From Paramesorhizobium deserti (lineage in GTDB: Bacteria > Pseudomonadota > Alphaproteobacteria > Rhizobiales > Rhizobiaceae): DNA of 64,000 bases. Under the pieces are notes generated by a model that saw only the letters and a program-made list of their open reading frames with translations, made no database searches and was not told the DNA's origin. Positions 1 through 64,000 of this stretch are shown piece by piece. The DNA lies in assembly GCF_001558695.1 (NCBI RefSeq), contig NZ_LNTU01000023.1, positions 558,001 to 622,000 of the forward strand. Reading direction: 5' to 3'. Made by a program: the position numbers and the translations under genes. The stretch's first letter is position 1, and the number at the start of each line of letters is the position of its first letter.

Positions 1-921
1 ATTATTTTTCTGGGCTACGGAGCGGCGCGCCTGCGGGTGCTGAGCGAGGCGGCCGGTGACGGGCTTTCCGAGTTCGTCTTCGTGATATCGACGCCCCTGC
101 TTCTGTTTCGCACAATGATCTCGGCGGATTTCCACGGCAGCGCCCCATGGGCTCTGTGGATGGCCTATTTTTCCGGCGTGATCGGTGCCTGGCTCATCTC
201 GCACGGGACGATTCGCGCGGTTTTCGGCCGGGACAGGCGCGCCGGCGTGGTGGCCGGCGTGTCGGGCGCATTCTCGAATCTGGTGTTTCTCGGCGTGCCC
301 CTGATGCTGGGCGTTTTCGGCCAGGAAGGCGTGACGATCATCTCGCTCATCATTTCCATCCATCTGCCATTGATGATGGCGGCTTCCATCGCCCTTAACG
401 AATGGGCGATGCGGCGCGATGGGGTGCAGACTGGCGAAACCCATTTCATCGGGACACTCAAGGCATTTCTGCGAAGCCTTCTGCACAATCCGCTGATCAT
501 CGGCATTCTGGCGGGATGGGCATGGCGCTTTACCGGGCTGGCGATGCCCGAACTCGCCTTGACCCTGGTAAATACGCTGGCAGGCGTAGCGGGGCCCGTC
601 GCGCTGTTCGCGATGGGAATGGGCCTGAAGAAATTCGGTATTTCCGGCAATGTGCGGGCTGCCTCGCTCATTGCGACGCTCAAGCTGATGCTGATGCCGG
701 CGGTGGTTCTGGCGGTCGCCTGGATGCTGCAGCTCCCGCCGCTGACGGCCAAGGTCGCCGTCACTGCCGCCGCGCTTCCCTCCGGTATCAATTCCTATCT
801 GATCGCCACCCGGTTCGGAACGGGGCAGGCGCTCGCCTCCACCTCAATGGTGATCGCCACTGGCCTCTCGGCCCTGACGATCGGCGTCTGGATATCCATC
901 GCCACGCATATCTTTGGCTGA
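1..921 (+). CDS. AEC-family permease (5' end outside window)
   Basis: Integral membrane protein of the auxin efflux carrier (AEC) family, which exports small organic acids or related solutes. The frame is open from the first base, so the true start lies upstream; about 306 residues are visible against a usual 310-320, so only a few are missing. The protein is almost wholly hydrophobic helices in two blocks separated by a short charged loop (after NEWAMRRDG). The second block has the glycine- and proline-rich runs usual in this family (GVAGPVALFAMGMGLKKFG and AALPSGINSYLIA). The substrate cannot be told from sequence. It is followed by a 174-base gap and then gabD on the same strand. Confidence 0.82.
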   Translation: MIFLGYGAARLRVLSEAAGDGLSEFVFVISTPLLLFRTMISADFHGSAPWALWMAYFSGVIGAWLISHGTIRAVFGRDRRAGVVAGVSGAFSNLVFLGVPLMLGVFGQEGVTIISLIISIHLPLMMAASIALNEWAMRRDGVQTGETHFIGTLKAFLRSLLHNPLIIGILAGWAWRFTGLAMPELALTLVNTLAGVAGPVALFAMGMGLKKFGISGNVRAASLIATLKLMLMPAVVLAVAWMLQLPPLTAKVAVTAAALPSGINSYLIATRFGTGQALASTSMVIATGLSALTIGVWISIATHIFG

Positions 922-1095
922 TCTCAGCAAATCGTGATTGTGGGGCGGCGTCATTGCGCGGCGGGCAGGGTGGACAATTCGATCGTCCGCGCAAGATACT
1001 GTCCTTGACATTCCCTACGATCGCGCGTGAGAAATTCCCGGACGTTGGAGAGGGCACAGGATCGGCCATCGCCGATATGCTCGAGGAGAACAACA

Positions 1096-2553
1096 ATGCT
1101 TCAGAAGACCAGCTATTTCATGAAACAGGCCAATCTGATCGCCGGCGAGTGGGTGGAGGCCGATTCCGGCCAAACCATCGACGTCGTCAACCCGGCGACG
1201 GGCCTGAAGATCGGAACGGTGCCGAATTCAGGCAAGGCGGAGACGGTGCGCGCCATCGAGGCGGCGGCGGAAGCATTCGAAAGCTGGAAGAAGACGTCAG
1301 CCAGCGAACGCGCCAAGCTGATGCGCAAGCTGCACGACCTGATCATGGAGAATCAGGATGCGCTGGCCGAACTCCTGACGCTCGAACAGGGCAAGTCGCT
1401 CACCGAGGCAAAGGGCGAAGTGGGCATGTCCGCCGCCTATATCCTCTGGTATGCCGAGGAAGCGCGCCGCATCTATGGCGACGTGGTGCCGTCGCCCTGG
1501 CGCGACCGCCGCATCATGGTGACGAAGGAGCCGGTGGGCGTGATCGCCGCCATCACGCCATGGAACTTCCCGTCCTCGATGCTCGCCCGCAAGATTGGCC
1601 CGGCGCTCGCCTCTGGCTGCACGGCTGTGGTGAAGCCGGCGACGCAGACGCCTTATTCCGGTCTTGCCTGGGGCGTGCTCTGCGAAGAGGCGGGCATTCC
1701 GAAGGGTGTCGTCAACATCCTGACGGGCTCGGCATCCGAGATCGGCGGCGAGATGACGCGCAACCCGCTGGTGCGCAAGATCACCTTCACCGGCTCGACC
1801 GAGGTCGGCAAGATCCTGATCAAGCAGGCGGCGAGCACGGTCAAGAAAGTGTCGATGGAACTCGGCGGCAATGCGCCGTTCATCGTCTTCGACGATGCGG
1901 ATCTCGACCGTGCGGTGGAAGGGGCGATCGCGGCGAAGTTCCGCAATTCCGGGCAGACCTGCGTGTGCACCAACCGTTTCTTCGTGCAGTCGAAGATCTA
2001 CGGCAAATTCGTCGAGAAATTTGCCGCCGCCGCCGAGAAGCTGAAGGTCGGCAACGGGCTCGAAGAGGGCACCCAGCAGGGGCCGCTGATCGACGAGAAG
2101 GCGGTGCAGAAGGTCGAGGAATTCATCGCCGACGCCGAGAAGAAGGGCGGCAAGGTGATGACCGGCGGCAAGCGGCACGCGCTGGGCGGCACTTACTTTC
2201 AGCCGACCGTCATCGCCGATGCCAAGCCGCGCATGCGCTTCACCAGGGAGGAGATATTCGGTCCCGTCGCGCCGGTCTATAAATTCAAGAACGAGCAGGA
2301 GGCGATCGATCTCGCAAACAATACCGAATACGGCCTTGCCTGCTATTTCTACACGCAGGATCTCGGCCGCGCCTTCCGCGTGATGGAGGGGCTGAAATAC
2401 GGCCTGATCGGCGTCAATGAGGGCGTTATCACCACCGTCGAGGCGCCGTTCGGCGGCCTTAAGGAGTCCGGTCTCGGCAAGGAAGGCGGACATCAGGGCA
2501 TCGAGGATTATCTCGACACCAAATATGTCTGCATTGGTGGGTTGGGAATTTAA
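1096..2553 (+). CDS. gabD: NAD(P)-dependent succinate-semialdehyde dehydrogenase
   Basis: Oxidises succinate semialdehyde to succinate, the last step of the GABA shunt, in the cytoplasm. The 485-residue product has the full aldehyde dehydrogenase fold. TPWNFP lies near residue 156, the catalytic Glu is in MELGGNAP near 255, and the catalytic Cys is in SGQTCVCTNR near 286. The CxC pair is the redox-sensitive motif usual in GabD. I chose the ATG at 1096 because GAGGAG lies just upstream at 1083 and because conserved sequence begins soon after; an open frame continues upstream without support. The TAA stop directly abuts a heptamer palindrome at 2554. Related semialdehyde substrates such as glutarate semialdehyde cannot be excluded. 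Confidence 0.9.
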   Translation: MLQKTSYFMKQANLIAGEWVEADSGQTIDVVNPATGLKIGTVPNSGKAETVRAIEAAAEAFESWKKTSASERAKLMRKLHDLIMENQDALAELLTLEQGKSLTEAKGEVGMSAAYILWYAEEARRIYGDVVPSPWRDRRIMVTKEPVGVIAAITPWNFPSSMLARKIGPALASGCTAVVKPATQTPYSGLAWGVLCEEAGIPKGVVNILTGSASEIGGEMTRNPLVRKITFTGSTEVGKILIKQAASTVKKVSMELGGNAPFIVFDDADLDRAVEGAIAAKFRNSGQTCVCTNRFFVQSKIYGKFVEKFAAAAEKLKVGNGLEEGTQQGPLIDEKAVQKVEEFIADAEKKGGKVMTGGKRHALGGTYFQPTVIADAKPRMRFTREEIFGPVAPVYKFKNEQEAIDLANNTEYGLACYFYTQDLGRAFRVMEGLKYGLIGVNEGVITTVEAPFGGLKESGLGKEGGHQGIEDYLDTKYVCIGGLGI

Positions 2554-2627
2554 TAGTGAGATAGTGAGTAGGGAATAGTGAGATAGTGGGTTAATCGCCT
2601 TCACTACTCACTATTCCCTATCTCACT
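2554..2627. repeat. Palindromic heptamer-repeat element, gene-less copy (site R1)
   Basis: The segment between gabD and galM is made of tandem 7-8-base units, TAGTGAG, ATAGTGAG and TAGGGAA. The arm at 2563-2588 is closely matched in reverse complement by the arm at 2602-2627, with the same blocks (AGTGAG, GGGAATAGTGAG, TAGTG) and only one-base phase shifts, separated by 13 bases. It would fold into a long hairpin. The same units form the inverted ends of the four-helix-bundle cassette at 36029-36497 and the palindrome at 33353-33392. It begins at the base after the gabD TAA stop. Confidence 0.85.
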
Positions 2628-2645
2628 CAAAAGGGCCTGCACATC

Positions 2646-3662
2646 GTGACATCGGAAATATTCGGAGAGACGCCGGATGGCGAGGCGGTTCATCGCATCA
2701 CGCTATCCGGTGGAGGGCTGACCGCGAAAATCCTGACCTATGGCGCGGCCATCCAGGATCTGCGGCTTGAGGGCCACGAACCGTCGCTCGTGCTGGGGTA
2801 TGAGGATTTTGCCGATTATCCCGCCCATTCGCCGCATATGGGGGCAATTGCCGGGCGATCGGCCAATCGCATCCGCAATGGCACCTTCACCATCGACGGC
2901 ACCACCTATGAGGTGGACCGCAATTTCCTTGAGGCTCATAATCTGCATGGCGGACGAAAGGGGCTGGGCAAGCGGGTCTGGCGGGTGACCGGCTCGGGGC
3001 CGGATTTCGTGACGCTCGCCATCCTCGCCGCCGATGGCGAGATGGGCTTTCCCGGCAATCTCAACGTCAGCTGCACCTATATGCTGAGCCCCGGCGGGAC
3101 GCTGGTCGTCCGGCTCGAGGCGGTGACCGACAAGCCGACGATCTGCAATCTTATCCATCACAGCTATTTCAATCTGGATGACGGCGGCGAAACCGACATT
3201 CTCGACCATCAGGTGATGATCGGGGCAGAGGCCTATCTGCCTTCGAATGAGGCGCTGATGCCGGATGGCCGTGTCCTGCCGGTCGAGGGCACCAGCCATG
3301 ATTTCCGCGCCTTCCGCCCGGTGCGACTGGAGAAGGACGGCGCGCAAATCGTCTATGACAATAATTTCTGCCTTTCCGCCCAGCGCGGGCCGCTCAGGTG
3401 GTGTGCGGCCGCCAGGGGCGCAAAGTCCGGCGTCCGTCTCGATGTCTCGACGACGGAGCCCGGCGTGCAGTTCTATGCCGGCAATACACTGGCCCGCCCG
3501 GCGGTCGGCCTGACGGGCAAGCCTTACGACAATTACGCGGGCCTCTGCTTCGAGCCGCAGATCTGGCCGGATTCGCCAAGCTTTCCCTATTTTCCACAGG
3601 CGGTATTGCGGCCGGGTGAGGTGTACGCGCAGACGACGCATTATAGTTTCAGCAGAGGGTAG
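2646..3662 (+). CDS. galM: Aldose 1-epimerase (galactose mutarotase)
   Basis: Interconverts alpha and beta anomers of hexoses in the cytoplasm. The 338-residue product has the GalM landmarks in order: NRIRNGTF near residue 74, NLHGG near 99, the catalytic His in NLIHHSYFNL near 170, and the catalytic Glu in CFEPQIWPDS near 301. The start is GTG at 2646; no in-frame ATG lies before the conserved N-terminal region and the upstream AAAGGG is only a weak ribosome-binding site. It is separated from gabD by the palindromic repeat, so co-transcription is uncertain. Its true sugar is unknown; pentose or hexose mutarotases of sugar-uptake operons look alike. Confidence 0.87.
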   Translation: MTSEIFGETPDGEAVHRITLSGGGLTAKILTYGAAIQDLRLEGHEPSLVLGYEDFADYPAHSPHMGAIAGRSANRIRNGTFTIDGTTYEVDRNFLEAHNLHGGRKGLGKRVWRVTGSGPDFVTLAILAADGEMGFPGNLNVSCTYMLSPGGTLVVRLEAVTDKPTICNLIHHSYFNLDDGGETDILDHQVMIGAEAYLPSNEALMPDGRVLPVEGTSHDFRAFRPVRLEKDGAQIVYDNNFCLSAQRGPLRWCAAARGAKSGVRLDVSTTEPGVQFYAGNTLARPAVGLTGKPYDNYAGLCFEPQIWPDSPSFPYFPQAVLRPGEVYAQTTHYSFSRG

Positions 3663-3974
3663 GGGCAGCTTCTCTTTAACCGCACCGCCTGGACGTCTGG
3701 GTGGTTCTGAACAGTTGATGCAGCGGAGGAGGCGAGGCATGGATTCCAGTGACAAGCACTGGAATGACGGGTTGAGAGGTTGCTGCTCTGACGAAGATCG
3801 CCGAGCCTGTCCGGTGCTTACGATTAGCCGGAAACATCAATTTTTCCGTCATTCCAGTGCTTGTCACTGGAATCCATGCCTCGACAGTGCCGCATCCGCT
3901 ACGTTGGAAACGCGGCTGCCACTTAATGAAACGTCGTGGATCCATTCCGGAGACACGATAGGCCCGGATCGGGC
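3663..3974. other. 312-base intergenic region dominated by repeats
   Basis: Lies between the convergent ends of galM and the sugar kinase. It holds a perfect 37-bp inverted pair (3734-3770 and 3846-3882), listed separately, and a degenerate ATCCATTCCGGA fragment near 3938 related to the CCTCGGG repeat family. I see no gene in it; an open frame crossing it has no ribosome-binding site and no family resemblance. Confidence 0.7.
3734..3882. repeat. MITE-like unit with perfect 37-bp inverted ends
   Basis: Bases 3734-3770 and 3846-3882 are exact reverse complements over 37 bases with a 75-base centre. Each arm contains its own smaller palindrome, ATTCCAGTG and CACTGGAAT around a 5-base loop. The arms end in GGCATGGATTCC, which resembles the GGAATGGATCC ends of the CCTCGGG family elsewhere in the window. 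Such units are abundant in rhizobial intergenic DNA. No gene is present between the arms. Confidence 0.85.
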
Positions 3975-4913
3975 TCACGCTTCACATAACTTCTCAAAAG
4001 CCTCCCGCGCCTCATCCATTGGCGCAAGCGCGCCGTGGAACTCGACGACACGGGCTGCCACGCAATGGGCGCGCCTTGCCGCATCGGCGGGGGCAAGCCC
4101 CTTAAGGCGGGCTGAGAGATAGGCGCCGTTGAAGCTGTCGCCGGCACCCGTCGTGTCGACGGCATTGGCGGTTACGGCCGGTACGGATTCCTCGTGTCCC
4201 TCTGCCACCACGAGGGCAGGGCCGGTCCCGTCCTTGACCACGATCTCCTTTACACCCAATGCCGTGAGACGGGCCGCCGTAACCGTGGGTACTGCATCGC
4301 CGAACAAATCCTTCTCGTCGGGGAAGGTGGGAAGTGCGATGTCGGCGAGCCGCATGGCGTCCCCGATCGCGGCGCGCGCGGTCTCGACATTCTCCCAGAG
4401 CCTTGGTCGGTAATTCGGATCGAAGGCGATGCGGCTGCCGTTTTCGCGTGCGGTGGCGATTGCTTCGAGCAGGGTCTGACGATCGGCCGGGGCGAGAATG
4501 GCAAGCGTGATGCCTGAGAAATAGACGATATCGCGGCCTTTCAGGCTGGCGGTGAGCGCCTCGCGGTCGCTGGCGAGCCTGCGCGCGGCGGCATCGCTGC
4601 GCCAATAGGTGAAGGAGCGCTCGGCGCCATCGAGCGTGATAGCGTAAAGGCCGGGGCGGGCGCCGGAAATGATGGGACTTTTGGCGATTCCTATGCCGTT
4701 TTCGGCAAAGAAATCACGCTGTTTTCGGGAAAACGGATCATCGCCGAAGGCGCTGACATAGTCGACCGCGTAATCCGGGGCCGAAAGCGCGCGGACATAC
4801 CAGATCGTGTTGAACGTATCGCCGGCAAAGCCCATGCGCCAATTGTCGCCCGCGGCTCCCGACAGTTCGATCATGCATTCGCCGATAGATGCAAATCCGC
4901 TCAATTTTCTCAT
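3975..4913 (-). CDS. kdgK: PfkB-family sugar kinase, probably 2-keto-3-deoxygluconate kinase
   Basis: Phosphorylates a sugar acid, most likely 2-dehydro-3-deoxygluconate to its 6-phosphate for cleavage by KDPG aldolase. The 312-residue product begins with SIGECMIEL and has GFAGDTFNTIWY, the RPGLYAI and YWRSDAAAR segments usual in KdgK, and the PfkB signature TTGAGDSFNGAY with catalytic Asp near residue 258. I place the start at ATG 4913. Longer in-frame starts up to 5051 add unrelated residues and would run into the divergent DUF1045 gene. AGGGG lies very close upstream of 4913. No partner aldolase is nearby. Confidence 0.8.
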   Translation of the reverse strand: MRKLSGFASIGECMIELSGAAGDNWRMGFAGDTFNTIWYVRALSAPDYAVDYVSAFGDDPFSRKQRDFFAENGIGIAKSPIISGARPGLYAITLDGAERSFTYWRSDAAARRLASDREALTASLKGRDIVYFSGITLAILAPADRQTLLEAIATARENGSRIAFDPNYRPRLWENVETARAAIGDAMRLADIALPTFPDEKDLFGDAVPTVTAARLTALGVKEIVVKDGTGPALVVAEGHEESVPAVTANAVDTTGAGDSFNGAYLSARLKGLAPADAARRAHCVAARVVEFHGALAPMDEAREAFEKLCEA

Positions 4914-5049
4914 CCCCTGTATTGATCGCCCCTCAATAGTCAGGCGGAAGGCAAAAGGCCAGTGTGCAATTACGCCGATAGGCGGAGATTTCCTTTGTTG
5001 GCTTGTCATATTCCGCGTGTAACAAGGATGGGGAATGAGGGAATCGGGC

Positions 5050-5769
5050 ATGCGCTACGCGATCTATTTCACGCCGCCAGCCGGCGACCCGCTCACCAAG
5101 GTGGCCGCCAACTGGCTGGGCCGCAATGTCTTCAGCGGCCACGCCGTGAAGCCGCCGGCGATCCGCTCCTTCGAGGCGGAGGAAGTCGCCCGGCTGACGG
5201 TGGAGCCGCGTCGCTATGGTTTTCATGCGACGCTGAAGGCGCCTTTCCGGCTCGATGAGAGCCTGACCGAGCGCGACCTTCTGTCGGCCTTGATGCACTT
5301 CGCGTCGTCGACGGGTCCGGTGACAATCCCTAAGCTGCAGGTGGCCGCTATCGGCCATTTCTTCGCGCTGGTGCCCGAGGAGCCGTTGCCCGAACTCGAC
5401 CAACTGGCGAACGATGTCGTCGTGGCGCTGGACCGATTTCGTGCGCCGGCGACCGATGCGGAGAAGGCCAGGCGACGGCCTGATTCCTTAAGTATTTCGC
5501 AGTTGAGGAATCTCGAGCAATGGGGGTATCCTTACGTGTTCGATGATTTTCGCTTTCACATGACTTTGACCGGACGTGTCGAGGAGAAGGATAGGCTTCG
5601 CGTCGCGGGCATGCTGGATGCGTTTTTCGAACCGGTTTTGAGCGAGCCGGTCGAAATCGCCAATCTCGCGCTGTTCGTCGAGGCTGAGCCAGGCGCGCCG
5701 TTCGAAGTCCATTCCCTTCACCCGCTGGCGCAACCTGCATTGACGGGAGCCGGCCGGAAGAGTGCCTGA
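5050..5769 (+). CDS. DUF1045 phosphonate-metabolism protein (2H phosphodiesterase fold)
   Basis: Member of the DUF1045 family found in phosphonate operons, with the two His-x-Thr motifs of the 2H phosphoesterase superfamily: HAT near residue 58 and HMT near residue 169. The family is thought to act on a cyclic or ribosyl phosphate intermediate of carbon-phosphorus lyase catabolism. I choose ATG 5050 (MRYAIYFTPP) because family members begin there. ATG 5035 adds five residues and has AAGGA at a good distance, so it is a serious alternative. The stop is one base before phnM, indicating one operon with phnM and phnN. Confidence 0.82.
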   Translation: MRYAIYFTPPAGDPLTKVAANWLGRNVFSGHAVKPPAIRSFEAEEVARLTVEPRRYGFHATLKAPFRLDESLTERDLLSALMHFASSTGPVTIPKLQVAAIGHFFALVPEEPLPELDQLANDVVVALDRFRAPATDAEKARRRPDSLSISQLRNLEQWGYPYVFDDFRFHMTLTGRVEEKDRLRVAGMLDAFFEPVLSEPVEIANLALFVEAEPGAPFEVHSLHPLAQPALTGAGRKSA

Positions 5770-5770
5770 C

Positions 5771-6910
5771 ATGCCGCATGAATTCATTTTGAAAAATGCC
5801 CGGATCATCCTCGAAAACGAGGTGCTTACGGGCTCCGTGCTCATCCGGGATGGGCAGATCGCGGATATTTCCGAAGGATCAATGCTCGCCGGCGAGGATC
5901 TGGAGGGCGATTTCCTGACGCCGGGGCTGATCGAGCTCCATACCGATCATCTGGAGGGGCACTATGCCCCGCGCCCCAAGGTGCGCTGGAACCCCATCGC
6001 CGCCGTCCAGGCGCATGACGCGCAGATCGCCGCTTCCGGCATCACCACGGTCTTTGATGCGTTGCGCGTCGGTCTCGATGCCGAGGCCGACGTGGGCGTG
6101 GAGGACATGGCCGTGCTGGCCGATGCGATTTCGGACGGCATGAAGAACAACCGGCTGCGGGCCGAGCATTTCCTGCATCTGCGCTGCGAGGTTTCGGCGC
6201 CCGACTGCCTGGAGGCTTTCGCGGCCATACAAGGCTATGACCGGGTGCGCATGGCCTCGCTGATGGATCATGCGCCGGGACAGCGGCAGTTCGCCGATGC
6301 GGAGAGCTACCGCGTCTATTACATGCGCAAGCTGAAAACCTCGGAGGAGGAATTCCGCCGCTATTGCGAAAGGCGTATGGCCGATTCCGAGCGATACTCT
6401 GCGGTCAACCGCAAGATGATCTCCGAGGCCTGCCAGGCGCGCGATATCGTGCTGGCGAGCCATGACGACGCGACTGTCGCCCATGTGGAAGAGGCCGTGG
6501 AGCAGGGGATACGCGTGGCTGAATTCCCGACCACCTTGGCGGCTGCTGCGGCGTCGAAAGAGGCGGGATTGTCGGTGCTGATGGGCGCGCCGAATGTGGT
6601 GCGCGGCGGATCGCATTCGGGCAATGTCTCGGCACGCGAACTGGCGGAGAAGGGCTGTCTCGACATCCTTTCCTCCGACTACATCCCTTTCAGCCTGATG
6701 CAGTCGGCATTCTTCCTGAGTGATGTGGTCGAGGGAATCACCCTGCCGCAGGCGATGCGGCTCGTGTCGAAGAATTCGGCTGAAGCCGTCGGGCTTGAGG
6801 ATCGCGGCGAGGTCGCCATGGGCAAGCGCGCCGATCTGGTGCGTGTGCGGGTCGATGATCATGTGCCAGTCATCAGGACGGTCTGGCGCCAGGGAGAACG
6901 GGTGATATGA
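5771..6910 (+). CDS. phnM: Alpha-D-ribose 1-methylphosphonate 5-triphosphate diphosphatase
   Basis: Metal-dependent amidohydrolase that removes pyrophosphate from ribosyl phosphonate triphosphate to give the substrate of C-P lyase. The 379-residue product has the family signature HTDHLE near residue 56 and PNVVRGGSHSGN near 280, plus the C-terminal amidohydrolase strand ending RADLVRVRVDDHVP. ATG 5771 directly follows the DUF1045 stop; a GTG at 5762 would overlap that gene. Its stop overlaps the phnN start as ATGA. The C-P lyase core that makes its substrate is not in the window. Confidence 0.9.
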   Translation: MPHEFILKNARIILENEVLTGSVLIRDGQIADISEGSMLAGEDLEGDFLTPGLIELHTDHLEGHYAPRPKVRWNPIAAVQAHDAQIAASGITTVFDALRVGLDAEADVGVEDMAVLADAISDGMKNNRLRAEHFLHLRCEVSAPDCLEAFAAIQGYDRVRMASLMDHAPGQRQFADAESYRVYYMRKLKTSEEEFRRYCERRMADSERYSAVNRKMISEACQARDIVLASHDDATVAHVEEAVEQGIRVAEFPTTLAAAAASKEAGLSVLMGAPNVVRGGSHSGNVSARELAEKGCLDILSSDYIPFSLMQSAFFLSDVVEGITLPQAMRLVSKNSAEAVGLEDRGEVAMGKRADLVRVRVDDHVPVIRTVWRQGERVI

Positions 6911-7533
6911 CGGCAGCAGGGTCGATCGAACGCATCATGAGCGAAACGCGGCCGCTCAGGAACGGTGTTTTTGTTGCCGTCGTGGGGCCGAGCGGCTCGG
7001 GCAAGGACACCATCCTTTCCTATGCGCGGGAGCGGCTAGAGCAGCGCCCCGAATTCCATTTCGTGCGCCGGATCGTGACGCGAACGGCCGACGGCGATAC
7101 GGAAGAGCATGATACGCTGAACGAGCAGGCTTTCGATGCAGCATTGCAATCCGGCGCCTTCAGCCTGCATTGGAACGCGCATGGGCTGCGCTATGCGCTG
7201 CCCAAATCCGTCGACCATCATGTGGAAAACGGCTCGGTGGTCATCGCCAATGTCTCGCGCAGCACGCTTGGCGGGCTCGGCGCCATCTATGCCAATGTCC
7301 GGATCGTCCATCTCAATGCCGCGCCGGAGGTGCTGGCGCGGCGCCTCGCCCAGCGCGGGCGCGAGGACGCGGCGGCGATCGAAGAGCGGCTCAGGCGCGG
7401 CGCCAAGGCGATTGCCCATCGCGACGGGGCGATCATGCTCGACAATTCGGGCCCAGTGGAGATCGCCGGCGATCGTTTCATCGCCATATTGGAGAAAGCC
7501 GCCGCCTTCGCCGCTATTTGCGAGCAGATTTGA
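6907..7533 (+). CDS. phnN: Ribose 1,5-bisphosphate phosphokinase
   Basis: Uses ATP to phosphorylate ribose 1,5-bisphosphate to PRPP, recycling the ribose released by the C-P lyase pathway. The 208-residue product is a guanylate-kinase-like P-loop protein with VGPSGSGKDT near residues 25-34 and RRIVTRTADGDTEEHD following, where guanylate kinases have their substrate region. It overlaps phnM by four bases (ATGA), so it is translationally coupled. A second possible start, MSETRPLRNG at 6937, lies nearer the P-loop. It is the last gene of the DUF1045-phnM-phnN operon; dusA follows after 71 bases and is probably separate. Confidence 0.88.
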   Translation: MTAAGSIERIMSETRPLRNGVFVAVVGPSGSGKDTILSYARERLEQRPEFHFVRRIVTRTADGDTEEHDTLNEQAFDAALQSGAFSLHWNAHGLRYALPKSVDHHVENGSVVIANVSRSTLGGLGAIYANVRIVHLNAAPEVLARRLAQRGREDAAAIEERLRRGAKAIAHRDGAIMLDNSGPVEIAGDRFIAILEKAAAFAAICEQI

Positions 7534-7604
7534 CGGGGGAGGCCAAACCTTCCTTAGGCTGCGGCGATCTTGAATTTCCTTCCATTCCGCTTTAGCTGAC
7601 CGGG

Positions 7605-8597
7605 ATGGAAAATTATCCGCGATATAGGCTGGCCATTGCGCCGATGATGGATTGGACGGACCGGCATTGCCGGTTCCTCCATCGTCAGATGACGCGGCAT
7701 GCGCTTCTCTATACCGAGATGGTGGTGGCCGATGCCGCCATCCACGGCCATCGCGAGCGGCTGCTCGGCTTTTCCGCCGAGGAGCATCCCGTCGCGCTGC
7801 AGCTCGGCGGTTCCGATCCGGTGAAACTGGCGGAAGCCGCAAGGATCGGCGCCGGTTTCGGCTATGACGAGATCAATCTTAATGTCGGCTGCCCGTCTGA
7901 CCGGGTGCAATCAGGCACTTTCGGCGCCTGCCTGATGAAGAGCCCGGAGCTGGTCGCGGAATGCGTCGCGGCGATGAAGCGCGCGGTCGATATTCCCGTT
8001 ACCGTCAAGTGCCGGATCGGCGTCGACGATCAGGATCCGGAAGTGGCGCTCGACACGCTCGCCCGCCAGGTGATCGATGCGGGAGCGGATGCGCTCTGGG
8101 TCCATGCGCGCAAGGCCTGGCTGCAGGGGCTGTCGCCGAAGGAGAACCGGGATATCCCGCCGCTCGACTATGACCGCGTCTACCGGCTGAAAGCCGAATA
8201 TGCGAATCATTTCATCGGCATCAATGGCGGCATTCAGACGCTCGATGAGGCGCTGGATCATCTCGACCGTGTCGACGGCGTCATGCTCGGCCGCGCCGCC
8301 TATCATAATCCGGGCCTTCTGATCGAAGCGGACCGGCGCATTTTCGGCGATGAGCGCGCGCCTGTCGATGCCGTCACCCTCATCGACACGATGTGCGATT
8401 ATGCCGACCGGCATATCGCCGCCGGCGGCAGGCTTTCGCATGTCACCCGCCATATGATCGGGCTCTTCCAGGGCATGCCCGGCGCCCGACGCTGGCGGCA
8501 GCTGCTCTCGACCGAGGCGACGCGCGCGGATGCCGACAGCGATGTTATCCGCAAGGCCTTCGCGGAAATCGGGGAGAATGCCGTTGAGGCGGCCTGA
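7605..8597 (+). CDS. dusA: tRNA-dihydrouridine synthase A
   Basis: FMN-dependent reductase that converts uridine to dihydrouridine in the D-loop of tRNAs. The 330-residue product begins with APMMDWTDRHCRFL, has the catalytic Cys in NVGCPSDRVQSG near residue 96, and carries the DusA-specific HARKAWLQGLSPKENR and the barrel-closing MLGRAAYHNPG. Length and motif order fit DusA rather than DusB or DusC. No strong ribosome-binding site is visible ahead of ATG 7605, but conserved residues start right after it. A long repeat element follows the stop. Confidence 0.92.
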   Translation: MENYPRYRLAIAPMMDWTDRHCRFLHRQMTRHALLYTEMVVADAAIHGHRERLLGFSAEEHPVALQLGGSDPVKLAEAARIGAGFGYDEINLNVGCPSDRVQSGTFGACLMKSPELVAECVAAMKRAVDIPVTVKCRIGVDDQDPEVALDTLARQVIDAGADALWVHARKAWLQGLSPKENRDIPPLDYDRVYRLKAEYANHFIGINGGIQTLDEALDHLDRVDGVMLGRAAYHNPGLLIEADRRIFGDERAPVDAVTLIDTMCDYADRHIAAGGRLSHVTRHMIGLFQGMPGARRWRQLLSTEATRADADSDVIRKAFAEIGENAVEAA

Positions 8598-8620
8598 TAA
8601 ATAGAGGGCGTCCTGTTTTG

Positions 8621-8810
8621 ATGGAATCGCTAGGCGCCCCCCTCTGGGCTGCCGCCCATCTCCCCCGCAAGGGGGAGATTAGGTACCAGTTCCGCTTTCG
8701 CTAATCGCCAACATTGCGGGATAAGCGCCGCCATCAATGACGACCAATCTCCCCCCTTGCGGGGGAGATGCCCGGCAGGGCAGAGGGGGCGCTGTCCCGC
8801 CAGGGTTTTC
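8621..8810. repeat. ~190-bp palindromic element with GGGGGAGAT arms (full copy)
   Basis: The left end reads ATGGAATCGCTAGGCGCCCC and leads into ATCTCCCCC-gcaa-GGGGGAGAT. The right half repeats ATCTCCCC/GGGGGAGAT and ends AGAGGGGGCGCTGTCCCGCC. The ends are inverted (GGCGCCCCCCTCTG against CAGAGGGGGCGC). An equal-length copy lies at 63283-63477, an internally deleted one at 56260-56300 and a single end at 29362-29402. No gene is inside. This matches the type of abundant rhizobial intergenic palindrome. Confidence 0.85.
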
Positions 8811-8826
8811 ACTCATGTGAACCGCC

Positions 8827-9531
8827 CTAATCCGACAGCACCAGCTCATCGCCGCGGACGGAAAATCCACGCAGCGTATCGAGGAAATTCATGCCGAGCA
8901 GGCTGCCGTTCAGGCGGCTGTCTTGGGCGACCAGCGCGCGGATATCGCGGCGCTCGATATCGCCGATCTGCAGCGTATCGAGCCGGACCGAGGCGGCGTT
9001 GGTGCTGCCGTTGGCGGTCATGATTGGGACGGAATAGGAAAGGCTGCCGGTGTCGATACCCGCGCGCCTTGCATCATCGCTGGAGAGGATGATCATCGAG
9101 GCGCCGGTATCGACGAGGAACGGCACGCGTGCGCCATTGACCCTGCCGTTCACCTCGAAATGGCCGTTGGCGGCCTTGGCGAGCGTCACGGTCAGGCTGC
9201 CATCGCCCGCCCGCTTCGATATGGGGCTGCCCGGGACGAGACCCGCGGTTATGCGGCTTGCGACATCCTGCAGTTCATAGCGGTACTGATAGCCGGCGAC
9301 GAGGGCGAGAATGATGACGACCCAGATGGCGATGTTGCGGGCGAAATCACCGAGCCTGATGCCGGAGCCGAGGAGCGCGGCGGCAATCACGATGCCCCAT
9401 ATGCCGAGATAGGCTGCGCGGGCGAAGGCGTCATTGGCGACGCCAAGCGTGGTGCCGCTGTCATTGTTGGCCATCAGCAGCAGGACGACGCCGCCGATAA
9501 CCGCGATGATGATCCAGAAAAGGCGGTTCAT
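8827..9531 (-). CDS. Membrane-anchored retropepsin-like aspartic protease
   Basis: Clan AA aspartic protease of the bacterial single-domain type (TIGR02281-like). The 234-residue protein has an N-terminal membrane segment (residues ~4-20), two more hydrophobic helices ending near residue 95, then a periplasmic domain with the catalytic VDTGAS near 140 and the second-strand [12 protein letters not shown] single DTG motif means it must dimerise, as retropepsins do. Its start overlaps the stop of the upstream DUF1289 gene as ATGA, so the two are coupled. The substrate is unknown. Confidence 0.82.
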
Positions 9532-9788
9532 GCGTCGTCTCCCTGTGTAAGCCTTTCGCGCGCCATGCGTGCCCGGCGGGTCTCGCGCCGCGGCTTGCGC
9601 TCCACCGTTTCAAGGCGTGCAGGCAATTCCATCGAGATTTCGCGGCGGCGCTCCGGCGTCATCATCGTCCACGCGGCGATCTCGTCGACCGTGCGGCCGC
9701 AGCCGAAGCAATAGCCGGTCCTGGCGTCTATCGAGCAGACAAGGATGCAGGGAGATTCGATCATGCGGTCCAGCGGAAAATTCTCCAT
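9528..9788 (-). CDS. DUF1289 cysteine-rich small protein
   Basis: Small protein of 86 residues with the DUF1289 pattern: [20 protein letters not shown], four cysteines in a short span likely to bind a metal, followed by [16 protein letters not shown] and a very basic tail. The role of the family is unknown. ATG 9788 has GAGG close upstream; a TTG at 9797 and an ATG at 9764 are alternatives. It overlaps the aspartic protease by four bases. It lies downstream of cobS on the same strand with a 19-base gap, so may be in one transcript with it. Confidence 0.82.
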
Positions 9789-9807
9789 TTTCCTCAATGT
9801 GGTCGTA

Positions 9808-10590
9808 TCAGACCATCATGACAAGACCTGTCAGAAGCGCCACCGCGGCGATCTGCTGGACCGCGCCCAGCGCATCGCCGGTCTGGCCGCCGATCTTGAG
9901 CGTGCAGAGATTGGCGAAACCGAAGGTGGCGGCGGCGCAAAGCAGGCCGGCAATCAGCAGCCCGCCGATGCCGCCTGCCGGCACATAGGTGACGATCAGG
10001 ATGAGGAACCCGGCGAGAAGAGCTGTAAAGGCGGCGGTGCCGTCGGGCGAGCCCGCGCCGTCGGCCAGCCCGCCCGGCCTTGCCGAGGGAAGCATGTGCC
10101 AGAACTGCACCAGAACCGCGCGGCTCGCTGCTTCCGTACCGATCAGGGCGAGGGCGGCAAGGCCCGGGCCCGCGCGCTCGATAATGGCTGCGAGCAGCAG
10201 GGTGCGCAGGCCGATCGAGACGATAAGCGCCAGCGCGGCAAAGGTGCCGATGCGCGAATCCTTCATGATCTCGAGACGCTGCTTCTCCGTCGCGCCGCCG
10301 AAGAAGCCGTCGGCCACATCGGCGAGCCCATCCTCGTGCAGGGCGCCGGTGACGGCGGCAAGAACGGCGATGGCTATCATGCCCGTGACCATGGGCGGCA
10401 GATTGAAAAGGCTGGCGAGGATGAGCGCGAAGGCGGCGGGCAGGGCGATCACCGCGCCGGCCAGCGGGAAAACCCGGCTGTTTTCCGCCAATGAGCCGTT
10501 TTGGCCCGCAAACCAGCTCTGGGATATCGGCAGGCGCGTCAGAAAGCCGAGCGAGCGCATGATCTCAGCCAGAAGACCATCTGTATTCAT
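9808..10590 (-). CDS. cobS: Adenosylcobinamide-GDP ribazoletransferase (cobalamin synthase)
   Basis: Membrane enzyme that joins adenosylcobinamide-GDP to alpha-ribazole (phosphate), the last assembly step of coenzyme B12; called CobV in the aerobic-pathway naming. The 260-residue product begins with [10 protein letters not shown] and has the signature [15 protein letters not shown] followed by [10 protein letters not shown], then several hydrophobic helices. ATG 10590 is preferred because GGAG and AGGA precede it; ATG 10605 is possible. It is divergent from cobT, whose product supplies its second substrate, so the 170-base gap probably holds both promoters. I saw no clear cobalamin riboswitch box there. 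Confidence 0.9.
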
Positions 10591-10760
10591 GATCCTGTTC
10601 TCCATTCCCACATTTTCGGACTTGCTTCGGTTTCCACAAGTCCCGTCCGAGGTGGCTGCGACGGGATGTAACGGCAGCGTCATTGGAATTTTCGCTGCGT
10701 GCCCTTATAGGACTAGCGCGATCCAATTGCCATCAACCTTGCGTGACAGGATAACAAGAC

Positions 10761-11783
10761 GTGACAACGACCGGCCTGCCTTTCGACGATTTCCGCGAAC
10801 TGATCCGCAACCTTCCGGGGCCGGACGAAAGGGCCGCCCAGGCGGTGCGCGAGCGTGACGCGGTGTTGACGAAGCCGGCGGGCTCGCTTGGGCGGCTTGA
10901 GGAAATCGCCGTCTGGCTCGCCGCATGGACGGGGAAGGCCAAGCCGCAGGTGACGCGGCCGCTCGTCGCCGTCTTCGCGGGTAATCACGGCGTCACCGCC
11001 AAGGGCGTTTCGCCCTATCCCTCAAGCGTGACGGCGCAGATGGTGGAAAATTTCGCGGCCGGTGGCGCGGCGATCAACCAGCTCTGCATCGCCAACGATC
11101 TCGGCCTCAAGGTGTTCGATCTGGCGCTGGAATATCCGACCGGCGACATCACCGAGGAAGCGGCGATGGACGAGAAGACCTGTGCTGCGACCATGGCCTT
11201 TGGCATGGAGGCGATCGCCGGCGGCACGGACCTGCTCTGCATCGGCGAGATGGGCATTGGCAACACGACGATCGCGGCGGCGATCTGCCACGGCCTTTAC
11301 GGCGGAACGGCCCAGGAATGGGTTGGGCCGGGTACCGGTGCGGACAGCGAAGGCCTGCGGCGCAAGGTGGCGGCGGTGCAGAGGGCGATCGAACTCCATC
11401 GTGGTCACCTGAAGGATCCGCTGGAGCTCCTGCGCCGTCTCGGCGGACGCGAGATCGCCGCGATGGCTGGCGCCATTCTCGCCGCGCGGATGGAGAAGGT
11501 TCCGGTGATCGTCGACGGTTATGTCGCGACATCAGCCGCGGCGGTCCTGCATGCGGCCAATCCGGCGGCGATCGACCATTGCCTGTTCGGCCATGTCTCG
11601 GCTGAGCCCGGTCACCGCAAGGTGCTGGAGAAGCTCGGCAAGAAGCCGCTGCTCGACCTCGGCATGCGGCTCGGCGAAGGAACGGGCGCGGCGCTCGCCG
11701 CCGGCATTGTCAAGGCGGCAGCCTTGTGCCACGCAGGGATGGCCACCTTCGAGCAGGCGGGCGTGAGTGGTAAGGTGAATTGA
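10761..11783 (+). CDS. cobT: Nicotinate-nucleotide--dimethylbenzimidazole phosphoribosyltransferase
   Basis: Transfers phosphoribose from nicotinate mononucleotide to 5,6-dimethylbenzimidazole, making alpha-ribazole phosphate for B12 (CobU in aerobic naming). The 340-residue product has KPAGSLGRLEEIAVW, VFAGNHGVTAKGVSPYP, GEMGIGNTTIAAA and LLDLGMRLGEGTGAAL with the catalytic Glu near residue 306. The start is GTG at 10761 with AGGAT nine bases upstream. It is divergent from cobS, forming a compact nucleotide-loop assembly pair. Cobinamide kinase and the corrin-ring genes are not in the window. Confidence 0.93.
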   Translation: MTTTGLPFDDFRELIRNLPGPDERAAQAVRERDAVLTKPAGSLGRLEEIAVWLAAWTGKAKPQVTRPLVAVFAGNHGVTAKGVSPYPSSVTAQMVENFAAGGAAINQLCIANDLGLKVFDLALEYPTGDITEEAAMDEKTCAATMAFGMEAIAGGTDLLCIGEMGIGNTTIAAAICHGLYGGTAQEWVGPGTGADSEGLRRKVAAVQRAIELHRGHLKDPLELLRRLGGREIAAMAGAILAARMEKVPVIVDGYVATSAAAVLHAANPAAIDHCLFGHVSAEPGHRKVLEKLGKKPLLDLGMRLGEGTGAALAAGIVKAAALCHAGMATFEQAGVSGKVN

Positions 11784-11849
11784 GATTGGGCTTAGGCAGG
11801 TAGAGCGGCGTTGGCACCCGGTCTGGTCTACGGGCTATCTCCCTGGAGA

Positions 11850-11936
11850 TGGAGTGGCAATGTTCCGGAATGGATCCTCGGGCTTGACCCGAGGATCCAT
11901 TCCGGAGCGGTCCAACGAGAAACCGCTTCACGGTTT
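11850..11936. repeat. CCTCGGG-family palindrome with flanks
   Basis: The core at 11864-11906 is a perfect 19-bp stem (TCCGGAATGGATCCTCGGG and its complement) around the loop CTTGA. Shared flanks extend it: GGAGTGGCAATG on the left and TCCAACGAGAAACCGCTTC on the right, both also seen at 19804-19896. It lies between the convergent ends of cobT and the Lrp gene, where it could act as a bidirectional transcript end. Confidence 0.85.
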
Positions 11937-11978
11937 CGGCATCATGGCCGGCAAGCCAGACGAGGAAGAAGCGCCTCG

Positions 11979-12458
11979 TTACGCCGGTTCCTTATCCAGC
12001 GTCATGTAATCGAGCGGCAGTTCCGTCGTGTATTTGATCTGCTCCATGGCGAAGGAGGAAGATACGTCGCGTATGTCTATCTTGGCGATGAGGCGCTTAT
12101 AGAAGGAATCGTAAGCCGCGATGTCGGGAACGACAACGCGCACGAGATAGTCGATATCGCCGCTCATGCGGTAGAATTCCACGACCTCGGGGAACTCCTG
12201 CACCACTTCCGAAAAGCGCTTGAGCCATTCATGGCTATGGGAGCTGGTGCGGATGGCGACGAAGACCGTCACCCGCGCGTTGACCCGCACCGGATCGAGG
12301 ATCGCCACCCGGCGCTTGATGACGCCATCCTCTTCCAGTTTCTGGATGCGGCGCCAGCAGGGTGTCGTTGAAAGCCCCACCTTCTTGGCGACGTCGGCAA
12401 CCGCAAGCGTGGCATCCTCCTGCAGGAGCCGCAGAATTTTCCGATCCAGTCTGTCCAT
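11979..12458 (-). CDS. Lrp/AsnC-family transcriptional regulator
   Basis: DNA-binding regulator that usually responds to an amino acid. The 159-residue product has the N-terminal MDRLDRKILRLLQEDATLAV and a helix-turn-helix ending WRRIQKLEEDGVIKRRVAILDP, then an RAM effector domain with VVEFYRMSGDIDYLVRVVV. Length is normal for the family. Upstream, at 12459-12552, an A/T-rich stretch probably holds its promoter. Neighbours are unrelated, so the regulon cannot be inferred; members of this subgroup often control a divergent catabolic gene, but here the neighbour is a convergent cobT and an upstream co-oriented DNA glycosylase. Confidence 0.9.
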   Translation of the reverse strand: MDRLDRKILRLLQEDATLAVADVAKKVGLSTTPCWRRIQKLEEDGVIKRRVAILDPVRVNARVTVFVAIRTSSHSHEWLKRFSEVVQEFPEVVEFYRMSGDIDYLVRVVVPDIAAYDSFYKRLIAKIDIRDVSSSFAMEQIKYTTELPLDYMTLDKEPA

Positions 12459-12552
12459 GGCATGGCCTCTTATGAAAAATAGAATACCTTATGCAGCAAG
12501 AATGCTAATGGATTCAAGAAAGCCTTTCTACATATGAGCAATATAAAGGAAA

Positions 12553-13191
12553 TTATTTTCCATCATTCGTGAGTTCTCGGACAAGATGTCGGAGTTCCGG
12601 GATGAGTTCGCGCTCAAACCACGGATTGCGCTTCAGCCAGCCGCTGTTGCGCCATGAAGGATGCGGCATGGGCAGAACGCGGCGTCCGTTCTCCGTCGGC
12701 GTTTCGAGCGCCGAGCGCCAGTCGAGAACGGTCTCGGTCATCGAGGCCTTGCGGCGGTTGCCCATGTGATAGGCCTGCGCATATTGCCCGATGGCGATGA
12801 CCAGCTCGATCTGCGGCATGCCGGCAAAGATGCGGCCGTGCCACAATTCCCGGCATTCGCGGCGCGGCGGCAGATCGCTGCCATGGGCGTCGTAGCCCGG
12901 AAAGCAGAAGCCCATCGGAATGATGGCGAAGCGGGCGGGATCGTAGAACTCATCCCGTGTCACATCAAGCCATTGCCTGAGGCGATCACCCGAGGGGTCG
13001 TTGAAGGGCAGGCCGGTATTGTGCACGCGGATGCCCGGCGCCTGGCCGCAGATGGCTATGCGCGCCGTTCGCGACATCACGCAGACGGGGCTGGGCTCGT
13101 GCGGGAGCGGCTTTCCGTGACGCGGGGCATCCCGGCAGACGCGGCATTGCGCGATTTCGGCCAACAGCGTGGCCGTGTCTTTTTCATGCAT
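12553..13191 (-). CDS. Uracil-DNA glycosylase family protein
   Basis: Member of the uracil-DNA glycosylase superfamily (single-domain type often annotated simply as UDG family). The 212-residue product has CRVCRDAP at the N-terminus, the active-site motif GQAPGIRVH near residue 47 with NTGLPFNDPSG, and the C-terminal PHPSWRN. Cysteines near the N-terminus could mean an iron-sulfur cluster as in family 4/5 enzymes, but the usual four-Cys spacing is not evident. I chose ATG 13191; a start at 13263 would overlap the upstream nuclease gene and adds a basic tail not typical of the family. Confidence 0.83.
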   Translation of the reverse strand: MHEKDTATLLAEIAQCRVCRDAPRHGKPLPHEPSPVCVMSRTARIAICGQAPGIRVHNTGLPFNDPSGDRLRQWLDVTRDEFYDPARFAIIPMGFCFPGYDAHGSDLPPRRECRELWHGRIFAGMPQIELVIAIGQYAQAYHMGNRRKASMTETVLDWRSALETPTENGRRVLPMPHPSWRNSGWLKRNPWFERELIPELRHLVRELTNDGK

Positions 13192-13231
13192 TTTTGTCCG
13201 CTCAGGCTCTGGGTCGCTGGCTTGTCCGTCC

Positions 13232-13939
13232 TCAGGGAGCGTTATTCTTTTGCACCTGATCATACAGGGTCGATACCAGCTTGTTCAGCCAGAGATAGAG
13301 ATTTTCCATGGCCGTTTCGAGGGGTGAGGGACCTTTATGCGGCGTTTCCTGCAGGGCTTCATGCTCCCTCCGCCAATCCTGCGGGCGCTCGAAACTTCCG
13401 GCCCAGATGCCGCGCCGTTCCCTGCGGGCCACTGCTTCCTCGCTGGCATAGTGGCCATAGGCGACCGCCCAGCCCGTCTCCACCATCGCGCGGTTGAGAT
13501 CAAGCTCGCCCACCCGGCAATCGCCGAGGAGCCGGTTGTACCTGTCGTTGCGCGAGGCGGAACATCGCACAGCGCGTCCGCCGATCAGTTTCTTCATCTC
13601 ATTGCGGGCTTCCACGCCGCAATCATAATCGCGCTCCTGTCTTCGGCATATCTGCTTCATCTCCGGCGCATCGATCCCCTGCAGGCGGATATGCCGGCCG
13701 TCGATGATCAGCGTGTCCCCATCGATGACATAGGCAGGCCCCGCTGGCGGACCGCGACCGGGAAGGGGCGTATTGAGCCGCGCGACGATGAGCGCGAGGA
13801 GGATGAAGAAGGCGATCGTCAGCAGCCAGTCGAAAACGCGGCGCAGTGGCGATCGCGGCGGGGCCGGCCTCCGGCGATACCATCCGCGGCTTCCATATCT
13901 GCGCCTGAAGACCTTCCGCGCGTTTCTCATTTTATCCAT
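13232..13939 (-). CDS. Membrane-anchored thermonuclease (SNase) family protein
   Basis: Staphylococcal-nuclease-like protein of 235 residues. A very basic N-terminus precedes one membrane segment (LLTIAFFILLALIVARL, ~residues 38-55). The SNase domain follows with VIDGDTLIIDGRHIRLQGID near residues 70-90, APEMKQ, and a C-terminal helix with ETGWAVAYGHYASEE and RRGIWAGSFERPQDWR. The usual catalytic Arg/Glu/Arg positions seem present (RLQGIDAPE, and an Arg-rich RRERRG). Probably an envelope-facing nuclease. The gene lies upstream of the UDG gene on the same strand with 40 bases between. Confidence 0.82.
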   Translation of the reverse strand: MDKMRNARKVFRRRYGSRGWYRRRPAPPRSPLRRVFDWLLTIAFFILLALIVARLNTPLPGRGPPAGPAYVIDGDTLIIDGRHIRLQGIDAPEMKQICRRQERDYDCGVEARNEMKKLIGGRAVRCSASRNDRYNRLLGDCRVGELDLNRAMVETGWAVAYGHYASEEAVARRERRGIWAGSFERPQDWRREHEALQETPHKGPSPLETAMENLYLWLNKLVSTLYDQVQKNNAP

Positions 13940-14066
13940 TTCGACCAGCGATGGCAGGAAATCATTACAGTTTAAATATTTATTCTAACGTTAAACTTGA
14001 GGTTCTTTTAATCATTGCTCCATATTCTCCTCGGCATGGGTAATCTTAGGGCTTCAATCTCAGGCT

Positions 14067-15626
14067 GTGGAATCTAGCGCGGAAACTGCTGATATGCCGT
14101 CTTGGTCCACGCTTGCCGACAAGAATATCGTCGATCGCCGTCGCGTCTCGCGCAACGCCGAGTTGGCGAAAGCGGTGCGCAAGACCCGCGACCGGCTGCT
14201 GGAGAAGGCCGGACAAGCCAATTACGAATATGAAATATTGCTGATGTATGCCCGCGCGCTGGCGGCCGGCGCCGTCTCCGTCGGGGTTCTCGTGCTGATC
14301 GTGGCTTTTTCCGGCTTCCTGATCGGTCTCGGACGGCAGATGGTCATCTGGGCGCTGCTGACCATCGGATGCTATGGGATCCTGGCGCTGGCGACCCGCA
14401 AATTCAGCCAGACGCCGGCGGACCAGATCGATATCGAGCACTGGAAGAATATCTTCTTTGCCGGCCATGCAATAACAGGTATCGGCTGGGCCTATTTCGC
14501 CACGATCCGCTGCGGGGCGTGCGATGTCGCCTTCTTTCCCTTTGCGCAGGCGCTGGTGCTCCTGGTGGCGATGGCGGCCACCGCGATCATCTGTTCGGCT
14601 TTGCGCGGGGCGACCATTGCCGCCTTCGCTCTGCCGATCGTTGCCTACAGCCTGACGGCCAGGACGGAGCTGCCGCCGACCTTCCATGGCACGATGGTGG
14701 TGATGCTGGTGGCGGCGCTCGTCTTCTTCACCTACATCGCGACCCATTTCAACCGATCGGCGCGCATGGCACTGGCTTTCCAGAGCGAAAAGGATTCGCT
14801 GATAGCCGAGCTCGAGACGGCCAACGCCATGTCGGACGAAGCGCGGCGGCGTGCCGAGGAGGCAAATCTCGCCAAATCGCGGTTTCTCGCCTCGATGAGC
14901 CACGAGTTGCGCACGCCGCTCAACGCGATCCTGGGATTTTCCGAGGTGATGTCGAAGGAAGTCCTGGGGCGGATGGGCAACGAGACCTACAAGGATTATG
15001 CGCGCGACATCCATACATCGGGCCAGCATCTCCTGAACCTGATCAATGAAATCCTCGATCTGAGCCGCGTGGAAGCGGGGCGCTATACCTTGAACGAGGA
15101 ACCGACACGGCTGGTGGATGTGGTTGGTGAAAGCATCCACCTGATGCAGATCAAGCTGCAGAAGAAGAACATCAAGCTGACGGAGCATTTCGAACAGGAC
15201 CTGCCGTTCCTGTGGGCTGATGTCCGCTCCGTCCGGCAAGTGGTGCTGAACCTGCTTTCGAACGCGGTGAAATTCACGCCGGCCAATGGCGAGATCCAGA
15301 TCAAGGTCGGATGGACCGCGGGCGGCGGGCAATATATCTCCATTCGCGACAACGGGCCGGGCATTCCACAGGAGGAAATCCCGGTGGTGCTGTCGGCTTT
15401 CGGGCAGGGCAGCATCGCCATCAAGAGTGCCGAGCAGGGCACGGGCCTTGGGCTGCCTATCGTGCAGGCGCTGATGGCGATGCATGGCGGCGAATTCCGG
15501 CTTTATTCGAAATTGCGCGAGGGCACGGAAGGGCTCGCCATCTTCCCGGCCTCGCGTGTCATGGAGGCGATGCCGGCGATCAAGCCGAAGCCGCGACCAG
15601 CGAAGCGGCCGCGCGCCGCTGCGTAA
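14067..15626 (+). CDS. Membrane sensor histidine kinase of the PdhS/DivJ/PleC type
   Basis: The 519-residue protein has a basic N-terminus, five or six hydrophobic helices (residues ~55-245), a coiled linker (SLIAELETANAMSDEARRRAEE), then an H-box with SHELRTPLNAILGF (His near residue 278) and a HATPase domain with N-box NLLSNAVKF, G1 DNGPGIP and G2 GTGLGLPI. The extended H-box sequence (SEVMSKEVLGRM...DIHTSGQHLLNLINEILDLSR) is that of alphaproteobacterial DivJ/PleC/PdhS kinases that act on DivK or PleD to set cell-cycle polarity. No response regulator is adjacent. GTG 14067 or ATG 14094 could be the start. The A/T-rich divergent gap 13940-14066 holds its promoter. Confidence 0.82.
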   Translation: MESSAETADMPSWSTLADKNIVDRRRVSRNAELAKAVRKTRDRLLEKAGQANYEYEILLMYARALAAGAVSVGVLVLIVAFSGFLIGLGRQMVIWALLTIGCYGILALATRKFSQTPADQIDIEHWKNIFFAGHAITGIGWAYFATIRCGACDVAFFPFAQALVLLVAMAATAIICSALRGATIAAFALPIVAYSLTARTELPPTFHGTMVVMLVAALVFFTYIATHFNRSARMALAFQSEKDSLIAELETANAMSDEARRRAEEANLAKSRFLASMSHELRTPLNAILGFSEVMSKEVLGRMGNETYKDYARDIHTSGQHLLNLINEILDLSRVEAGRYTLNEEPTRLVDVVGESIHLMQIKLQKKNIKLTEHFEQDLPFLWADVRSVRQVVLNLLSNAVKFTPANGEIQIKVGWTAGGGQYISIRDNGPGIPQEEIPVVLSAFGQGSIAIKSAEQGTGLGLPIVQALMAMHGGEFRLYSKLREGTEGLAIFPASRVMEAMPAIKPKPRPAKRPRAAA

Positions 15627-15632
15627 GAGCAG

Positions 15633-16328
15633 TCACGCCTTCGCCGCAAGCCGTTCCAATATTTTGGGCGATTCGAGTTCTTTCACAGCATCTTTGCCGA
15701 TCCAGCGGGCGGTCTTGTCGGCCTGTTCCGCCAGGCGCTGGGCGAGCGTGAGCGCCGGTGCATGGCAGGCGCGGTTACGCTTGCCGATGTTGCGCAGCGC
15801 CCAGTTCACGGCCTTTTTGACGAAATTGCGCGGGTCTCTCGCATGGGTCTCGATCAACGGTAGCCAGGCGAGGATCGTTTCATCCGGTTCCTTCTTGAGA
15901 TGCACGGCGGCGCCGGCGATTATCGCGAAAGCGGAGCGGCGGACGAACTCCCGCTCGTCAGCGGCGAGGGCCGGGATAAGCTCCTGTTCCAGCTGCGCCT
16001 CGACGAAGAGGTCTGCGGCAGCGTCGACGATCTCCCAGGAATTGAAATCGGCCGCCCAGGCGCGAGCCTCCCCGATCGTCAGCCGCTTCGGCTCGGCGGT
16101 AAAGATCGCCAGCATCCGTGCCTCGCGGATGCCGCTTCGCCATAGCTCGAGCGCCCGCCCGTGATTGCGTTCTACGAGCCGGGCGATCTTCTGCATGTCG
16201 GGATTGGAGATGCCGAGCGCCGTTTCCGTGACGATGCCGAAGCGCCCCATGCCGGCGATGTTCTCTTCCGAGCGAAGGGTCTTCAGATGCGCGATCAGGT
16301 CTGTGGCACTCGACGACGGCCCGATCAT
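15633..16328 (-). CDS. AlkD-like DNA alkylation repair protein
   Basis: HEAT-repeat DNA glycosylase of the AlkD/AlkC superfamily, which removes bulky or cationic alkylated bases. The 231-residue product is all-helical, with WAADFNSWEIVDAAADLF and NFVKKAVNWALRNIGKRN, the two most conserved parts of AlkD (the latter carrying the Trp and Arg that line the DNA groove). Its start overlaps the stop of the upstream beta-hydroxyacid dehydrogenase as ATGA, so the two form one operon. Its stop faces the histidine kinase stop with six bases between them. Confidence 0.82.
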   Translation of the reverse strand: MIGPSSSATDLIAHLKTLRSEENIAGMGRFGIVTETALGISNPDMQKIARLVERNHGRALELWRSGIREARMLAIFTAEPKRLTIGEARAWAADFNSWEIVDAAADLFVEAQLEQELIPALAADEREFVRRSAFAIIAGAAVHLKKEPDETILAWLPLIETHARDPRNFVKKAVNWALRNIGKRNRACHAPALTLAQRLAEQADKTARWIGKDAVKELESPKILERLAAKA

Positions 16329-17194
16329 TTTTCGAGGCGTGCGAGGAGCGAGGAGGTATCCCAGCGGTTGCCGCCGAGCTTCTGCACTTCCTTGTAGAAC
16401 TGGTCGACGAGGGCGGTTACCGGCAGCAGCGCGCCGTTTCGGTCGGCCTCTTCGAGGCAGATGCCGAGATCCTTGCGCATCCAGTCCACTGCGAAGCCGA
16501 AATCATATTTTCCAGCATTCATCGTCTTATAACGGTTCTCCATCTGCCAGGAGCCGGCAGCCCCCTTGGAGATGACCTCGATCACCTTTTCGATGTCGAG
16601 GCCGGCCTTTTTGCCGAAATGGATGCCTTCGGCGAGCCCCTGGACCAGGCCGGCGATGCAGATCTGGTTGACCATCTTGGTCAACTGGCCGGCGCCGACG
16701 GGACCCATCAGGCCGACGGCGCGTGCATAGCCCTCGATGACAGGCTGGGCGCACTCGAAGACCTTCTCATCGCCGCCGACCATGACCGTCAGCACGCCGT
16801 TCTCAGCCCCTGCCTGCCCGCCGGAGACCGGCGCGTCGAGGAAATGGAAGCCGCGCCTTTCGGCCTCCACCGCCAGTTCGCGGGCGACTTCCGCCGAGGC
16901 GGTGGTGTTGTCGATGAAGATCGCGCCCTTCTTCATGGTGGCGAAGGCGCCGTTCTCGCCAATGGTGACCGAGCGCAAATCATCGTCATTGCCGACGCAT
17001 GAAAAGACGAAATCCTTGTCCTTGGCGGTCTCCGCCGGGGTCGCGGCGTGCTTGCCTTCGAATTGCTCCGCCCACTTTTTCGCCTTGGCTTCCGTCCGGT
17101 TATAAACCGTGACATCATGCCCGCCGCGCGTCTTGAGGTGGCCCGCCATCGGATATCCCATGACGCCGAGACCAATGAATGCCACTGTTGCCAT
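16325..17194 (-). CDS. NAD(P)-dependent beta-hydroxyacid dehydrogenase (3-hydroxyisobutyrate dehydrogenase-like)
   Basis: Reductase/dehydrogenase of the 3-hydroxyisobutyrate and tartronate-semialdehyde family. The 289-residue protein has the Rossmann motif FIGLGVMGYPMAGHL at the N-terminus, substrate motif DAPVSGGQAGAENG near 120-133, the catalytic Lys in GQLTKMVNQ near residue 171, and the C-terminal KDLGICLEEA. It could act on 3-hydroxyisobutyrate, tartronate semialdehyde or succinic semialdehyde; sequence does not decide. The downstream AlkD gene overlaps it by four bases. The gene lies divergent from the penicillin-acylase gene. Confidence 0.85.
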   Translation of the reverse strand: MATVAFIGLGVMGYPMAGHLKTRGGHDVTVYNRTEAKAKKWAEQFEGKHAATPAETAKDKDFVFSCVGNDDDLRSVTIGENGAFATMKKGAIFIDNTTASAEVARELAVEAERRGFHFLDAPVSGGQAGAENGVLTVMVGGDEKVFECAQPVIEGYARAVGLMGPVGAGQLTKMVNQICIAGLVQGLAEGIHFGKKAGLDIEKVIEVISKGAAGSWQMENRYKTMNAGKYDFGFAVDWMRKDLGICLEEADRNGALLPVTALVDQFYKEVQKLGGNRWDTSSLLARLEK

Positions 17195-17273
17195 CGTCTA
17201 ATTCCTCTTCAATAGTGTGGGGAGCGCTGTTCAGCGCCTGCGAGTCCATAATCTGGAGAGGGAAATTAGGCCA

Positions 17274-19733
17274 ATGCGGCGGATCATCAAAGGCCTTTTG
17301 TGGCTTGTGTTTTCCCTTCTTCCGCTCGCATTGCTCGCAATCGTCATCATCTATATCTGGATCGCCCGGTCGGTCGCGCCAGCAAGCGGCGAAGCGCAAC
17401 TGGCGGGCCTCACCGCGCCGGTGACGGTGGTGCGTGACCGAAACGCTGTGCCGCATATATCAGGCGCATCGCTGGAAGATGTGGCCATGGCGCTGGGCTT
17501 CGTCCACGCGCAGGAGCGGCTCTGGCAGATGGAGGTGGCGCGCATGGCCGCGCAGGGACGGCTCTCGGAAGTCTTCGGCGAGCCGACGATCGCCACCGAT
17601 ATGTTCCTGCGTACGCTCGATACCTATGGCGCGGCGGCCGCTTCCTTCGATGCGCTCAATGAGAAGGACCGCGGGGTGATCGAAGCCTATGCGCGCGGCG
17701 TCAACGCGTTTCTCGAGCAGAACGACCGGCCGTTCGCCTCGAAATTCTCGCCCGAATTCGTTCTGCTTAACCGCAGGCCGGAACCATGGCGGACCACGGA
17801 TGTGGTGGCCGCCGTCAAGATGATGTCGATAACGCTCGGCGCCAATATCGCGGAGGAGATGGAGCGGCTCAAATTCGCGCGTCTCGGGATGACGGACGCG
17901 GAAATCAACGACCTTCTGCCGCCGCTCAAGGAGGACGCGCCGCCGCCCCTGCCGGATCTCAAGACCGTGCTCGGGCTGGAGAGCGGGCCGATCAGTGCGG
18001 CTCGACCGGCCGAGCAGCGTTTCGCCGCGCTCGACCGCATGATGGGGCAGGGCGCATCGAACAATTGGGTGCTTGCGGGAGAAAAGACCGAGACCGGCAA
18101 GCCCATCCTGGCCAATGATCCGCATCTGGACTTTTCCGCGCCCTCGCTCTGGTACCTGGTGCATCTCCAGGTGAAGGGGCGGGATGGCGACGCGCGCAAT
18201 CTCGTCGGCGTCACCCTGCCGGGAACGCCGCTGGTCTTCCTCGGGCGCAATGATCGCGTTGCCTGGGGCTTCACCAACACGGCAGCCGATACGCAGGACA
18301 TTTTCGTGGAGCGGATTAATCCGGCAAATCCCGATGAATATCTGACGCCCGATGGCTACAGGCCCTTCGAAAAGCGGGTGGAAACGATCCGCGTGAAGGA
18401 CGGGCGGGACCTGACCTTCGAGCGCCGCGCCACCCGCCACGGCCCCGTGCTGCCGGCGAGCTATCGCGGACTTCAGCGCTATCTGCCCAGCGGAACCGTC
18501 CCGGCGCTGCAATGGACGGCGCTCGCCCGTGACGATACCACGATGTCGGCCGGCTTTCGGCTGTGGGATTTCCAATCGGTTTCGGAATTTCTCGATGGCA
18601 TGCATGATTTCGTGACGCCGATGCAGTCGATGGTGGTGGCGGATGTCGATGGCAATATCGGACTGATCGCGCCGGGCCGCGTACCAGTGCGCGATCCCGC
18701 CAACAAGATCATGGGGCGGGCACCCGTGCCCGGCTGGGATGCGACCTATGACTGGAAGGGCTATATCCCCTATGAGGCGCTTCCGCGCCAGTATAATCCC
18801 CCACGCGGAGCCATCGGCACGGCCAACAGCAAGATCGTCAATGCTAGCTATGCGCCCTTCCTGACCTTCGACTGGGACGAGGAGTGGCGGCGCGACCGTA
18901 TCGCCACGCTGGTGCTCGGCAGCAGCGTAAAGCAGACGATGGAAACCAACCGGCAGGCGCAGGGAGACGATTATTCGCCGGCCTATGCCGCGCTGGGCCC
19001 GGTCATGCTCGATCTCATCGAGGGGCGCAACGACGTGAACAGCGAGGATGTCATGGCGCTGAGGCGCTGGGACTACCGGCAGGACAAGACACGGGGTGAG
19101 CCGCTGATCTTCGAGGCTTGGCTGCGCTTTGCCACCAAGCGCATCATCTCGGACGATCTCGGCGATGCCTTCCCCGGGTTCTGGCGGGCAAGAGCCAACG
19201 CGATGCTGCGCTGGCTGTCGCCCCATCCCGCGCGCGACTGGTGCGACGACAGGCGCACGGCGGAGCGCGAAAGCTGCGGCGACGTGCTGGCGCTTGCCTT
19301 GGAGGACGCCCTCTCCGATCTCGAACAGCGCCTCGGCTCAGACCGGGAGACGTGGAATTGGGGCACACTGCACTATGCCTATGGCGCGCACCGACCCTTC
19401 GCGCGGGTCAAGCCGCTCGACCTGATATTCGACGTCAACGAGCCGGCGTCCGGCGGCTCCTACACGCTCGATCGCGGCACGCCGAACTGGAACGACGAGG
19501 ACAATCCTTACCGGGCGACGCATGGCACCAGCTATCGCGGCATATTCGATCTGAGCAATCTCGACCGGTCGACCTATATCCAGACGACCGGCCAGTCGGG
19601 CAATGCGCTGTCGCCGCATTATCGCGACATGGCGGAACGCTGGGGCCGGATCGAGGCGATCGCCGTTCCCGTGTCGGAAGCAGCCTATCAGGACGGATTG
19701 CTCGGAACGTGGCGGCTGTTGCCGCGGGAGTGA
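17274..19733 (+). CDS. Penicillin acylase family N-terminal-nucleophile hydrolase
   Basis: Periplasmic amidase of the penicillin/acyl-homoserine-lactone acylase superfamily. The 819-residue precursor starts with a basic stretch and a hydrophobic anchor or uncleaved signal (residues ~7-27). The alpha chain contains MALGFVHAQERLWQMEVAR; autoproteolysis is expected before the nucleophile Ser in GASNNWVLAG near residue 262. Downstream are the oxyanion-hole region and NDRVAWGFTN. ATG 17274 has GGAGAGG upstream; a start at 17217 would lack a signal anchor. The natural substrate may be an N-acylated amino acid, a beta-lactam or an acyl-homoserine lactone; no quorum genes are nearby. Confidence 0.88.
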   Translation: MRRIIKGLLWLVFSLLPLALLAIVIIYIWIARSVAPASGEAQLAGLTAPVTVVRDRNAVPHISGASLEDVAMALGFVHAQERLWQMEVARMAAQGRLSEVFGEPTIATDMFLRTLDTYGAAAASFDALNEKDRGVIEAYARGVNAFLEQNDRPFASKFSPEFVLLNRRPEPWRTTDVVAAVKMMSITLGANIAEEMERLKFARLGMTDAEINDLLPPLKEDAPPPLPDLKTVLGLESGPISAARPAEQRFAALDRMMGQGASNNWVLAGEKTETGKPILANDPHLDFSAPSLWYLVHLQVKGRDGDARNLVGVTLPGTPLVFLGRNDRVAWGFTNTAADTQDIFVERINPANPDEYLTPDGYRPFEKRVETIRVKDGRDLTFERRATRHGPVLPASYRGLQRYLPSGTVPALQWTALARDDTTMSAGFRLWDFQSVSEFLDGMHDFVTPMQSMVVADVDGNIGLIAPGRVPVRDPANKIMGRAPVPGWDATYDWKGYIPYEALPRQYNPPRGAIGTANSKIVNASYAPFLTFDWDEEWRRDRIATLVLGSSVKQTMETNRQAQGDDYSPAYAALGPVMLDLIEGRNDVNSEDVMALRRWDYRQDKTRGEPLIFEAWLRFATKRIISDDLGDAFPGFWRARANAMLRWLSPHPARDWCDDRRTAERESCGDVLALALEDALSDLEQRLGSDRETWNWGTLHYAYGAHRPFARVKPLDLIFDVNEPASGGSYTLDRGTPNWNDEDNPYRATHGTSYRGIFDLSNLDRSTYIQTTGQSGNALSPHYRDMAERWGRIEAIAVPVSEAAYQDGLLGTWRLLPRE

Positions 19734-19803
19734 TGGGCGTTGTTTGGAGGGGCCTGTCTTAATGAATCGCGGACGCTGAAATCAGCAGTCTTAATGTCTT
19801 GAC

Positions 19804-19896
19804 CGCTGGTGGAATGGCAATGTTCCGGAATGGATCCTCGGGCTTGACCCGAGGATCCATTCCGGAACGTCCCAAACCGAAAACAGGCTTCGTATT
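19804..19896. repeat. CCTCGGG-family palindrome, best copy
   Basis: The core at 19822-19868 is a perfect 21-bp stem, GTTCCGGAATGGATCCTCGG(G) with its complement, around loop CTTGA. The left flank CGCTGGTGGAATGGCA and the right flank CCAAACCGAAAACAGGCTTC match those of the other copies, giving a unit of about 90 bases. It lies between the convergent penicillin-acylase and GST genes. Confidence 0.87.
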
Positions 19897-19950
19897 TGTC
19901 GGCACCATGCTCTATAAATAGAAGCGCCTTCGACCTGAAATTGAACGCTC

Positions 19951-20571
19951 TTACGTCAGCGGCGTCATCACGCTCCTGGCATAGGCGGGGCGCTCCTGCA
20001 ACCGCTTGTACCAGGCGGTGAGATGGGGAAACTCGGGGCGGTCGATCGGAAGCTCCATCCAGGCATAGACGAACACGCCGAGCGGTATGTCGCCGATGCC
20101 GAACTCGGCGCCGGAAAGCCATGGCTGGCCGGAGAGCGCCTTTTCCGGCACTTCGAGAGCCTTGGCGAACGCAGTCACGCCGCGGGCCTTGATCGCCGGA
20201 TCGCGCTTGTCCTCGGGCAGCCTGACCGTATGCCATATGATGTCGACGAAGGGGCTGGCGAGGGTCGTGCTTGCCCAGTCCATCCATTTTTCCGCATCGG
20301 CGCGCCTGGCCGCATCGTCGATCCAAAGCTTGCCCACGCCGTATTTCGCGGCGAGATAGCGGGCGATGGCGTTGGATTCCCAGAGAATGAAACCGTCATC
20401 CTCGATCACCGGCACAAGTCCGTTGGGGTTGAGCGCGCGGAACTCCGGCGTATCGACGATGCCATGTGCGCCGCCGGCGATGATGTGTTCGTATTCCAGG
20501 TCCAGCTCGGCCGCCGCCCAAAGTGCCTTCTTTACATTGGTCGAGTTGGGCCTACCCCAGATTTTCAGCAT
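19951..20571 (-). CDS. Glutathione S-transferase family protein
   Basis: Cytosolic GST-fold protein of 206 residues. The N-terminal thioredoxin-like domain has MLKIWGRPNSTNVKKALW, the cis-proline segment GLVPVIEDDGFILWESNAI (glutathione gamma-glutamyl binding by the ES pair), and an all-helical C-terminal domain with the N-capping motif GAEFGIGDIPLG. The catalytic residue is probably the Ser in RPNSTNV, as in beta/theta-like enzymes. The gene lies 18 bases downstream of the amino-acid permease operon on the same strand and may be its last cistron. The substrate is unknown. Confidence 0.88.
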   Translation of the reverse strand: MLKIWGRPNSTNVKKALWAAAELDLEYEHIIAGGAHGIVDTPEFRALNPNGLVPVIEDDGFILWESNAIARYLAAKYGVGKLWIDDAARRADAEKWMDWASTTLASPFVDIIWHTVRLPEDKRDPAIKARGVTAFAKALEVPEKALSGQPWLSGAEFGIGDIPLGVFVYAWMELPIDRPEFPHLTAWYKRLQERPAYARSVMTPLT

Positions 20572-20589
20572 ATGCGGTTTCCTGATTGT

Positions 20590-21420
20590 TTAGCGGATGA
20601 GATGGCGCGTAAGACGTCGTTCTATCCGATCCCAGACATTGCGCAGCATTTCCACGATCACGAGGTAGATTACAGCCGCCCAGAGATAGGTCTGGAAATC
20701 AAATGTTCGTGCATAGGCGCGGCGCGTCTCGCCCATCAGGTCATAGACGGTGATGATGGCGACGAGGGCCGAGCTCTTGAGCAGCAGGATGATCTCGTTG
20801 CCGTAGGGGCGGAGCGCCACGATCAGGGCCTGCGGCATGATGATCTTCCAGAATATCACCAGCTTGGAAAGGCCGAGGGCGGCGGCGCCTTCCCACTGGC
20901 CGATGGGCACGCTCTTGATGGCGCCGCGCAGGATTTCCGCCTGGTAGGCGGCGGTGTTGAGCGTGAAGGCAAATATGGCGCAATTCCAGGCGTCGCGGAA
21001 AAATACCCACAACCCCCATTCCTGCAGGAAGGGGCGGAAGGAGCCGAAGCCGTAATAGATCAGGAAGGTCTGTGCGAGCAGCGGCGTGCCCCGGAAAAAA
21101 TAGACATAGGCATATGCGAGCCCGCGGAAGATGCGGTTCTTCGACATGCGGCCCGCGGCGACCGGTATTGAAACGACGGCGCCAAGCAGGACCGAGATGG
21201 AAACAAGCGCCAGCGTCGTCTTCAAGCCCGACCAGTAGCGGGGGCCATAGGTCTCGAAAAGGTCGATGCGCCAGGCATCGTAGAGATAGATGGCGAGGCC
21301 GGTGAAAAACGCCAGCCAGATGGCGACGATGACGTAGCCCGCCACACGCTTTGCCGTCCATGGGCGGGGCAGAGCGGGCGGGGGAAGCATGGCTTCGGCG
21401 GTGGTGCGTCCAGTCGGCAT
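20590..21420 (-). CDS. Polar amino-acid ABC transporter permease (HisM-like)
   Basis: Inner-membrane permease of a basic/polar amino-acid importer. The 276-residue protein has a longer N-terminus than usual, then about five helices and the EAA loop GAAALGLSKLVIFWKIIMPQA that docks to the ATPase. Its start shares one base with the stop of the second permease (TGATG), so they are translationally coupled. Together with 21420-22145 and the binding protein at 22274-23080 this is a HisJQM-type set. The ATPase gene that normally follows is missing; a GST gene lies in its place. Confidence 0.88.
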   Translation of the reverse strand: MPTGRTTAEAMLPPPALPRPWTAKRVAGYVIVAIWLAFFTGLAIYLYDAWRIDLFETYGPRYWSGLKTTLALVSISVLLGAVVSIPVAAGRMSKNRIFRGLAYAYVYFFRGTPLLAQTFLIYYGFGSFRPFLQEWGLWVFFRDAWNCAIFAFTLNTAAYQAEILRGAIKSVPIGQWEGAAALGLSKLVIFWKIIMPQALIVALRPYGNEIILLLKSSALVAIITVYDLMGETRRAYARTFDFQTYLWAAVIYLVIVEMLRNVWDRIERRLTRHLIR

Positions 21421-22145
21421 CAGGCGCGCTCCTTGCCCATATTCTGGCTTTGGTACGCCCAGTTCTCTATGCGGGTGATGAAGAAGGACGAGATGATGGC
21501 GAGGATCAGGTAGAGCAGGCAGGCAGTGCCGAAGAACAGGAAGGCTTCCTTGGTCACGCGCGCCGCCACGCCGGTCTGGCGCAGGATGTCGGAAAGGCCG
21601 ATGACCGATATGAGCGAGGTGTCCTTCAGAAGGACCATCCAGAGGTTGGCGAGACCCGGCAGCGCAATGCGGATCAGTTGCGGCAGGACGATCTTGCGCA
21701 TGGTCAGCCAGTTCGAGAGGCCGATGGCATAGCCGGCCTCGTACTGCCCGACGGGAATGGCGCGGAAAGCCGACAGGAAAACCTCGCTCGCGTAGGAGGA
21801 GAAGACCACGCCCAGCGCCAGCATGCCGGCGGCGTAGGAGTTGATCTCGACCGTTGCATTGATGCCGAGCATCGCAATGGCCTTCTGAAGGCCGATCTGC
21901 GCGCCGAAATAGACCAGGAAGAGCGTCAGCAGCTCAGGCAGTCCGCGGAATATGGTGGTGTAGATATTGGCGGCAAGCCTCAAGGACGGCTCCTTGGATT
22001 GCTTGCCCAGGGCGACGAAGAATCCGGCCAGCAAGCCGAAAGGCAATGTCGCTAGCGCGAGTGATACGGTGATGAGCACGCCGCTGGCTATGCTCTTTCC
22101 CCAGCCTCCTTCGCCGAAGCTCAGAAGCGCCGCGTAATGCTCCAT
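21420..22145 (-). CDS. Polar amino-acid ABC transporter permease (HisQ-like)
   Basis: Second permease subunit, 241 residues, with the EAA loop EAGYAIGLSNWLTMRKIVLPQ (split around the conserved Gly) and helices ahead of it containing RGLPELLTLFLVYFGAQ. A good ribosome-binding site (GAGGG and AGG) precedes ATG 22145. Upstream lies the intrinsic terminator at 22213-22240, so this gene is probably expressed at a lower level than the binding protein. It would form a heterodimer with the HisM-like subunit. Confidence 0.88.
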   Translation of the reverse strand: MEHYAALLSFGEGGWGKSIASGVLITVSLALATLPFGLLAGFFVALGKQSKEPSLRLAANIYTTIFRGLPELLTLFLVYFGAQIGLQKAIAMLGINATVEINSYAAGMLALGVVFSSYASEVFLSAFRAIPVGQYEAGYAIGLSNWLTMRKIVLPQLIRIALPGLANLWMVLLKDTSLISVIGLSDILRQTGVAARVTKEAFLFFGTACLLYLILAIISSFFITRIENWAYQSQNMGKERA

Positions 22146-22212
22146 TCGCCTGTCCCTCTTCGGGATCGCCGATAGCCTGATCGGTCGTCCCTGATCTTTT
22201 CTTCTTGTTTTG

Positions 22213-22240
22213 GAAAAACGGCGGAAATCCTTTCCGCCGT
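22213..22240 (-). terminator. Intrinsic terminator between binding-protein and permease genes
   Basis: Read on the minus strand: a 10-bp perfect stem ACGGCGGAAA with a 3-base loop and its complement, followed by TTTTT. It lies 33 bases after the binding-protein stop and before the HisQ-like permease. Such partial terminators in ABC operons let the binding protein be made in excess over the membrane subunits. Confidence 0.75.
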
Positions 22241-22273
22241 CTCCCTTTCACTCGAGTATCGGCAATCGTCCGA

Positions 22274-23080
22274 TCAGCTCTCGCCGCCGTAAGCGTCGAA
22301 ATCGAAGTACTTGTCGTTGATTTCCTTGTACTTGCCGTTGGCGCGAATGGCGGCAATCGCCTCGTTGAACTTCTCCACCAGTTCGGGGCGTCCCTTCTTG
22401 ATGGCGACACCGGCGCCGGGGCCGTGGATCTCGATCACCGGAGTGATCGTGCCGACGATCTTGCAGCAGGCGCCGGCATCGGTATTCAGCCACTCCTGAA
22501 GCGTGACGATGTCGTCATTGGCGGCGTCGAGGCGGCCATTGGCGAGGTCGAGACGATATTCGTCGGCGGTCGGATAGGACTTGATCTCACTGTCCGTATA
22601 GGTCTGTTCAGAGTAGTTGGCGTGGGTGGTCGAGCCCTGCACGCCGATGGTCTTGCCGGCGAGGTCTTCCTTGGTCACGCCCTTGATGTCGGTATCCTTG
22701 GGCGCGGCGATAGCGGGCGGCGTGTTATAATATTTATTGGAGAAGTCGACCTGCTTCTGACGCTCTTCGGTGATCGACATCGAGGCGATATAAGCGTCGA
22801 ACTTGCCGGCCTGCAGCGCAGGAATGGCGCCGTCCCATTCCTGGGCGACGAAGGTGCACTCCGCCTTCATTTCCTCGCACAGCGCCTTGGCGATATCGAT
22901 GTCGAAGCCTTCGAGCTTGCCATCGGGGGTCAGCGTGTTGAAGGGCGGGTACGCGCCCTCGGAGGCGATGGTGAGTTTCAGCTTCTCCTGAGCCTGGGCG
23001 TTGTCCATCGCAACCGCGCCCATCGTCAAAGCAAGGGCGGTCGCGGACGCTGCAAGAGCGAAACGCTTCATGATACGCAT
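22274..23080 (-). CDS. Amino-acid ABC transporter substrate-binding protein (HisJ/ArgT-like)
   Basis: Periplasmic binding protein of 268 residues. A signal peptide ends near residue 30 (...AMDNAQA), followed by LTIASEGAYPPFNTLTPDGK, the cluster 3 signature FDIDIAKALCEEMKAEC, and GVQGSTTHANY. The two cysteines spaced as in HisJ/LAO proteins (CEEMKAEC) support a lysine/arginine/ornithine/histidine-type ligand. ATG 23080 has GAGG six bases upstream. It is the first gene of the importer operon, with a 235-base upstream gap to mobB that should hold the promoter. Confidence 0.9.
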   Translation of the reverse strand: MRIMKRFALAASATALALTMGAVAMDNAQAQEKLKLTIASEGAYPPFNTLTPDGKLEGFDIDIAKALCEEMKAECTFVAQEWDGAIPALQAGKFDAYIASMSITEERQKQVDFSNKYYNTPPAIAAPKDTDIKGVTKEDLAGKTIGVQGSTTHANYSEQTYTDSEIKSYPTADEYRLDLANGRLDAANDDIVTLQEWLNTDAGACCKIVGTITPVIEIHGPGAGVAIKKGRPELVEKFNEAIAAIRANGKYKEINDKYFDFDAYGGES

Positions 23081-23315
23081 GTCATACCTCTTCTGTTAAA
23101 GCCCGGCTGTTCCCCGTCCATTTTTTTGGTTCAGCCTTCGGGCGAAGGTCGCGGTCACCCGCGCCTGGGAAGGAATATTCCCATTTTTTTCATTGTAAAA
23201 GCAACAGGTAATAGCGGGCTGTTGCAAGCGAGTGATAATGCAAAATCCATGGCAAATCGTCGCAACTTTATTGCGTGGCATCCCTGAAACCTGCAATTTT
23301 CACGAAAATTGGCGT

Positions 23316-23822
23316 TCAGCGCAGGCCGGATTGCATCTCGATGAAATCGGCGGTTCGCGCGATGTCGTCGAGATCGAAAACGGGAATGGTTTCACCCGAA
23401 ACGGGATGGTCGCTGGCGATGGCGAGGATATTCGGATCACTTGCCGAAAGTCGATCGCCCTTGCGGCCCTCCGTCCTGCGCGCCTCGATCTTCTTGTGGG
23501 GTTCGCGCTTGTAGCCTTCCACGAGGACCAGGTCGCAGGGAGCGAGCCGCTCGATGATTTCGTCCAGCGAGGGTTCGTTTTCATCCTGCAGCTCATGCAT
23601 CAGCGCCCAGCGGCGATTGGAGACGATGGCGACCTCGCCGGCGCCGGCCTTGCGGTGGCGGAAGGAGTCGGTGCCCTCATGGTCGATGTCGAAATCATGA
23701 TGGGCGTGCTTGATGGTGGAGACGCGCCAGCCGCGCCGCGTCAGTTCCTCGACGAGGCGCACGGTCAGGGTCGTCTTGCCGGAATTCTTCCAGCCGGTGA
23801 TGCCGAAAACGCGTTTGCTCAT
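23316..23822 (-). CDS. mobB: Molybdopterin-guanine dinucleotide biosynthesis adaptor
   Basis: GTP-binding partner of MobA in attaching GMP to molybdopterin. The 168-residue product starts with the P-loop GITGWKNSGKTTL (residues ~8-20), then the MobB signature STIKHAHHDFDIDHEGTDS and LVLVEGYKREPHKKIEARR. Its start overlaps the mobA stop as ATGA, so the pair is coupled. It is the last gene of the EamA-mobA-mobB group. Confidence 0.92.
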   Translation of the reverse strand: MSKRVFGITGWKNSGKTTLTVRLVEELTRRGWRVSTIKHAHHDFDIDHEGTDSFRHRKAGAGEVAIVSNRRWALMHELQDENEPSLDEIIERLAPCDLVLVEGYKREPHKKIEARRTEGRKGDRLSASDPNILAIASDHPVSGETIPVFDLDDIARTADFIEMQSGLR

Positions 23823-24478
23823 GAGTGAAGTTTTTTCAGCAATTCCTCGGCTTGCGCAAGGTCATCGCGCGTATTGATGTTGAAGAAAGGATCGACGGTC
23901 AGCCCGTCCGCCGTCTTCAGCGGATCGAAATGCACCTCGGCGACGGCATGCCGTTTCGCCCAGGCGCTGACCCTCGGCTTTTCGCCGCTGACAAGCCAAT
24001 CGGCGAGATCGGGTTCGAGCGCGACGGGCCAAAGCCCGAAAACGGGATGGAGATTGCCGCCTGACGCCGCCATGGCGATATCGGCTTCTTCTTCCCGCTG
24101 CGCCTCCTTGAGGCGGGAGACCAGATCGGCGGGAAAGAAGGGGGTGTCGGCGGCAACGGTGACGATATGGGTGGGCCTTGCGTCCTCATCCATATCAAGG
24201 GCATGGCGCATCGCAGCCTGCAGGCCGGCGAGGGGGCCGTGATAGCCGGTGATGCGGTCCTCAACGACAGGCAGGGCGAATTGGGCGAAGCGTGCGGGAT
24301 CGCCATTGGCGTTGATGACCAGAAGAGGGAGCTGCGGGCGCAGTTTTTCGATGACATGGGCAATCAGTGGCTTTTTGCCGAGCGTCAGGAGGCCTTTGTC
24401 GTCGCCACCCATGCGCTGCGAACGTCCCCCGGCGAGGATCACTCCCAGCAGTTCGTGAGCGGCATTTTCGATCATCAT
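23819..24478 (-). CDS. mobA: Molybdenum cofactor guanylyltransferase
   Basis: Transfers GMP from GTP to molybdopterin to make MGD for DMSO-reductase-family enzymes. The 219-residue product has the nucleotide-binding GVILAGGRSQRMGGDDKGLL near the N-terminus, DRITGYHGPLAGLQAAM, the metal-binding AADTPFFPADLV and the C-terminal PFFNINTRDDL. ATG 24478 (or the next codon, 24475) is preferred because AGG precedes it and because longer frames overlap the upstream transporter. The upstream EamA gene stops one base away. The overlap with mobB is four bases. Confidence 0.92.
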   Translation of the reverse strand: MMIENAAHELLGVILAGGRSQRMGGDDKGLLTLGKKPLIAHVIEKLRPQLPLLVINANGDPARFAQFALPVVEDRITGYHGPLAGLQAAMRHALDMDEDARPTHIVTVAADTPFFPADLVSRLKEAQREEEADIAMAASGGNLHPVFGLWPVALEPDLADWLVSGEKPRVSAWAKRHAVAEVHFDPLKTADGLTVDPFFNINTRDDLAQAEELLKKLHS

Positions 24479-24479
24479 C

Positions 24480-25415
24480 CTATTCCACCCTGGCCGCCGC
24501 CGCAGCTTCATCAGGCAGCTTGACCGCCGAAGATGCAACCCGGCCGCGGCGGGCGACGACGCTTTCGCGATAGAGCGTGTAGATGCCGCTCAGGACCACG
24601 ATGGCCGAACCGATGATCGTCGGCAGACCGGGAATATCGCCGAAGATCACGAAACCGAGCAGGATCGACCACAGCAGGCTAGTATAGCGGAACGGAGAGA
24701 CGAAGGAGATTTCGCCCTCGCGCATCGCCAGTATGATGAAATGATAGCCGATCAGCAGGAGAAGGGAGGCGATCACGAGAAGACCTATTTCACTCCAGCC
24801 GACCGGCGACCAGCCTCCCATGGGAACGACTAGCGCCGCGCCGGTCAGGGTGACGGCAAAAGAGGTAAGCGCAGAAATCATCAGCGTCGGGATGACATCC
24901 GGCACGCGCCTGGTCGCCAGGTCGCGGCAGGCGGTGAAGGCGACGCCTGCCAGAAGCAGAAGGGCATAGGGGCTTATGCCGTCGGTGCCCGGACGCACTA
25001 TGATCAGGACGCCGACAAAGCCGATGGTGATCGCCAGCCAGCGCCGCCAGCCGACCTGCTCCTTGAGGAACAGGGCGGCGCACATGGTGACGGCGAGAGG
25101 GACGGACTGGAAGACGGCCGAGGTGAAAGCCAGAGGCAGGTGCGCCAGTGCGACGAGATAGGCGATGGTCGCGCCCATCTCGCCGAAGGCGCGCAGCAGG
25201 ATCATCGGGTGCAGCGCCTTGCGCACCGGGATCAGGGCCCTGCGCTGCCGCGCGATGAGCAGGATTACCGTTGTGGCGAGGAGGCCCCGCAAAAGCATGA
25301 TCTGGCCGGTATTCATGCTTTCGGAGAGATATTTGGTGATGGAATCGTTGACGGTGAAACTCGCCATGGCGAGCATCATGAAAATACAGCTGCGGACGTT
25401 GGGGGAAAGCGCCAC
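24480..25415 (-). CDS. EamA/DMT-family transporter
   Basis: Integral membrane protein of 311 residues with about ten hydrophobic helices in two EamA repeats; the first begins SCIFMMLAMASFTVNDSI and the second ends ILLGFVIFGDIPGLPTIIG. The family exports amino acids, nucleosides or metabolites; the substrate cannot be read here. The start is GTG 25415 with weak upstream signal, so a slightly different start is possible. It lies tightly ahead of mobA, so may be co-transcribed with the molybdenum cofactor genes, though a functional link is not established. moaA lies 120 bases upstream on the same strand. Confidence 0.85.
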   Translation of the reverse strand: MALSPNVRSCIFMMLAMASFTVNDSITKYLSESMNTGQIMLLRGLLATTVILLIARQRRALIPVRKALHPMILLRAFGEMGATIAYLVALAHLPLAFTSAVFQSVPLAVTMCAALFLKEQVGWRRWLAITIGFVGVLIIVRPGTDGISPYALLLLAGVAFTACRDLATRRVPDVIPTLMISALTSFAVTLTGAALVVPMGGWSPVGWSEIGLLVIASLLLLIGYHFIILAMREGEISFVSPFRYTSLLWSILLGFVIFGDIPGLPTIIGSAIVVLSGIYTLYRESVVARRGRVASSAVKLPDEAAAAARVE

Positions 25416-25534
25416 GATGATGATTCCGGTTGATCATCCATTTATCGCGCGTCGCGGTTCCGCGCGACCGGAATTTTGTCATCGCGGGATGCGAAAGATA
25501 AGTTTTTCCGCCGCTGGGACAGGTTGTCGCGGAA

Positions 25535-26584
25535 TCAACCGCCGGTAACGCTCATGTGGCGCGATACGGCGGGGCGGTTGTGGCGGCGGTCTATGACGAA
25601 GTCGTGGCCCTTGGGCTTGCGGCCGATGGCCTCGTCGATCACCTGGGAAAGAAGCTCATTGCCCTCGGAAGCCCGCAGCGGTGCACGCAGATCCGCCGCA
25701 TCCTCCTGGCCGAGGCACATGAAGAGCGTGCCCGTGCAGGTGATGCGCACACGGTTGCAGCTTTCGCAGAAATTATGCGTCATCGGCGTGATGAAGCCGA
25801 GCCTGCCGCCGGTTTCGCCGAGTTCGACATAGCGGGCGGGGCCGCCGGTCTTATAGGGAATGTCCGTCAGGGTGAATTCTCGGGCGAGCGAGGCGCGCAG
25901 CATGGAAAGTGGCAGATACTGGTCGGTGCGATCGAGATCGATCTCGCCCATCGGCATTGTCTCGATCAGCGTCATGTCCATGCCGCGGCCATGGGCCCAG
26001 CGGATCATCTCCGGGATTTCATGCTCGTTGAAGCCTTTCAGCGCCACGGCATTGATCTTGACCTTGATCCCGGCGGCCTGGGCGGCGTCGATGCCTTCGA
26101 GAACACGGCCAAGCTCACCCCAGCGGGTGATGGTGCGGAACTTGTCGGCATCGAGCGTGTCGAGCGAGACATTGATGCGCTTCACGCCACAATCGGCAAG
26201 TTCCGCTGCATGGCGGGCAAGCTGCGACCCATTGGTAGTCAGGGTCAGCTCTTCGAGCGCGCCGGAGCGAAGGTGGCGCGAGAGCTCGCGGATCAGATGC
26301 ATGATGTTCTTGCGGACCAGCGGCTCACCGCCGGTCAACCGCAATTTGCGCACGCCCTTCTCGATGAAGACGGTGCAGAGCCGGTCGAGCTCTTCGAGCG
26401 AAAGCAGGTCCTTCTTCGGCAGGAAGGTCATGTTTTCCGCCATGCAATAGGTGCAGCGGAAATCGCAACGGTCCGTCACCGAGACGCGTAAGTAAGTGAT
26501 CGCCCGGCCGAAGGGGTCGATCATCGGCGTTTCGGCGCTCAAGACATTCTGATCTGCCGGATGATTCACTGTCGTCTCGTCCAA
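25535..26584 (-). CDS. moaA: GTP 3',8-cyclase, molybdenum cofactor step 1
   Basis: Radical-SAM enzyme that rearranges GTP for cyclic pyranopterin formation. The 349-residue product has the SAM cluster Cys at ~40, 44 and 47 ([11 protein letters not shown]), a second C-terminal cluster in [10 protein letters not shown] with a third Cys in [10 protein letters not shown], and the required C-terminal Gly-Gly (MSVTGG). I choose TTG 26584: a strong AAGGAGGAG lies six bases upstream, whereas GTG 26638 and ATG 26524 have no such site. moaA, mobA and mobB on one strand show the Moco pathway is partly clustered here; moaC, moeA, moaD and moaE are not in view. Confidence 0.92.
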
Positions 26585-26590
26585 GAATTG

Positions 26591-26599
26591 CTCCTCCTT
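26591..26599 (-). promoter_or_regulatory. Strong ribosome-binding site fixing the TTG start of moaA
   Basis: AAGGAGGAG on the minus strand, followed by the six-base spacer CAATTC and then TTG at 26584. It is the best match to the anti-Shine-Dalgarno sequence near any candidate moaA start and lies inside the frame of the longer candidate. Confidence 0.75.
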
Positions 26600-26731
26600 G
26601 AACAGAGATAAGATGCCGGCCGGGATGTGTCCAGTCACAAGCCGGTCAAGAGGCCGTGGGGAACGGCTTGCTGCCCGGGCTCATTCCGCCTATCACAGGG
26701 AAAATTGCCGGGTGGGAAGCAGGAGAGCGTC

Positions 26732-27091
26732 ATGGCCGAAGTCTGGCCCAGGGAATTGCGTGTTTCGCCTGATCGCAGGACACTGACGATCAGTTTCGAC
26801 AATGGCGAGGTCTATGCGCTTGCCGCCGAGATGCTGCGCGTGTTGTCGCCATCGGCGGAAGTGCAGGGCCACTCGCCGGAACAGCGGGTGACGGTGCCCG
26901 GCAAGATCAATGTGGCCATCCTGAAGATGGAACCGGTCGGCAATTATGCCGTCCGCATCACGTTCGACGACATGCACGATACCGGGCTTTTCAGCTGGAC
27001 CTATCTCAGGGAACTCGGCCGCGAAAAAGAAAACCGCTGGCAGGCCTATCTCGATGAATTGGCGGAAAAAGGGCTCAGTCGCGAGCGGTGA
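26732..27091 (+). CDS. DUF971 domain protein
   Basis: Small protein of 119 residues of the DUF971 (gamma-butyrobetaine-hydroxylase N-terminal-like) family, linked in many bacteria to iron-sulfur cluster proteins. It has WPRELRVSPDRRTLTISFDN, the family's YALAAEMLRVLSPSAEVQGH, and DDMHDTGLFSWTYLRELG. ATG 26732 has AGGAG six bases upstream. The gene is divergent from moaA and three bases ahead of the PPOX protein, with which it forms an operon. Its exact role here is unknown. Confidence 0.85.
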   Translation: MAEVWPRELRVSPDRRTLTISFDNGEVYALAAEMLRVLSPSAEVQGHSPEQRVTVPGKINVAILKMEPVGNYAVRITFDDMHDTGLFSWTYLRELGREKENRWQAYLDELAEKGLSRER

Positions 27092-27100
27092 GGGATGGAT

Positions 27101-27709
27101 ATGACGATCATCAGGACGGTTGAGGAACTCGAAGCGCTCTACGGCAAGCCGGGCGAGACATCGCTCGTTAAGGAGTTAGACCATATCATCCCCGAATACG
27201 CGGCTTTCATAGAGGCTTCGCCCTTCGTCGCCTTGGCGACATCAGGGCCGGAGGGGCTGGACTGCTCGCCGCGCGGCGATCTCGCAGGCTTCGTCCGCAT
27301 CCATGATGAGCGCACTTTGATGATGCCGGACCGGCACGGCAACAATCGCGCCGATTCATTGAAGAACATCATCCGCGACGGCAGGGCCGGCCTGCTCTTT
27401 CTCGTGCCCGGCTCAGGCACCACGCTGCGCCTCAACGGCCGCGCCTCGGTCTCGGTCGATCCGGAATTGTGCGCTTCCTTTGCCGTGGAAGGAAAGGCAG
27501 CGCGATCCGTGATGATCATCGATGTCGAAGCGGTCTATTTCCAGTGCGCGCGAGCAATCCATCGCTCGGAGCTGTGGAACGCGGAAAAGCATGTCGATCC
27601 CAAGAGTTTGCCGACTCCAGGCCAGATGCTGAAGCGCGCCAGCACCGGTTTCGACGGCGAAGCTTACGACGCGGCTTGGCTGGAGCGGGCCAAGGCGACG
27701 ATGTGGTAG
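27101..27709 (+). CDS. Pyridoxamine-5'-phosphate-oxidase-like FMN-binding protein
   Basis: PPOX-class split-barrel flavoprotein of 202 residues, of the MSMEG_1061-like type with an HDHD-like N-terminal helix (IIRTVEELEALYGKP). The barrel carries FVALATSGPEGLDCSPRGD, DRHGNNRADSLKNII and GLLFLVPGSGTTLRLNG. ATG 27101 has GAGGG six bases upstream; ATG 27095 is too close to that site. Members of this family are FMN- or F420-dependent reductases of unknown substrate. It follows DUF971 after nine bases. Confidence 0.83.
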   Translation: MTIIRTVEELEALYGKPGETSLVKELDHIIPEYAAFIEASPFVALATSGPEGLDCSPRGDLAGFVRIHDERTLMMPDRHGNNRADSLKNIIRDGRAGLLFLVPGSGTTLRLNGRASVSVDPELCASFAVEGKAARSVMIIDVEAVYFQCARAIHRSELWNAEKHVDPKSLPTPGQMLKRASTGFDGEAYDAAWLERAKATMW

Positions 27710-27775
27710 GCGCCATTAGCGGCTGTCTTGATAGTGTCGTGGCCGTTTAAATAGCAATGGCCTTGGGTCTGAGTG

Positions 27776-27826
27776 CTGGTGGAGTGGCGAGGATCCATCC
27801 CGGAACGCTTCAAACGGAAAACCGCT
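27776..27826. repeat. CCTCGGG-family remnant
   Basis: Only the outer parts of the family unit remain: GCTGGTGGAGTGGC joined directly to GAGGATCCATCCCGGAACG and the right flank TTCAAACGGAAAACCGCT. The left stem arm has been lost, so no hairpin forms. It lies between the convergent PPOX and MarR genes. Confidence 0.75.
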
Positions 27827-27845
27827 CGTTTTTCGGTAGAACGAC

Positions 27846-28310
27846 CTAGTCCTCCTTCAGCATTTCGGTGATGCGGCGCATCATGTCGCCCATCATGTCG
27901 CATTGCTCGGGGGTGGACTGGTTCAGCACGCGGTCGATCAGTGCGGTATAGACCTCAAGCGCCTGCATCAGTTTCTTCTCGCCCTCGTCGGTCAGGTAGA
28001 GGCGCATCACGCGCTTGTCCTTGCGGTCGCCCTCGCGCCGCAGAAGCCCCTGCGTCTCGAGTTGCGGCAGGAGCATGGTGATGTTGGAGCGTCCGACCAG
28101 CAGCCGGCGGGCGAGGTCGTGCTGCGACTGGCCGGGATGGCGGTAGAGATTGATCATGGCGTCGAGCTGCGCGATCTTGAGATCGAGGGGCGCGAGCGCA
28201 CGGCTCAGTGCGCGCCCCACTGCCTTTTCGGCACGCATCATCGCGACCCAGTTCTTGAAGCGCGGATTGTCCCAGGGAAGCGGTTTCGGTACGTCTTGCT
28301 TTTTGTTCAT
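27846..28310 (-). CDS. MarR-family transcriptional regulator
   Basis: Winged-helix repressor of 154 residues with APLDLKIAQLDAMINLYRHP, the recognition region DLARRLLVGRSNITMLLPQL, and the wing LLRREGDRKDKRVMRLYLTD. The ATG 28310 start gives a normal length; the frame extends further upstream into the operator region without support. It is divergent from an alpha/beta hydrolase, and palindromes between them (28313-28338) are likely its own operator. Families with this arrangement usually sense a phenolic or lipophilic compound. Confidence 0.88.
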   Translation of the reverse strand: MNKKQDVPKPLPWDNPRFKNWVAMMRAEKAVGRALSRALAPLDLKIAQLDAMINLYRHPGQSQHDLARRLLVGRSNITMLLPQLETQGLLRREGDRKDKRVMRLYLTDEGEKKLMQALEVYTALIDRVLNQSTPEQCDMMGDMMRRITEMLKED

Positions 28311-28312
28311 TC

Positions 28313-28338
28313 TTGTACAATATTGTTCATAGTTGAAC
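28313..28338. promoter_or_regulatory. Candidate MarR operator palindromes
   Basis: TTGTACAA at 28313-28320 and GTTCA-TAGT-TGAAC at 28325-28338 lie just upstream of the regulator start in an A/T-rich gap shared with the divergent hydrolase. Two adjacent palindromes in a divergent MarR gap are the usual operator arrangement. Confidence 0.55.
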
Positions 28339-28435
28339 ATTTTTTTCGGCACAAGTCCGCTGGGAAAACGGTTCCTGTTTTTCCCGGGAAAACCGCTTCG
28401 CACTTTTCCTGGACTTGCTTCAGGGGATTTCGACT

Positions 28436-29344
28436 ATGACACCCTTCGTCTTCCAGGTCACCCGTCTCGGTTTCGATATCTATGGCCGGGTCGCGCCAAA
28501 GCAAGCAGGCCGCGCCGCCTTCAGGCTTTTCTGCCGCACGCCGGATCGCAAGCCGAAAACCAAGTCCCATGCGGAAAAGCTGGCACGCGCCGAGGCCAAG
28601 ATGCGCAAGGCGCGGCGTCTGGACCTGGCAATCGACCGGGGCCTGTTCACGTCTCATCTTTTCGAGCCTGACAAACCCACGCCCTCGGCGAGGACTTCCC
28701 TTGTCGTTCATGGCTGGGGCTCGCGCACGGCCGACATGCTCGCCATCATCGATGCGCTGCTCAAGGCGGGCGAGCGGGTCGTCTCCATCGATTTGCCGGG
28801 GCATGGCGCCTCGCCGGGCAGGGCGCTCAACATGGTGCAGGCGATCGCGGCGGTGGATGCCGCCTGGCGGCAATATGGGCCTTTTCACGCCATGATCGGC
28901 CATTCCTTCGGCGGCGCCGTCATCGTCAATGTGGCGGCAGGGGCTGTTCCCTGCTACCGGGCGCGCAAGCCGGAAAGGCTCGTCACCATCGCCGCGCCGC
29001 ACTCGATGACCGAGGTCTTCGACGGTTTCGGCAGGATGGTCGGGCTGCGGCCGGAGGTGCGCAACGCCATGGATGACGAAGTGCTGCGGATCGCATGCCA
29101 GCCACTCTCCGCTTTCGATACGGACCAGCACCTGCGGTATCTGAAAATCCCCGCGCTGGTGATCCACGCCCGTGACGACAAGGAGGTGCCGGCGAAATCG
29201 GCGGAAGCAAAGGCCAAGGCAGGGTCGCACATCACGCTCCACTGGGCGGACGGGCTCGGTCACTGGCGAATCATCGCCAGTCCGGAGGTGGCCGCGCGGG
29301 TGGCGCGGTTCGTGGCGGGGGATGAGGCGGTGGCGGCGGCGTAG
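28436..29344 (+). CDS. Alpha/beta hydrolase
   Basis: Serine hydrolase of 302 residues. After an N-terminal extension rich in Lys/Arg (residues ~25-60), the fold has the oxyanion HGWGSRT, the nucleophile elbow GHSFGG, the acid in IHARDDKEVP and the base in GLGHWRI, giving a complete Ser-Asp-His triad. AGGGGA seven bases upstream supports ATG 28436. It is divergent from a MarR regulator and is probably its target. The substrate is unknown; an ester or lactone is likely for this fold. Confidence 0.87.
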   Translation: MTPFVFQVTRLGFDIYGRVAPKQAGRAAFRLFCRTPDRKPKTKSHAEKLARAEAKMRKARRLDLAIDRGLFTSHLFEPDKPTPSARTSLVVHGWGSRTADMLAIIDALLKAGERVVSIDLPGHGASPGRALNMVQAIAAVDAAWRQYGPFHAMIGHSFGGAVIVNVAAGAVPCYRARKPERLVTIAAPHSMTEVFDGFGRMVGLRPEVRNAMDDEVLRIACQPLSAFDTDQHLRYLKIPALVIHARDDKEVPAKSAEAKAKAGSHITLHWADGLGHWRIIASPEVAARVARFVAGDEAVAAA

Positions 29345-29361
29345 CCTTTCAAATCGGATAT

Positions 29362-29402
29362 GCTGGCAGGACAGAGGGGCGCGCTGTCCCGCTAGTATTT
29401 CC
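29362..29402. repeat. Single end of the ~190-bp GGGGGAGAT-arm element
   Basis: GCTGGCAGGACAGAGGGGCG followed by CGCTGTCCCGCTAGTATTT matches the right end of the copies at 8621-8810 and 63283-63477. The rest of the element is absent. It lies between the convergent hydrolase and fumarase genes. Confidence 0.75.
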
Positions 29403-29447
29403 GTTGATCTACTGAAGCAAACCGGGGAACCAGAACGCCCGATAACC

Positions 29448-31067
29448 TCACCCCAGATTCAATTCCTTGAAGAAATCATTGCCCTTGTCGTCGATGACGG
29501 TGAAGGCGGGGAAGTCTTCGACTTCGATGCGCCAGATCGCCTCCATGCCGAGTTCGGTATATTCGACCACTTCGACTTGTCTGATGCAGTCCTGCGCGAG
29601 ACGCGCGGCGGGACCGCCGATGGAGCCGAGATAGAACCCACCGTGCCGCCCGCAGGCCTCGCGCACCTGGCGCGAGCGGTTGCCCTTTGCGAGCATCACC
29701 ATTGAACCGCCGAAGGATTGGAACTGGTCGACATAGGAATCCATGCGGCCCGCCGTCGTCGGGCCGAAGGAGCCGGAGGCGTAGCCCGCCGGCGTTTTGG
29801 CCGGGCCGGCATAATAGATCGGGTGGTTCTTGAAATAGTCCGGCATCGGCTCGCCGCGTTCCAGCCGCTCGCGGATCTTCGCATGTGCCAGATCGCGGGC
29901 GACGATGATCGGGCCGGAGAGCGAAAGCCTCGTCTTTACGGGGTGTTTCGAGAGTTCGCTCAGAATCGCGCTCATCGGCTGGTTCAGATCGATCTTTACG
30001 ACGTGCGAGGAAAGCTTTTCCTCGTCGATATCGGGCATGTACTTTGCCGGATTGGTCTCGAGTTGTTCCAGGAAAATGCCGTCCTTGGTGATTTTTCCCT
30101 TGGCCTGGCGGTCTGCCGAGCAGGAGACGCCGAGGCCGATCGGCAGCGAGGCGCCATGACGGGGCAGGCGGATGACGCGCACGTCATGGCAGAAATATTT
30201 GCCGCCGAACTGCGCACCGACGCCCAGCGACTGCGTCAGCTTGTGGATTTCGGCTTCCATCTCCAGGTCGCGGAAGGCATGGCCGTTTTCCGAGCCCTTT
30301 GTGGGAAGGTTGTCGAGATAGCGCGTCGAGGCGAGCTTGACCGTCTTCAGATTCATCTCGGCCGACGTGCCGCCGATCACCACGGCCAGATGGTAAGGCG
30401 GGCAGGCGGCGGTGCCGAGCGTCAGGATCTTCTCCTTCAGGAAGTCGATCATCCGATCGTGGCTGAGAAGCGATGGCGTGCCCTGGTAAAGGAAGGTCTT
30501 GTTGGCCGAGCCGCCACCTTTGGCCACGAAGAGGAATTTGTATGCGTCCTCGCCTTCCTCATAGATGTCGATCTGTGCCGGCAGATTGTTCTTCGTGTTC
30601 TTTTCCTCGAACATCGAGAGCGGGGCCAGTTGCGAATAGCGCAGGTTCTTCTTCTCATAGGCATCGAGTACGCCGGCGCCCAACGCTTCCGCGTCGCCGC
30701 CTTCGGTCCACACGCGACGGCCCTTCTTGCCCATGATGATCGCCGTGCCGGTGTCCTGGCACATGGGCAGGATGCCGCCAGCGGCGATGTTTGCGTTCTT
30801 CAGGAGATCGTAGGCGACGAAGCGGTCATTGTCGGTCGCCTCCGGGTCTTCGAGGATTTTTGCAAGCTGCTGGAGGTGCCCGGGGCTCAGGAGATGGTTG
30901 ATATCGGCAAAGGCCGTCTCTGAGAGAAGCCGCAACCCTTCCGCATCGACGCTGAGGATTTCCTGCCCCTTGAAGCTGTCAACCGAGACATGGTCGTCGG
31001 TGAGCTTGCGCCAGGGTGTTTCGTCCGGGCCCAGAGGAAAGAGATCGGCGGCGATCGCGTCAGCCAT
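29448..31067 (-). CDS. fumA: Class I fumarate hydratase (iron-sulfur)
   Basis: Interconverts fumarate and malate in the citric acid cycle using a [4Fe-4S] cluster. The 539-residue product has the alpha and beta regions fused, with cluster cysteines in [33 protein letters not shown] and [10 protein letters not shown], and [20 protein letters not shown] toward the C-terminus. ATG 31067 is spaced better from GGGG than ATG 31073; either gives nearly the same protein. Being oxygen-sensitive, it is often paired with a class II enzyme elsewhere. It stands alone here. Confidence 0.93.
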
Positions 31068-31352
31068 TTGCATTACCCCGTTTTGTAATCTGCCCCTGCG
31101 GGCGGCTCCTTGCAGGGGCTTTTATCCGCGCCAACCGGTGAAATCCACTGCGGCAGATCGCGCCGCGCTCATTCCAGAGGAGATGCAGAAAGGTCACGCC
31201 TCAAGCGAATGTGAAGGGGAGCGGGCGCCGGCCGGCAAAGAAAGCTTTCCCGTTAAAAGAATCTATACGACCCTTTCGCAAAGGTGGGGTTTCCGACGGA
31301 ATCACGTTCAGCGATCGCCGTCAGTCACGACAAAACTCAACGGGCGGACATC

Positions 31353-33353
31353 ATGCATTTTCCTTCCAGAAACAAAGCTCTGGCTGCAGCGGCTACCGGC
31401 GTCGTGCTTGCCGTTTCGACGGCGTTGACGACAACCGACGCGCTCGCCGCCAGTACGCTTCTGGAACTCTTCCGACAGAGAAACCAGGTCCAAAGCCAGC
31501 CACCCGCCGAACCCGCCCAGCCATCAAGGCCGGCAGCCGCGGTTCGGACGCCGCGCGCCGCTCCTCCGGTGCAGCCGCGGGCCAGCGCCAGTCAGCCGGC
31601 AGCCCCCATCAAACGGATCACCGTGAAGGGGCCGCAGGTCTATGACTATAAGCCCGAAGCGCTGGTCCGGATCGATTTCACCAAGTTCGACATGCAGATG
31701 ACGGCGGCCACCGAGGATGCAGACCGGTCGGACATCGATGCGATCACATCCGGCATGCCGCCCCTGCCGACGAAGGTGGAGCCTTCGGGCGGGGAGAGCG
31801 TTTTCGCCGAGGCAATCGAGCATCTGAAAACGACCGATGTGCGCGCCGAAAAGAAAATCGCCGATGCGGTCGTCGATTTCTATTCCACACATCAGAAGTT
31901 CCTCTGGTCGAAGGACCTGGAGGTCGAACCGAAGGCAAAGGATGTGGCCGCGTTCTTCGCCAGGGCGGGCGAAGAAGGCCTTGATCCGGAAGAATACGCC
32001 GTCATCATCCCGGCGGATGGTTTCGATGAGGCGGACAAGCAGGCGCGCCTGCAGAAGCTGGCCGAATTCGAGGTCGCGCTTACGGCGCGGGCCTTGCGCT
32101 ATGCCGTCGACGCGGGCGAGGGGCGTATCATCGCCGACCGGCTGAGCGAGATGCATGATCTGCCGAGAAACCGGGTGAACATCCGTGATGTGCTGGAGAA
32201 ACTGGTCGTGGCGGACGATCCGGCCGCCTATCTCGCCTCGTTCCAGCCGCAGAACAAATGGTACGCGGACCTGAAGAAGAGCCTCGCCGATCTGGAAGAT
32301 AGGGAAAACGAGGTGCAGGTGCGCATTGCGCCCGGCACGCTGATCCGCCCCGGAGACGACAATCCGGAGATCGCCAATGTGGTGGCGCTGATCCTGAAGA
32401 AGGCGCCCGCCGATTATCTGGCAAAGCATGAGGCGGTTCTAGCCGAGCATGAGGGAGCCACCGTCTATGACGCGGCGCTGGTGGCGGCGATCAAGGATTA
32501 CCAGAAGCAGGCGGGCAAGGCGCCTGACGGGGTGATCGGCCGCAACACGATCGCGACGCTGCAGGGCGAATCCGTGGCGGTGAAGCGCGACCGCATCCTT
32601 TATGCGATGGAGCGTTTGCGCTGGCTGCCGCACGATTTCGGCAAACGCTATGTCTTCGTCAACCAGCCTGCCTACCGGGCGCAATATTTCGCGGACGGGC
32701 AGGAGAAGCTGGCGATGAACGTCGTGGTCGGCTCACCGCAGCATCAGACCTATTTCTTCTACAACAAGATCCAGACGGTGGTGTTCAACCCATCCTGGGG
32801 CGTGCCGCGCTCCATAGTCCTGAATGAGATGATGCCGCGCATCCTGCGCGATCCCGGCTATCTCGAACGCAACGGCTACGAGGTCTATAGCGGGGGCAAG
32901 CGGGTGCCTGCGAGCTCGGTCAACTGGTCGCGGGTAGCAGCGGGCGGCGGCGGTGTCGGCATCCGCCAGACCCCGAGCCTCGACAATGCGCTGGGCGAAT
33001 TGAAGATCCTCTTCCCCAACAGCCATGACATCTACATGCACGATACGCCGGCCAAATCCTATTTCAAGCGGGACATGCGGGCGCTGAGCCATGGCTGCAT
33101 CCGCCTGGAACGCCCGCGCGACATGGCCGCCGCCGTGCTCGACGTGCCGGTGGAGAGCCTCAATAAATATTTCGGCAAGAACGAGCGCGGCGTGAAAGTG
33201 CCGGAGCAGATCCCCGTCTATATCGCCTATTTCACCGCCTGGCCGGACGCCTCGACCGGCAAGATTCGCTACTATGACGATGTTTATGAGCGTGATGCCC
33301 ATCTCGCCAAGGCGATGGAGAAGACGCGTCAGTCACGACTGGCGAATAGCTAA
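31353..33353 (+). CDS. Periplasmic L,D-transpeptidase with peptidoglycan-binding domain (YcbB-like)
   Basis: Forms 3-3 cross-links in peptidoglycan or attaches proteins to it. The 666-residue precursor has a signal peptide (cleavage near ...TDALAAS), a Pro/Ala/Gln-rich linker, a scaffold region, a peptidoglycan-binding-1 domain (YQKQAGKAPDGVIGRNTIA), and a YkuD catalytic domain with its His in DIYMHDTPAKS and the nucleophile Cys in LSHGCIRLERP. ATG 31353 begins a clear signal sequence. The TAA stop overlaps a heptamer palindrome shared with the convergent Anbu gene. Rhizobiales rely heavily on this enzyme class for polar growth. Confidence 0.9.
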   Translation: MHFPSRNKALAAAATGVVLAVSTALTTTDALAASTLLELFRQRNQVQSQPPAEPAQPSRPAAAVRTPRAAPPVQPRASASQPAAPIKRITVKGPQVYDYKPEALVRIDFTKFDMQMTAATEDADRSDIDAITSGMPPLPTKVEPSGGESVFAEAIEHLKTTDVRAEKKIADAVVDFYSTHQKFLWSKDLEVEPKAKDVAAFFARAGEEGLDPEEYAVIIPADGFDEADKQARLQKLAEFEVALTARALRYAVDAGEGRIIADRLSEMHDLPRNRVNIRDVLEKLVVADDPAAYLASFQPQNKWYADLKKSLADLEDRENEVQVRIAPGTLIRPGDDNPEIANVVALILKKAPADYLAKHEAVLAEHEGATVYDAALVAAIKDYQKQAGKAPDGVIGRNTIATLQGESVAVKRDRILYAMERLRWLPHDFGKRYVFVNQPAYRAQYFADGQEKLAMNVVVGSPQHQTYFFYNKIQTVVFNPSWGVPRSIVLNEMMPRILRDPGYLERNGYEVYSGGKRVPASSVNWSRVAAGGGGVGIRQTPSLDNALGELKILFPNSHDIYMHDTPAKSYFKRDMRALSHGCIRLERPRDMAAAVLDVPVESLNKYFGKNERGVKVPEQIPVYIAYFTAWPDASTGKIRYYDDVYERDAHLAKAMEKTRQSRLANS

Positions 33354-33392
33354 GTGAGATAGTGAGTAGAAATTTCTATCTCACTACTCACT
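33353..33392. repeat. Palindromic heptamer-repeat element, minimal copy (site R2)
   Basis: Forty bases: left arm AGTGAGATAGTGAGTAGAAA and right arm TTTCTATCTCACTACTCACT (after a central T-A). The arms are near-perfect complements built of the same TAGTGAG/ATAGTGAG units as sites at 2554 and 36029. It contains the last A of the L,D-transpeptidase TAA stop and the TAG stop plus last two codons (Ser-Glu) of the convergent Anbu gene, so it also has the position of a bidirectional terminator. Confidence 0.85.
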
Positions 33393-34112
33393 GAACGACG
33401 GCAGGCTTTGGAAGGCGAGTTTGAGCGCTTCCGACCAGCCGTCGGAAATAGCCGTGTAATAGGGGTCGGTGCGCTCGACGCGCTTGTGGATGCCCAGTTT
33501 CAGCGAATCTGCCTCATAGAGCTGCATATCGAGCGGCAGACCGACTGAAAGGTTGGATTTCAGCGTCGAATCAAAGGACACGAAGAGAAGCTTCACGGCG
33601 TCCTCGAAGGTCATCGCCGGGTTATAGGCGCGCACGAGGATCGGCTTGCCGTATTTGTGTTCGCCGATCTGGAAGAAGGGGGTATCGGCCGAAGATTCGA
33701 TGAAATTGCCTTCGGGGTAGATATAGAAGAGGCGGGGCTCGCCGCCCTTGATCTGCCCGCCCAGGATGAAGGAGGCGGAGAAGGAATCGGCATTCTGGCC
33801 GCTCGGTGCGGCCTCACGGATGACTTCCTTGACGGTTTCGCCGATCAGCCTTGCCGTCTGGAACATCGACGGTGTTCCGAAAACCGAAGGGTGACGCTCA
33901 TCCGGCGCTTTCGAACGTTCCTCGATGAGGCTCACGACGCCCTGTGTGGTGGCGAGATTGCCAGCCGACAACAACACGATCACGCGGTCGCCGGTCTTCG
34001 ACCATGTGTGCATCTTGGTGAAGGTCGAGATGTTGTCGAGACCGGCATTGGTCCTTGTATCGGACATGAAGACCAGGCCGCGATCCATCTTTAAACCGAC
34101 GCAATACGTCAT
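33384..34112 (-). CDS. Anbu proteasome-like beta subunit (N-terminal-nucleophile hydrolase)
   Basis: Bacterial proteasome/HslV relative, 242 residues, starting MTYCVGLKMDRGLVF with Thr2 as the expected exposed nucleophile and SDTRTNAGLDNIS following, both diagnostic of Anbu (predicted proteasome-type protease, COG3484). Anbu rings are self-compartmentalised, and peptidase activity is debated. It is the last gene of a minus-strand operon of ATP-grasp, alpha-E and transglutaminase, an arrangement reported for Anbu in other bacteria. The ATG 34112 start follows from the need for Met-Thr. The last residues, Ser-Glu, and the stop come from the heptamer palindrome. Confidence 0.9.
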   Translation of the reverse strand: MTYCVGLKMDRGLVFMSDTRTNAGLDNISTFTKMHTWSKTGDRVIVLLSAGNLATTQGVVSLIEERSKAPDERHPSVFGTPSMFQTARLIGETVKEVIREAAPSGQNADSFSASFILGGQIKGGEPRLFYIYPEGNFIESSADTPFFQIGEHKYGKPILVRAYNPAMTFEDAVKLLFVSFDSTLKSNLSVGLPLDMQLYEADSLKLGIHKRVERTDPYYTAISDGWSEALKLAFQSLPSFSE

Positions 34113-34217
34113 TTCGCAGTTCCAAATCCTTTTCGACAAGCCGCGCTTGCGCAAAACACGAGGCGTTGCAGCGGTTCGCCGATTCCATCGGAACCGGGAC
34201 AGCCCAAGCCGCCGATA

Positions 34218-35015
34218 TTACTGCTCTACATTGATTTCGACCGCAAGCCTCTCGGCGGCATTGCCGAAGCGCACGCCGGAAATCGGCGCCGCGTCACGAT
34301 AGTCGAGGCCGCTGGCGATGCGGACATAGCGCTCGCCTGGGCAGACGCAGTTGGCGGCATCGAAACCCACCCAGCCCAAACCCGGCACATACGCTTCCGC
34401 CCAGGCGTGGCTTGCCGTCTGCTCCGTGACGCCGTCCATCATCAGATAGCCCGAGACATAGCGCGCCGGAATATCGAGAAGGCGGGCGGCGGAAATGAAG
34501 ATATGGGCGTGATCCTGGCAAACGCCCTCGCCGTTCTTCAGCGCGCTTTCGGCATCGGTTCCCACATGGGTCGCGCCGGGGACATAGGCCACCTGCCGGT
34601 GGATGGCGCCCATCAGCGTATGCAGGAGGGACAGCCTGTCGTCCTCGGCGGGAATATCGGTCACCATGGCCCGCAGGGCTTCGCCCGGCTCGGTGAGGGG
34701 GGTGGGGCGCAAGAACAGCCAGAGCGGCGCGAAACCGCCTGTCTCGCCCAGAACGCCGGCCCGGTCCTCGGTCTCGACCTGTCCGGCCGCGATAATGACG
34801 ATGTCATGGGCGCTGCGGGCGTGGCGAACAAGATCGACCTTGTTGCCGAAGCCGTCGGTATAGGAAACCTCGGGATCGGCGCCGTCCACGCTCACCTGCC
34901 AGTCGAGCACCTTCTGGCCGTTCACCGTCTGCGGCCGCAGCCGCAGCCGTTGCACGGCGTAGGGCACGGGGAAATCATAGTGATAGCGCGAGATGTGGCG
35001 GATCGTCAGCAGCAT
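34218..35015 (-). CDS. Bacterial transglutaminase-like cysteine protease (Anbu-operon type)
   Basis: Papain-fold peptidase of 265 residues. It has an N-terminal beta domain (LTIRHISRYHYDFPVPYAVQ), then the catalytic triad: Cys in GEGVCQDHAHIF near 165, His in ASHAWAEAYV near 203, and Asp in GFDAANC near 218. This family is consistently linked with alpha-E and circularly permuted ATP-grasp proteins and may cut the peptide or isopeptide they form. ATG 35015 begins the conserved region; ATG 35039 adds eight residues. A small GCCGGA/TCCGGC hairpin lies between it and the alpha-E stop. Confidence 0.88.
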   Translation of the reverse strand: MLLTIRHISRYHYDFPVPYAVQRLRLRPQTVNGQKVLDWQVSVDGADPEVSYTDGFGNKVDLVRHARSAHDIVIIAAGQVETEDRAGVLGETGGFAPLWLFLRPTPLTEPGEALRAMVTDIPAEDDRLSLLHTLMGAIHRQVAYVPGATHVGTDAESALKNGEGVCQDHAHIFISAARLLDIPARYVSGYLMMDGVTEQTASHAWAEAYVPGLGWVGFDAANCVCPGERYVRIASGLDYRDAAPISGVRFGNAAERLAVEINVEQ

Positions 35016-35074
35016 GAAAGGCTCGTTATTTTGTCGCATTTATGCGACGCCGGACTTCATCCGGCTGCAAAATG

Positions 35075-36016
35075 CTAATCGAAATTATAGGCTTCGGCGA
35101 TTTCCGTGCCGAGACGATTGTTCTTGACGATGAAATCGGACAGGAATTCGTGCAGACCCGTCTCGAAAATCCCGCTGATGTTCTTGTCTTTCAACGTTTC
35201 GTGGGTCATCTCCGCCGTTTCCTGGGCTGCGTGGCGCGCGCCGTAATCGGCGGCGAGATAGCCGAGATTATCGACGATATTGCGGTAGCAAAAATGCAGC
35301 GAGCGCGGCATGCGCCCGTTGAGAATGAGATAATCGGCGATGTGGGCCGGCTTGTAATCGCCGTCATAGACCCAGCGATAGGAGCGATGGGCGGAAACCG
35401 AGCGCAGGATCGATTCCCATTGATAATTGTCGAGTGTCGTCCCGACATAGGAGATGGCGGGCAGAAGCACGTAATATTTGACGTCGAGGATGCGGGCGGT
35501 GTTGTCGGCACGCTCGATGAAGGTGCCGATGCGGGCAAAATCGAAGATCTCATTCCTCAGCATCGTGCCGTGGAACGCACCGCGGATCAGCGCCGTCTCG
35601 CGCTTGATCTGGTCGAGAACCGGCGGCAGGTCGCTTTCCGGCACGGGGCGGCAGAGCGATTTCTTCAGCACCATCCAGGCTTCGTTGACGCTCTCCCAGG
35701 CTTCGCGGGTGAGCGCCGTGCGCACCATACGCGCATTGGAGCGCGCCGCCTCGATGCATGACATGACGCTGGAGGGGTTGTCCGTGTCACGCAGGAGGAA
35801 ATCGGAGACGGTGGCGGCGGTATAGGTCCGGTGCTTGGCCGCGAAGCCGGTTGCGGCACCGGCGCTGACGACGACGGAGGACCATTCCTCCGGGGCGTCA
35901 GAGGTCTTGGTCAGCGCCATTCGTAGTCCCGCATCGACGATGCGGGCCATGTTTTCGGCCCGCTCGATATAGCGGTGCATCCAGTAGAGGCCGTTTGCGG
36001 TGCGTCCGAGGAGCAT
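35075..36016 (-). CDS. Alpha-E domain protein
   Basis: All-helical protein of 313 residues of the alpha-E family (DUF403), beginning LLGRTANGLYWMHRYIERAE, with FLLRDTDNPSSVMSCIEAAR and WESILRSVSAHRSYRW. The family has no known catalysis and occurs with ATP-grasp ligase and transglutaminase genes, perhaps as a scaffold or substrate carrier. GAGG seven bases ahead of ATG 36016 lies between the start and the end of the inserted cassette at 36029, so its translation signal was spared. It is normally adjacent to the ATP-grasp gene; here the two are split by the cassette. Confidence 0.9.
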   Translation of the reverse strand: MLLGRTANGLYWMHRYIERAENMARIVDAGLRMALTKTSDAPEEWSSVVVSAGAATGFAAKHRTYTAATVSDFLLRDTDNPSSVMSCIEAARSNARMVRTALTREAWESVNEAWMVLKKSLCRPVPESDLPPVLDQIKRETALIRGAFHGTMLRNEIFDFARIGTFIERADNTARILDVKYYVLLPAISYVGTTLDNYQWESILRSVSAHRSYRWVYDGDYKPAHIADYLILNGRMPRSLHFCYRNIVDNLGYLAADYGARHAAQETAEMTHETLKDKNISGIFETGLHEFLSDFIVKNNRLGTEIAEAYNFD

Positions 36017-36028
36017 CAGAAGGCCTCA

Positions 36029-36061
36029 GGGGAGTAGGGAGTAGGGAATAGGGAGTAGGGG
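36029..36061. repeat. Left inverted terminal repeat of the four-helix-bundle cassette
   Basis: Reads GGGGAG, TAGGGAG, TAGGGAA, TAGGGAG, TAGGGG in tandem on the plus strand, i.e. a heptamer array. Its reverse complement recurs at 36465-36497 with two mismatches. Confidence 0.85.
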
Positions 36062-36076
36062 AGAAAAACAATCATA

Positions 36077-36475
36077 TCAGGCCCTTTGTTGCAGGCTACG
36101 GATCAATGCGCGCAGCATCCTTCCAAGGTCATCTGCTTGGACAAGCAATCGTGTGACGACGGTATCAACCATCAAGCCCACTCTTCCGCAGAGGATCAGA
36201 TGCGTTTCGACTTCTTTCAGTGACCCCTGGGCTATTCGAAGGAATTGAAGGTATGAGCCTCTATGTTCTCGTCCGTAGCCCTCTGCGATATTGGCGGCGA
36301 TAGACGGTGAAGACCTTCGCAGTTGCGAGGTCATCCCATACGTCTCACTGGTCGGAAAGGTCTTTGTCGCGGAGTAGCAATCTACGGCAAGCTCGATGGC
36401 CGCCTTCCAAACGTGCAAATCCTTATACGAGTTTACTGTCGACCGGACAGCTTCTTTCTCAATCCCCCTACTCAC
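36077..36475 (-). CDS. Four-helix-bundle protein (S23 / 23S rRNA intervening-sequence type)
   Basis: The 132-residue product matches the four-helix-bundle family found in 23S rRNA intervening sequences and related to the Avd accessory of diversity-generating retroelements: YKDLHVWKAAIELAVDCY, FPTSETYGMTSQLRRSSPSI, AANIAEGYGREHRGSYLQFL and IAQGSLKEVETHLILC. It has no catalytic motif; family members form pentamers that bind nucleic acid. The GTG start at 36475 lies inside the right inverted repeat, with GGGAG and AGGGA of that repeat upstream as ribosome-binding site; no ATG exists before the conserved region. Base composition is visibly lower in GC than the neighbours. The gene is on the strand of the operon it interrupts. 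Confidence 0.88.
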   Translation of the reverse strand: MSRGIEKEAVRSTVNSYKDLHVWKAAIELAVDCYSATKTFPTSETYGMTSQLRRSSPSIAANIAEGYGREHRGSYLQFLRIAQGSLKEVETHLILCGRVGLMVDTVVTRLLVQADDLGRMLRALIRSLQQRA

Positions 36476-36497
36476 TATTCCCTACTCCCTATTCCCC
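36465..36497. repeat. Right inverted terminal repeat of the four-helix-bundle cassette
   Basis: On the minus strand it reads GGGGAA, TAGGGAG, TAGGGAA, TAGTGAG, TAGGGG. It differs from the left repeat at two positions (G to A, G to T). The G-to-T change creates the GTG used as start codon by the internal gene. Confidence 0.85.
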
Positions 36498-36499
36498 TC

Positions 36500-37912
36500 T
36501 TAATCATCCAACACCCACGTATCCTTCGTCCCCCCGCCCTGACTGGAATTCACCACCAGCGAGCCTTCTTTGAGGGCGACGCGGGTCAGCCCGCCGGGCG
36601 TGATGCGGATGCGGTCGGAGACGAGGACGAAGGGGCGGAGATCGACATGGCGTGGCGCGAGCCCCTTTTCGGTGAGGATGGGTGTGGTCGAGAGCGCCAG
36701 CGTTGGCTGGGCGATGTAGTTGTTCGGCCGGCTTTTGAGCTTTTCAGAGAAGGCCTCGCGCTCCTTCTTGGACGCGGCGGGGCCGACGAGCATGCCATAG
36801 CCGCCCGAGCCGTGAACCTCCTTCACCACGAGTTCCTCCAGGTGCTCGAGAACATAGGCGAGGCTGTCCTTCTCCGAGCAACGCCAGGTGGGCACGTTTT
36901 CGAGGATCGCCTTGCGGCCGGTATAGAATTCGACGATCTCCGGCATATAGGAATAGATCGCCTTGTCGTCGGCAATGCCGGTGCCGGGCGCATTGGCGAT
37001 GGTGATATTGCCGGCGCGGTAGACATCCATGATGCCGGCGACGCCGAGGGTGGAGTCCGGGCGGAAGGTGAGGGGATCGAGATAGGCGTCGTCGACCCGG
37101 CGGTAGAGCACGTCGATCGGACGGAAGCCTTCCGTCGTGCGCATGGCGACCCTGCCGTCGACGACGCGCAGATCGCTTCCCTCGACCAGTTCCACGCCCA
37201 TCTGGTCGGCAAGAAAGGCGTGTTCGAAATAGGCGGAATTGTAGATGCCGGGGGTCAGCACCGCTATCGTCGGCGCGCCCCGGGCAGCAGCCGGCGCGAC
37301 GGCGGAAAGGGACTGGCGCAGCAATTGCGGATAGGTCTCGACCGGGCAGACCTTCACATGCTGGAACAGCTCGGGGAAGAGCTGCATCATGGTTTCCCGG
37401 TTCTCCAGCATATAGGAGACACCCGATGGCGTGCGGGCGTTGTCCTCCAGCACGTAGAACTGGTTTTCCGCCGTGCGCACGATGTCGACGCCGATGATAT
37501 GGGTATAGACATTGCCGGGCGGGCGGAAACCGATCATCTCCGGTACGAAGGCCTCGTTATGGGCGATCAGCTCTTTCGGGATACGCCCGGCGCGCACGAT
37601 CTCCTGGCGGTGATAAATGTCGTCGAGAAAGGCGTTGAGCGCCATGACGCGCTGTTCGATGCCCTGCGACAGGCGCCGCCACTCCCGGCCGGAGATGATG
37701 CGCGGGATGATGTCGAACGGGATCAGGCGTTCGGCGGCCTGATCATCGCCATAGACGGCGAAGGTGATGCCGGTCTTGCGGAAGACATGTTCGGCATCGA
37801 CCGTCTTCTGCGTCAGTTTGTCAGGATTTTGCGTTTCGAGCCATTTTTTCAGAATTTTGTAGGGCGGCCGGACGCCGTCACCTTCAGCAAGCATTTCATC
37901 GAATGGCTTCAC
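36500..37912 (-). CDS. Circularly permuted ATP-grasp type 2 protein
   Basis: ATP-dependent carboxylate-amine ligase of the permuted ATP-grasp family, 470 residues, which presumably makes a peptide or amide bond in an unknown metabolite or tag. It has VYTHIIGVDIVRTAENQFYV, LEDNARTPSGVSYMLENRE, ILTPGIYNSAYFEHAFLA-like sequence, and KEVHGSGGYGMLVGP for nucleotide binding. GTG 37912 has AGGGG six bases upstream. It is the first gene of the Anbu operon. The four-helix-bundle cassette follows its TAA stop after two bases, separating it from the alpha-E gene. Confidence 0.9.
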   Translation of the reverse strand: MKPFDEMLAEGDGVRPPYKILKKWLETQNPDKLTQKTVDAEHVFRKTGITFAVYGDDQAAERLIPFDIIPRIISGREWRRLSQGIEQRVMALNAFLDDIYHRQEIVRAGRIPKELIAHNEAFVPEMIGFRPPGNVYTHIIGVDIVRTAENQFYVLEDNARTPSGVSYMLENRETMMQLFPELFQHVKVCPVETYPQLLRQSLSAVAPAAARGAPTIAVLTPGIYNSAYFEHAFLADQMGVELVEGSDLRVVDGRVAMRTTEGFRPIDVLYRRVDDAYLDPLTFRPDSTLGVAGIMDVYRAGNITIANAPGTGIADDKAIYSYMPEIVEFYTGRKAILENVPTWRCSEKDSLAYVLEHLEELVVKEVHGSGGYGMLVGPAASKKEREAFSEKLKSRPNNYIAQPTLALSTTPILTEKGLAPRHVDLRPFVLVSDRIRITPGGLTRVALKEGSLVVNSSQGGGTKDTWVLDD

Positions 37913-38214
37913 TCATGTCCCCTTTTTTTATTTTGTTGATGTCATTCAAGCGCGTTCGGCGGAAAAAGCAAGCGCGATCGACCATTTAGAGCGATCTGGG
38001 TGATAATCGCCTAAAATTGAAGCATTTTGGCGCGGCGAGGTGAATATTCCGGCAGGGCGATGGCCAAATTTGCGCCATCAAAATGTGCCTTGTTATCGAC
38101 AGTCGCCCATCGCATCACCGGCCGCGCACTTCACTCTCATATCCGCGCTTCACGACCGGTGATCGCATTGCCCATAGGGCCATCGATGAAGCCTAATTTT
38201 CCGGGAGGGAAGAC
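37913..38214. other. 302-base divergent intergenic region
   Basis: Lies between the divergent ATP-grasp gene and the small gene at 38215, so both promoters should be here. I see no repeat family member, RNA gene or further open frame with a ribosome-binding site. Confidence 0.6.
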
Positions 38215-38493
38215 ATGCATGTCGACCAAGAACTAGCTCCAGCGGCAGTTCCGGGGAATCCATCGTGGAACCCGCCGTCATACGATCTGACGATTGCAAT
38301 CCGCACCTATCTGTTTTTCGGAATTCCCACGAGACGACAGCCGGTTTCGCTTGTCCGGGCCATGGGGTATATCCGCCGAAAATTCCCGGAATGCGCGCTT
38401 TGCGATGACGAGCTGGAAATCCTGATCGCAAGGCATGCGATCGCCGCCGGTTACATGGTTCACTTCGACGGCAAGCCTACCCGCACTGTCTGA
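38215..38493 (+). CDS. Hypothetical 92-residue protein
   Basis: Not recognised. A strong ribosome-binding site, GGGAGGGA, lies just ahead of ATG 38215. The product is soluble, with a C-terminal part (FPECALCDDELEILIARHA then AAGYMVHFDG) that looks like a small helical domain with a beta turn; the two Cys in CALC are too few for a metal site. Its TGA stop is followed without a base between by the reverse-complement stop of the next gene, giving TGATCA across the junction. Function unknown. Confidence 0.65.
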   Translation: MHVDQELAPAAVPGNPSWNPPSYDLTIAIRTYLFFGIPTRRQPVSLVRAMGYIRRKFPECALCDDELEILIARHAIAAGYMVHFDGKPTRTV

Positions 38494-38637
38494 TCAGGAC
38501 GGCGCGATCATCTGACCGTAGATTTCGAGAATTCCCCATATAATGAATGCCAGCAACAGGGAAACGACCAGAACGGCGAGGATGGAGGTGCCCCATCTTC
38601 CCTGCTTCGCCTTCTCGCTTTTGACTGTTTTCGTCAT
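38494..38637 (-). CDS. 47-residue single-span membrane protein
   Basis: Small protein MTKTVKSEKAKQGRWGTS followed by one hydrophobic helix (ILAVLVVSLLLAFIIWGIL, residues ~19-37) and a short tail EIYGQMIAPS. AGAGAGG lies five bases upstream of ATG 38637. The basic N-terminus predicts it inside the cytoplasm with the C-terminus outside. It converges on the hypothetical gene at 38215 with no intergenic base. It resembles the many short single-span proteins of bacteria in plan only; I do not recognise a family. Confidence 0.7.
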   Translation of the reverse strand: MTKTVKSEKAKQGRWGTSILAVLVVSLLLAFIIWGILEIYGQMIAPS

Positions 38638-38739
38638 GCGGACCTCTCTTTTCGAGAAAGAACGGGTCGCGACAGGAAGAGTTCCCGCGAAATCCCTGTG
38701 ATGTTCCGCTCATCTTGAGAAATGTGCGACAGGCAGCGC

Positions 38740-38768
38740 TTGACTGACCATGCCGTCCCACGTATATC
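38740..38768 (+). promoter_or_regulatory. Sigma-70-type promoter of tRNA-Val
   Basis: TTGACT at 38740-38745 and TATATC at 38763-38768 are separated by exactly 17 bases. Transcription would start near 38775, about 25 bases ahead of the mature tRNA. Confidence 0.7.
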
Positions 38769-38799
38769 CGCCGCACCTTCCAGCCACTTGGCTTCGGAC

Positions 38800-38874
38800 G
38801 GGCGCGTAGCTCAGCGGGAGAGCACTCCCTTCACACGGGAGGGGTCACAGGTTCAATCCCTGTCGCGCCCACCA
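38800..38874 (+). tRNA. tRNA-Val (anticodon CAC)
   Basis: Acceptor stem GGGCGCG pairs with CGCGCCC at 38864-38870, followed by A and an encoded CCA. The anticodon stem CTCCC/GGGAG encloses the loop TTCACAC, giving anticodon CAC, which reads the GUG valine codon. The T-arm contains GGTTCAATCCC. All arms fold without mismatch that I can see. Confidence 0.96.
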
Positions 38875-38879
38875 TTCAA

Positions 38880-39338
38880 TCATTTAATCATGGGAATGAC
38901 GCCCGTTTCCGGCTCAAAATGAAGGCCGGTGCCTAGCGGGCATTCAAAGACCCGTGGATCGGACAGCGGCTTATAGTTCTCCGGAGAGAGTCTGTGCGCC
39001 GTAATGATCGCTCTGTCGTCCGGCATGATCCGATACTGAATGAGTTCAAGAATGGGCAGACCATCAGCCATCACCGTAAGGTGCTGGTTGGCATAAGCGA
39101 TTTTGGGATTTGGCGCCGGCGTGATCATGAAGTTACGAATGAGCAGGCCGCCAATTGGTTTGGCCGCGCCGGTCGTTTTCCCGGCCTGCTGCTTGCATTG
39201 GTTTAGATCGACGATGGACATCGTCGGATGCCCGGCGAGCAACCGGTCCCGCAACTGCTCGAACTGACTGGCTGCCGGTGCCTGCGTCATCCCGGAGGTA
39301 AGAAACAGGGCTGCGAGGAATGGCTTGAAATAATGCAT
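38880..39338 (-). CDS. VirK-like secreted protein
   Basis: Exported protein of 152 residues: signal peptide MHYFKPFLAALFLTSGM... with cleavage near ...APAAS, then LRDRLLAGHPTMSIVDLNQC, IGGLLIRNFMITP, ILELIQYRIMPDD and VFECPLGTGLHFEPETG. This pattern (a VDL-x-x-C strand, an IRNF-like strand, a DG-x-P turn and a final F-x-C) resembles the VirK family first seen on Agrobacterium Ti plasmids; no vir genes are near. ATG 39338 gives the signal peptide. The gene ends six bases from tRNA-Val, converging on it. Confidence 0.6.
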   Translation of the reverse strand: MHYFKPFLAALFLTSGMTQAPAASQFEQLRDRLLAGHPTMSIVDLNQCKQQAGKTTGAAKPIGGLLIRNFMITPAPNPKIAYANQHLTVMADGLPILELIQYRIMPDDRAIITAHRLSPENYKPLSDPRVFECPLGTGLHFEPETGVIPMIK

Positions 39339-39448
39339 GATGAAAATCCGGTGCATGTTTCAAAAGAAGAGCAGTATCCATCGAGCCCGCAGGGATTGCC
39401 ATCCCGGAATCTCGCTTGCATCTTATGAGTAGCAGGATTGAGGGACGA

Positions 39449-41257
39449 TCAGCGTTCCCCGGCTATATCCTTCCTCACCTTGTCCAGTTCCTCCGCATAG
39501 CGGCGCAGCAGATAGCCTTCCGTCAGGAGGCCGCATACCTTCCGGCTCTTGTAATCGTCGACGACGGCGAGTTCCTCGCTCCCCGTCTTGGCGAACATTT
39601 CCGCCGCCACTTTCACGTTCATCGTCGGCAGCAGCATGACGTCGCCATATTTGATCAGTTCCGCTACCGGGCGCTCGTCGTTTGACGGATCGGGCCGCAA
39701 GGCATGAACCTCGGCCACGATCAGCATGCCGACATACTCCCTGTCTCCTTCAATCGCGATGATCCGCTGGACGGAACCCAGTGGGACTTCCTCGCGGAAC
39801 TGCGCCACCGTCATGTCGCAAGGTATGGTGCGGATATTTTCGCGCATCATGCGACCGACCGTGAGGTCGCGCATCCAGCTGATGTCGTGGGCGCTGCGGA
39901 TGGTCTCGCCGCGCAGGTGGAAGCGCCAGGTCGAGAAGGAATAGCCGAACGTCTCCTTGACCAGGATCGCCGACATGATCGAGGCGGCGAGGACGACGCC
40001 GGTGATGGTGAGGTCGCCGGTAGATTCCAGCGCAAGAAACGTCATCGTCAGTGGCCCGCCCACGACACCCACGGCAAGCGACGTCATGCCGATCACCGCC
40101 GCGACGACGGGATCGATGCCGGTTTCAGGCGAGACAATCATCATGATCTCGGCGAAAATCTTCCCGGCGAGCGCGCCCAGAAACAGCGAAGCGAAGAACA
40201 GGCCGCCGCGAAATCCCGATCCGATCGAAACCGCGGAGGCCAGAAGCTTCAGGAGGAAGAGTTCGACGATGACGTAGAGCCCGTAATTCATCGCCAGTTC
40301 GCGGTGGAGCGCGCCGTGACCGCTGGAGAGCACCTGCGGCGTCATGAGCGCCAGCAATCCGACCAGGCAGCCGCCGATCGCCGGTCGCAAAGTGCTGCTG
40401 ATCGCCAGCTTGGCAAAGAGCCGTTCGACCAGCGTCACCAGCTGCATGATGGCGATCGAAAGGCCTCCGGCGACCAGGCCCAGCAAGAGGAAGGGCAGAT
40501 ATTGTCCCACCAGCATCGGAGGCAGCTCCCCCAGCTCGATCGGGAAGGAGGTCACGCCAAAATATCCCGCCACCAGGGTTGCGGAAACCGCGGCCGCCAT
40601 CATCGGGGCGACATTGGCGATCGAATAGACCCCGATGATGAGTTCGAAGCCGTAGAATGCGCCGGTCAGCGGCGCGCCGAAGGCGGCGGCGATCGCGCCG
40701 CCCGCACCGCAGCCAACAAGCAGCCGGATGTCGCTGCGGCGCAAGCCGATAGTGCAGGCGATCTTCGAGGCGATGCCGGAACCGACCTGCGTATAGGCTG
40801 CCTCAAGCCCGACCGAGGCGCCGAAGCCGCTCGACAGGATCGTCTGGACGGCGACGACCAGCGTATCGGTCATCGACATGCGCCCGCCATAGAGTGCGTT
40901 GGCTTCGATCGGGTCGATGGGATGGCGCAGCTTCCTGCGCCTGACATAGAGTGTGGTAAGCCCGACCAGCGCTCCGCCAATGACGGGAACAAGCGCCATT
41001 TCGGGCCGGGACAAAGAAAACATCTCGGAGAGGCGAGCACCGGGCGGGATCGCATAGAGGAAGGCGTGCAACTGATTGACGATCCAGCCGATCAGGATGA
41101 CAGAGACGCCGGCCAACACTCCGACGATGCAGGCCAGAAGCACGATGACGATGCCGCGCGCACTGAGAATGCGGAGCAGGGCGAGGAGGCGAAGGCGGAG
41201 CTTGCCCGGGTTGATGATCTTATCAGCTTCGAGGAGCACGACCGGTCCAATTGCCAA
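39449..41257 (-). CDS. ClC-family chloride channel/transporter with C-terminal CBS domains
   Basis: Integral membrane protein of 602 residues with about a dozen hydrophobic helices followed by a cytosolic CBS pair (LTVGRMMRENIRTIPCDMTV... and ...ELIKYGDVMLLPTMNVKVA) that could bind nucleotides. The gating Glu lies in GASVGLEAAYTQVGSG, where textbook members have GREGP, and GSGFRGGLFFASLFLG replaces GIFAP; the GSGIP selectivity loop is not recognisable. Selectivity may therefore differ. The start is TTG 41257 with little ribosome-binding support; a later GTG is possible. It is divergent from clpP. Confidence 0.87.
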   Translation of the reverse strand: MAIGPVVLLEADKIINPGKLRLRLLALLRILSARGIVIVLLACIVGVLAGVSVILIGWIVNQLHAFLYAIPPGARLSEMFSLSRPEMALVPVIGGALVGLTTLYVRRRKLRHPIDPIEANALYGGRMSMTDTLVVAVQTILSSGFGASVGLEAAYTQVGSGIASKIACTIGLRRSDIRLLVGCGAGGAIAAAFGAPLTGAFYGFELIIGVYSIANVAPMMAAAVSATLVAGYFGVTSFPIELGELPPMLVGQYLPFLLLGLVAGGLSIAIMQLVTLVERLFAKLAISSTLRPAIGGCLVGLLALMTPQVLSSGHGALHRELAMNYGLYVIVELFLLKLLASAVSIGSGFRGGLFFASLFLGALAGKIFAEIMMIVSPETGIDPVVAAVIGMTSLAVGVVGGPLTMTFLALESTGDLTITGVVLAASIMSAILVKETFGYSFSTWRFHLRGETIRSAHDISWMRDLTVGRMMRENIRTIPCDMTVAQFREEVPLGSVQRIIAIEGDREYVGMLIVAEVHALRPDPSNDERPVAELIKYGDVMLLPTMNVKVAAEMFAKTGSEELAVVDDYKSRKVCGLLTEGYLLRRYAEELDKVRKDIAGER

Positions 41258-41359
41258 ATCCGATGTTATGCCAATCTAACGCGGTCATCGATAACGACAA
41301 CTTACCGAATGCGACATCGCGAGGGCCTCTCGACATCGTGCCTGTGGTGATTTCTCCAT

Positions 41360-41389
41360 CTTGCGAAACGTGGCTGCGTCACCTTATGT
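41360..41389 (+). promoter_or_regulatory. Candidate heat-shock (RpoH) promoter of clpP
   Basis: CTTGCG at 41360-41365, a 17-base spacer, then CTTATGT at 41383-41389. This resembles the alphaproteobacterial sigma-32 pattern CTTG...CTATNT. It would start transcription about 75 bases ahead of the clpP ATG. Confidence 0.45.
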
Positions 41390-41470
41390 ATGGAACAACC
41401 ACGAATCCGGCATGCGGGCACCGATGGCCCGCGATACCCGAAAATGCAATCTCCAGATTTAGAGGCCCCA

Positions 41471-42118
41471 ATGAGAGATCCGATCGAAACCACCATGAAC
41501 CTCGTGCCGATGGTCGTTGAGCAGACCAATCGTGGCGAGCGGGCCTATGACATCTTTTCGCGGCTCCTCAAGGAGCGCATCATCTTCATCACCGGGCCGA
41601 TCGAAGACGGCATGGCGTCGCTGGTTTGCGCGCAGCTCCTCTTCCTCGAAGCGGAAAATCCCAAAAAAGAAATTAACATGTATATCAATTCGCCCGGCGG
41701 CGTGGTGACCTCCGGCATGTCGATCTACGATACGATGCAGTTCATCCGCCCGCCGGTCTCCACGCTCTGCATGGGGCAGGCGGCTTCCATGGGCTCGCTG
41801 CTTCTGACGGCAGGCGCCACCGGCATGCGTTACGCATTGCCCAATGCGCGCATCATGCTGCACCAGCCGTCGGGCGGTTTCCAGGGCCAGGCCTCGGATA
41901 TCGAGCGTCACGCCCAGGACATCATCAAGCTGAAGCGCCGCTTGAATGAAATCTATGTGAAGCACACCGGCCGTGATTATGACACGATTGAGCGCACACT
42001 GGATCGCGACCACTTCATGACAGCACAGGAATCGAAGGATTTCGGCTTGATCGACGGTGTCATCGAATCGCGCGAGCTGATCGAAGGCGTGGTGAAAACC
42101 GAGGGCGGATCAAAGTAA
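41471..42118 (+). CDS. clpP: ATP-dependent Clp protease proteolytic subunit
   Basis: Serine protease subunit that forms a double heptamer with ClpX or ClpA and degrades regulatory and damaged proteins, including cell-cycle factors in alphaproteobacteria. The 215-residue product starts [20 protein letters not shown], typical of rhizobial ClpP1. It has the catalytic Ser in [11 protein letters not shown] near 106, His in [13 protein letters not shown] near 131, and the Asp in the following [11 protein letters not shown] region. ATG 41471 is at the conserved N-terminus; an open frame from 41390 adds unrelated residues. clpX follows on the same strand. Confidence 0.96.
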
Positions 42119-42472
42119 GCCCGTTGCAGGTTAGCCCGCTTGAAGCCGATTTTGCGTCTCCGATGTACGATTCTGCATCGGAGTGCGACGTTGTGCCACA
42201 AAACAGCCAAGCTTCGGGCTTGTACGGAGCGCAGCAGCCGCTACGTTAAGTGATTATTGGCTTTCAGGGGCGTAACCTGCGAGAATGCACTGAATTCATT
42301 GCCGCGTTGCTGGTTTTGTGTTTGTTTCGTGACGATGGTTCTGAGAAGCTTGGGTTCTGAATAGGTTGCTCCGCAAATCCGTCGTTTTCGGTCGGGATGT
42401 CGGAAGGAGCAGCGGGGTTTGCGGCGGTATCGTTGATAAGAGCGGTGCGGCCGGTAGTGAAAGGAAACTGCA
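42119..42472. other. 354-base leader between clpP and clpX
   Basis: Holds a perfect 8-bp hairpin CTCCGATG/CATCGGAG at 42158-42183 (10-base loop, no U-tract) and otherwise no repeat or gene that I can support. A separate clpX promoter is likely because the gap is long, but no single promoter match stands out. AAAGGAAA just ahead of ATG 42473 is the clpX ribosome-binding site. Confidence 0.6.
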
Positions 42473-43747
42473 ATGAGCAAAGTCAGCAACAATGGTGGCG
42501 ATTCCAAGAATACGCTCTATTGCTCGTTTTGCGGGAAAAGCCAGCATGAGGTCCGCAAGCTGATTGCCGGCCCGACCGTCTTTATCTGTGACGAGTGTGT
42601 CGAGCTCTGCATGGACATCATCCGCGAGGAGAACAAATCCTCGATGGTGAAGTCGCGCGAGGGGGTGCCTACGCCGCTGGAGATCATGGCCGTTCTTGAT
42701 GATTATGTCATCGGGCAGAGCCATGCGAAGCGGGTTCTCTCGGTCGCCGTGCATAATCATTACAAGCGGCTGGCGCACCAGTCGAAGAACAACGAAGTCG
42801 AGCTGGCAAAGTCGAATATTCTGCTCGTCGGCCCGACGGGCTGCGGCAAGACCTATCTTGCCCAGACGCTCGCCCGCATCATCGACGTGCCGTTCACCAT
42901 GGCCGACGCGACGACGCTGACGGAAGCCGGCTATGTCGGCGAGGATGTCGAGAACATCATCCTCAAGCTGCTGCAGGCCGCCGATTATAATGTCGAGCGG
43001 GCGCAGCGCGGCATCGTCTATATCGACGAGGTCGACAAGATCAGCCGCAAGTCGGACAACCCGTCGATCACCCGCGACGTGTCGGGCGAGGGCGTCCAGC
43101 AGGCATTGCTGAAGATCATGGAAGGCACGGTCGCTTCCGTTCCGCCGCAGGGCGGGCGCAAGCATCCGCAGCAGGAGTTCCTGCAGGTGGATACGACCAA
43201 TATCCTGTTCATCTGCGGCGGCGCTTTCGCCGGCCTCGACAAGATCATCTCGGCACGCGGCGAGAAGACCTCGATCGGCTTCGGCGCCAACGTCAAGGCT
43301 GTGGACGACCGCCGCGTCGGCGAGATCTTCCGCGAGCTGGAGCCGGAGGACCTGTTGAAATTCGGTCTCATCCCCGAATTCGTTGGTCGTCTGCCTGTTA
43401 TCGCAACGCTGGAAGACCTGGATATCGATGCTCTCGTGCAGATCCTGTCGGAGCCGAAGAACGCGCTGGTCAAGCAGTATCAGCGTCTCTTCGAGATGGA
43501 GAATATCGAGCTGACCTTCCATGAGGACGCGTTGCGCGCCATCGCCAACAAGGCTGTGGAACGCAAGACCGGCGCTCGTGGCCTGCGTTCGATCATGGAA
43601 AAGATCCTCCTCGACACCATGTTCGACCTGCCGACGCTCGACGGCGTGCAGGAAGTGGTGATTTCGGGCGATGTGGTGGACGGCAACGCCCGCCCGCTCT
43701 ATATCTACGCCGAGCGGCAGGAGGAAAAGGGCAACGCCTCCGCCTGA
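42473..43747 (+). CDS. clpX: ATP-dependent Clp protease unfoldase
   Basis: AAA+ hexamer that unfolds substrates and feeds them to ClpP. The 424-residue product has the N-terminal C4 zinc finger (Cys 17, 20, 39, 42), the Walker A GPTGCGKT near residue 120, Walker [11 protein letters not shown], the pore loop [12 protein letters not shown], and the C-terminal sensor 2 [13 protein letters not shown]. Length and all landmarks match the family. It is followed by a terminator at 43775. Confidence 0.97.
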
Positions 43748-43774
43748 GGGCTTTCAAGTAAAAGAAATGTGAGA

Positions 43775-43799
43775 GGGGCTGCGGATCGCGGCCCTTTTT
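43775..43799 (+). terminator. Intrinsic terminator of clpX
   Basis: GGGCTGCG-GAT-CGCGGCCC forms an 8-bp stem with one G-U pair, followed by TTTTT. It lies 28 bases after the clpX stop. Confidence 0.8.
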
Positions 43800-44168
43800 C
43801 ATGAAGGGGGCGGAGTTCTTGAAAAAAGGGATCTGGAAAACTCCGGGAATCCTGCTTTTCCGCCCCAATTCAGAGGGCGAAGCATATATTGAATGCCGCA
43901 AGAAGCTGACAATCGGGGCGGGGACAGCACTTCGATTGCACTTGAGGCCACGGCGGCGCAGGATGGATCCGACGATTCTGTGTGAACGCTTGAATTGGAA
44001 CGTCCGGGTCGCCAATTAGTGGATACTGATGCATGTTTGTGACTTGCCGATGACTGTTCGAGGGAGCGCAAGCGTGGCAATCGGCCAGAAGGCCTCCGGG
44101 CTTTAGCCGCATGATCTCATCCGAAAAGTCTGCAACTTTTCGGGATCATGCTCCAGAAAGGACTGATG
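43800..44168. other. Intergenic region between clpX and lon
   Basis: Contains the lon promoter region and the GATCATGC palindrome at 44109-44151. An open frame of 72 codons at 43801-44019 has no ribosome-binding site and no family resemblance, so I do not call it. Confidence 0.6.
44109..44151. repeat. GATCATGC palindromic repeat in the lon leader
   Basis: Forty-three bases with ends GCATGATC and GATCATGC and inner arms CCGAAAAGT/ACTTTTCGG around TGCA-like loop bases. A related copy lies at 49845-49887. Its right end is four bases from the lon ribosome-binding site AGAAAGGA, so the hairpin would lie in the 5' leader. Confidence 0.85.
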
Positions 44169-46598
44169 ATGACGGGTATAGAGAAGAAGACTTTGGCGGG
44201 TGGTAACGACGGGCTTTATGCAGTCCTGCCGCTGCGCGATATCGTGGTCTTCCCCCATATGATCGTCCCGCTTTTCGTGGGACGGGAAAAGTCGATCCGC
44301 GCACTCGAGGAAGTGATGGGCGTGGACAAGCAGATCCTGCTTGCAACGCAGAAGAACGCGGCCGATGACGATCCGGCGGCTGATGCCATCTACGACATCG
44401 GCACCATCGCCAATGTGCTACAGCTCCTGAAGCTCCCCGACGGTACGGTCAAGGTGCTGGTCGAGGGAACGGCGCGCGCGAAGATTACGAAATTCACCGA
44501 CCGCGAGGATTATCACGAAGCCCATGCTTCCACGCTCGAAGAGCCGGAAGAGGACGCGGTCGAGATCGAGGCGCTGTCCCGCTCGGTGGTCGCCGATTTC
44601 GAAAACTACGTGAAGCTCAACAAGAAGATCTCTCCAGAGGTCGTGGGCGCCGCGAGCCAGATTGAGGATTATTCGAAGCTCGCCGATACGGTGGCCTCGC
44701 ATCTGGCGATCAAGATTCCCGAGAAGCAGGAGATGCTCTCGATCCTTTCCGTGCGCGAACGGCTGGAAAAGGCGCTCTCCTTCATGGAAGCCGAGATTTC
44801 GGTGCTTCAGGTGGAGAAGCGCATCCGCAGCCGCGTCAAGCGCCAGATGGAGAAGACGCAGCGCGAGTATTACCTGAACGAGCAGATGAAGGCGATCCAG
44901 AAGGAGCTCGGCGACGGCGAGGACGGCCGCGACGAGGCAGCCGAACTGGAAGAGCGCATCAACAAGACCAAGCTCTCGAAGGAAGCGCGCGAGAAGGCCA
45001 ATGCGGAGCTGAAGAAGCTGCGCAACATGAGCCCCATGTCGGCGGAAGCCACCGTCGTGCGCAACTATCTCGACTGGCTGCTCTCCATTCCGTGGGGCAA
45101 GAAGTCGAAGGTCAAGCAGGACCTGAACTATGCTCAGGAAGTGCTTGATGAGGAGCATTTCGGCCTCGACAAGGTCAAGGAGCGCATCGTCGAATATCTC
45201 GCCGTGCAGGCGCGCTCGGCCAAGATTAAGGGACCGATCCTCTGCCTCGTCGGACCTCCCGGCGTCGGCAAGACCTCGCTCGCCCGCTCGATCGCCAAGG
45301 CGACGGGCCGTGAGTATGTCCGTATGTCGCTGGGTGGCGTGCGTGACGAGGCCGAGATCCGCGGTCACCGTCGCACCTATATCGGCTCGATGCCCGGCAA
45401 GGTCATCCAGTCGATGAAGAAGGCGAAGAAGTCCAACCCTCTGTTCCTTCTCGACGAGATCGACAAGATGGGCCAGGATTTCCGCGGCGATCCGTCCTCC
45501 GCTTTGCTGGAGGTGCTCGATCCCGAGCAGAACTCGACGTTCATGGACCACTATCTGGAGGTCGAATACGACCTGTCGAGCGTGATGTTCGTGACGACGG
45601 CGAATACGCTGAACATCCCTGCGCCGCTGATGGACCGCATGGAGATCATCCGTATCGCCGGCTACACCGAGGATGAGAAGCTGGAGATCACCAAGCGGCA
45701 TCTTCTGCCGAAAGCGATCCGCGATCATGCCCTGCAGCCGAAGGAGTTCTCGGTCAGCGAGGATGCGCTGCGCGCCGTCATCCGCCATTACACGCGGGAA
45801 GCGGGCGTGCGTAATCTTGAGCGGGAGCTGATGAAGCTGGCGCGCAAGGCGGTCACCGAGATTCTGAAGACCAAGAAGAAGACGGTGAAGATCACGGAAG
45901 CCAACCTTGCCGATTACCTGGGCGTGCAGAAGTTCCGCTACGGCCAGATCGAGGGCGAGGACCAGCTGGGTGTGGTCACCGGGCTTGCCTGGACGGAAGT
46001 GGGCGGCGAACTGCTGACCATCGAAGGCGTCATGATGCCCGGCAAGGGCCGCATGACGGTGACGGGCAACCTGCGCGACGTGATGAAGGAATCGATCTCG
46101 GCGGCGGCATCCTATGTCCGCTCGCGGGCGGTTGATTTCGGCATCGAGCCGCCGGTGTTCGACAAGCGCGACATCCACGTCCACGTGCCTGAAGGCGCGA
46201 CGCCGAAGGACGGACCGTCTGCCGGCACCGCCATGGCGACGGCCATCGTTTCGGTTCTCACCGGCATTCCCGTCCGCAAGGATGTGGCGATGACCGGCGA
46301 GATCACGCTGCGGGGCAGGGTGCTGCCGATTGGCGGGCTGAAGGAGAAACTGCTTGCGGCGCTGCGCGGCGGCATCAAGAAAGTTCTGATCCCGGAAGAG
46401 AACGCCAAGGATCTGGCGGAAATCCCGGACAATGTGAAGAACGGTCTTGAAATCGTGCCGGTCAGCCGTGTCGGCGAGGTTCTCCAGCATGCGCTGGTGC
46501 GGATGCCGGAGCCCATCGAGTGGACCGAGCCGGAGACCTCCGGCACGCCTCTTCCGGGGGCTGGAGACGAGGACACGGCCTCCACGGTGGCGCATTGA
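44169..46598 (+). CDS. lon: ATP-dependent protease La
   Basis: Homo-oligomeric AAA+ serine protease for misfolded and regulatory proteins. The 809-residue product has the N-terminal LON domain ([20 protein letters not shown]), a coiled middle, Walker [12 protein letters not shown] near 363, and the protease domain with nucleophile Ser in [12 protein letters not shown] near 684 and Lys in [10 protein letters not shown] near 726. AGAAAGGA precedes ATG 44169 by six bases; ATG 44166 is next to it. Two tandem terminators follow. It forms the classic clpP-clpX-lon-hup block of alphaproteobacteria. Confidence 0.97.
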
Positions 46599-46625
46599 GG
46601 CCTCGTTCCCTCATAGATTGACGAT

Positions 46626-46684
46626 AATGCCGGGCATTTTGCCCGGCATTTCTGTGTTTAACCCCGGTTTTCCGGGGTTTTTTG
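46626..46684 (+). terminator. Two tandem terminators after lon
   Basis: The first, 46626-46650, is a perfect 10-bp stem AATGCCGGGC around ATTTT with only a weak T-tract. The second, 46660-46684, is AACCCCGG-TTTT-CCGGGGTT followed by TTTTT. Together they should separate lon from hup transcription. Confidence 0.85.
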
Positions 46685-46779
46685 ACTTGCGTGACTTGGT
46701 TTGCCGACTGATTCGAATAAACTCCGCGCGTGCCGGTCGAGTCGCAAGTTCCGGCAATTGAGAGAAAGGAAATGCCCCT

Positions 46780-47055
46780 ATGAACAAGAACGAATTGGTC
46801 GCCGCGGTTGCGGAAAAGGCTGGTCTGACGAAGACCGACGCCGCTTCGGCCGTCGATGCCGTCATTGAATCGGTTACCGCAACGCTGAAATCCGGCGGCG
46901 ATGTCCGTATCCCGGGCTTCGGCGTTTTCTCAGTTTCGCACCGCGCTGCCACGACTGGCCGTAACCCTTCGACGGGTAAGGAAGTCGCGATTCCCGCCCG
47001 CAACGTGCCGAAATTCTCGGCCGGCAAGGGCCTCAAGGACGCGGTCAACGGCTGA
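46780..47055 (+). CDS. hupB: DNA-binding protein HU (HU-beta type)
   Basis: Small nucleoid protein of 91 residues that bends and compacts DNA as a dimer. It begins MNKNELVAAVAEKAGLTKTD, has the beta-arm with GGDVRIPGFGVFSVSHRAA, and the DNA-contact arm TGRNPSTGKEVAIPARNVPK. GAGAAAGGAAA precedes the ATG. It sits between two terminator sets, so is a single-gene unit. Confidence 0.97.
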   Translation: MNKNELVAAVAEKAGLTKTDAASAVDAVIESVTATLKSGGDVRIPGFGVFSVSHRAATTGRNPSTGKEVAIPARNVPKFSAGKGLKDAVNG

Positions 47056-47070
47056 TCCCTTAAGGGGTCG

Positions 47071-47102
47071 AAAAAAGCCCGGCAGCGATGCCGGGCTTTT
47101 TT
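47071..47102 (+). terminator. Intrinsic terminator of hup
   Basis: A perfect 14-bp stem AAAAAAGCCCGGCA around GCGA, ending in TTTTTT. The A-run on the left means it also works on the other strand. Confidence 0.9.
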
Positions 47103-47189
47103 ATTGCTTTTTTCCGGCGATGTTTCAGCCTCATTCGGTCATGGGAGACAGATTCGCCTCTGGCGGGGCCGAGATTTCAGGAGAGGAAA

Positions 47190-47696
47190 ATGCAGATCAC
47201 ACGGCTGTCCAAGGTGGCGCTTGTCGCCGCCATCGCTTTTTTCGCATCGCTCGTTTCCTTTGGGAACATCACCGATTACGGAACGAATTACGAATTCGTC
47301 CAGCATGTCTTCGACATGGACACCATCTTTCCCAACTCGACGATCAAATACCGCGCCATCACCAGTCCGGCACTTCATACGGCCGGCTATATCCTGATCA
47401 TCGCCGCCGAAACGCTGACGGCGATTTTGTGCTGGATCGGCACCTATGCGATGCTGACGAAGCTCGGCGCTCCCGCTGCTGCCTTCAACAACGCCAAGAA
47501 ATGGGCAATTGCCGGACTGACGCTCGGCTTCCTCACCTGGCAGGTGGGCTTCATGTCGATCGGCGGAGAGTGGTTCGGCATGTGGATGTCGCATCAGTGG
47601 AACGGCATCGACAGCGCCTTCCGCTTCTTCATCACGATCATCGCGGTGCTGATCTATGTCAGCATGCCTGATGCGGAGGGCAGGGCAGAGGCGTGA
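47190..47696 (+). CDS. DUF2165 family small membrane protein
   Basis: Integral membrane protein of 168 residues with four hydrophobic helices: LSKVALVAAIAFFASLV near the start, SPALHTAGYILIIAAETLTA, WAIAGLTLGFLTWQVGFMSI and FFITIIAVLIYVSM. The region GNITDYGTNYEFVQHVFDMD and the WMSHQWNGI motif are typical of DUF2165. AGGAGAGG upstream supports ATG 47190. The function of the family is unknown. Confidence 0.85.
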   Translation: MQITRLSKVALVAAIAFFASLVSFGNITDYGTNYEFVQHVFDMDTIFPNSTIKYRAITSPALHTAGYILIIAAETLTAILCWIGTYAMLTKLGAPAAAFNNAKKWAIAGLTLGFLTWQVGFMSIGGEWFGMWMSHQWNGIDSAFRFFITIIAVLIYVSMPDAEGRAEA

Positions 47697-47708
47697 AAAC
47701 TAGACGGC

Positions 47709-47969
47709 TTATCGCCGCGACGGCGATTTGAACGTGCCGACATCGATGGTGATGCTGCCGGATATGGTGACGTCGGTGTTGCCGATCCGGAAGCTGTTCG
47801 GCTTCGACGGGTCAGTCATCTGATCGGGTTCGGGAGGCGGGGCGGTGACGATCGCCTTGGGCGGTTTCACGCCAGGCAAGGTCTTGTTCTCTTCGGCGAG
47901 TGAAGCACCGGCGCCGAGCGCGCCGGCTGCGACCATGAGGAAAAGCATTTGAACAAGTCGGTTCCGCAT
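47709..47969 (-). CDS. Hypothetical secreted protein, 86 residues
   Basis: Not recognised. It has a signal peptide (hydrophobic core MLFLMVAAGALGAGA, cleavage near ASLAEE), a proline-rich stretch (PPKAIVTAPPPEP) and a C-terminal beta-like strand pair, RIGNTDVTISGSITIDVG, ending KSPSRR. Such small periplasmic or outer-membrane-associated proteins with a DV-x-I-x-G-x-ITID strand occur in rhizobia without known role. It converges on DUF2165 with 12 bases between. Confidence 0.65.
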   Translation of the reverse strand: MRNRLVQMLFLMVAAGALGAGASLAEENKTLPGVKPPKAIVTAPPPEPDQMTDPSKPNSFRIGNTDVTISGSITIDVGTFKSPSRR

Positions 47970-48054
47970 ACCGCGAGCTTAGAATGGTTCACTTCAAGAT
48001 GGAACCGTTGGTGCTGTATTTATATGAAATGTTTCGGGCAGGGTGCCGAAGCTG

Positions 48055-48250
48055 CGAAGCGGTTTTCCATTGGGACCGTTCCGGAATGGATCCTCGGGTC
48101 AGCCCGAGGATGACGGACTGGAGAGGATGAGGGACTGGAAAGGTTTGCGCTCGGTTCAACGTTGACGATTGGCGGAAACCATCCCTGCAATCGTCATCCT
48201 CGGGCTAGACCCGAGGATCCATTCCTGAACATCGCCACGCCACCAGCGGT
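48055..48250. repeat. Pair of CCTCGGG-family units in inverted order
   Basis: The first unit has GAAGCGGTTTTCCATTGG and TTCCGGAATGGATCCTCGGG ending in the short stem ATCCTCGGG/CCCGAGGAT at 48090-48111. The second has the stem ATCCTCGGG/CCCGAGGAT at 48196-48218 and then CCATTCCTGAAC and CCACCAGCGG. The outer flanks face away from each other, so the pair forms an inverted-ended block of ~195 bases with an 84-base centre. No gene is inside. It fills most of the 309-base gap 47970-48278. Confidence 0.8.
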
Positions 48251-48278
48251 CGGACATAGGTGCCAGCTGGTGATGGTC

Positions 48279-48962
48279 TTAAAGCGCTGCCGCCATGATC
48301 AGGCCCTTGGTCATATCGACTGTCAGTTCGTCGAAATGCGAGATGACCCGGCTCGGCTCAAAGGTATGGACCGGAAGATCGGTATAGCCGAAATCGACCG
48401 CTACGACCGGAATACCCGCCGCCTTGGCAGTATCGATATCGGTCCGGCTGTCGCCGATCATTACGGCGTGGCCCGGATCGCCGCCGGCGCGCAGGATGGT
48501 TTCGGTGAGATGGCGCGGGTCGGGCTTTCGGAAGCTAAAGGTGTCGCCGCCGCAGATCGCGGCAAAGCGGTCGGCATGGCCGAGCTCGGTCAAAAGCTTC
48601 ACCGACAGCGTCTCGAATTTGTTGGTGCAGACAGCGAGCGTGTAGCCATCCGCCGCGAGCCGGTCCATCGCCTCGGCAGCGCCGATGAAGAGCTCAGAAC
48701 GGCCGGGCATATGGGCACCGTAATGCTCCAGGAACAGCCCGACCAGCCAGTCGAGCTGTTCGGGCGACAGCTGCTTTTTCTGCGCTTCGAAGGCGCGTTC
48801 GATCATGACCCGCCCGCCATGGCCGACGAAACGGCGCAGCGCTGTCGGATCGACCTTCTCCATGCCCGACTGGCTCAGGCAATGATTGAGGCTGTCGAGA
48901 AGATCGGGCGCTGTATCGACCAGCGTTCCGTCGAGGTCGAACACGACAATGGGCTTCGTCAT
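48279..48962 (-). CDS. gph: Phosphoglycolate phosphatase
   Basis: HAD-family phosphatase that removes phosphate from 2-phosphoglycolate arising from DNA repair or oxygenase activity. The 227-residue product has motif I VVFDLDGTLVDTAPDL at the N-terminus, motif II region AVCTNKFE, and motif III/IV in RKPDPRHL and VMIGDSRTDIDTAKAAG. ATG 48962 begins the conserved region; a much longer open frame upstream runs through the divergent rpiA gene and is not real. It is divergent from rpiA with a 183-base promoter gap. Confidence 0.9.
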   Translation of the reverse strand: MTKPIVVFDLDGTLVDTAPDLLDSLNHCLSQSGMEKVDPTALRRFVGHGGRVMIERAFEAQKKQLSPEQLDWLVGLFLEHYGAHMPGRSELFIGAAEAMDRLAADGYTLAVCTNKFETLSVKLLTELGHADRFAAICGGDTFSFRKPDPRHLTETILRAGGDPGHAVMIGDSRTDIDTAKAAGIPVVAVDFGYTDLPVHTFEPSRVISHFDELTVDMTKGLIMAAAL

Positions 48963-49145
48963 TGATGAAATCCGGATGAGGACGATTGTTCTGCAATAAC
49001 ACGTATCGGATCGCGTCGCTTCGCTCAAGTTCTGGACACGAAGCGGGTCAATAAGCCGCAAAACAGGCTTTGTGCATTTGCATTCGCATGTTAGATGCAG
49101 CTGCAAATCAGCCGTGGGACGGCAAACCGGGATTGGGGAGAGCGC

Positions 49146-49841
49146 ATGGATGCACGCAAGCTGAAGATCGAGGCGGCAGCCGAAGCACTGACCCATGTGC
49201 GCGATGGCATGCGGCTCGGGATCGGCTCCGGCTCGACGGCGGAAGAATTCGTGCGCCTTCTGGCCGAGAAGGTCGCCACCGGACTGACCATCATCGGCGT
49301 GCCGACATCCGAACGCACCGCCAGGCTTTGCGTGGAATTGGGCGTTCCGCTGACCACGCTCGACGAGGTGCCGGAACTCGACCTCGCCATCGACGGGACC
49401 GACGAAGTGGACGGCGCGCTGTCGCTGATCAAAGGCGGGGGCGGGGCGCTGCTGCGCGAAAAGATCGTGGCCGCTGCATCGCAAAAGATGATCGTGATCG
49501 CCGACGAGACGAAAGTCGTCGAGACGCTGGGCAGGTTCCCGCTGCCCATCGAGGTCAACCGTTTCGGCCTCGGGGCGACTAAGGTCGCCATCGCCAAGGC
49601 GTGCGCAGATCTCGGCCTTGCCGGACCGGTGATCCTGAGGCAAAAGAATGGGGAACCATTCGTCACGGATGGCGGACATTACATCCTCGATGCATCTTTT
49701 GGCCGCATTCCCGATACAAGAGCTTTATCCAGCGCTCTGCACGCCATTCCGGGCGTCGTGGAACATGGACTTTTCCTGGGGCTGGCCAGCGCCGCGATCA
49801 TCGCCGGCCCTGGCGGTATCCGGACCATGACGATAGCTTAA
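49146..49841 (+). CDS. rpiA: Ribose-5-phosphate isomerase A
   Basis: Interconverts ribose 5-phosphate and ribulose 5-phosphate in the pentose phosphate pathway. The 231-residue product has [46 protein letters not shown] and [14 protein letters not shown], covering the active-site Asp, Glu and Lys. GGGGAGAG precedes ATG 49146. The repeat at 49845 follows the stop after three bases. Confidence 0.95.
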
Positions 49842-49844
49842 ATC

Positions 49845-49887
49845 GCATGATCTCGTCCAAAAAGCCTTCGACTTTTGGGGATCATGC
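49845..49887. repeat. GATCATGC palindromic repeat upstream of DUF2059 gene
   Basis: Ends GCATGATC and GATCATGC with inner arms CCAAAAAG/CTTTTGG (imperfect), of the same length (43) as the copy at 44109-44151. It starts three bases after the rpiA stop. Confidence 0.83.
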
Positions 49888-49914
49888 TTGGAGAGACAAC
49901 GGAGTAACGACCTT

Positions 49915-50436
49915 ATGACCCAGGCAACTGGCTTTCGCCGTTTGATTGCGCCCCTGGCGGCGCTGGCCGTGATGGCAGGTATTCACGCAGCTCAGGCGCA
50001 GGAAATTTCCGAATCCCATCTGGCTGCCGCGCGTCAGGCGATCGCCGCGATCGATGCGACCGAGCAGTTCGATGCGATCCTGCCGCGTGCCGCGCAGGCG
50101 CTCAAGGCGGAGCTGATCCAGAAGGATCCGAACCTGGAGGATCTGATCACCAAGACCGTTGATGAGCAGGCACTGACCCTTGCCTCGCGCCGCGCCGATT
50201 TGGAAACGGAAGCCGCGCGTGCATACGCCAACACGTTTTCGGAAGAGGAATTGAAGGCGATCTCGGCATTCTATGGTTCGCCGGCGGGCAAGAAGCTGAT
50301 TTCCGAGGGACCGATCGTCACCCGCGAAGTGCTGAAAGCGGCCAATATCTGGCAGAACGGCATTGCGCGCGATCTGGCCCAGTCGGTCGGCGATGTTCTT
50401 GCCAAGCAGGAAGATGCGGCTCAGCCGCAGCAGTAA
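49915..50436 (+). CDS. DUF2059 periplasmic protein
   Basis: Exported helical protein of 173 residues. A signal peptide (LIAPLAALAVMAGIHAAQAQ) ends near residue 28, followed by SHLAAARQAIAAIDATEQFD and the family signature ARAYANTFSEEELKAISAFY, GSPAGKKLISEGP. ATG 49915 has CGGAG about ten bases upstream. Function unknown; in rhizobia the gene is regularly found between rpiA and gor, as here, which may be only ordered synteny. It is followed by a clean terminator. Confidence 0.86.
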   Translation: MTQATGFRRLIAPLAALAVMAGIHAAQAQEISESHLAAARQAIAAIDATEQFDAILPRAAQALKAELIQKDPNLEDLITKTVDEQALTLASRRADLETEAARAYANTFSEEELKAISAFYGSPAGKKLISEGPIVTREVLKAANIWQNGIARDLAQSVGDVLAKQEDAAQPQQ

Positions 50437-50460
50437 GCGCCTGCATCTCACGCGACATTG

Positions 50461-50490
50461 AAAGCCCGGCTGATCAGGCCGGGCTTTTTT
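50461..50490 (+). terminator. Intrinsic terminator of DUF2059 gene
   Basis: Stem AAAGCCCGGC/GCCGGGCTTT with a 7-base loop, followed by further T residues. Confidence 0.87.
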
Positions 50491-50549
50491 ATTCCTGCGG
50501 CAGACTATATGTCTGGTCCGATTTCGATTCAAAGGTTCCGGGGTTTTTC

Positions 50550-51938
50550 ATGGCATCCTACGATTATGATCTCTTCGTCATCGGTGGCGGGTCTGGCGGT
50601 GTGCGCGCCGGGCGTCTGGCGGGCGCCATGGGAAAACGTGTCGGGCTTGCCGAGGAATACCGGATGGGCGGCACCTGCGTCATCCGCGGCTGCGTGCCGA
50701 AGAAGCTGTTCGTCTATGCCTCGCAGTTCGGCGAGCATTTCGAGGATGCCGCCGGTTATGGCTGGAGCGTCGGTGAGACCTCCTTCGACTGGCCGACGCT
50801 GATCGCCAACAAGGACCGCGAGATCGCGCGGCTGGAGGGGCTCTACCGCAAGGGGCTTGATAATTCGAAGGTCGAGATTTTCGACAGCCGGGCCGTGCTT
50901 GTGGACGAGCACACGATCGAGATCGTCTCGTCGCGGAAGAAGGTGACGGCGGAGCAGATACTGATTGCCACGGGCGCGCGGCCCAATCCGCATCTGGCGC
51001 TGCCCGGACACGAGCTCTGCATCAACTCCAACGAGGCGTTCCACCTGGCCGAGTTGCCGAAATCGATCGTGATTGCCGGCGGTGGCTATATCGCTGTCGA
51101 GTTCGCCAACATCTTCCACGGGCTCGGCGTCGAGACCACGCTGGTCTATCGCGGTCGCGAGATCTTGCAGCGTTTCGACGGTGATCTGCGCCGGCTCCTG
51201 CATGAGGCGATGGAGGCCAAGGGCATTCGCGTGCTTTGCGGAGAAGTGTTCGAGCGGGTCTCGCGGCGCACCGACGGACGGCTCGACGTGATGCTCTCGG
51301 GCGGGGAGATACTGCTCGTCGATCAGGCGATGCTGGCGCTCGGGCGTATTCCCAACACGGAAAATCTCGGGCTGGAGAAGGCCGGCGTGGAAACCGACGT
51401 CGTGGGTGCGGTGCACGTCGACGATTACTCGCGCACCAACGTTCCGCACATCTGGGCGGTGGGCGACGTCACGAACCGGGTGCAACTGACCCCGGTGGCG
51501 ATCCATGAAGCGATGTGCTTTCTCGAAACCGCCTTCAAGAACAATCCGACGAAGCCCGATCATCAGTTGATCGCCACGGCCGTCTTCTCGCAGCCGGAAA
51601 TCGGTACGGTCGGCCTGTCGGAAGAAGAGGCGGCCGGGAAATATCTGGAAGTGGAAGTCTATCGCGCGCATTTCCGGCCGATGAAGAACACGCTTTCCGG
51701 ACGGCAGGAGAAGATGCTGACCAAGCTTGTGGTGGACGGGTTGAGCCGCAAGGTGCTCGGCGCGCATATCCTCGGTCCCGATGCGGGCGAGATGGCGCAG
51801 CTGCTCGGCATTGCGCTGAAATCGGGGGCGACGAAGGACGATCTCGATCGCACCATGGCCGTGCATCCGACGGCATCGGAAGAACTGGTGACGATGTACC
51901 AGCCGAGCTACCGGATCGTGAAAGGCGAGCGGGTGTGA
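50550..51938 (+). CDS. gor: Glutathione-disulfide reductase
   Basis: FAD flavoenzyme that keeps glutathione reduced with NADPH. The 462-residue product has the FAD motif FVIGGGSGGVRAGRLAG, the redox disulfide in GGTCVIRGCVPKK near residues 43 and 48, the nucleotide motif VIAGGGYIAVEFANIFHGLG and the C-terminal interface His-Glu in MAVHPTASEELVTMY. The sequence YRGREILQRFD near residue 206 has the Arg residues expected for NADPH rather than NADH. No obvious strong ribosome-binding site, but GGGG lies just upstream. Confidence 0.94.
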   Translation: MASYDYDLFVIGGGSGGVRAGRLAGAMGKRVGLAEEYRMGGTCVIRGCVPKKLFVYASQFGEHFEDAAGYGWSVGETSFDWPTLIANKDREIARLEGLYRKGLDNSKVEIFDSRAVLVDEHTIEIVSSRKKVTAEQILIATGARPNPHLALPGHELCINSNEAFHLAELPKSIVIAGGGYIAVEFANIFHGLGVETTLVYRGREILQRFDGDLRRLLHEAMEAKGIRVLCGEVFERVSRRTDGRLDVMLSGGEILLVDQAMLALGRIPNTENLGLEKAGVETDVVGAVHVDDYSRTNVPHIWAVGDVTNRVQLTPVAIHEAMCFLETAFKNNPTKPDHQLIATAVFSQPEIGTVGLSEEEAAGKYLEVEVYRAHFRPMKNTLSGRQEKMLTKLVVDGLSRKVLGAHILGPDAGEMAQLLGIALKSGATKDDLDRTMAVHPTASEELVTMYQPSYRIVKGERV

Positions 51939-52134
51939 TCTTGGCGGCCACTGTCATCTTTCAGGGCTTGATCGGAGGATGAGGTAGGTGGCGCGATCGA
52001 TAGCAATCCGGTCGATTCCAGCCTAGTATAATCTGCAGCTTTGCTCTATATGAGCGCATCCTGCGTACCATCCGGTACGCGGGCAATCTTGGTATTCCGC
52101 AAAAATGGGCGGACAGTTGCAAACAGGTGCTGCA

Positions 52135-53514
52135 ATGACGAAGAACTGGACACCGCAATCCTGGAGAGGCAAGCCGATCAAGCAGGTGCCGTTTTATCCG
52201 GACGCGCAGGCTCTGGCCGATGTGGAGTCCCGTCTTCGTTCGTATCCGCCGCTGGTTTTTGCAGGCGAGGCGCGCAAGCTCACCCGTCAGTTGGGTGAAG
52301 TCGCCGATGGCCGCGCATTCCTCCTGCAGGGCGGGGACTGTGCCGAGAGCTTCGCCGAGCATGGCGCGGACAATATCCGCGACTTCTTCCGCGTGTTCCT
52401 GCAGATGGCGGTGGTGCTGACATTCGGCGCTTCGCAGCCGGTGGTGAAGGTCGGGCGCATAGCCGGGCAGTTCGCCAAGCCGCGCTCGTCCGATGTCGAG
52501 ATCAAGGACGGCGTCGAACTGCCGGCCTATCGCGGCGACATCATCAACGGCATCGATTTCGAAGCGGCATCGCGTATTCCCGACCCGAACCGGCAGGATA
52601 TGGCCTATCGCCAGTCGGCGGCGACGCTGAACCTTTTGCGTGCCTTCGCGCAGGGCGGCTATGCCAATCTGGAAAACGTGCATCAGTGGATGCTTGGCTT
52701 CGTCGGCAACAGCCCGCAGGGCGAGCGCTACGAGGCGCTGGCCAAGCGCATTTCCGAGACGATGGATTTCATGCGCTCGATCGGCATTACGTCGGAGAGC
52801 AATGCCCGGCTGCGCGAGACGGATTTCTACACCAGCCACGAGGCGCTGCTTCTGGGCTACGAGGAGGCGCTGACGCGCGTCGATTCCACCTCCGGCGACT
52901 GGTACGGCACTTCCGGCCACATGATCTGGATCGGCGACCGCACGCGCCAGCCCGATCATGCGCATGTGGAATATTGCCGTGGCATCAAGAACCCGCTCGG
53001 CCTGAAATGCGGTCCGTCGCTCGATCCGGACGGTCTTCTCAAGCTGATCGACCTTCTCAATCCGGAAAACGAGCCGGGCCGGCTGACGCTGATCGCGCGT
53101 TTCGGTTACGACAAGGTTTCCGATCATCTGCCGAAGCTGATCCGCGCGGTGCAGAAGGAAGGGCGCAAGGTGGTGTGGTCGTGCGATCCCATGCACGGCA
53201 ACACGATCACCGCCAATGGCTACAAGACGCGGCCGTTCGACCGGATTCTCAAAGAGGTGGAGACCTTCTTCGCGGTTCATCGCGGCGAGGGCAGCTACCC
53301 TGGCGGCATCCATATCGAGATGACGGGCAAGAACGTCACCGAATGCACCGGCGGCGCGCGGGCCATCTCGGCGGAGGACCTGTCGGATCGCTACCACACC
53401 CATTGCGACCCGCGCCTCAATGCGGACCAGGCGCTGGAACTGGCGTTCCTGGTCGCCGAGCTTCTGAAGAAGGAGCGGGATGCCCAGCCGCAGAAGAAGG
53501 TTGTGAACGGCTGA
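52135..53514 (+). CDS. aroG: Class II 3-deoxy-7-phosphoheptulonate (DAHP) synthase
   Basis: First enzyme of the shikimate pathway, joining phosphoenolpyruvate and erythrose 4-phosphate; this is the plant/actinobacterial-type class II enzyme. The 459-residue product has [68 protein letters not shown] and [10 protein letters not shown], then [14 protein letters not shown], which together hold the metal Cys, His and Glu. ATG 52135 is the conserved start. A TATAAT lies at 52027-52032 in the 196-base leader. A long perfect palindrome follows the stop. Confidence 0.94.
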
Positions 53515-53546
53515 AGCATTCGTTCAGTTTTTGTCGATTGCCATCA

Positions 53547-53574
53547 CAGGGCGGGAGTCTAGACTCCCGCCCTG
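53547..53574 (+). terminator. Palindromic terminator after DAHP synthase
   Basis: A perfect palindrome of 14 + 14 bases, CAGGGCGGGAGTCT and its complement. The T-tract after it is very short (TTG), so strength is uncertain. Confidence 0.65.
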
Positions 53575-53601
53575 TTGCATTTCGAGGAGAGGGGGACGTC
53601 A

Positions 53602-54009
53602 TTGGCTGAAGACTATCACACCGGATCATGCCTGTGCGGGGCGGTGCGCTTCGAGACCCGAGGGCCGTTGCGCGGCATCATCTATTGCCACTGCACGCAA
53701 TGCCGCAAGCAGTCGGGGCACCATTACGCCGCGACCAATGTCGCCGACGAGAATATCCGCATGGACGGTGCCGAGAACATCACCTGGTATAAATCCAGCG
53801 AGACGGCGCGCCGCGGCTTTTGCCGGAACTGCGGCTCTGTGCTGTTCTGGAAGCATGACGGACTCGACTATGTTTCCGTCATGGCGGGCGCGTTCGACCA
53901 GCCGAGCGGGCTGCGCGGCGAAAAGCATATCTATACCGCGGACAAGGGCGACTATTACGGCATCAACGACGATTTGCCGCAGTATCTAGAGAACTATCCG
54001 AGATTTTGA
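53602..54009 (+). CDS. GFA-family (glutathione-dependent formaldehyde-activating-like) zinc protein
   Basis: Small zinc protein of 135 residues with the GFA pattern: SCLCGAVRFE, CHCTQCRKQSGHH and RGFCRNCGSVLFW, supplying the seven Cys that bind two zinc ions. Despite the name, many members are not formaldehyde enzymes. The start is TTG 53602, with GAGGAGAGGGGG six bases upstream; the longer in-frame ATG at 53575 precedes that site. It is a single-gene unit between the DAHP synthase terminator and dgkA. Confidence 0.85.
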   Translation: MAEDYHTGSCLCGAVRFETRGPLRGIIYCHCTQCRKQSGHHYAATNVADENIRMDGAENITWYKSSETARRGFCRNCGSVLFWKHDGLDYVSVMAGAFDQPSGLRGEKHIYTADKGDYYGINDDLPQYLENYPRF

Positions 54010-54105
54010 TCTTTCCCTAAAGCTTTTCCACTATAGCCGTCTTCGCGCCTTCGTTCAGGCGCGTTACACAAGGCACAATCGGCTTATCGGACGGACGGGG
54101 AAGAC

Positions 54106-54456
54106 ATGCATCGCATCTGGCTGGCTTTCATCAATTCGATGCGGGCGCTGCGCTGGCTGGCGCGCCACGAAAAGGCGGTGCAGCAGGAACTGGCGCTCTT
54201 CGTCATTTCCATTCCCGTGGCGCTTTATATCGCGGAGAGCGCGCTGATGTTCCTGCTCATGACGGGCGCAATCCTGTTCCTGATCATGATCGAAGTGCTC
54301 AATACCGGCATTGAGGCGGCCTGCAATGCGCTTTCACGCGAATTTCATAAGGATATCCAGATCGCCAAGGATTGCGGCTCGCTGGCGGTGCTGATCTCCA
54401 TCATCCTGGCGGCAGCGGTATGGGGCTATGCGCTTTTCACAGCCTTCTGGGCCTGA
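54106..54456 (+). CDS. dgkA: Diacylglycerol kinase
   Basis: Trimeric inner-membrane enzyme that phosphorylates diacylglycerol to phosphatidate, recycling the lipid left by periplasmic glucan modification. The 116-residue product has three membrane helices and the signature EVLNTGIEAACN...AKDCGSLAVLI, with the catalytic Glu and metal-binding residues. The N-terminal half, HRIWLAFINSMRALRWL, is the amphipathic surface helix. GGGGAAG precedes ATG 54106. In rhizobia, cyclic glucan substitution makes this recycling important. Confidence 0.94.
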   Translation: MHRIWLAFINSMRALRWLARHEKAVQQELALFVISIPVALYIAESALMFLLMTGAILFLIMIEVLNTGIEAACNALSREFHKDIQIAKDCGSLAVLISIILAAAVWGYALFTAFWA

Positions 54457-54547
54457 TCCGTTTTCCAAACGGACACGGAGCTCCTCAGCGCCCAATCCCT
54501 CACAGACCAGATTGCAACACTCAAGCCCCCGCGCTAAAGATTTCCCC

Positions 54548-56230
54548 ATGATGACCAAGCCTGCCGCTCCCGATATTTTGCGCATCGCCGTAGCCCAGCT
54601 CGATCCCGTGCTCGGCGATATAGAGGCCAATCTCGCCAAAGCCCGCGAGGCGCGCGCCGATGCGGCGCGCCAGGGGGCCGATCTCATCCTCTTCACCGAG
54701 CTTTTCATCTCTGGCTATCCGCCGGAAGACCTTGTGCTCAAGCCCGCCTTCACGACGGCTTGCGAGAAGGCGGTGCGGGATTTCGCCACTGATACGGCCG
54801 ATGGAGGCCCGGGCGTCATCATCGGCACGCCGCTGAAGCGCGAAACGGGCCTGCACAATTCGGTGATGGTGCTCGACGGCGGCAAGGTGATCGCCGAACG
54901 CTTCAAGGTCGATCTGCCGAATTATGGCGAGTTCGACGAAAAGCGTGTCTTCCTGGCCGGGCCGATGCCGGGTCCGGTCAATTTCCGGGGGGTGCGGATC
55001 GGCATTCCGATCTGCGAGGATATCTGGGGCGATCTGGGCGTCTGCGAGACGCTGAGCGAAAGCGGGGCGGAACTGCTGCTCGTTCCCAATGGCTCGCCCT
55101 ATTACCGGGCGAAGGTGGATGTGCGCCATCAAGTGGCGATCAGGCAGGTGATCGAAACGGGATTGCCGCTCATTTTCGCCAACCAGCTCGGCGGACAGGA
55201 CGAACTTATTTTCGACGGCGCTTCCTTCGGCATCAATGCCGACAAGACGCTTGCCTTCCAGATGTCGCAGTTCGAGGAGCAACTGGCGGTCATCACCTGG
55301 AAGCGGAACGGCGACGGCTGGGTCTGCGTTGACGGGCCGATGTCGAAAATCCCGGAGAAGGAAGAGGCGGACTATCGCGCCTGCATGCTGGGCCTGCGCG
55401 ACTACGTCAATAAGAACGGCTTCAAGAATGTGGTGCTCGGTCTTTCCGGCGGCATCGATTCGGCGCTCTGCGCGGCGCTGGCCGTCGATGCGCTCGGCGA
55501 GGAGCGGCTTCACGCCGTGATGATGCCCTATCGCTATACGTCGAAGGATTCGCTCAAGGATGCCGAGGACTGCGCGCGCGCCCTCGGCTGCCGCTACGAT
55601 ATCGTGCCGATCTTCGAGCCGGTGGAAGGCTTCATGAAGGCCTTGGGGCCGATCTTCGACGGCATGAAGGAAGGAATCACCGAGGAGAATTTGCAGAGCC
55701 GCACGCGCGGGACGATCCTGATGGCGATCTCCAACAAATTCGGCTCGATGGTGGTGACGACAGGCAACAAATCCGAGATGTCGGTGGGCTATGCCACGCT
55801 CTATGGCGACATGAACGGCGGCTTCAATCCGATCAAGGATCTCTACAAGATGCAGGTCTATGCGCTGTCCGCCTGGCGCAACAGCCATGTGCCGCCGACA
55901 GCGCTCGGGCCTTCGGGCGTGGTCATTCCGCAGAACATCATCGACAAGGCGCCCTCGGCGGAGCTGCGGGAGAACCAGACGGACCAGGATTCGCTGCCGC
56001 CTTATCCGGTGCTCGACGATATTCTCGAATGCCTGGTGGAGAACGAGATGGGCGTGGATGATATCGTCGCGCGCGGCCATGACCGCGATACCGTGCATCG
56101 CGTCGAACATCTGCTTTACATCGCCGAGTACAAGCGCCGGCAATCCGCGCCGGGTGTGAAGATCACCAAGAAGAATTTCGGCCGCGACCGGCGTTATCCG
56201 ATTACCAACCGGTTTCGGGATAGGTCGTAG
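54548..56230 (+). CDS. nadE: Glutamine-dependent NAD+ synthetase
   Basis: Makes NAD from nicotinate adenine dinucleotide. The 560-residue product has an N-terminal nitrilase-type glutaminase with its Glu in LFTELFISGYPPEDL near residue 52, Lys in RFKVDLPNYGEFDE near 120 and Cys in IPICEDIWGD near 155, and a C-terminal synthetase with the P-loop LGLSGGIDSALCAAL near 298. ATG 54548 and ATG 54551 are adjacent. The gene overlaps no neighbour and is followed by a repeat remnant at 56260. Confidence 0.94.
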   Translation: MMTKPAAPDILRIAVAQLDPVLGDIEANLAKAREARADAARQGADLILFTELFISGYPPEDLVLKPAFTTACEKAVRDFATDTADGGPGVIIGTPLKRETGLHNSVMVLDGGKVIAERFKVDLPNYGEFDEKRVFLAGPMPGPVNFRGVRIGIPICEDIWGDLGVCETLSESGAELLLVPNGSPYYRAKVDVRHQVAIRQVIETGLPLIFANQLGGQDELIFDGASFGINADKTLAFQMSQFEEQLAVITWKRNGDGWVCVDGPMSKIPEKEEADYRACMLGLRDYVNKNGFKNVVLGLSGGIDSALCAALAVDALGEERLHAVMMPYRYTSKDSLKDAEDCARALGCRYDIVPIFEPVEGFMKALGPIFDGMKEGITEENLQSRTRGTILMAISNKFGSMVVTTGNKSEMSVGYATLYGDMNGGFNPIKDLYKMQVYALSAWRNSHVPPTALGPSGVVIPQNIIDKAPSAELRENQTDQDSLPPYPVLDDILECLVENEMGVDDIVARGHDRDTVHRVEHLLYIAEYKRRQSAPGVKITKKNFGRDRRYPITNRFRDRS

Positions 56231-56259
56231 TTTAGACGTCTTGGAGCGATTATTGGTTG

Positions 56260-56300
56260 GTGGAATCGCTAGGCGCTCCCTCTGTCCCGCCAATGTTTCC
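56260..56300. repeat. Internally deleted GGGGGAGAT-arm element
   Basis: The outer left end (GTGGAATCGCTAGGCGCTCC) is joined directly to the outer right end (CTGTCCCGCCAATGTTTCC) of the ~190-bp element at 8621 and 63283. The whole arm-loop interior is gone, as if removed by a clean deletion between the ends. Confidence 0.8.
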
Positions 56301-56333
56301 AGCTAAAGTAATAGGCTCTAGTTTAGGTATATC

Positions 56334-57707
56334 ATGACCGTCACCGTCCGCTTCGCCCCGTCTCCGACGGGCTATATCCATATCGGCAATACCCGGACAG
56401 CGCTGTCCAACTGGCTGTTCGCGCTGAAGAATGGCGGGCGTTTCATCCTGCGTTTTGACGATACCGATATCGAGCGCTCGAAGAGCGAATATGCGGAAGC
56501 GATCGCCCAGGATCTCGACTGGCTCGGCGTGAAGCCGGACAGGGTGGAATACCAGTCGAAGCGCTTCGCCATCTATGATGCGGCGGCGGAGAGGCTGAAA
56601 AGTGCCGGGCTGCTCTATCCCTGCTACGAGACGGCGGAAGAGCTCGAGCTCCGGCGCAAATTGCGGCTGGCGCGCCGGTTGCCCCCGGTCTACGGGCGCG
56701 AGGCGTTGAAGCTGACCGACGCGGAGCGGGCGAAGTTGGAAGCGGAGGGCCGCAAGCCGCATTGGCGTTTCCTCCTGCCGAATTTCAAGGACGATCCGTT
56801 TTCGCCGGAGCGCACGGAGGTGCATTGGGATGATCTGGTGCGCGGGCCGCAGACGGTCGATCTCGCATCGATGTCCGATCCGGTGCTGGTGCGCGAGGAC
56901 GGCAGCTATCTCTATACGTTTCCATCCGTCGTCGACGATATCGACCTCGGGGTAACGCATGTCATCCGCGGCGACGATCACGTCACCAACACAGGTGCTC
57001 AGATCGCCATCTTCCGGGCGCTCGGCGCCGAGCCGCCACAGTTCGGGCACCATAACCTGCTGACCACCATCTCGGGCGAGGGGCTTTCCAAGCGGACGGG
57101 GGCGCTTTCGATCCGCGCGCTGCGCGAGGTGGGCTACGAGCCCATGTCGGTCGCTTCGCTCGCCGTGCTGATCGGAACGTCGGAAAATGTCATCGCCGCG
57201 CCCGACATGCAGGTACTGGCCGAGCATTTTGAACTGGCGGCGGCATCCAAATCATCGGCCAAATTCGATCCCGCCGAGCTCGACACGCTCAATCGCGCGC
57301 TTGTCCACGCGCTTGATTTTGAGGCTGTGCGCGGGCGTCTTGCCGCGCTCGGCATAGAGGGCGACAAGGCGGAGGCGTTCTGGCTCGCCGTTCGCGGCAA
57401 TCTCGGTCGCGTCAGCGATGCTTCCCTCTGGTGGAAGATCGTCAACGAGGGCGTTCAAACCGCTCCTGACCTGTCGCAGGAGGATGTCGCCTTCGTGCGC
57501 GAGGCATTCGACCTGTTGCCGGCGGAGCCATGGGACCGCCAGACATGGAAGGTCTGGACCGATGCGGTGAAGGAAAAGAGCGGGCGCAAGGGCAAGGCGC
57601 TGTTCATGCCCCTGCGCTTGGCGCTCACCGGGCTTCCGGCTGGCCCGGAACTCGCAGACCTTTTGCCTGTTTTGGGTCGGGAAGGAACGTTGGCCCGACG
57701 ACCCTGA
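56334..57707 (+). CDS. gltX: Glutamate--tRNA ligase
   Basis: Charges tRNA with glutamate. The 457-residue product has [15 protein letters not shown] (HIGH motif as HIGN at 16-19), the KMSKS equivalent LSKRTGA near 251, and the conserved FDDTD. Alphaproteobacteria commonly carry two copies, one more specific for tRNA-Glu; which this is cannot be told. Its last 83 bases overlap the convergent DUF2865 gene, in a different frame and strand. Confidence 0.93.
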
Positions 57708-58884
57708 TCTTCGCTCCCGTCGAGCTCGTGACGACGGAGGAGTCCTTTTCCGTCAGCCTTAGCAGGTCACCCCTATTGAGCCCGCCTTCGGTGTTGAGCA
57801 TGGTTTCGGGATCGGCCGCCGGATCGGGGCGCTGGCGCGGGATGCCGATGAACGTGGACATCTTGTCCGCCGCTGCTTTCTGCCCGGCGCTGTAGCCCAG
57901 CATCGTGAAGTTGCCCGTGCCCGGGCTGCTTTGATCCTGCGCGGAAAGATCGCCGAAGGGCGTGCTCTGCTGCGGGGCCTGGCAGGTGCATCCCGACGGT
58001 GTTCTGGTTCCCAGCGTGCGATAGTCGAAGGCCGCCGGCAGCGCCGCATAAGGCATATTGGTGTCGACGGACACCATGTCCTCGGATTCCTCATCCTTGA
58101 CGTCATGATAGTAGAGCTTCACCTCCGTGCCGGGGCACATGGCGGAGCAGGCCTTCTCGTCGCGGGCGAAGTATTTGCGTTGGGTGGAAAAGGATATCGG
58201 GAAGTAATAGCCGTCACAGGTGCGCACACAAAGGGTGCGGTAGCCGCTTTTCACGGTATAGCTTCGCATCGGTGCCGCGCCCTCGTTGGTTGCGGCCACG
58301 TTTTGGCTTCTCCGTTTCACCGGTGCGCGTTCGTTGTCGCGCGCGGACCTAGAGACCGTGGTGGAAACTTTTTTGGAAACCCTGGTGCGTGACGCCAATG
58401 GAGCGGCGCGTGCGGGGGCGGATTCCTCGACCACCTCCCGCGCCTTGGAACCACCAAAAAGCTTGGTGAGCAAACCGCGGGAGCGTTGCGGCGCGTTGCA
58501 ATCATTGGCGTTCAACGCCGCCAGAATGCGTTGGCGGTCCGCTCCTCCACCGCCTCCACCCTGTTTCAATTCGGCAATTCTTCCCAGCAGTCTATCGATG
58601 GAGGCATTGATGCTGGTGCATTGCGGCGAGCTGGAGGGTCGCGAAAACAGGCCGCCTGTGCAGCCGGCTTGCCGCGCCGCGATGCGAGCGCGGGTCACCT
58701 GGCCCTGTAATTGGCGGATCGCCGGGCTGGAGGCGGACCGGCTCCGGCCTCCCGATGCGGAAGTCAACTGCCGCTGCAGTTTGGCGCATACGGCGGAGGC
58801 GGCCTTGCCGTCGCTTGTCGATACGGCAACGGCGCCGATCGTCAGGCTCGCCATGGCGATCATGAGAAAAATTCTATTCATCAT
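57625..58884 (-). CDS. DUF2865 secreted protein
   Basis: Exported protein of 419 residues of a Rhizobiales-specific family (DUF2865). A signal peptide ends near residue 29 (...DGKAAS); low-complexity Ser/Arg and a Gly-Gly linker follow. The family core is [36 protein letters not shown] and [14 protein letters not shown], rich in Cys that probably pair in the periplasm. The last ~28 residues ([16 protein letters not shown]) are encoded opposite the end of gltX. Function unknown. Confidence 0.85.
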
Positions 58885-59072
58885 CCGTCAACCCTGATCT
58901 TTCGGTAAACCCGGCAGTTAAAACCGTAGTTCTTCGAAACATCGAGGCTTTGATGATGATTTTCCCAAGTTTTGCCCCGAATCCGTCGCTCCGGGGTGAA
59001 AGCTAACTTTATTCTCCTAAGATGTCACCAACAATCAGTCCTTTGATAAGTAGGGAATGACTTATAGTTGCT

Positions 59073-61385
59073 TTATAGTTGTTTTTCCGTATCGAGGCGT
59101 TGAGATGCTTCGACGACGGCAAGCGCCGTCATATTGACGATGCCACGCGAGGTGACCGATGGCGTCAGGATATGGGCCGGCCGTGCGGCACCAAGCAGGA
59201 TCGGTCCAACATGCAGCGCATCGGTGACGCTCTTGACGACGTTGAGGGTGATGTTGGCCGCATCGAGGTTGGGGAAGACCAGGAGATTGGCCTCGCCGGT
59301 CAGCCGTGATGCCGGGAAGACGCGATCGCGCAAGGCTTGGCTCAGCGCGGCGTCTCCATGCATTTCGCCGTCCACCTCGAGATCGGGATGACGTTCGCTG
59401 AGGATGGCGGTGGCACGGCGCATCTTTTCCGCGCTCTCGGAATCCTTCGAGCCGAAATTCGAATGCGAAAGCAGCGCGGCCTTCGGCTCGATGCCGAAAC
59501 GGCGGATTTCGTTGGCGGCGAGGATGGTCATCTCGGCGATCTCCTCGGCATCCGGATCGACGGTGACATAAGTGTCGGTCAGGAAAAGGGTGCCGCGCTG
59601 CGAGATGAGCAGGCTGAGCGCGGAGAAATCGCGCAAGCCGCCCGATTTACCGATGATCTGACCGACCAGGCGCAGATGGCGCTCGAACCGGCCTTCCAGA
59701 CCGCAGATCATGGCATCGGCCTCGTCGCGCATGACGGCCAGCGCCGCGATGGCGGTCGAATTGGTGCGCACGATGGTGCGCGCCGTCTCGGGCGTCACGC
59801 CCTGGCGTCCGGTATATTTCAGGAAGAGCTCGACATAATCGCGGTAGCGCGGATCATCTTCCGGATTGATGAGTTCGAAATCGGTGCCGGCACGGATCTT
59901 CAAGCCATAGCGCTTGAGCCGGGTTTCGACCACCTGTGGGCGGCCGATCAGCGTCGGGATTGCGACGCCTTCCTCGATAACCACCTGGGCAGCGCGCAGC
60001 ACGCGCTCGTCCTCGCCATCGGCATAGATGACGCGCTTCTTCTCCGCTGAGCGGGCGGCGGTGAAGACTGGCTTCATGATGAGGCCGGAGCGGAAGACGA
60101 AGCGGTTCAGCTTGTCGAGATATGCTTCCATATCCTCGATCGGGCGGGTGGCGACGCCCGTCTCCATCGCAGCCCTGGCAACGGCGGGCGCAATGCGCAG
60201 GATCAGGCGCTGATCGAAGGGCGAGGGGATGAGATAGTCGGGGCCGAAGGTCGGCGTCTCGCCGGAATAGGCGCGCGCGGCGACGTCCGACGGCTCCTCG
60301 CGGGCGAGGGCTGCGATCGCCTTGACGGCGGCGAGCTTCATCTCTTCATTGATCGCCATGGCGCCGACATCGAGCGCGCCGCGGAAGATATAGGGGAAGC
60401 AGAGCACATTGTTGACCTGATTGGGGAAGTCCGACCGCCCGGTGCAGATCATCGCGTCGGCGCGGGCCTGCCTGGCTTCCTCCGGCATGATTTCCGGCGT
60501 CGGGTTGGCGAGCGCCATGATCAGCGGCTTGTCGGCCATCTGCTTCAAGAGTTCCGGCTTCAGAACGCCGGCGGCTGAAAGGCCGAGGAACACGTCGGCG
60601 CCGCCGATCACGTCGGCGAGCACGCGCGCGTCGGTCTTTTGCGCGTAAACCGCTTTCCAGCGATCCATCAACGCGGTGCGGCCCTCATAGACCACGCCTT
60701 CGATATCGCAGATCCAGATATTCTCGCGTTTCGCACCGAGCGTGACGAGAAGATTGAGACATGCGAGCGCCGCCGCGCCGGCGCCTGATGCGACGATCTT
60801 GGCCGAGGCAATATCCTTGCCGGCCAGCTCCAGCCCATTCAAGATCGCCGCCGCCACGATGATGGCCGTGCCGTGCTGGTCGTCATGGAAGACCGGGATT
60901 TTCATTTTGGCGCGCAGCTGCTCCTCCACCTCGAAGCATTCCGGCGCCTTGATATCCTCCAGATTGATGCCGCCGAAGGTCGGCTCCAGCGCGGCCACGA
61001 CATCGACGATGCGGTTGATCTCCATCGCATCGATCTCGATATCGAAGACGTCGATATCGGCGAATTTCTTGAACAGAACCGCCTTGCCTTCCATCACCGG
61101 CTTGGAGGCGAGCGGTCCGATATTGCCAAGGCCCAGCACCGCCGTGCCGTTGGATACCACGGCCACGAGATTGCTGCGCGCGGTGTATTCGGCGGCTGTC
61201 GAGGCGTCGTCACGGATGGCCAGACAGGGTGCGGCGACGCCGGGAGAATAGGCGAGCGCCAGGTCGCGCTGGTTGCCCAGCGATTTCGTCGACTGGATCT
61301 CCAGCTTCCCCGGTTTGGGGTAGCGGTGAAAAAAGAGGGCCGCTTCTTCGAAATCGGAGAGGGCGGGTTTGTCGGTCTTGCTCAT
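59073..61385 (-). CDS. maeB: NADP-dependent malic enzyme with phosphotransacetylase-like domain
   Basis: Decarboxylates malate to pyruvate, supplying NADPH and acetyl-CoA precursors for growth on C4 acids. The 770-residue product has the malic half ([64 protein letters not shown]) and a C-terminal half similar to phosphate acetyltransferase ([30 protein letters not shown]-like), usually regulatory rather than active. Rhizobial malic enzymes of this size are well known. An unattached A/T-rich gap at 58885-59072 separates it from DUF2865. Confidence 0.93.
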
Positions 61386-61462
61386 GGTGCGTTACTTTCC
61401 GGAGAGGCGGGATACGAGGCGGATGATATGCCGCCGCACGCCGGCGGCGGCAGGCGATCCGC

Positions 61463-62242
61463 TCAAAAGGCGCTTTGATAGGCTCCGCCGTCGATGATCA
61501 GGTTCTGGCCGGTAATATAGCCGGCATGGCTGGAGCAGAGGAAAGCGCAGGCATTGCCGAATTCATCCGGCTCGCCGAAGCGTCCGGCCGGGATGCTGGA
61601 CATGCGCTGTTCCGCCGCCTTTTCCGGGTCCAGCCCTGCCTTTTCCGCACCGAAGCGGATGCCGCTGCGCAGGCGGTCCGTATCGAAGGCGCCGGGCAGG
61701 ATGTTGTTGATCGTCACGTTGTCCCTTGCGACGGTGCGGGCGACGCCCGCCAGGAAGGATGTGAGCCCGGCGCGGGCGCCCGAGGAGAGGTCGAGCCCGG
61801 CTATGGGCTTATAGACCGAAGTGGAGGTGATATTGACGATGCGGCCGAAGCCGCGCGCCACCATACCGTCGATGACCGCCTTGATCAGCTCGATCGGGGT
61901 GACCATGTTCTGCGTCACGCCGTCGAGGATCGCCTGGCGGTCGAGTTCACGGAAATCACGATGCGGCGGGCCGCCATTGTTGTTGACCAGGATATCCGGC
62001 TCGGAGCAGGCGGCGAGGAGCTGCTTCTGCCCTTCCGGGGTGGAGACGTCGGCCAGGACCGGCGTGACGGACACGCCCGTGGCACGTTGCAATTCTTCGG
62101 CGGTTGCGGCGAGCACCTTCTCGTCGCGGCCGTTGATGACAAGATCGCATCCGGCTTGCGCCAGAGCCATTGCGCAGGCCTTGCCAAGCCCTCTGCTCGA
62201 TGCGCAGACGATCGCCTTGCGGCCTTTCAATCCCAGATCCAT
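61463..62242 (-). CDS. Short-chain dehydrogenase/reductase
   Basis: NAD(P)-dependent oxidoreductase of 259 residues: CASSRGLGKACAMALAQAG (nucleotide binding), NNNGGPPHRDF, and IVNITSTSVYKPI, followed by DLSSGARAGLTSFLAG. The usual active-site Tyr-x-x-x-Lys is not plain: the region after the Ser reads GLDLSSGARAGLTS, with neither residue. It may be a divergent or non-catalytic member, close to the FabG-like family with QNLIIDGGAYQSAF at the C-terminus. GGAG eight bases ahead of ATG 62242 favours this start over ATG 62254. Confidence 0.8.
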   Translation of the reverse strand: MDLGLKGRKAIVCASSRGLGKACAMALAQAGCDLVINGRDEKVLAATAEELQRATGVSVTPVLADVSTPEGQKQLLAACSEPDILVNNNGGPPHRDFRELDRQAILDGVTQNMVTPIELIKAVIDGMVARGFGRIVNITSTSVYKPIAGLDLSSGARAGLTSFLAGVARTVARDNVTINNILPGAFDTDRLRSGIRFGAEKAGLDPEKAAEQRMSSIPAGRFGEPDEFGNACAFLCSSHAGYITGQNLIIDGGAYQSAF

Positions 62243-62419
62243 GGCTAACTCCATCTTGTTTCAGGGTTCTGATAGGCCAAAGAAAGCGCTTTGCAAATCG
62301 CCAAAACGCACTTCGGCGCACCGCCGCGACGAGATGACCGAAAGAGACCGTCACACGTTTGTGACATGAATCGTGTTTATGCCGCCTAAACGCCATCACA
62401 AGACGGACGGAAGCTGGCG

Positions 62420-63271
62420 ATGGGCAAGAACGCAGGCGAAGACGCAAAGAAATACCGCACCCTTTTCATTTCGGATGTCCATCTGGGCTCCAAAGGGGCG
62501 AAAGCGGATTTTCTCCTCGATTTCCTTCGTTTTCACGATGCGGAAACGATCTACCTCGTTGGCGATATCGTCGATGGCTGGCGGCTCAGGCGCAACTGGC
62601 ACTGGCCGCAGGAGCATAATGACGTGGTGCAGAAGCTCCTGCGCAAGAGCCGCAAGGGCGCCAATATCATCTATATCGCCGGCAACCACGACGAGTTCCT
62701 GCGCGATTTCCAAGGTACGCATTTCGGCGGCATCGAGGTGATGAACCGCACCGTGCACGAAGCCGCGAACGGACGCAAATTCCTGGTCATCCATGGCGAC
62801 CAGTTCGACGTGGTGGTGCGCAATGCACGTTTCATCGCCTATCTCGGCGACTGGGCCTATGACGCGGCCATCACCTTCAACACGGTCATGAACAAGGTGC
62901 GCCGCCTGCTCGGCCTGCGCTACTGGTCGTTTTCGCAATGGGCGAAGTTCCGCGTGAAGAAGGCGGTCAATTTCATCGGCGCGTTTCAGGACGTCGTTTC
63001 GGAGGAGGCGCGCCGCGTCGGCGTCGACGGTGTCATCTGCGGCCATATCCATCACGCCACGATGGAAACCATCGATGGGGTGGAATATATCAATACCGGC
63101 GATTGGGTCGAAAGCTGCACGGCAATCGTGGAGCATTTCGACGGCACCATGGAATTGATCTCCTGGACGCATCTGATCGGTGAAAAGGCCGGTTTCGCGC
63201 CCGTTATCGACCTGCAGGACCACCGCCCCGCGGCGCGCCAAGCCATGCCGAAGCCGGCGAATGTCGCCTAG
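62420..63271 (+). CDS. Metallophosphoesterase, UDP-2,3-diacylglucosamine hydrolase (LpxH)-like
   Basis: Calcineurin-like phosphoesterase of 283 residues with all five metal motifs: FISDVHLGSKG, LVGDIVDGW, AGNHDEFL, VIHGDQFD and CGHIHHA. The order and spacing match the COG2908 (LpxH-like) group, which removes UMP from UDP-diacylglucosamine in lipid A synthesis, but a true lpxI or lpxH may exist elsewhere. The gene precedes a glycosyltransferase, separated by a repeat, and may act in an envelope glycolipid pathway. No strong ribosome-binding site is seen upstream of ATG 62420. Confidence 0.82.
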   Translation: MGKNAGEDAKKYRTLFISDVHLGSKGAKADFLLDFLRFHDAETIYLVGDIVDGWRLRRNWHWPQEHNDVVQKLLRKSRKGANIIYIAGNHDEFLRDFQGTHFGGIEVMNRTVHEAANGRKFLVIHGDQFDVVVRNARFIAYLGDWAYDAAITFNTVMNKVRRLLGLRYWSFSQWAKFRVKKAVNFIGAFQDVVSEEARRVGVDGVICGHIHHATMETIDGVEYINTGDWVESCTAIVEHFDGTMELISWTHLIGEKAGFAPVIDLQDHRPAARQAMPKPANVA

Positions 63272-63282
63272 ACGGCCGTTTA

Positions 63283-63477
63283 ATGGGATCGTTAGGCACC
63301 CCCCTCTGTCCTGCCGGACATCTCCCCCTCAAGGGGGGAGGTTGGCTGACATGGCTCTCGACGCTCATTTGGCAACGTCAGCAACTGGTATTGCGCACTG
63401 ATGAAGGCGTAATCTCCCCCCTTGAGGGGGAGATGGCTGGCAAGCCAGAGGGGGGTACTGTCCCGCCAGCATTTTTC
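63283..63477. repeat. ~195-bp GGGGGAGAT-arm element (second full copy)
   Basis: It starts ATGGGATCGTTAGGCACCCC and ends CAGAGGGGGGTACTGTCCCG (then CCAGCATTTTT), like the copy at 8621-8810. The two arm hairpins (CTCCCCCTCAAGGGGGGAG-like and CTCCCCCCTTGAGGGGGAG) enclose a ~70-base centre that differs from the first copy. It lies between the phosphoesterase and the glycosyltransferase. Confidence 0.85.
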
Positions 63478-63497
63478 CTTCGGAGTGAAAAGCTCCA

Positions 63498-64000
63498 ATG
63501 AAGCGTCTGGTCATTGTCACAGACGCATGGCATCCGCAAGTCAACGGCGTGGTGCGGACGCTGACCCATATCCGCGACCTGATGAGCGCGCGAGGCTATG
63601 CCGTGACCATCGTTTCGCCGTCGGACTATCGTTCTGTGCCGTGCCCGACCTATCCGGAGATCCGGCTGGCCCTGACGAGCCCGGCCGCCGTTCGCGCTGC
63701 GCTGGCCAAGCTTCAGCCGGCCTATATCCACATTGCGACGGAAGGGCCGCTCGGCATTATGGCGCGGCGGGCTTGTCTGAAAAAAGGCTGGCAATTCACC
63801 ACCAGCTTCCACACGCGCTTTCCGGAATATCTGCATGAGCGTTTCCCGGTTCCGCTGTCGCTGACCTATGGATTTCTCAGGCGCTTCCACAATGCCGCCG
63901 AGTGCAGCCTGGTGCCCACACCGTCGATCCGGGACGAGCTTGCCGCGCGCGGGTTCACCAATCTGAAGGTCTGGACTAGGGGCGTCGACCGCTCGCTGTT
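63498..64000 (+). CDS. Glycosyltransferase family 4-like (3' end outside window)
   Basis: The first 167 codons of a GT-B glycosyltransferase: MKRLVIVTDAWHPQVNGVVR, TLTHIRDLMSARGYAVTI and FTTSFHTRFPEYLHERFP, then SLVPTPSIRDELAARGFTNL. The frame is open to the window end, so the C-terminal nucleotide-sugar domain is missing. Family members in rhizobia make glycosyl-diacylglycerol or related envelope glycolipids, which would fit with the upstream LpxH-like enzyme. AGTGAAAAG ahead of ATG 63498 is a modest ribosome-binding site. Confidence 0.85.
   Translation, partial: MKRLVIVTDAWHPQVNGVVRTLTHIRDLMSARGYAVTIVSPSDYRSVPCPTYPEIRLALTSPAAVRAALAKLQPAYIHIATEGPLGIMARRACLKKGWQFTTSFHTRFPEYLHERFPVPLSLTYGFLRRFHNAAECSLVPTPSIRDELAARGFTNLKVWTRGVDRSL

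Follow-up and report, generated by a model that had tools for sequence, protein, structure and literature searches.

A small gene for a four-helix-bundle protein (hereafter 4HB), held between inverted arrays of G-rich heptamers, is lodged in an operon of the window, the whole stretch of 64,000 nucleotides analysed here. It is probably the core of a small mobile cassette of the 23S intervening sequence (IVS) kind, sitting between operon genes, moving with its arms and encoding no transposase. The mobility of the cassette is what we infer by comparing related loci.

The cassette in the window

The unit separates the stop codon of an ATP-grasp gene from the start of alpha-E, and ATP-grasp, 4HB and alpha-E are co-directional. 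Pfam bears out this position, given in the first-pass annotation, and shows transglutaminase and proteasome-fold genes downstream. We take this gene cluster to be the Anbu operon. The features are as follows.

36465..36498, no strand: 5' arm as seen from the gene, made of TAGGGAR/TAGTGAG heptamers in tandem, the + strand being C-rich
36028..36061, no strand: 3' arm, made of TAGGGAR heptamers in tandem, the + strand being G-rich
36077..36475, minus strand: gene for the 4HB protein (PF05635/TIGR02436, S23/IVS type), 132 aa if read from its first possible start
36500..37912, minus strand: circularly permuted ATP-grasp, operon gene upstream, its stop codon abutting the 5' arm
35075..36016, minus strand: alpha-E, operon gene downstream (Pfam)
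34218..35039, minus strand: transglutaminase-like gene, same operon as the cassette (Pfam)
33384..34154, minus strand: proteasome-fold (Anbu-like) gene, same operon as the cassette (Pfam)

An inverted-repeat search returned arms of 34 nt, 94% complementary, with 403 nt between them, in agreement with the repeats first annotated at 36029-36061 and 36465-36497. The TAGGGAR/TAGTGAG composition proposed for them is borne out by reading the sequence: the units are TAGGGAR throughout plus one TAGTGAG. Aligned without gaps, the arms score 29, and none of 300 mononucleotide shuffles of an 850-bp region exceeds 12.5.

The 4HB protein passes the curated cut-offs of PF05635 (E 4e-34, 117.5 bits, cut-off 33.8) and TIGR02436 (E 2e-34, 118.2 bits, cut-off 24), which confirms the S23/IVS-type identity first given to it. 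In the PDB, the family alignment has relatives in 2gsc (XCC0516, E 6e-33) and 2rld. PF05635 is the sole Pfam match at E 0.001; hence no nuclease or transposase domain was found in the protein, as first noted, and the Pfam and TIGR02436 searches revealed no transposase of the cassette's own, such as would mark a DNA transposon or insertion sequence. The lower GC content that had been pointed out also holds (52.9% for the 4HB gene, 61.9% for ATP-grasp and 60.1% for alpha-E). A second 4HB gene of the window's genome, L133 (G000:C1:493883-494191), is 52% identical to the window copy. It is flanked by 8-mers (TAGGGGAR) and occupies a glutamine-synthetase-like/FAD-oxidoreductase slot.

Judged from substitution rates, the 4HB protein looks to be under purifying selection. 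Between the window gene and the copies of three congeners, dN/dS is 0.06-0.10 with dS of 1.5-2.2, near saturation; among 4HB pairs with finite dS it is 0.06-0.16, some pairs being near saturation. In addition, the cassette RNA is predicted to fold with its arms paired (z -4.8 vs shuffles). This low dN/dS and this fold would also suit another reading, in which the hairpins serve host or operon regulation as terminators or processing stems, the protein is a dedicated RNA-binding regulator, and mobility is incidental. The cleavage of a comparable S23p stem-loop by RNase III in vitro, described for Coxiella burnetii in PMC4990558, points the same way. On the other hand, congeners differ in the presence of the unit at the same operon slot, and at one and the same site the unit sequence differs species by species. 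We consider the regulatory reading improbable.

Heptamer arms across the 4HB family

Relatives of the 4HB protein were encoded by 561 of 588 candidate stretches, of which the best 80 were kept. Arms were scored as the best inverted repeat between the 220 bp on each side of the gene, plus the tandem period; a locus was counted when its score was at least 12, its best lag 7 or 8 and its periodicity at least 0.55. Among these best relatives, 66 of 79 loci pass, vs 2 of 280 neighbour genes and none of 395 shuffles. Both neighbour passes are the 4HB gene itself, at L174 and L187; with the stop codon correctly placed, L174, L187 and L212 pass too, giving 69/79. The best lag is 7 in 62 of the 66 passing loci and 8 in the other 4.

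The first set consists of the best matches to Rhizobiales queries, and the association test was therefore repeated on loci found with the Pfam profile. Genomes with a profile match number 27/249 at the level of the order, 14/37 for family plus genus and 52/299 for the phylum; the profile matched in none of 14 control genomes, a group that includes Escherichia coli. The set of 82 loci is drawn from these searches, at the phylum level from a part of the matches listed, with fragments and weak matches left out and L150 and L268 dropped at contig edges. It gives 63 passing loci, vs 3/135 neighbour genes. At least five loci belong to both sets (L159/L170, L125/L171, L274/L175, L163/L215 and L273/L241). 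As run, 13/79 and 19/82 loci fall short of the strict threshold, several of them still with a best lag of 7. Passing loci come from Alphaproteobacteria, Cyanobacteria, Acidobacteria, Planctomycetes, Chloroflexi, one Nitrospirae, one Fibrobacteres and one Methanophagales archaeon. Lag 7 is seen as well in L238, from Treponema, which stands outside the count (short flank).

A hairpin in which the gene is the loop is thus a widespread pattern, of which the window unit is one case. The first-pass annotation had asked whether the repeats recur at other four-helix-bundle loci; they do, in both sets. Its choice of TAGGGAR as the signature gave way, the unit sequence being lineage-specific: TAGCGAA, TAGGCAG, TGGTGAA, TCGGCAG, TAGTGAG and CAGTGAG are found, as well as the 8-mers TAGGGGAR and TAGGGGAG. 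What is constant is the tandem 7-mer or 8-mer, the inversion and the gene in the loop.

Several loci depart from this layout or come from other replicons. L145 and L162 match PF05635 at or just over the cut-off and have no heptamer hairpin visible by eye; they possibly form a separate subgroup. One of the two arms of L138 (G046) is built on a mixed unit of greater length (GGCAGTAGGGCTTC), and in G046 the counts for the reversed control pattern are unusually high (72 and 19). 4HB genes with TCGGC-type arms occur on IMG/VR contigs classed as viral (L251-L255), and GenBank phage records gave no match. Relatives less than 60% identical were found on plasmids (42 records). Two of three plasmid loci pass the arm test, and L333 (Nostoc sp. 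C052) fails. Two plasmid copies from one Calothrix strain were considered as a recent jump and rejected: they share neighbouring genes at the same spacing and may therefore be parts of a larger shared segment.

Slots, inheritance and gene-less hairpins

Among 164 loci (duplicates included), the named slots are nuoC-nuoD (55), glutamine-synthetase-like/FAD-oxidoreductase (13), acyl-CoA-dehydrogenase/mmsB (8) and the window's own (8). The slot genes are presumably what these names say, the names having been assigned from sequence motifs. An automatic count of neighbour strands at 158 loci (84 with both on the same strand, 51 with one or both opposite, 23 with one or both neighbours missing) was discarded, antisense ORFs in GC-rich DNA making it unreliable; only the named slots, with a downstream gene identified by its motif, were used.

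Filled and empty sites were compared in six genomes of the genus, G000 (the window's genome) to G005. The nuoC-nuoD slot is filled in G001 (485 bp) and G004 (468 bp) and empty in G000, G002, G003 and G005 (11 bp). The window slot is filled in G000-G003 and empty in G005 (48 bp), G004 having no alpha-E match; it is also empty in genomes of other genera. The empty sites in relatives that the first-pass annotation had proposed to look for therefore exist, both at the window slot and beyond it. No target-site duplication was evident in seven filled/empty alignments, whose boundaries are partly blurred by divergence, and no insertion was caught in the act among the loci compared.

At nuoC-nuoD, 4HB distances bear no relation to those of the adjacent NuoD (rho -0.009, 54 loci). 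For the arms, four duplicate genomes were dropped. In the remaining 50 loci, arm distances follow the cassette protein (rho 0.41, 0/999 permutations), as compared to rho -0.06 against NuoD, which represents the host. These distances show that arms and cassette gene travel together, independently of the neighbour that lies about 50 bp off. Such co-inheritance is not proof of recognition, since linkage alone could give it. In 7 of 12 chosen nuoC-nuoD pairs, NuoD is 94-99% identical and the cassette protein 54-66%; for L131/L139 the values are 99% and 66%. One pair, L125/L128, goes the opposite way (98 and 93). A single clade for the six Mesorhizobium copies, a group picked after the first tree, is rejected with p 5e-106.

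For the window-slot copies, a single clade is not rejected (p 0.62). Two separate arrivals in this slot, hinted at in a quick tree, are therefore no longer argued from topology, and turnover in the slot is argued from synonymous differences. In five of six genome pairs, the synonymous difference in the window slot is 0.65-0.82 for 4HB vs 0.33-0.47 for alpha-E and part of ATP-grasp. The bootstrap intervals are apart in four pairs and touch in G000/G003 (0.52, alpha-E). The sixth pair, G002/G003, has 0.34 for 4HB vs 0.42/0.35 and is not above its neighbours. The copies of G000, G001 and G002/G003 therefore have separate histories or were replaced. Overall, the first interpretation stands in part. 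The idea of a minimal mobile cassette is supported, with empty sites in relatives, repeats at other 4HB loci and a unit history uncoupled from that of the adjacent gene; TAGGGAR as its signature does not stand.

The main rival is slot exchange by homologous recombination. The cassette would then be a passenger only, in short tracts swapped via conserved flanking genes, with no element-encoded mobility. Such exchange would agree with the recurrence of the same slots, above all nuoC-nuoD, with slot labels that cluster on the 4HB gene tree, where they take 4 changes as compared to 25.6 when shuffled, and with the distant relatives on plasmids. It does not fit a single lineage that is found twice in G001, at different slots (L151 and L167, 86% identical). 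Nor does it fit the gene-less hairpins at many unrelated sites and the one cassette inside 23S rRNA, both described below, for which some way of reaching new places is needed. We regard passenger exchange as rather unlikely and retain the mobile cassette.

One gene-less hairpin lies in the window itself:

2554..2628, no strand: gene-less hairpin with TAGTGAG/TAGGGAA arms and a short loop, between two genes

In G004 and G005 its site is empty, with 11-12 bp in place of 99; the site carries a GCAGTAA hairpin in G001 and seven double units in G002. When the window's genome was searched for two TAGGGAR units with at most 1 mismatch, 61 matches were obtained, in about 27 clusters, and none with the reversed pattern. 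Inspection of 24 gene-less clusters showed both strands in 17 (a G-rich arm, a short loop and a C-rich arm; 49-98 bp) and one strand in 7. The flanks of 16 hairpins were mapped in five congeners, and 43 orthologous intervals, out of a possible 80, were inspected at 15 sites. These intervals vary by gain or loss: some have no heptamers, some another unit and some a similar hairpin. L064's site has a heptamer hairpin in G000 and no heptamers in G003 and G005; G005 has a short unrelated inverted repeat instead, a replacement that speaks for the regulatory reading.

Across genomes, the median excess of 7-mer arrays over the reversed control is 42 in the 31 genomes with the gene vs 2 in the 39 without it (p 6e-8), with a generic 7-mer pattern derived from arms already seen and with the cassettes' own arms counted too. 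Exceptions exist on both sides: 10 of the 31 gene-bearing genomes have an excess below 15, and G013, G010 and G035 have arrays with no gene found. G013 (96% complete, about 100 contigs) contains many TGGTGAA and some TAGCGAA arrays, one of them at a contig end, and no 4HB gene was found in it. In G266, a stretch of contig C14 (8829-17448) shorter than 9 kb is densely filled with mixed heptamer arrays built from several units.

The units of cassettes and gene-less arrays correspond in part. An exact 14-mer was taken from the cassette arms and sought elsewhere in the genome, places being assigned by hand. On this hand assignment, among the matches listed, the TAGGCAG 14-mer was found elsewhere in 5/5 genomes that have it in their cassette arms vs 4/28 others (p 0.0005). 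On the same basis, TGGTGAA gave a weak 2/2 vs 5/31 (p 0.04) and TAGCGAA no matching (3/6 vs 11/27, p 1.0). The G004 cassette is without the exact TGGTGAA 14-mer, and counting G004 as a TGGTGAA genome gives p 0.006. By eye, the gene-less hairpins of G000, G001 and G004 show both the 7-mer and the 8-mer cassette units. Gene-less hairpins also stand where relatives have a cassette, in the window's slot in G013 and at nuoC-nuoD in G036, the latter with the unit of G036's own cassette. Several of the gene-less hairpins built of 8-mers have TATG...CATA in common at the border of the loop. Among the 8-mer cassettes, ACATACT occurs on the inner edge of the 3' arm in L133, L151, L155 and L164 and is absent there from L167, L148, L150 and L135.

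Replication errors alone (slippage or template switching at G-rich 7-mers) might also build such arrays, the gene being merely often trapped between arms. The strong expansion in some species, such as the seven double units of G002 at 2554-2628, would follow from them, and the two arms at a given site tend to be built of one unit, which template switching would explain. For GGGNATC-type arrays, polymerase slippage is mentioned in the main text of PMC4692102. Neighbour genes, however, are almost never trapped (2/280, both the 4HB gene itself, and 3/135), and the arms track the gene lineage, not the host. An origin by such errors alone is very improbable, and we continue with the mobile cassette.

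Possible movement and known systems

The arms may be the recognition ends of the cassette. The 4HB protein would bind them as hairpin DNA or RNA and, once bound, could bring in host or unlinked enzymes as movers. The gene-less hairpins would be non-autonomous derivatives of the cassette. In the transcript, RNase III may cut the paired stem, and the operon could tolerate the insert because of this cut. A reverse transcriptase was considered as the moving enzyme and found no support: RVT_1 is found in 14/30 genomes with the gene vs 7/23 without it (p 0.27). RVT_1 searches gave none in G000 and none in six g57 genomes, where the gene and many arrays are present.

A wider proposal is possible rather than probable. 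The cassettes would form a transposase-free mobile class, in which one 4HB protein recognises a heptamer-hairpin dialect of its own. With host functions only, this protein would carry both the cassette and gene-less hairpins between operons, plasmids and rRNA genes in many phyla. The rRNA IVSs would be members settled in rRNA, and at least part of the G-rich heptamer arrays would be non-autonomous copies.

The 4HB/S23 family, the rRNA IVSs with their suspected mobility, and the heptamer repeats are each known separately. Among the matches listed for open PubMed Central text, which leaves preprints and most subscription papers outside, neither a link between S23 family, IVSs and heptamer repeats nor an operon-borne form with exchangeable arms was found. 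Two puzzles may thus be one: an S23 protein of IVSs without known function, and abundant inverted heptamer repeats without known origin. Should this pairing be right, the protein gains a predicted ligand, its own arm hairpin, and the dispersed hairpins gain a predicted source. The pairing would also account for the recurrence of the gene in operons that are unrelated, nuoC-nuoD among them, and a cassette of less than 500 bp would make transposition-like movement in the absence of a transposase directly testable.

Among known systems, REPINs are non-autonomous hairpins dispersed in the same genome as a RAYT gene that is itself flanked by inverted repeats. The window's genome likewise has a small gene between inverted repeats and dispersed gene-less hairpins, the match between cassette-arm and dispersed-array units being only partly confirmed. 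In contrast to REP/RAYT, the window protein has no HuH/Y1 transposase domain, and the repeat is built of 7-mers in tandem where REP has a single palindrome. Avd, of diversity-generating retroelements, is probably related to the four-helix-bundle family. The window differs from these retroelements in that its genome has no RVT_1 match.

Two kinds of heptamer repeat resemble the arms. The GGGNATC-type heptamers of Xanthomonas and Nostoc are G-rich and mostly intergenic, and their unit numbers vary among relatives (Rehm et al. 2015, PMC4692102). The main text of that paper counts 70 and 75 convergent inverted pairs in two Xanthomonas genomes, treats the repeats as quadruplex-forming and generally apart from insertion sequences and transposable elements, and mentions polymerase slippage. 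Both these repeats and those of the window are G-rich tandem heptamers, and that main text never uses the phrase helix bundle. The TAACTGA heptamers of Beggiatoaceae, Cyanobacteria and Bacteroidetes are intergenic, tandem and scattered; the principal genome of that study carries 169 direct sets and a single inverted repeat (MacGregor 2015, PMC4679880). They share with the window the intergenic tandem heptamers; the terms helix bundle, S23 and intervening are absent from the main text of that paper.

The 23S IVSs come closest. According to Warrier et al. 2016 (PMC4990558), the IVS of C. burnetii has a 28-bp stem with the S23p ORF in its loop, and RNase III in vitro cuts this stem-loop from 23S precursor RNA. 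That paper finds the heptamer GACAGAT two or three times in tandem ahead of the S23p start and concludes that the protein is probably not made in C. burnetii; its discussion cites earlier authors for the idea of the IVS as a mobile element. One of our own loci, L294, lies inside 23S rRNA (RF02541; 1/20 loci in the Rfam search) and has TCAGGAA-like heptamer arms. Of two non-rRNA members inspected in its genome, L277 passes the arm test and L292 fails. The window unit shares with the IVSs the protein family, complementary termini forming a stem (34 in the window, 28 bp in Coxiella) with the S23p ORF in its loop, and a sporadic distribution. Unlike them, it lies between protein genes of an operon and not in a 16S or 23S rRNA gene, each of its two arms is an array of heptamers, and its genome has gene-less hairpins at dispersed sites. 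Overall, the cassette in the window appears to share the design of the IVS, outside rRNA.
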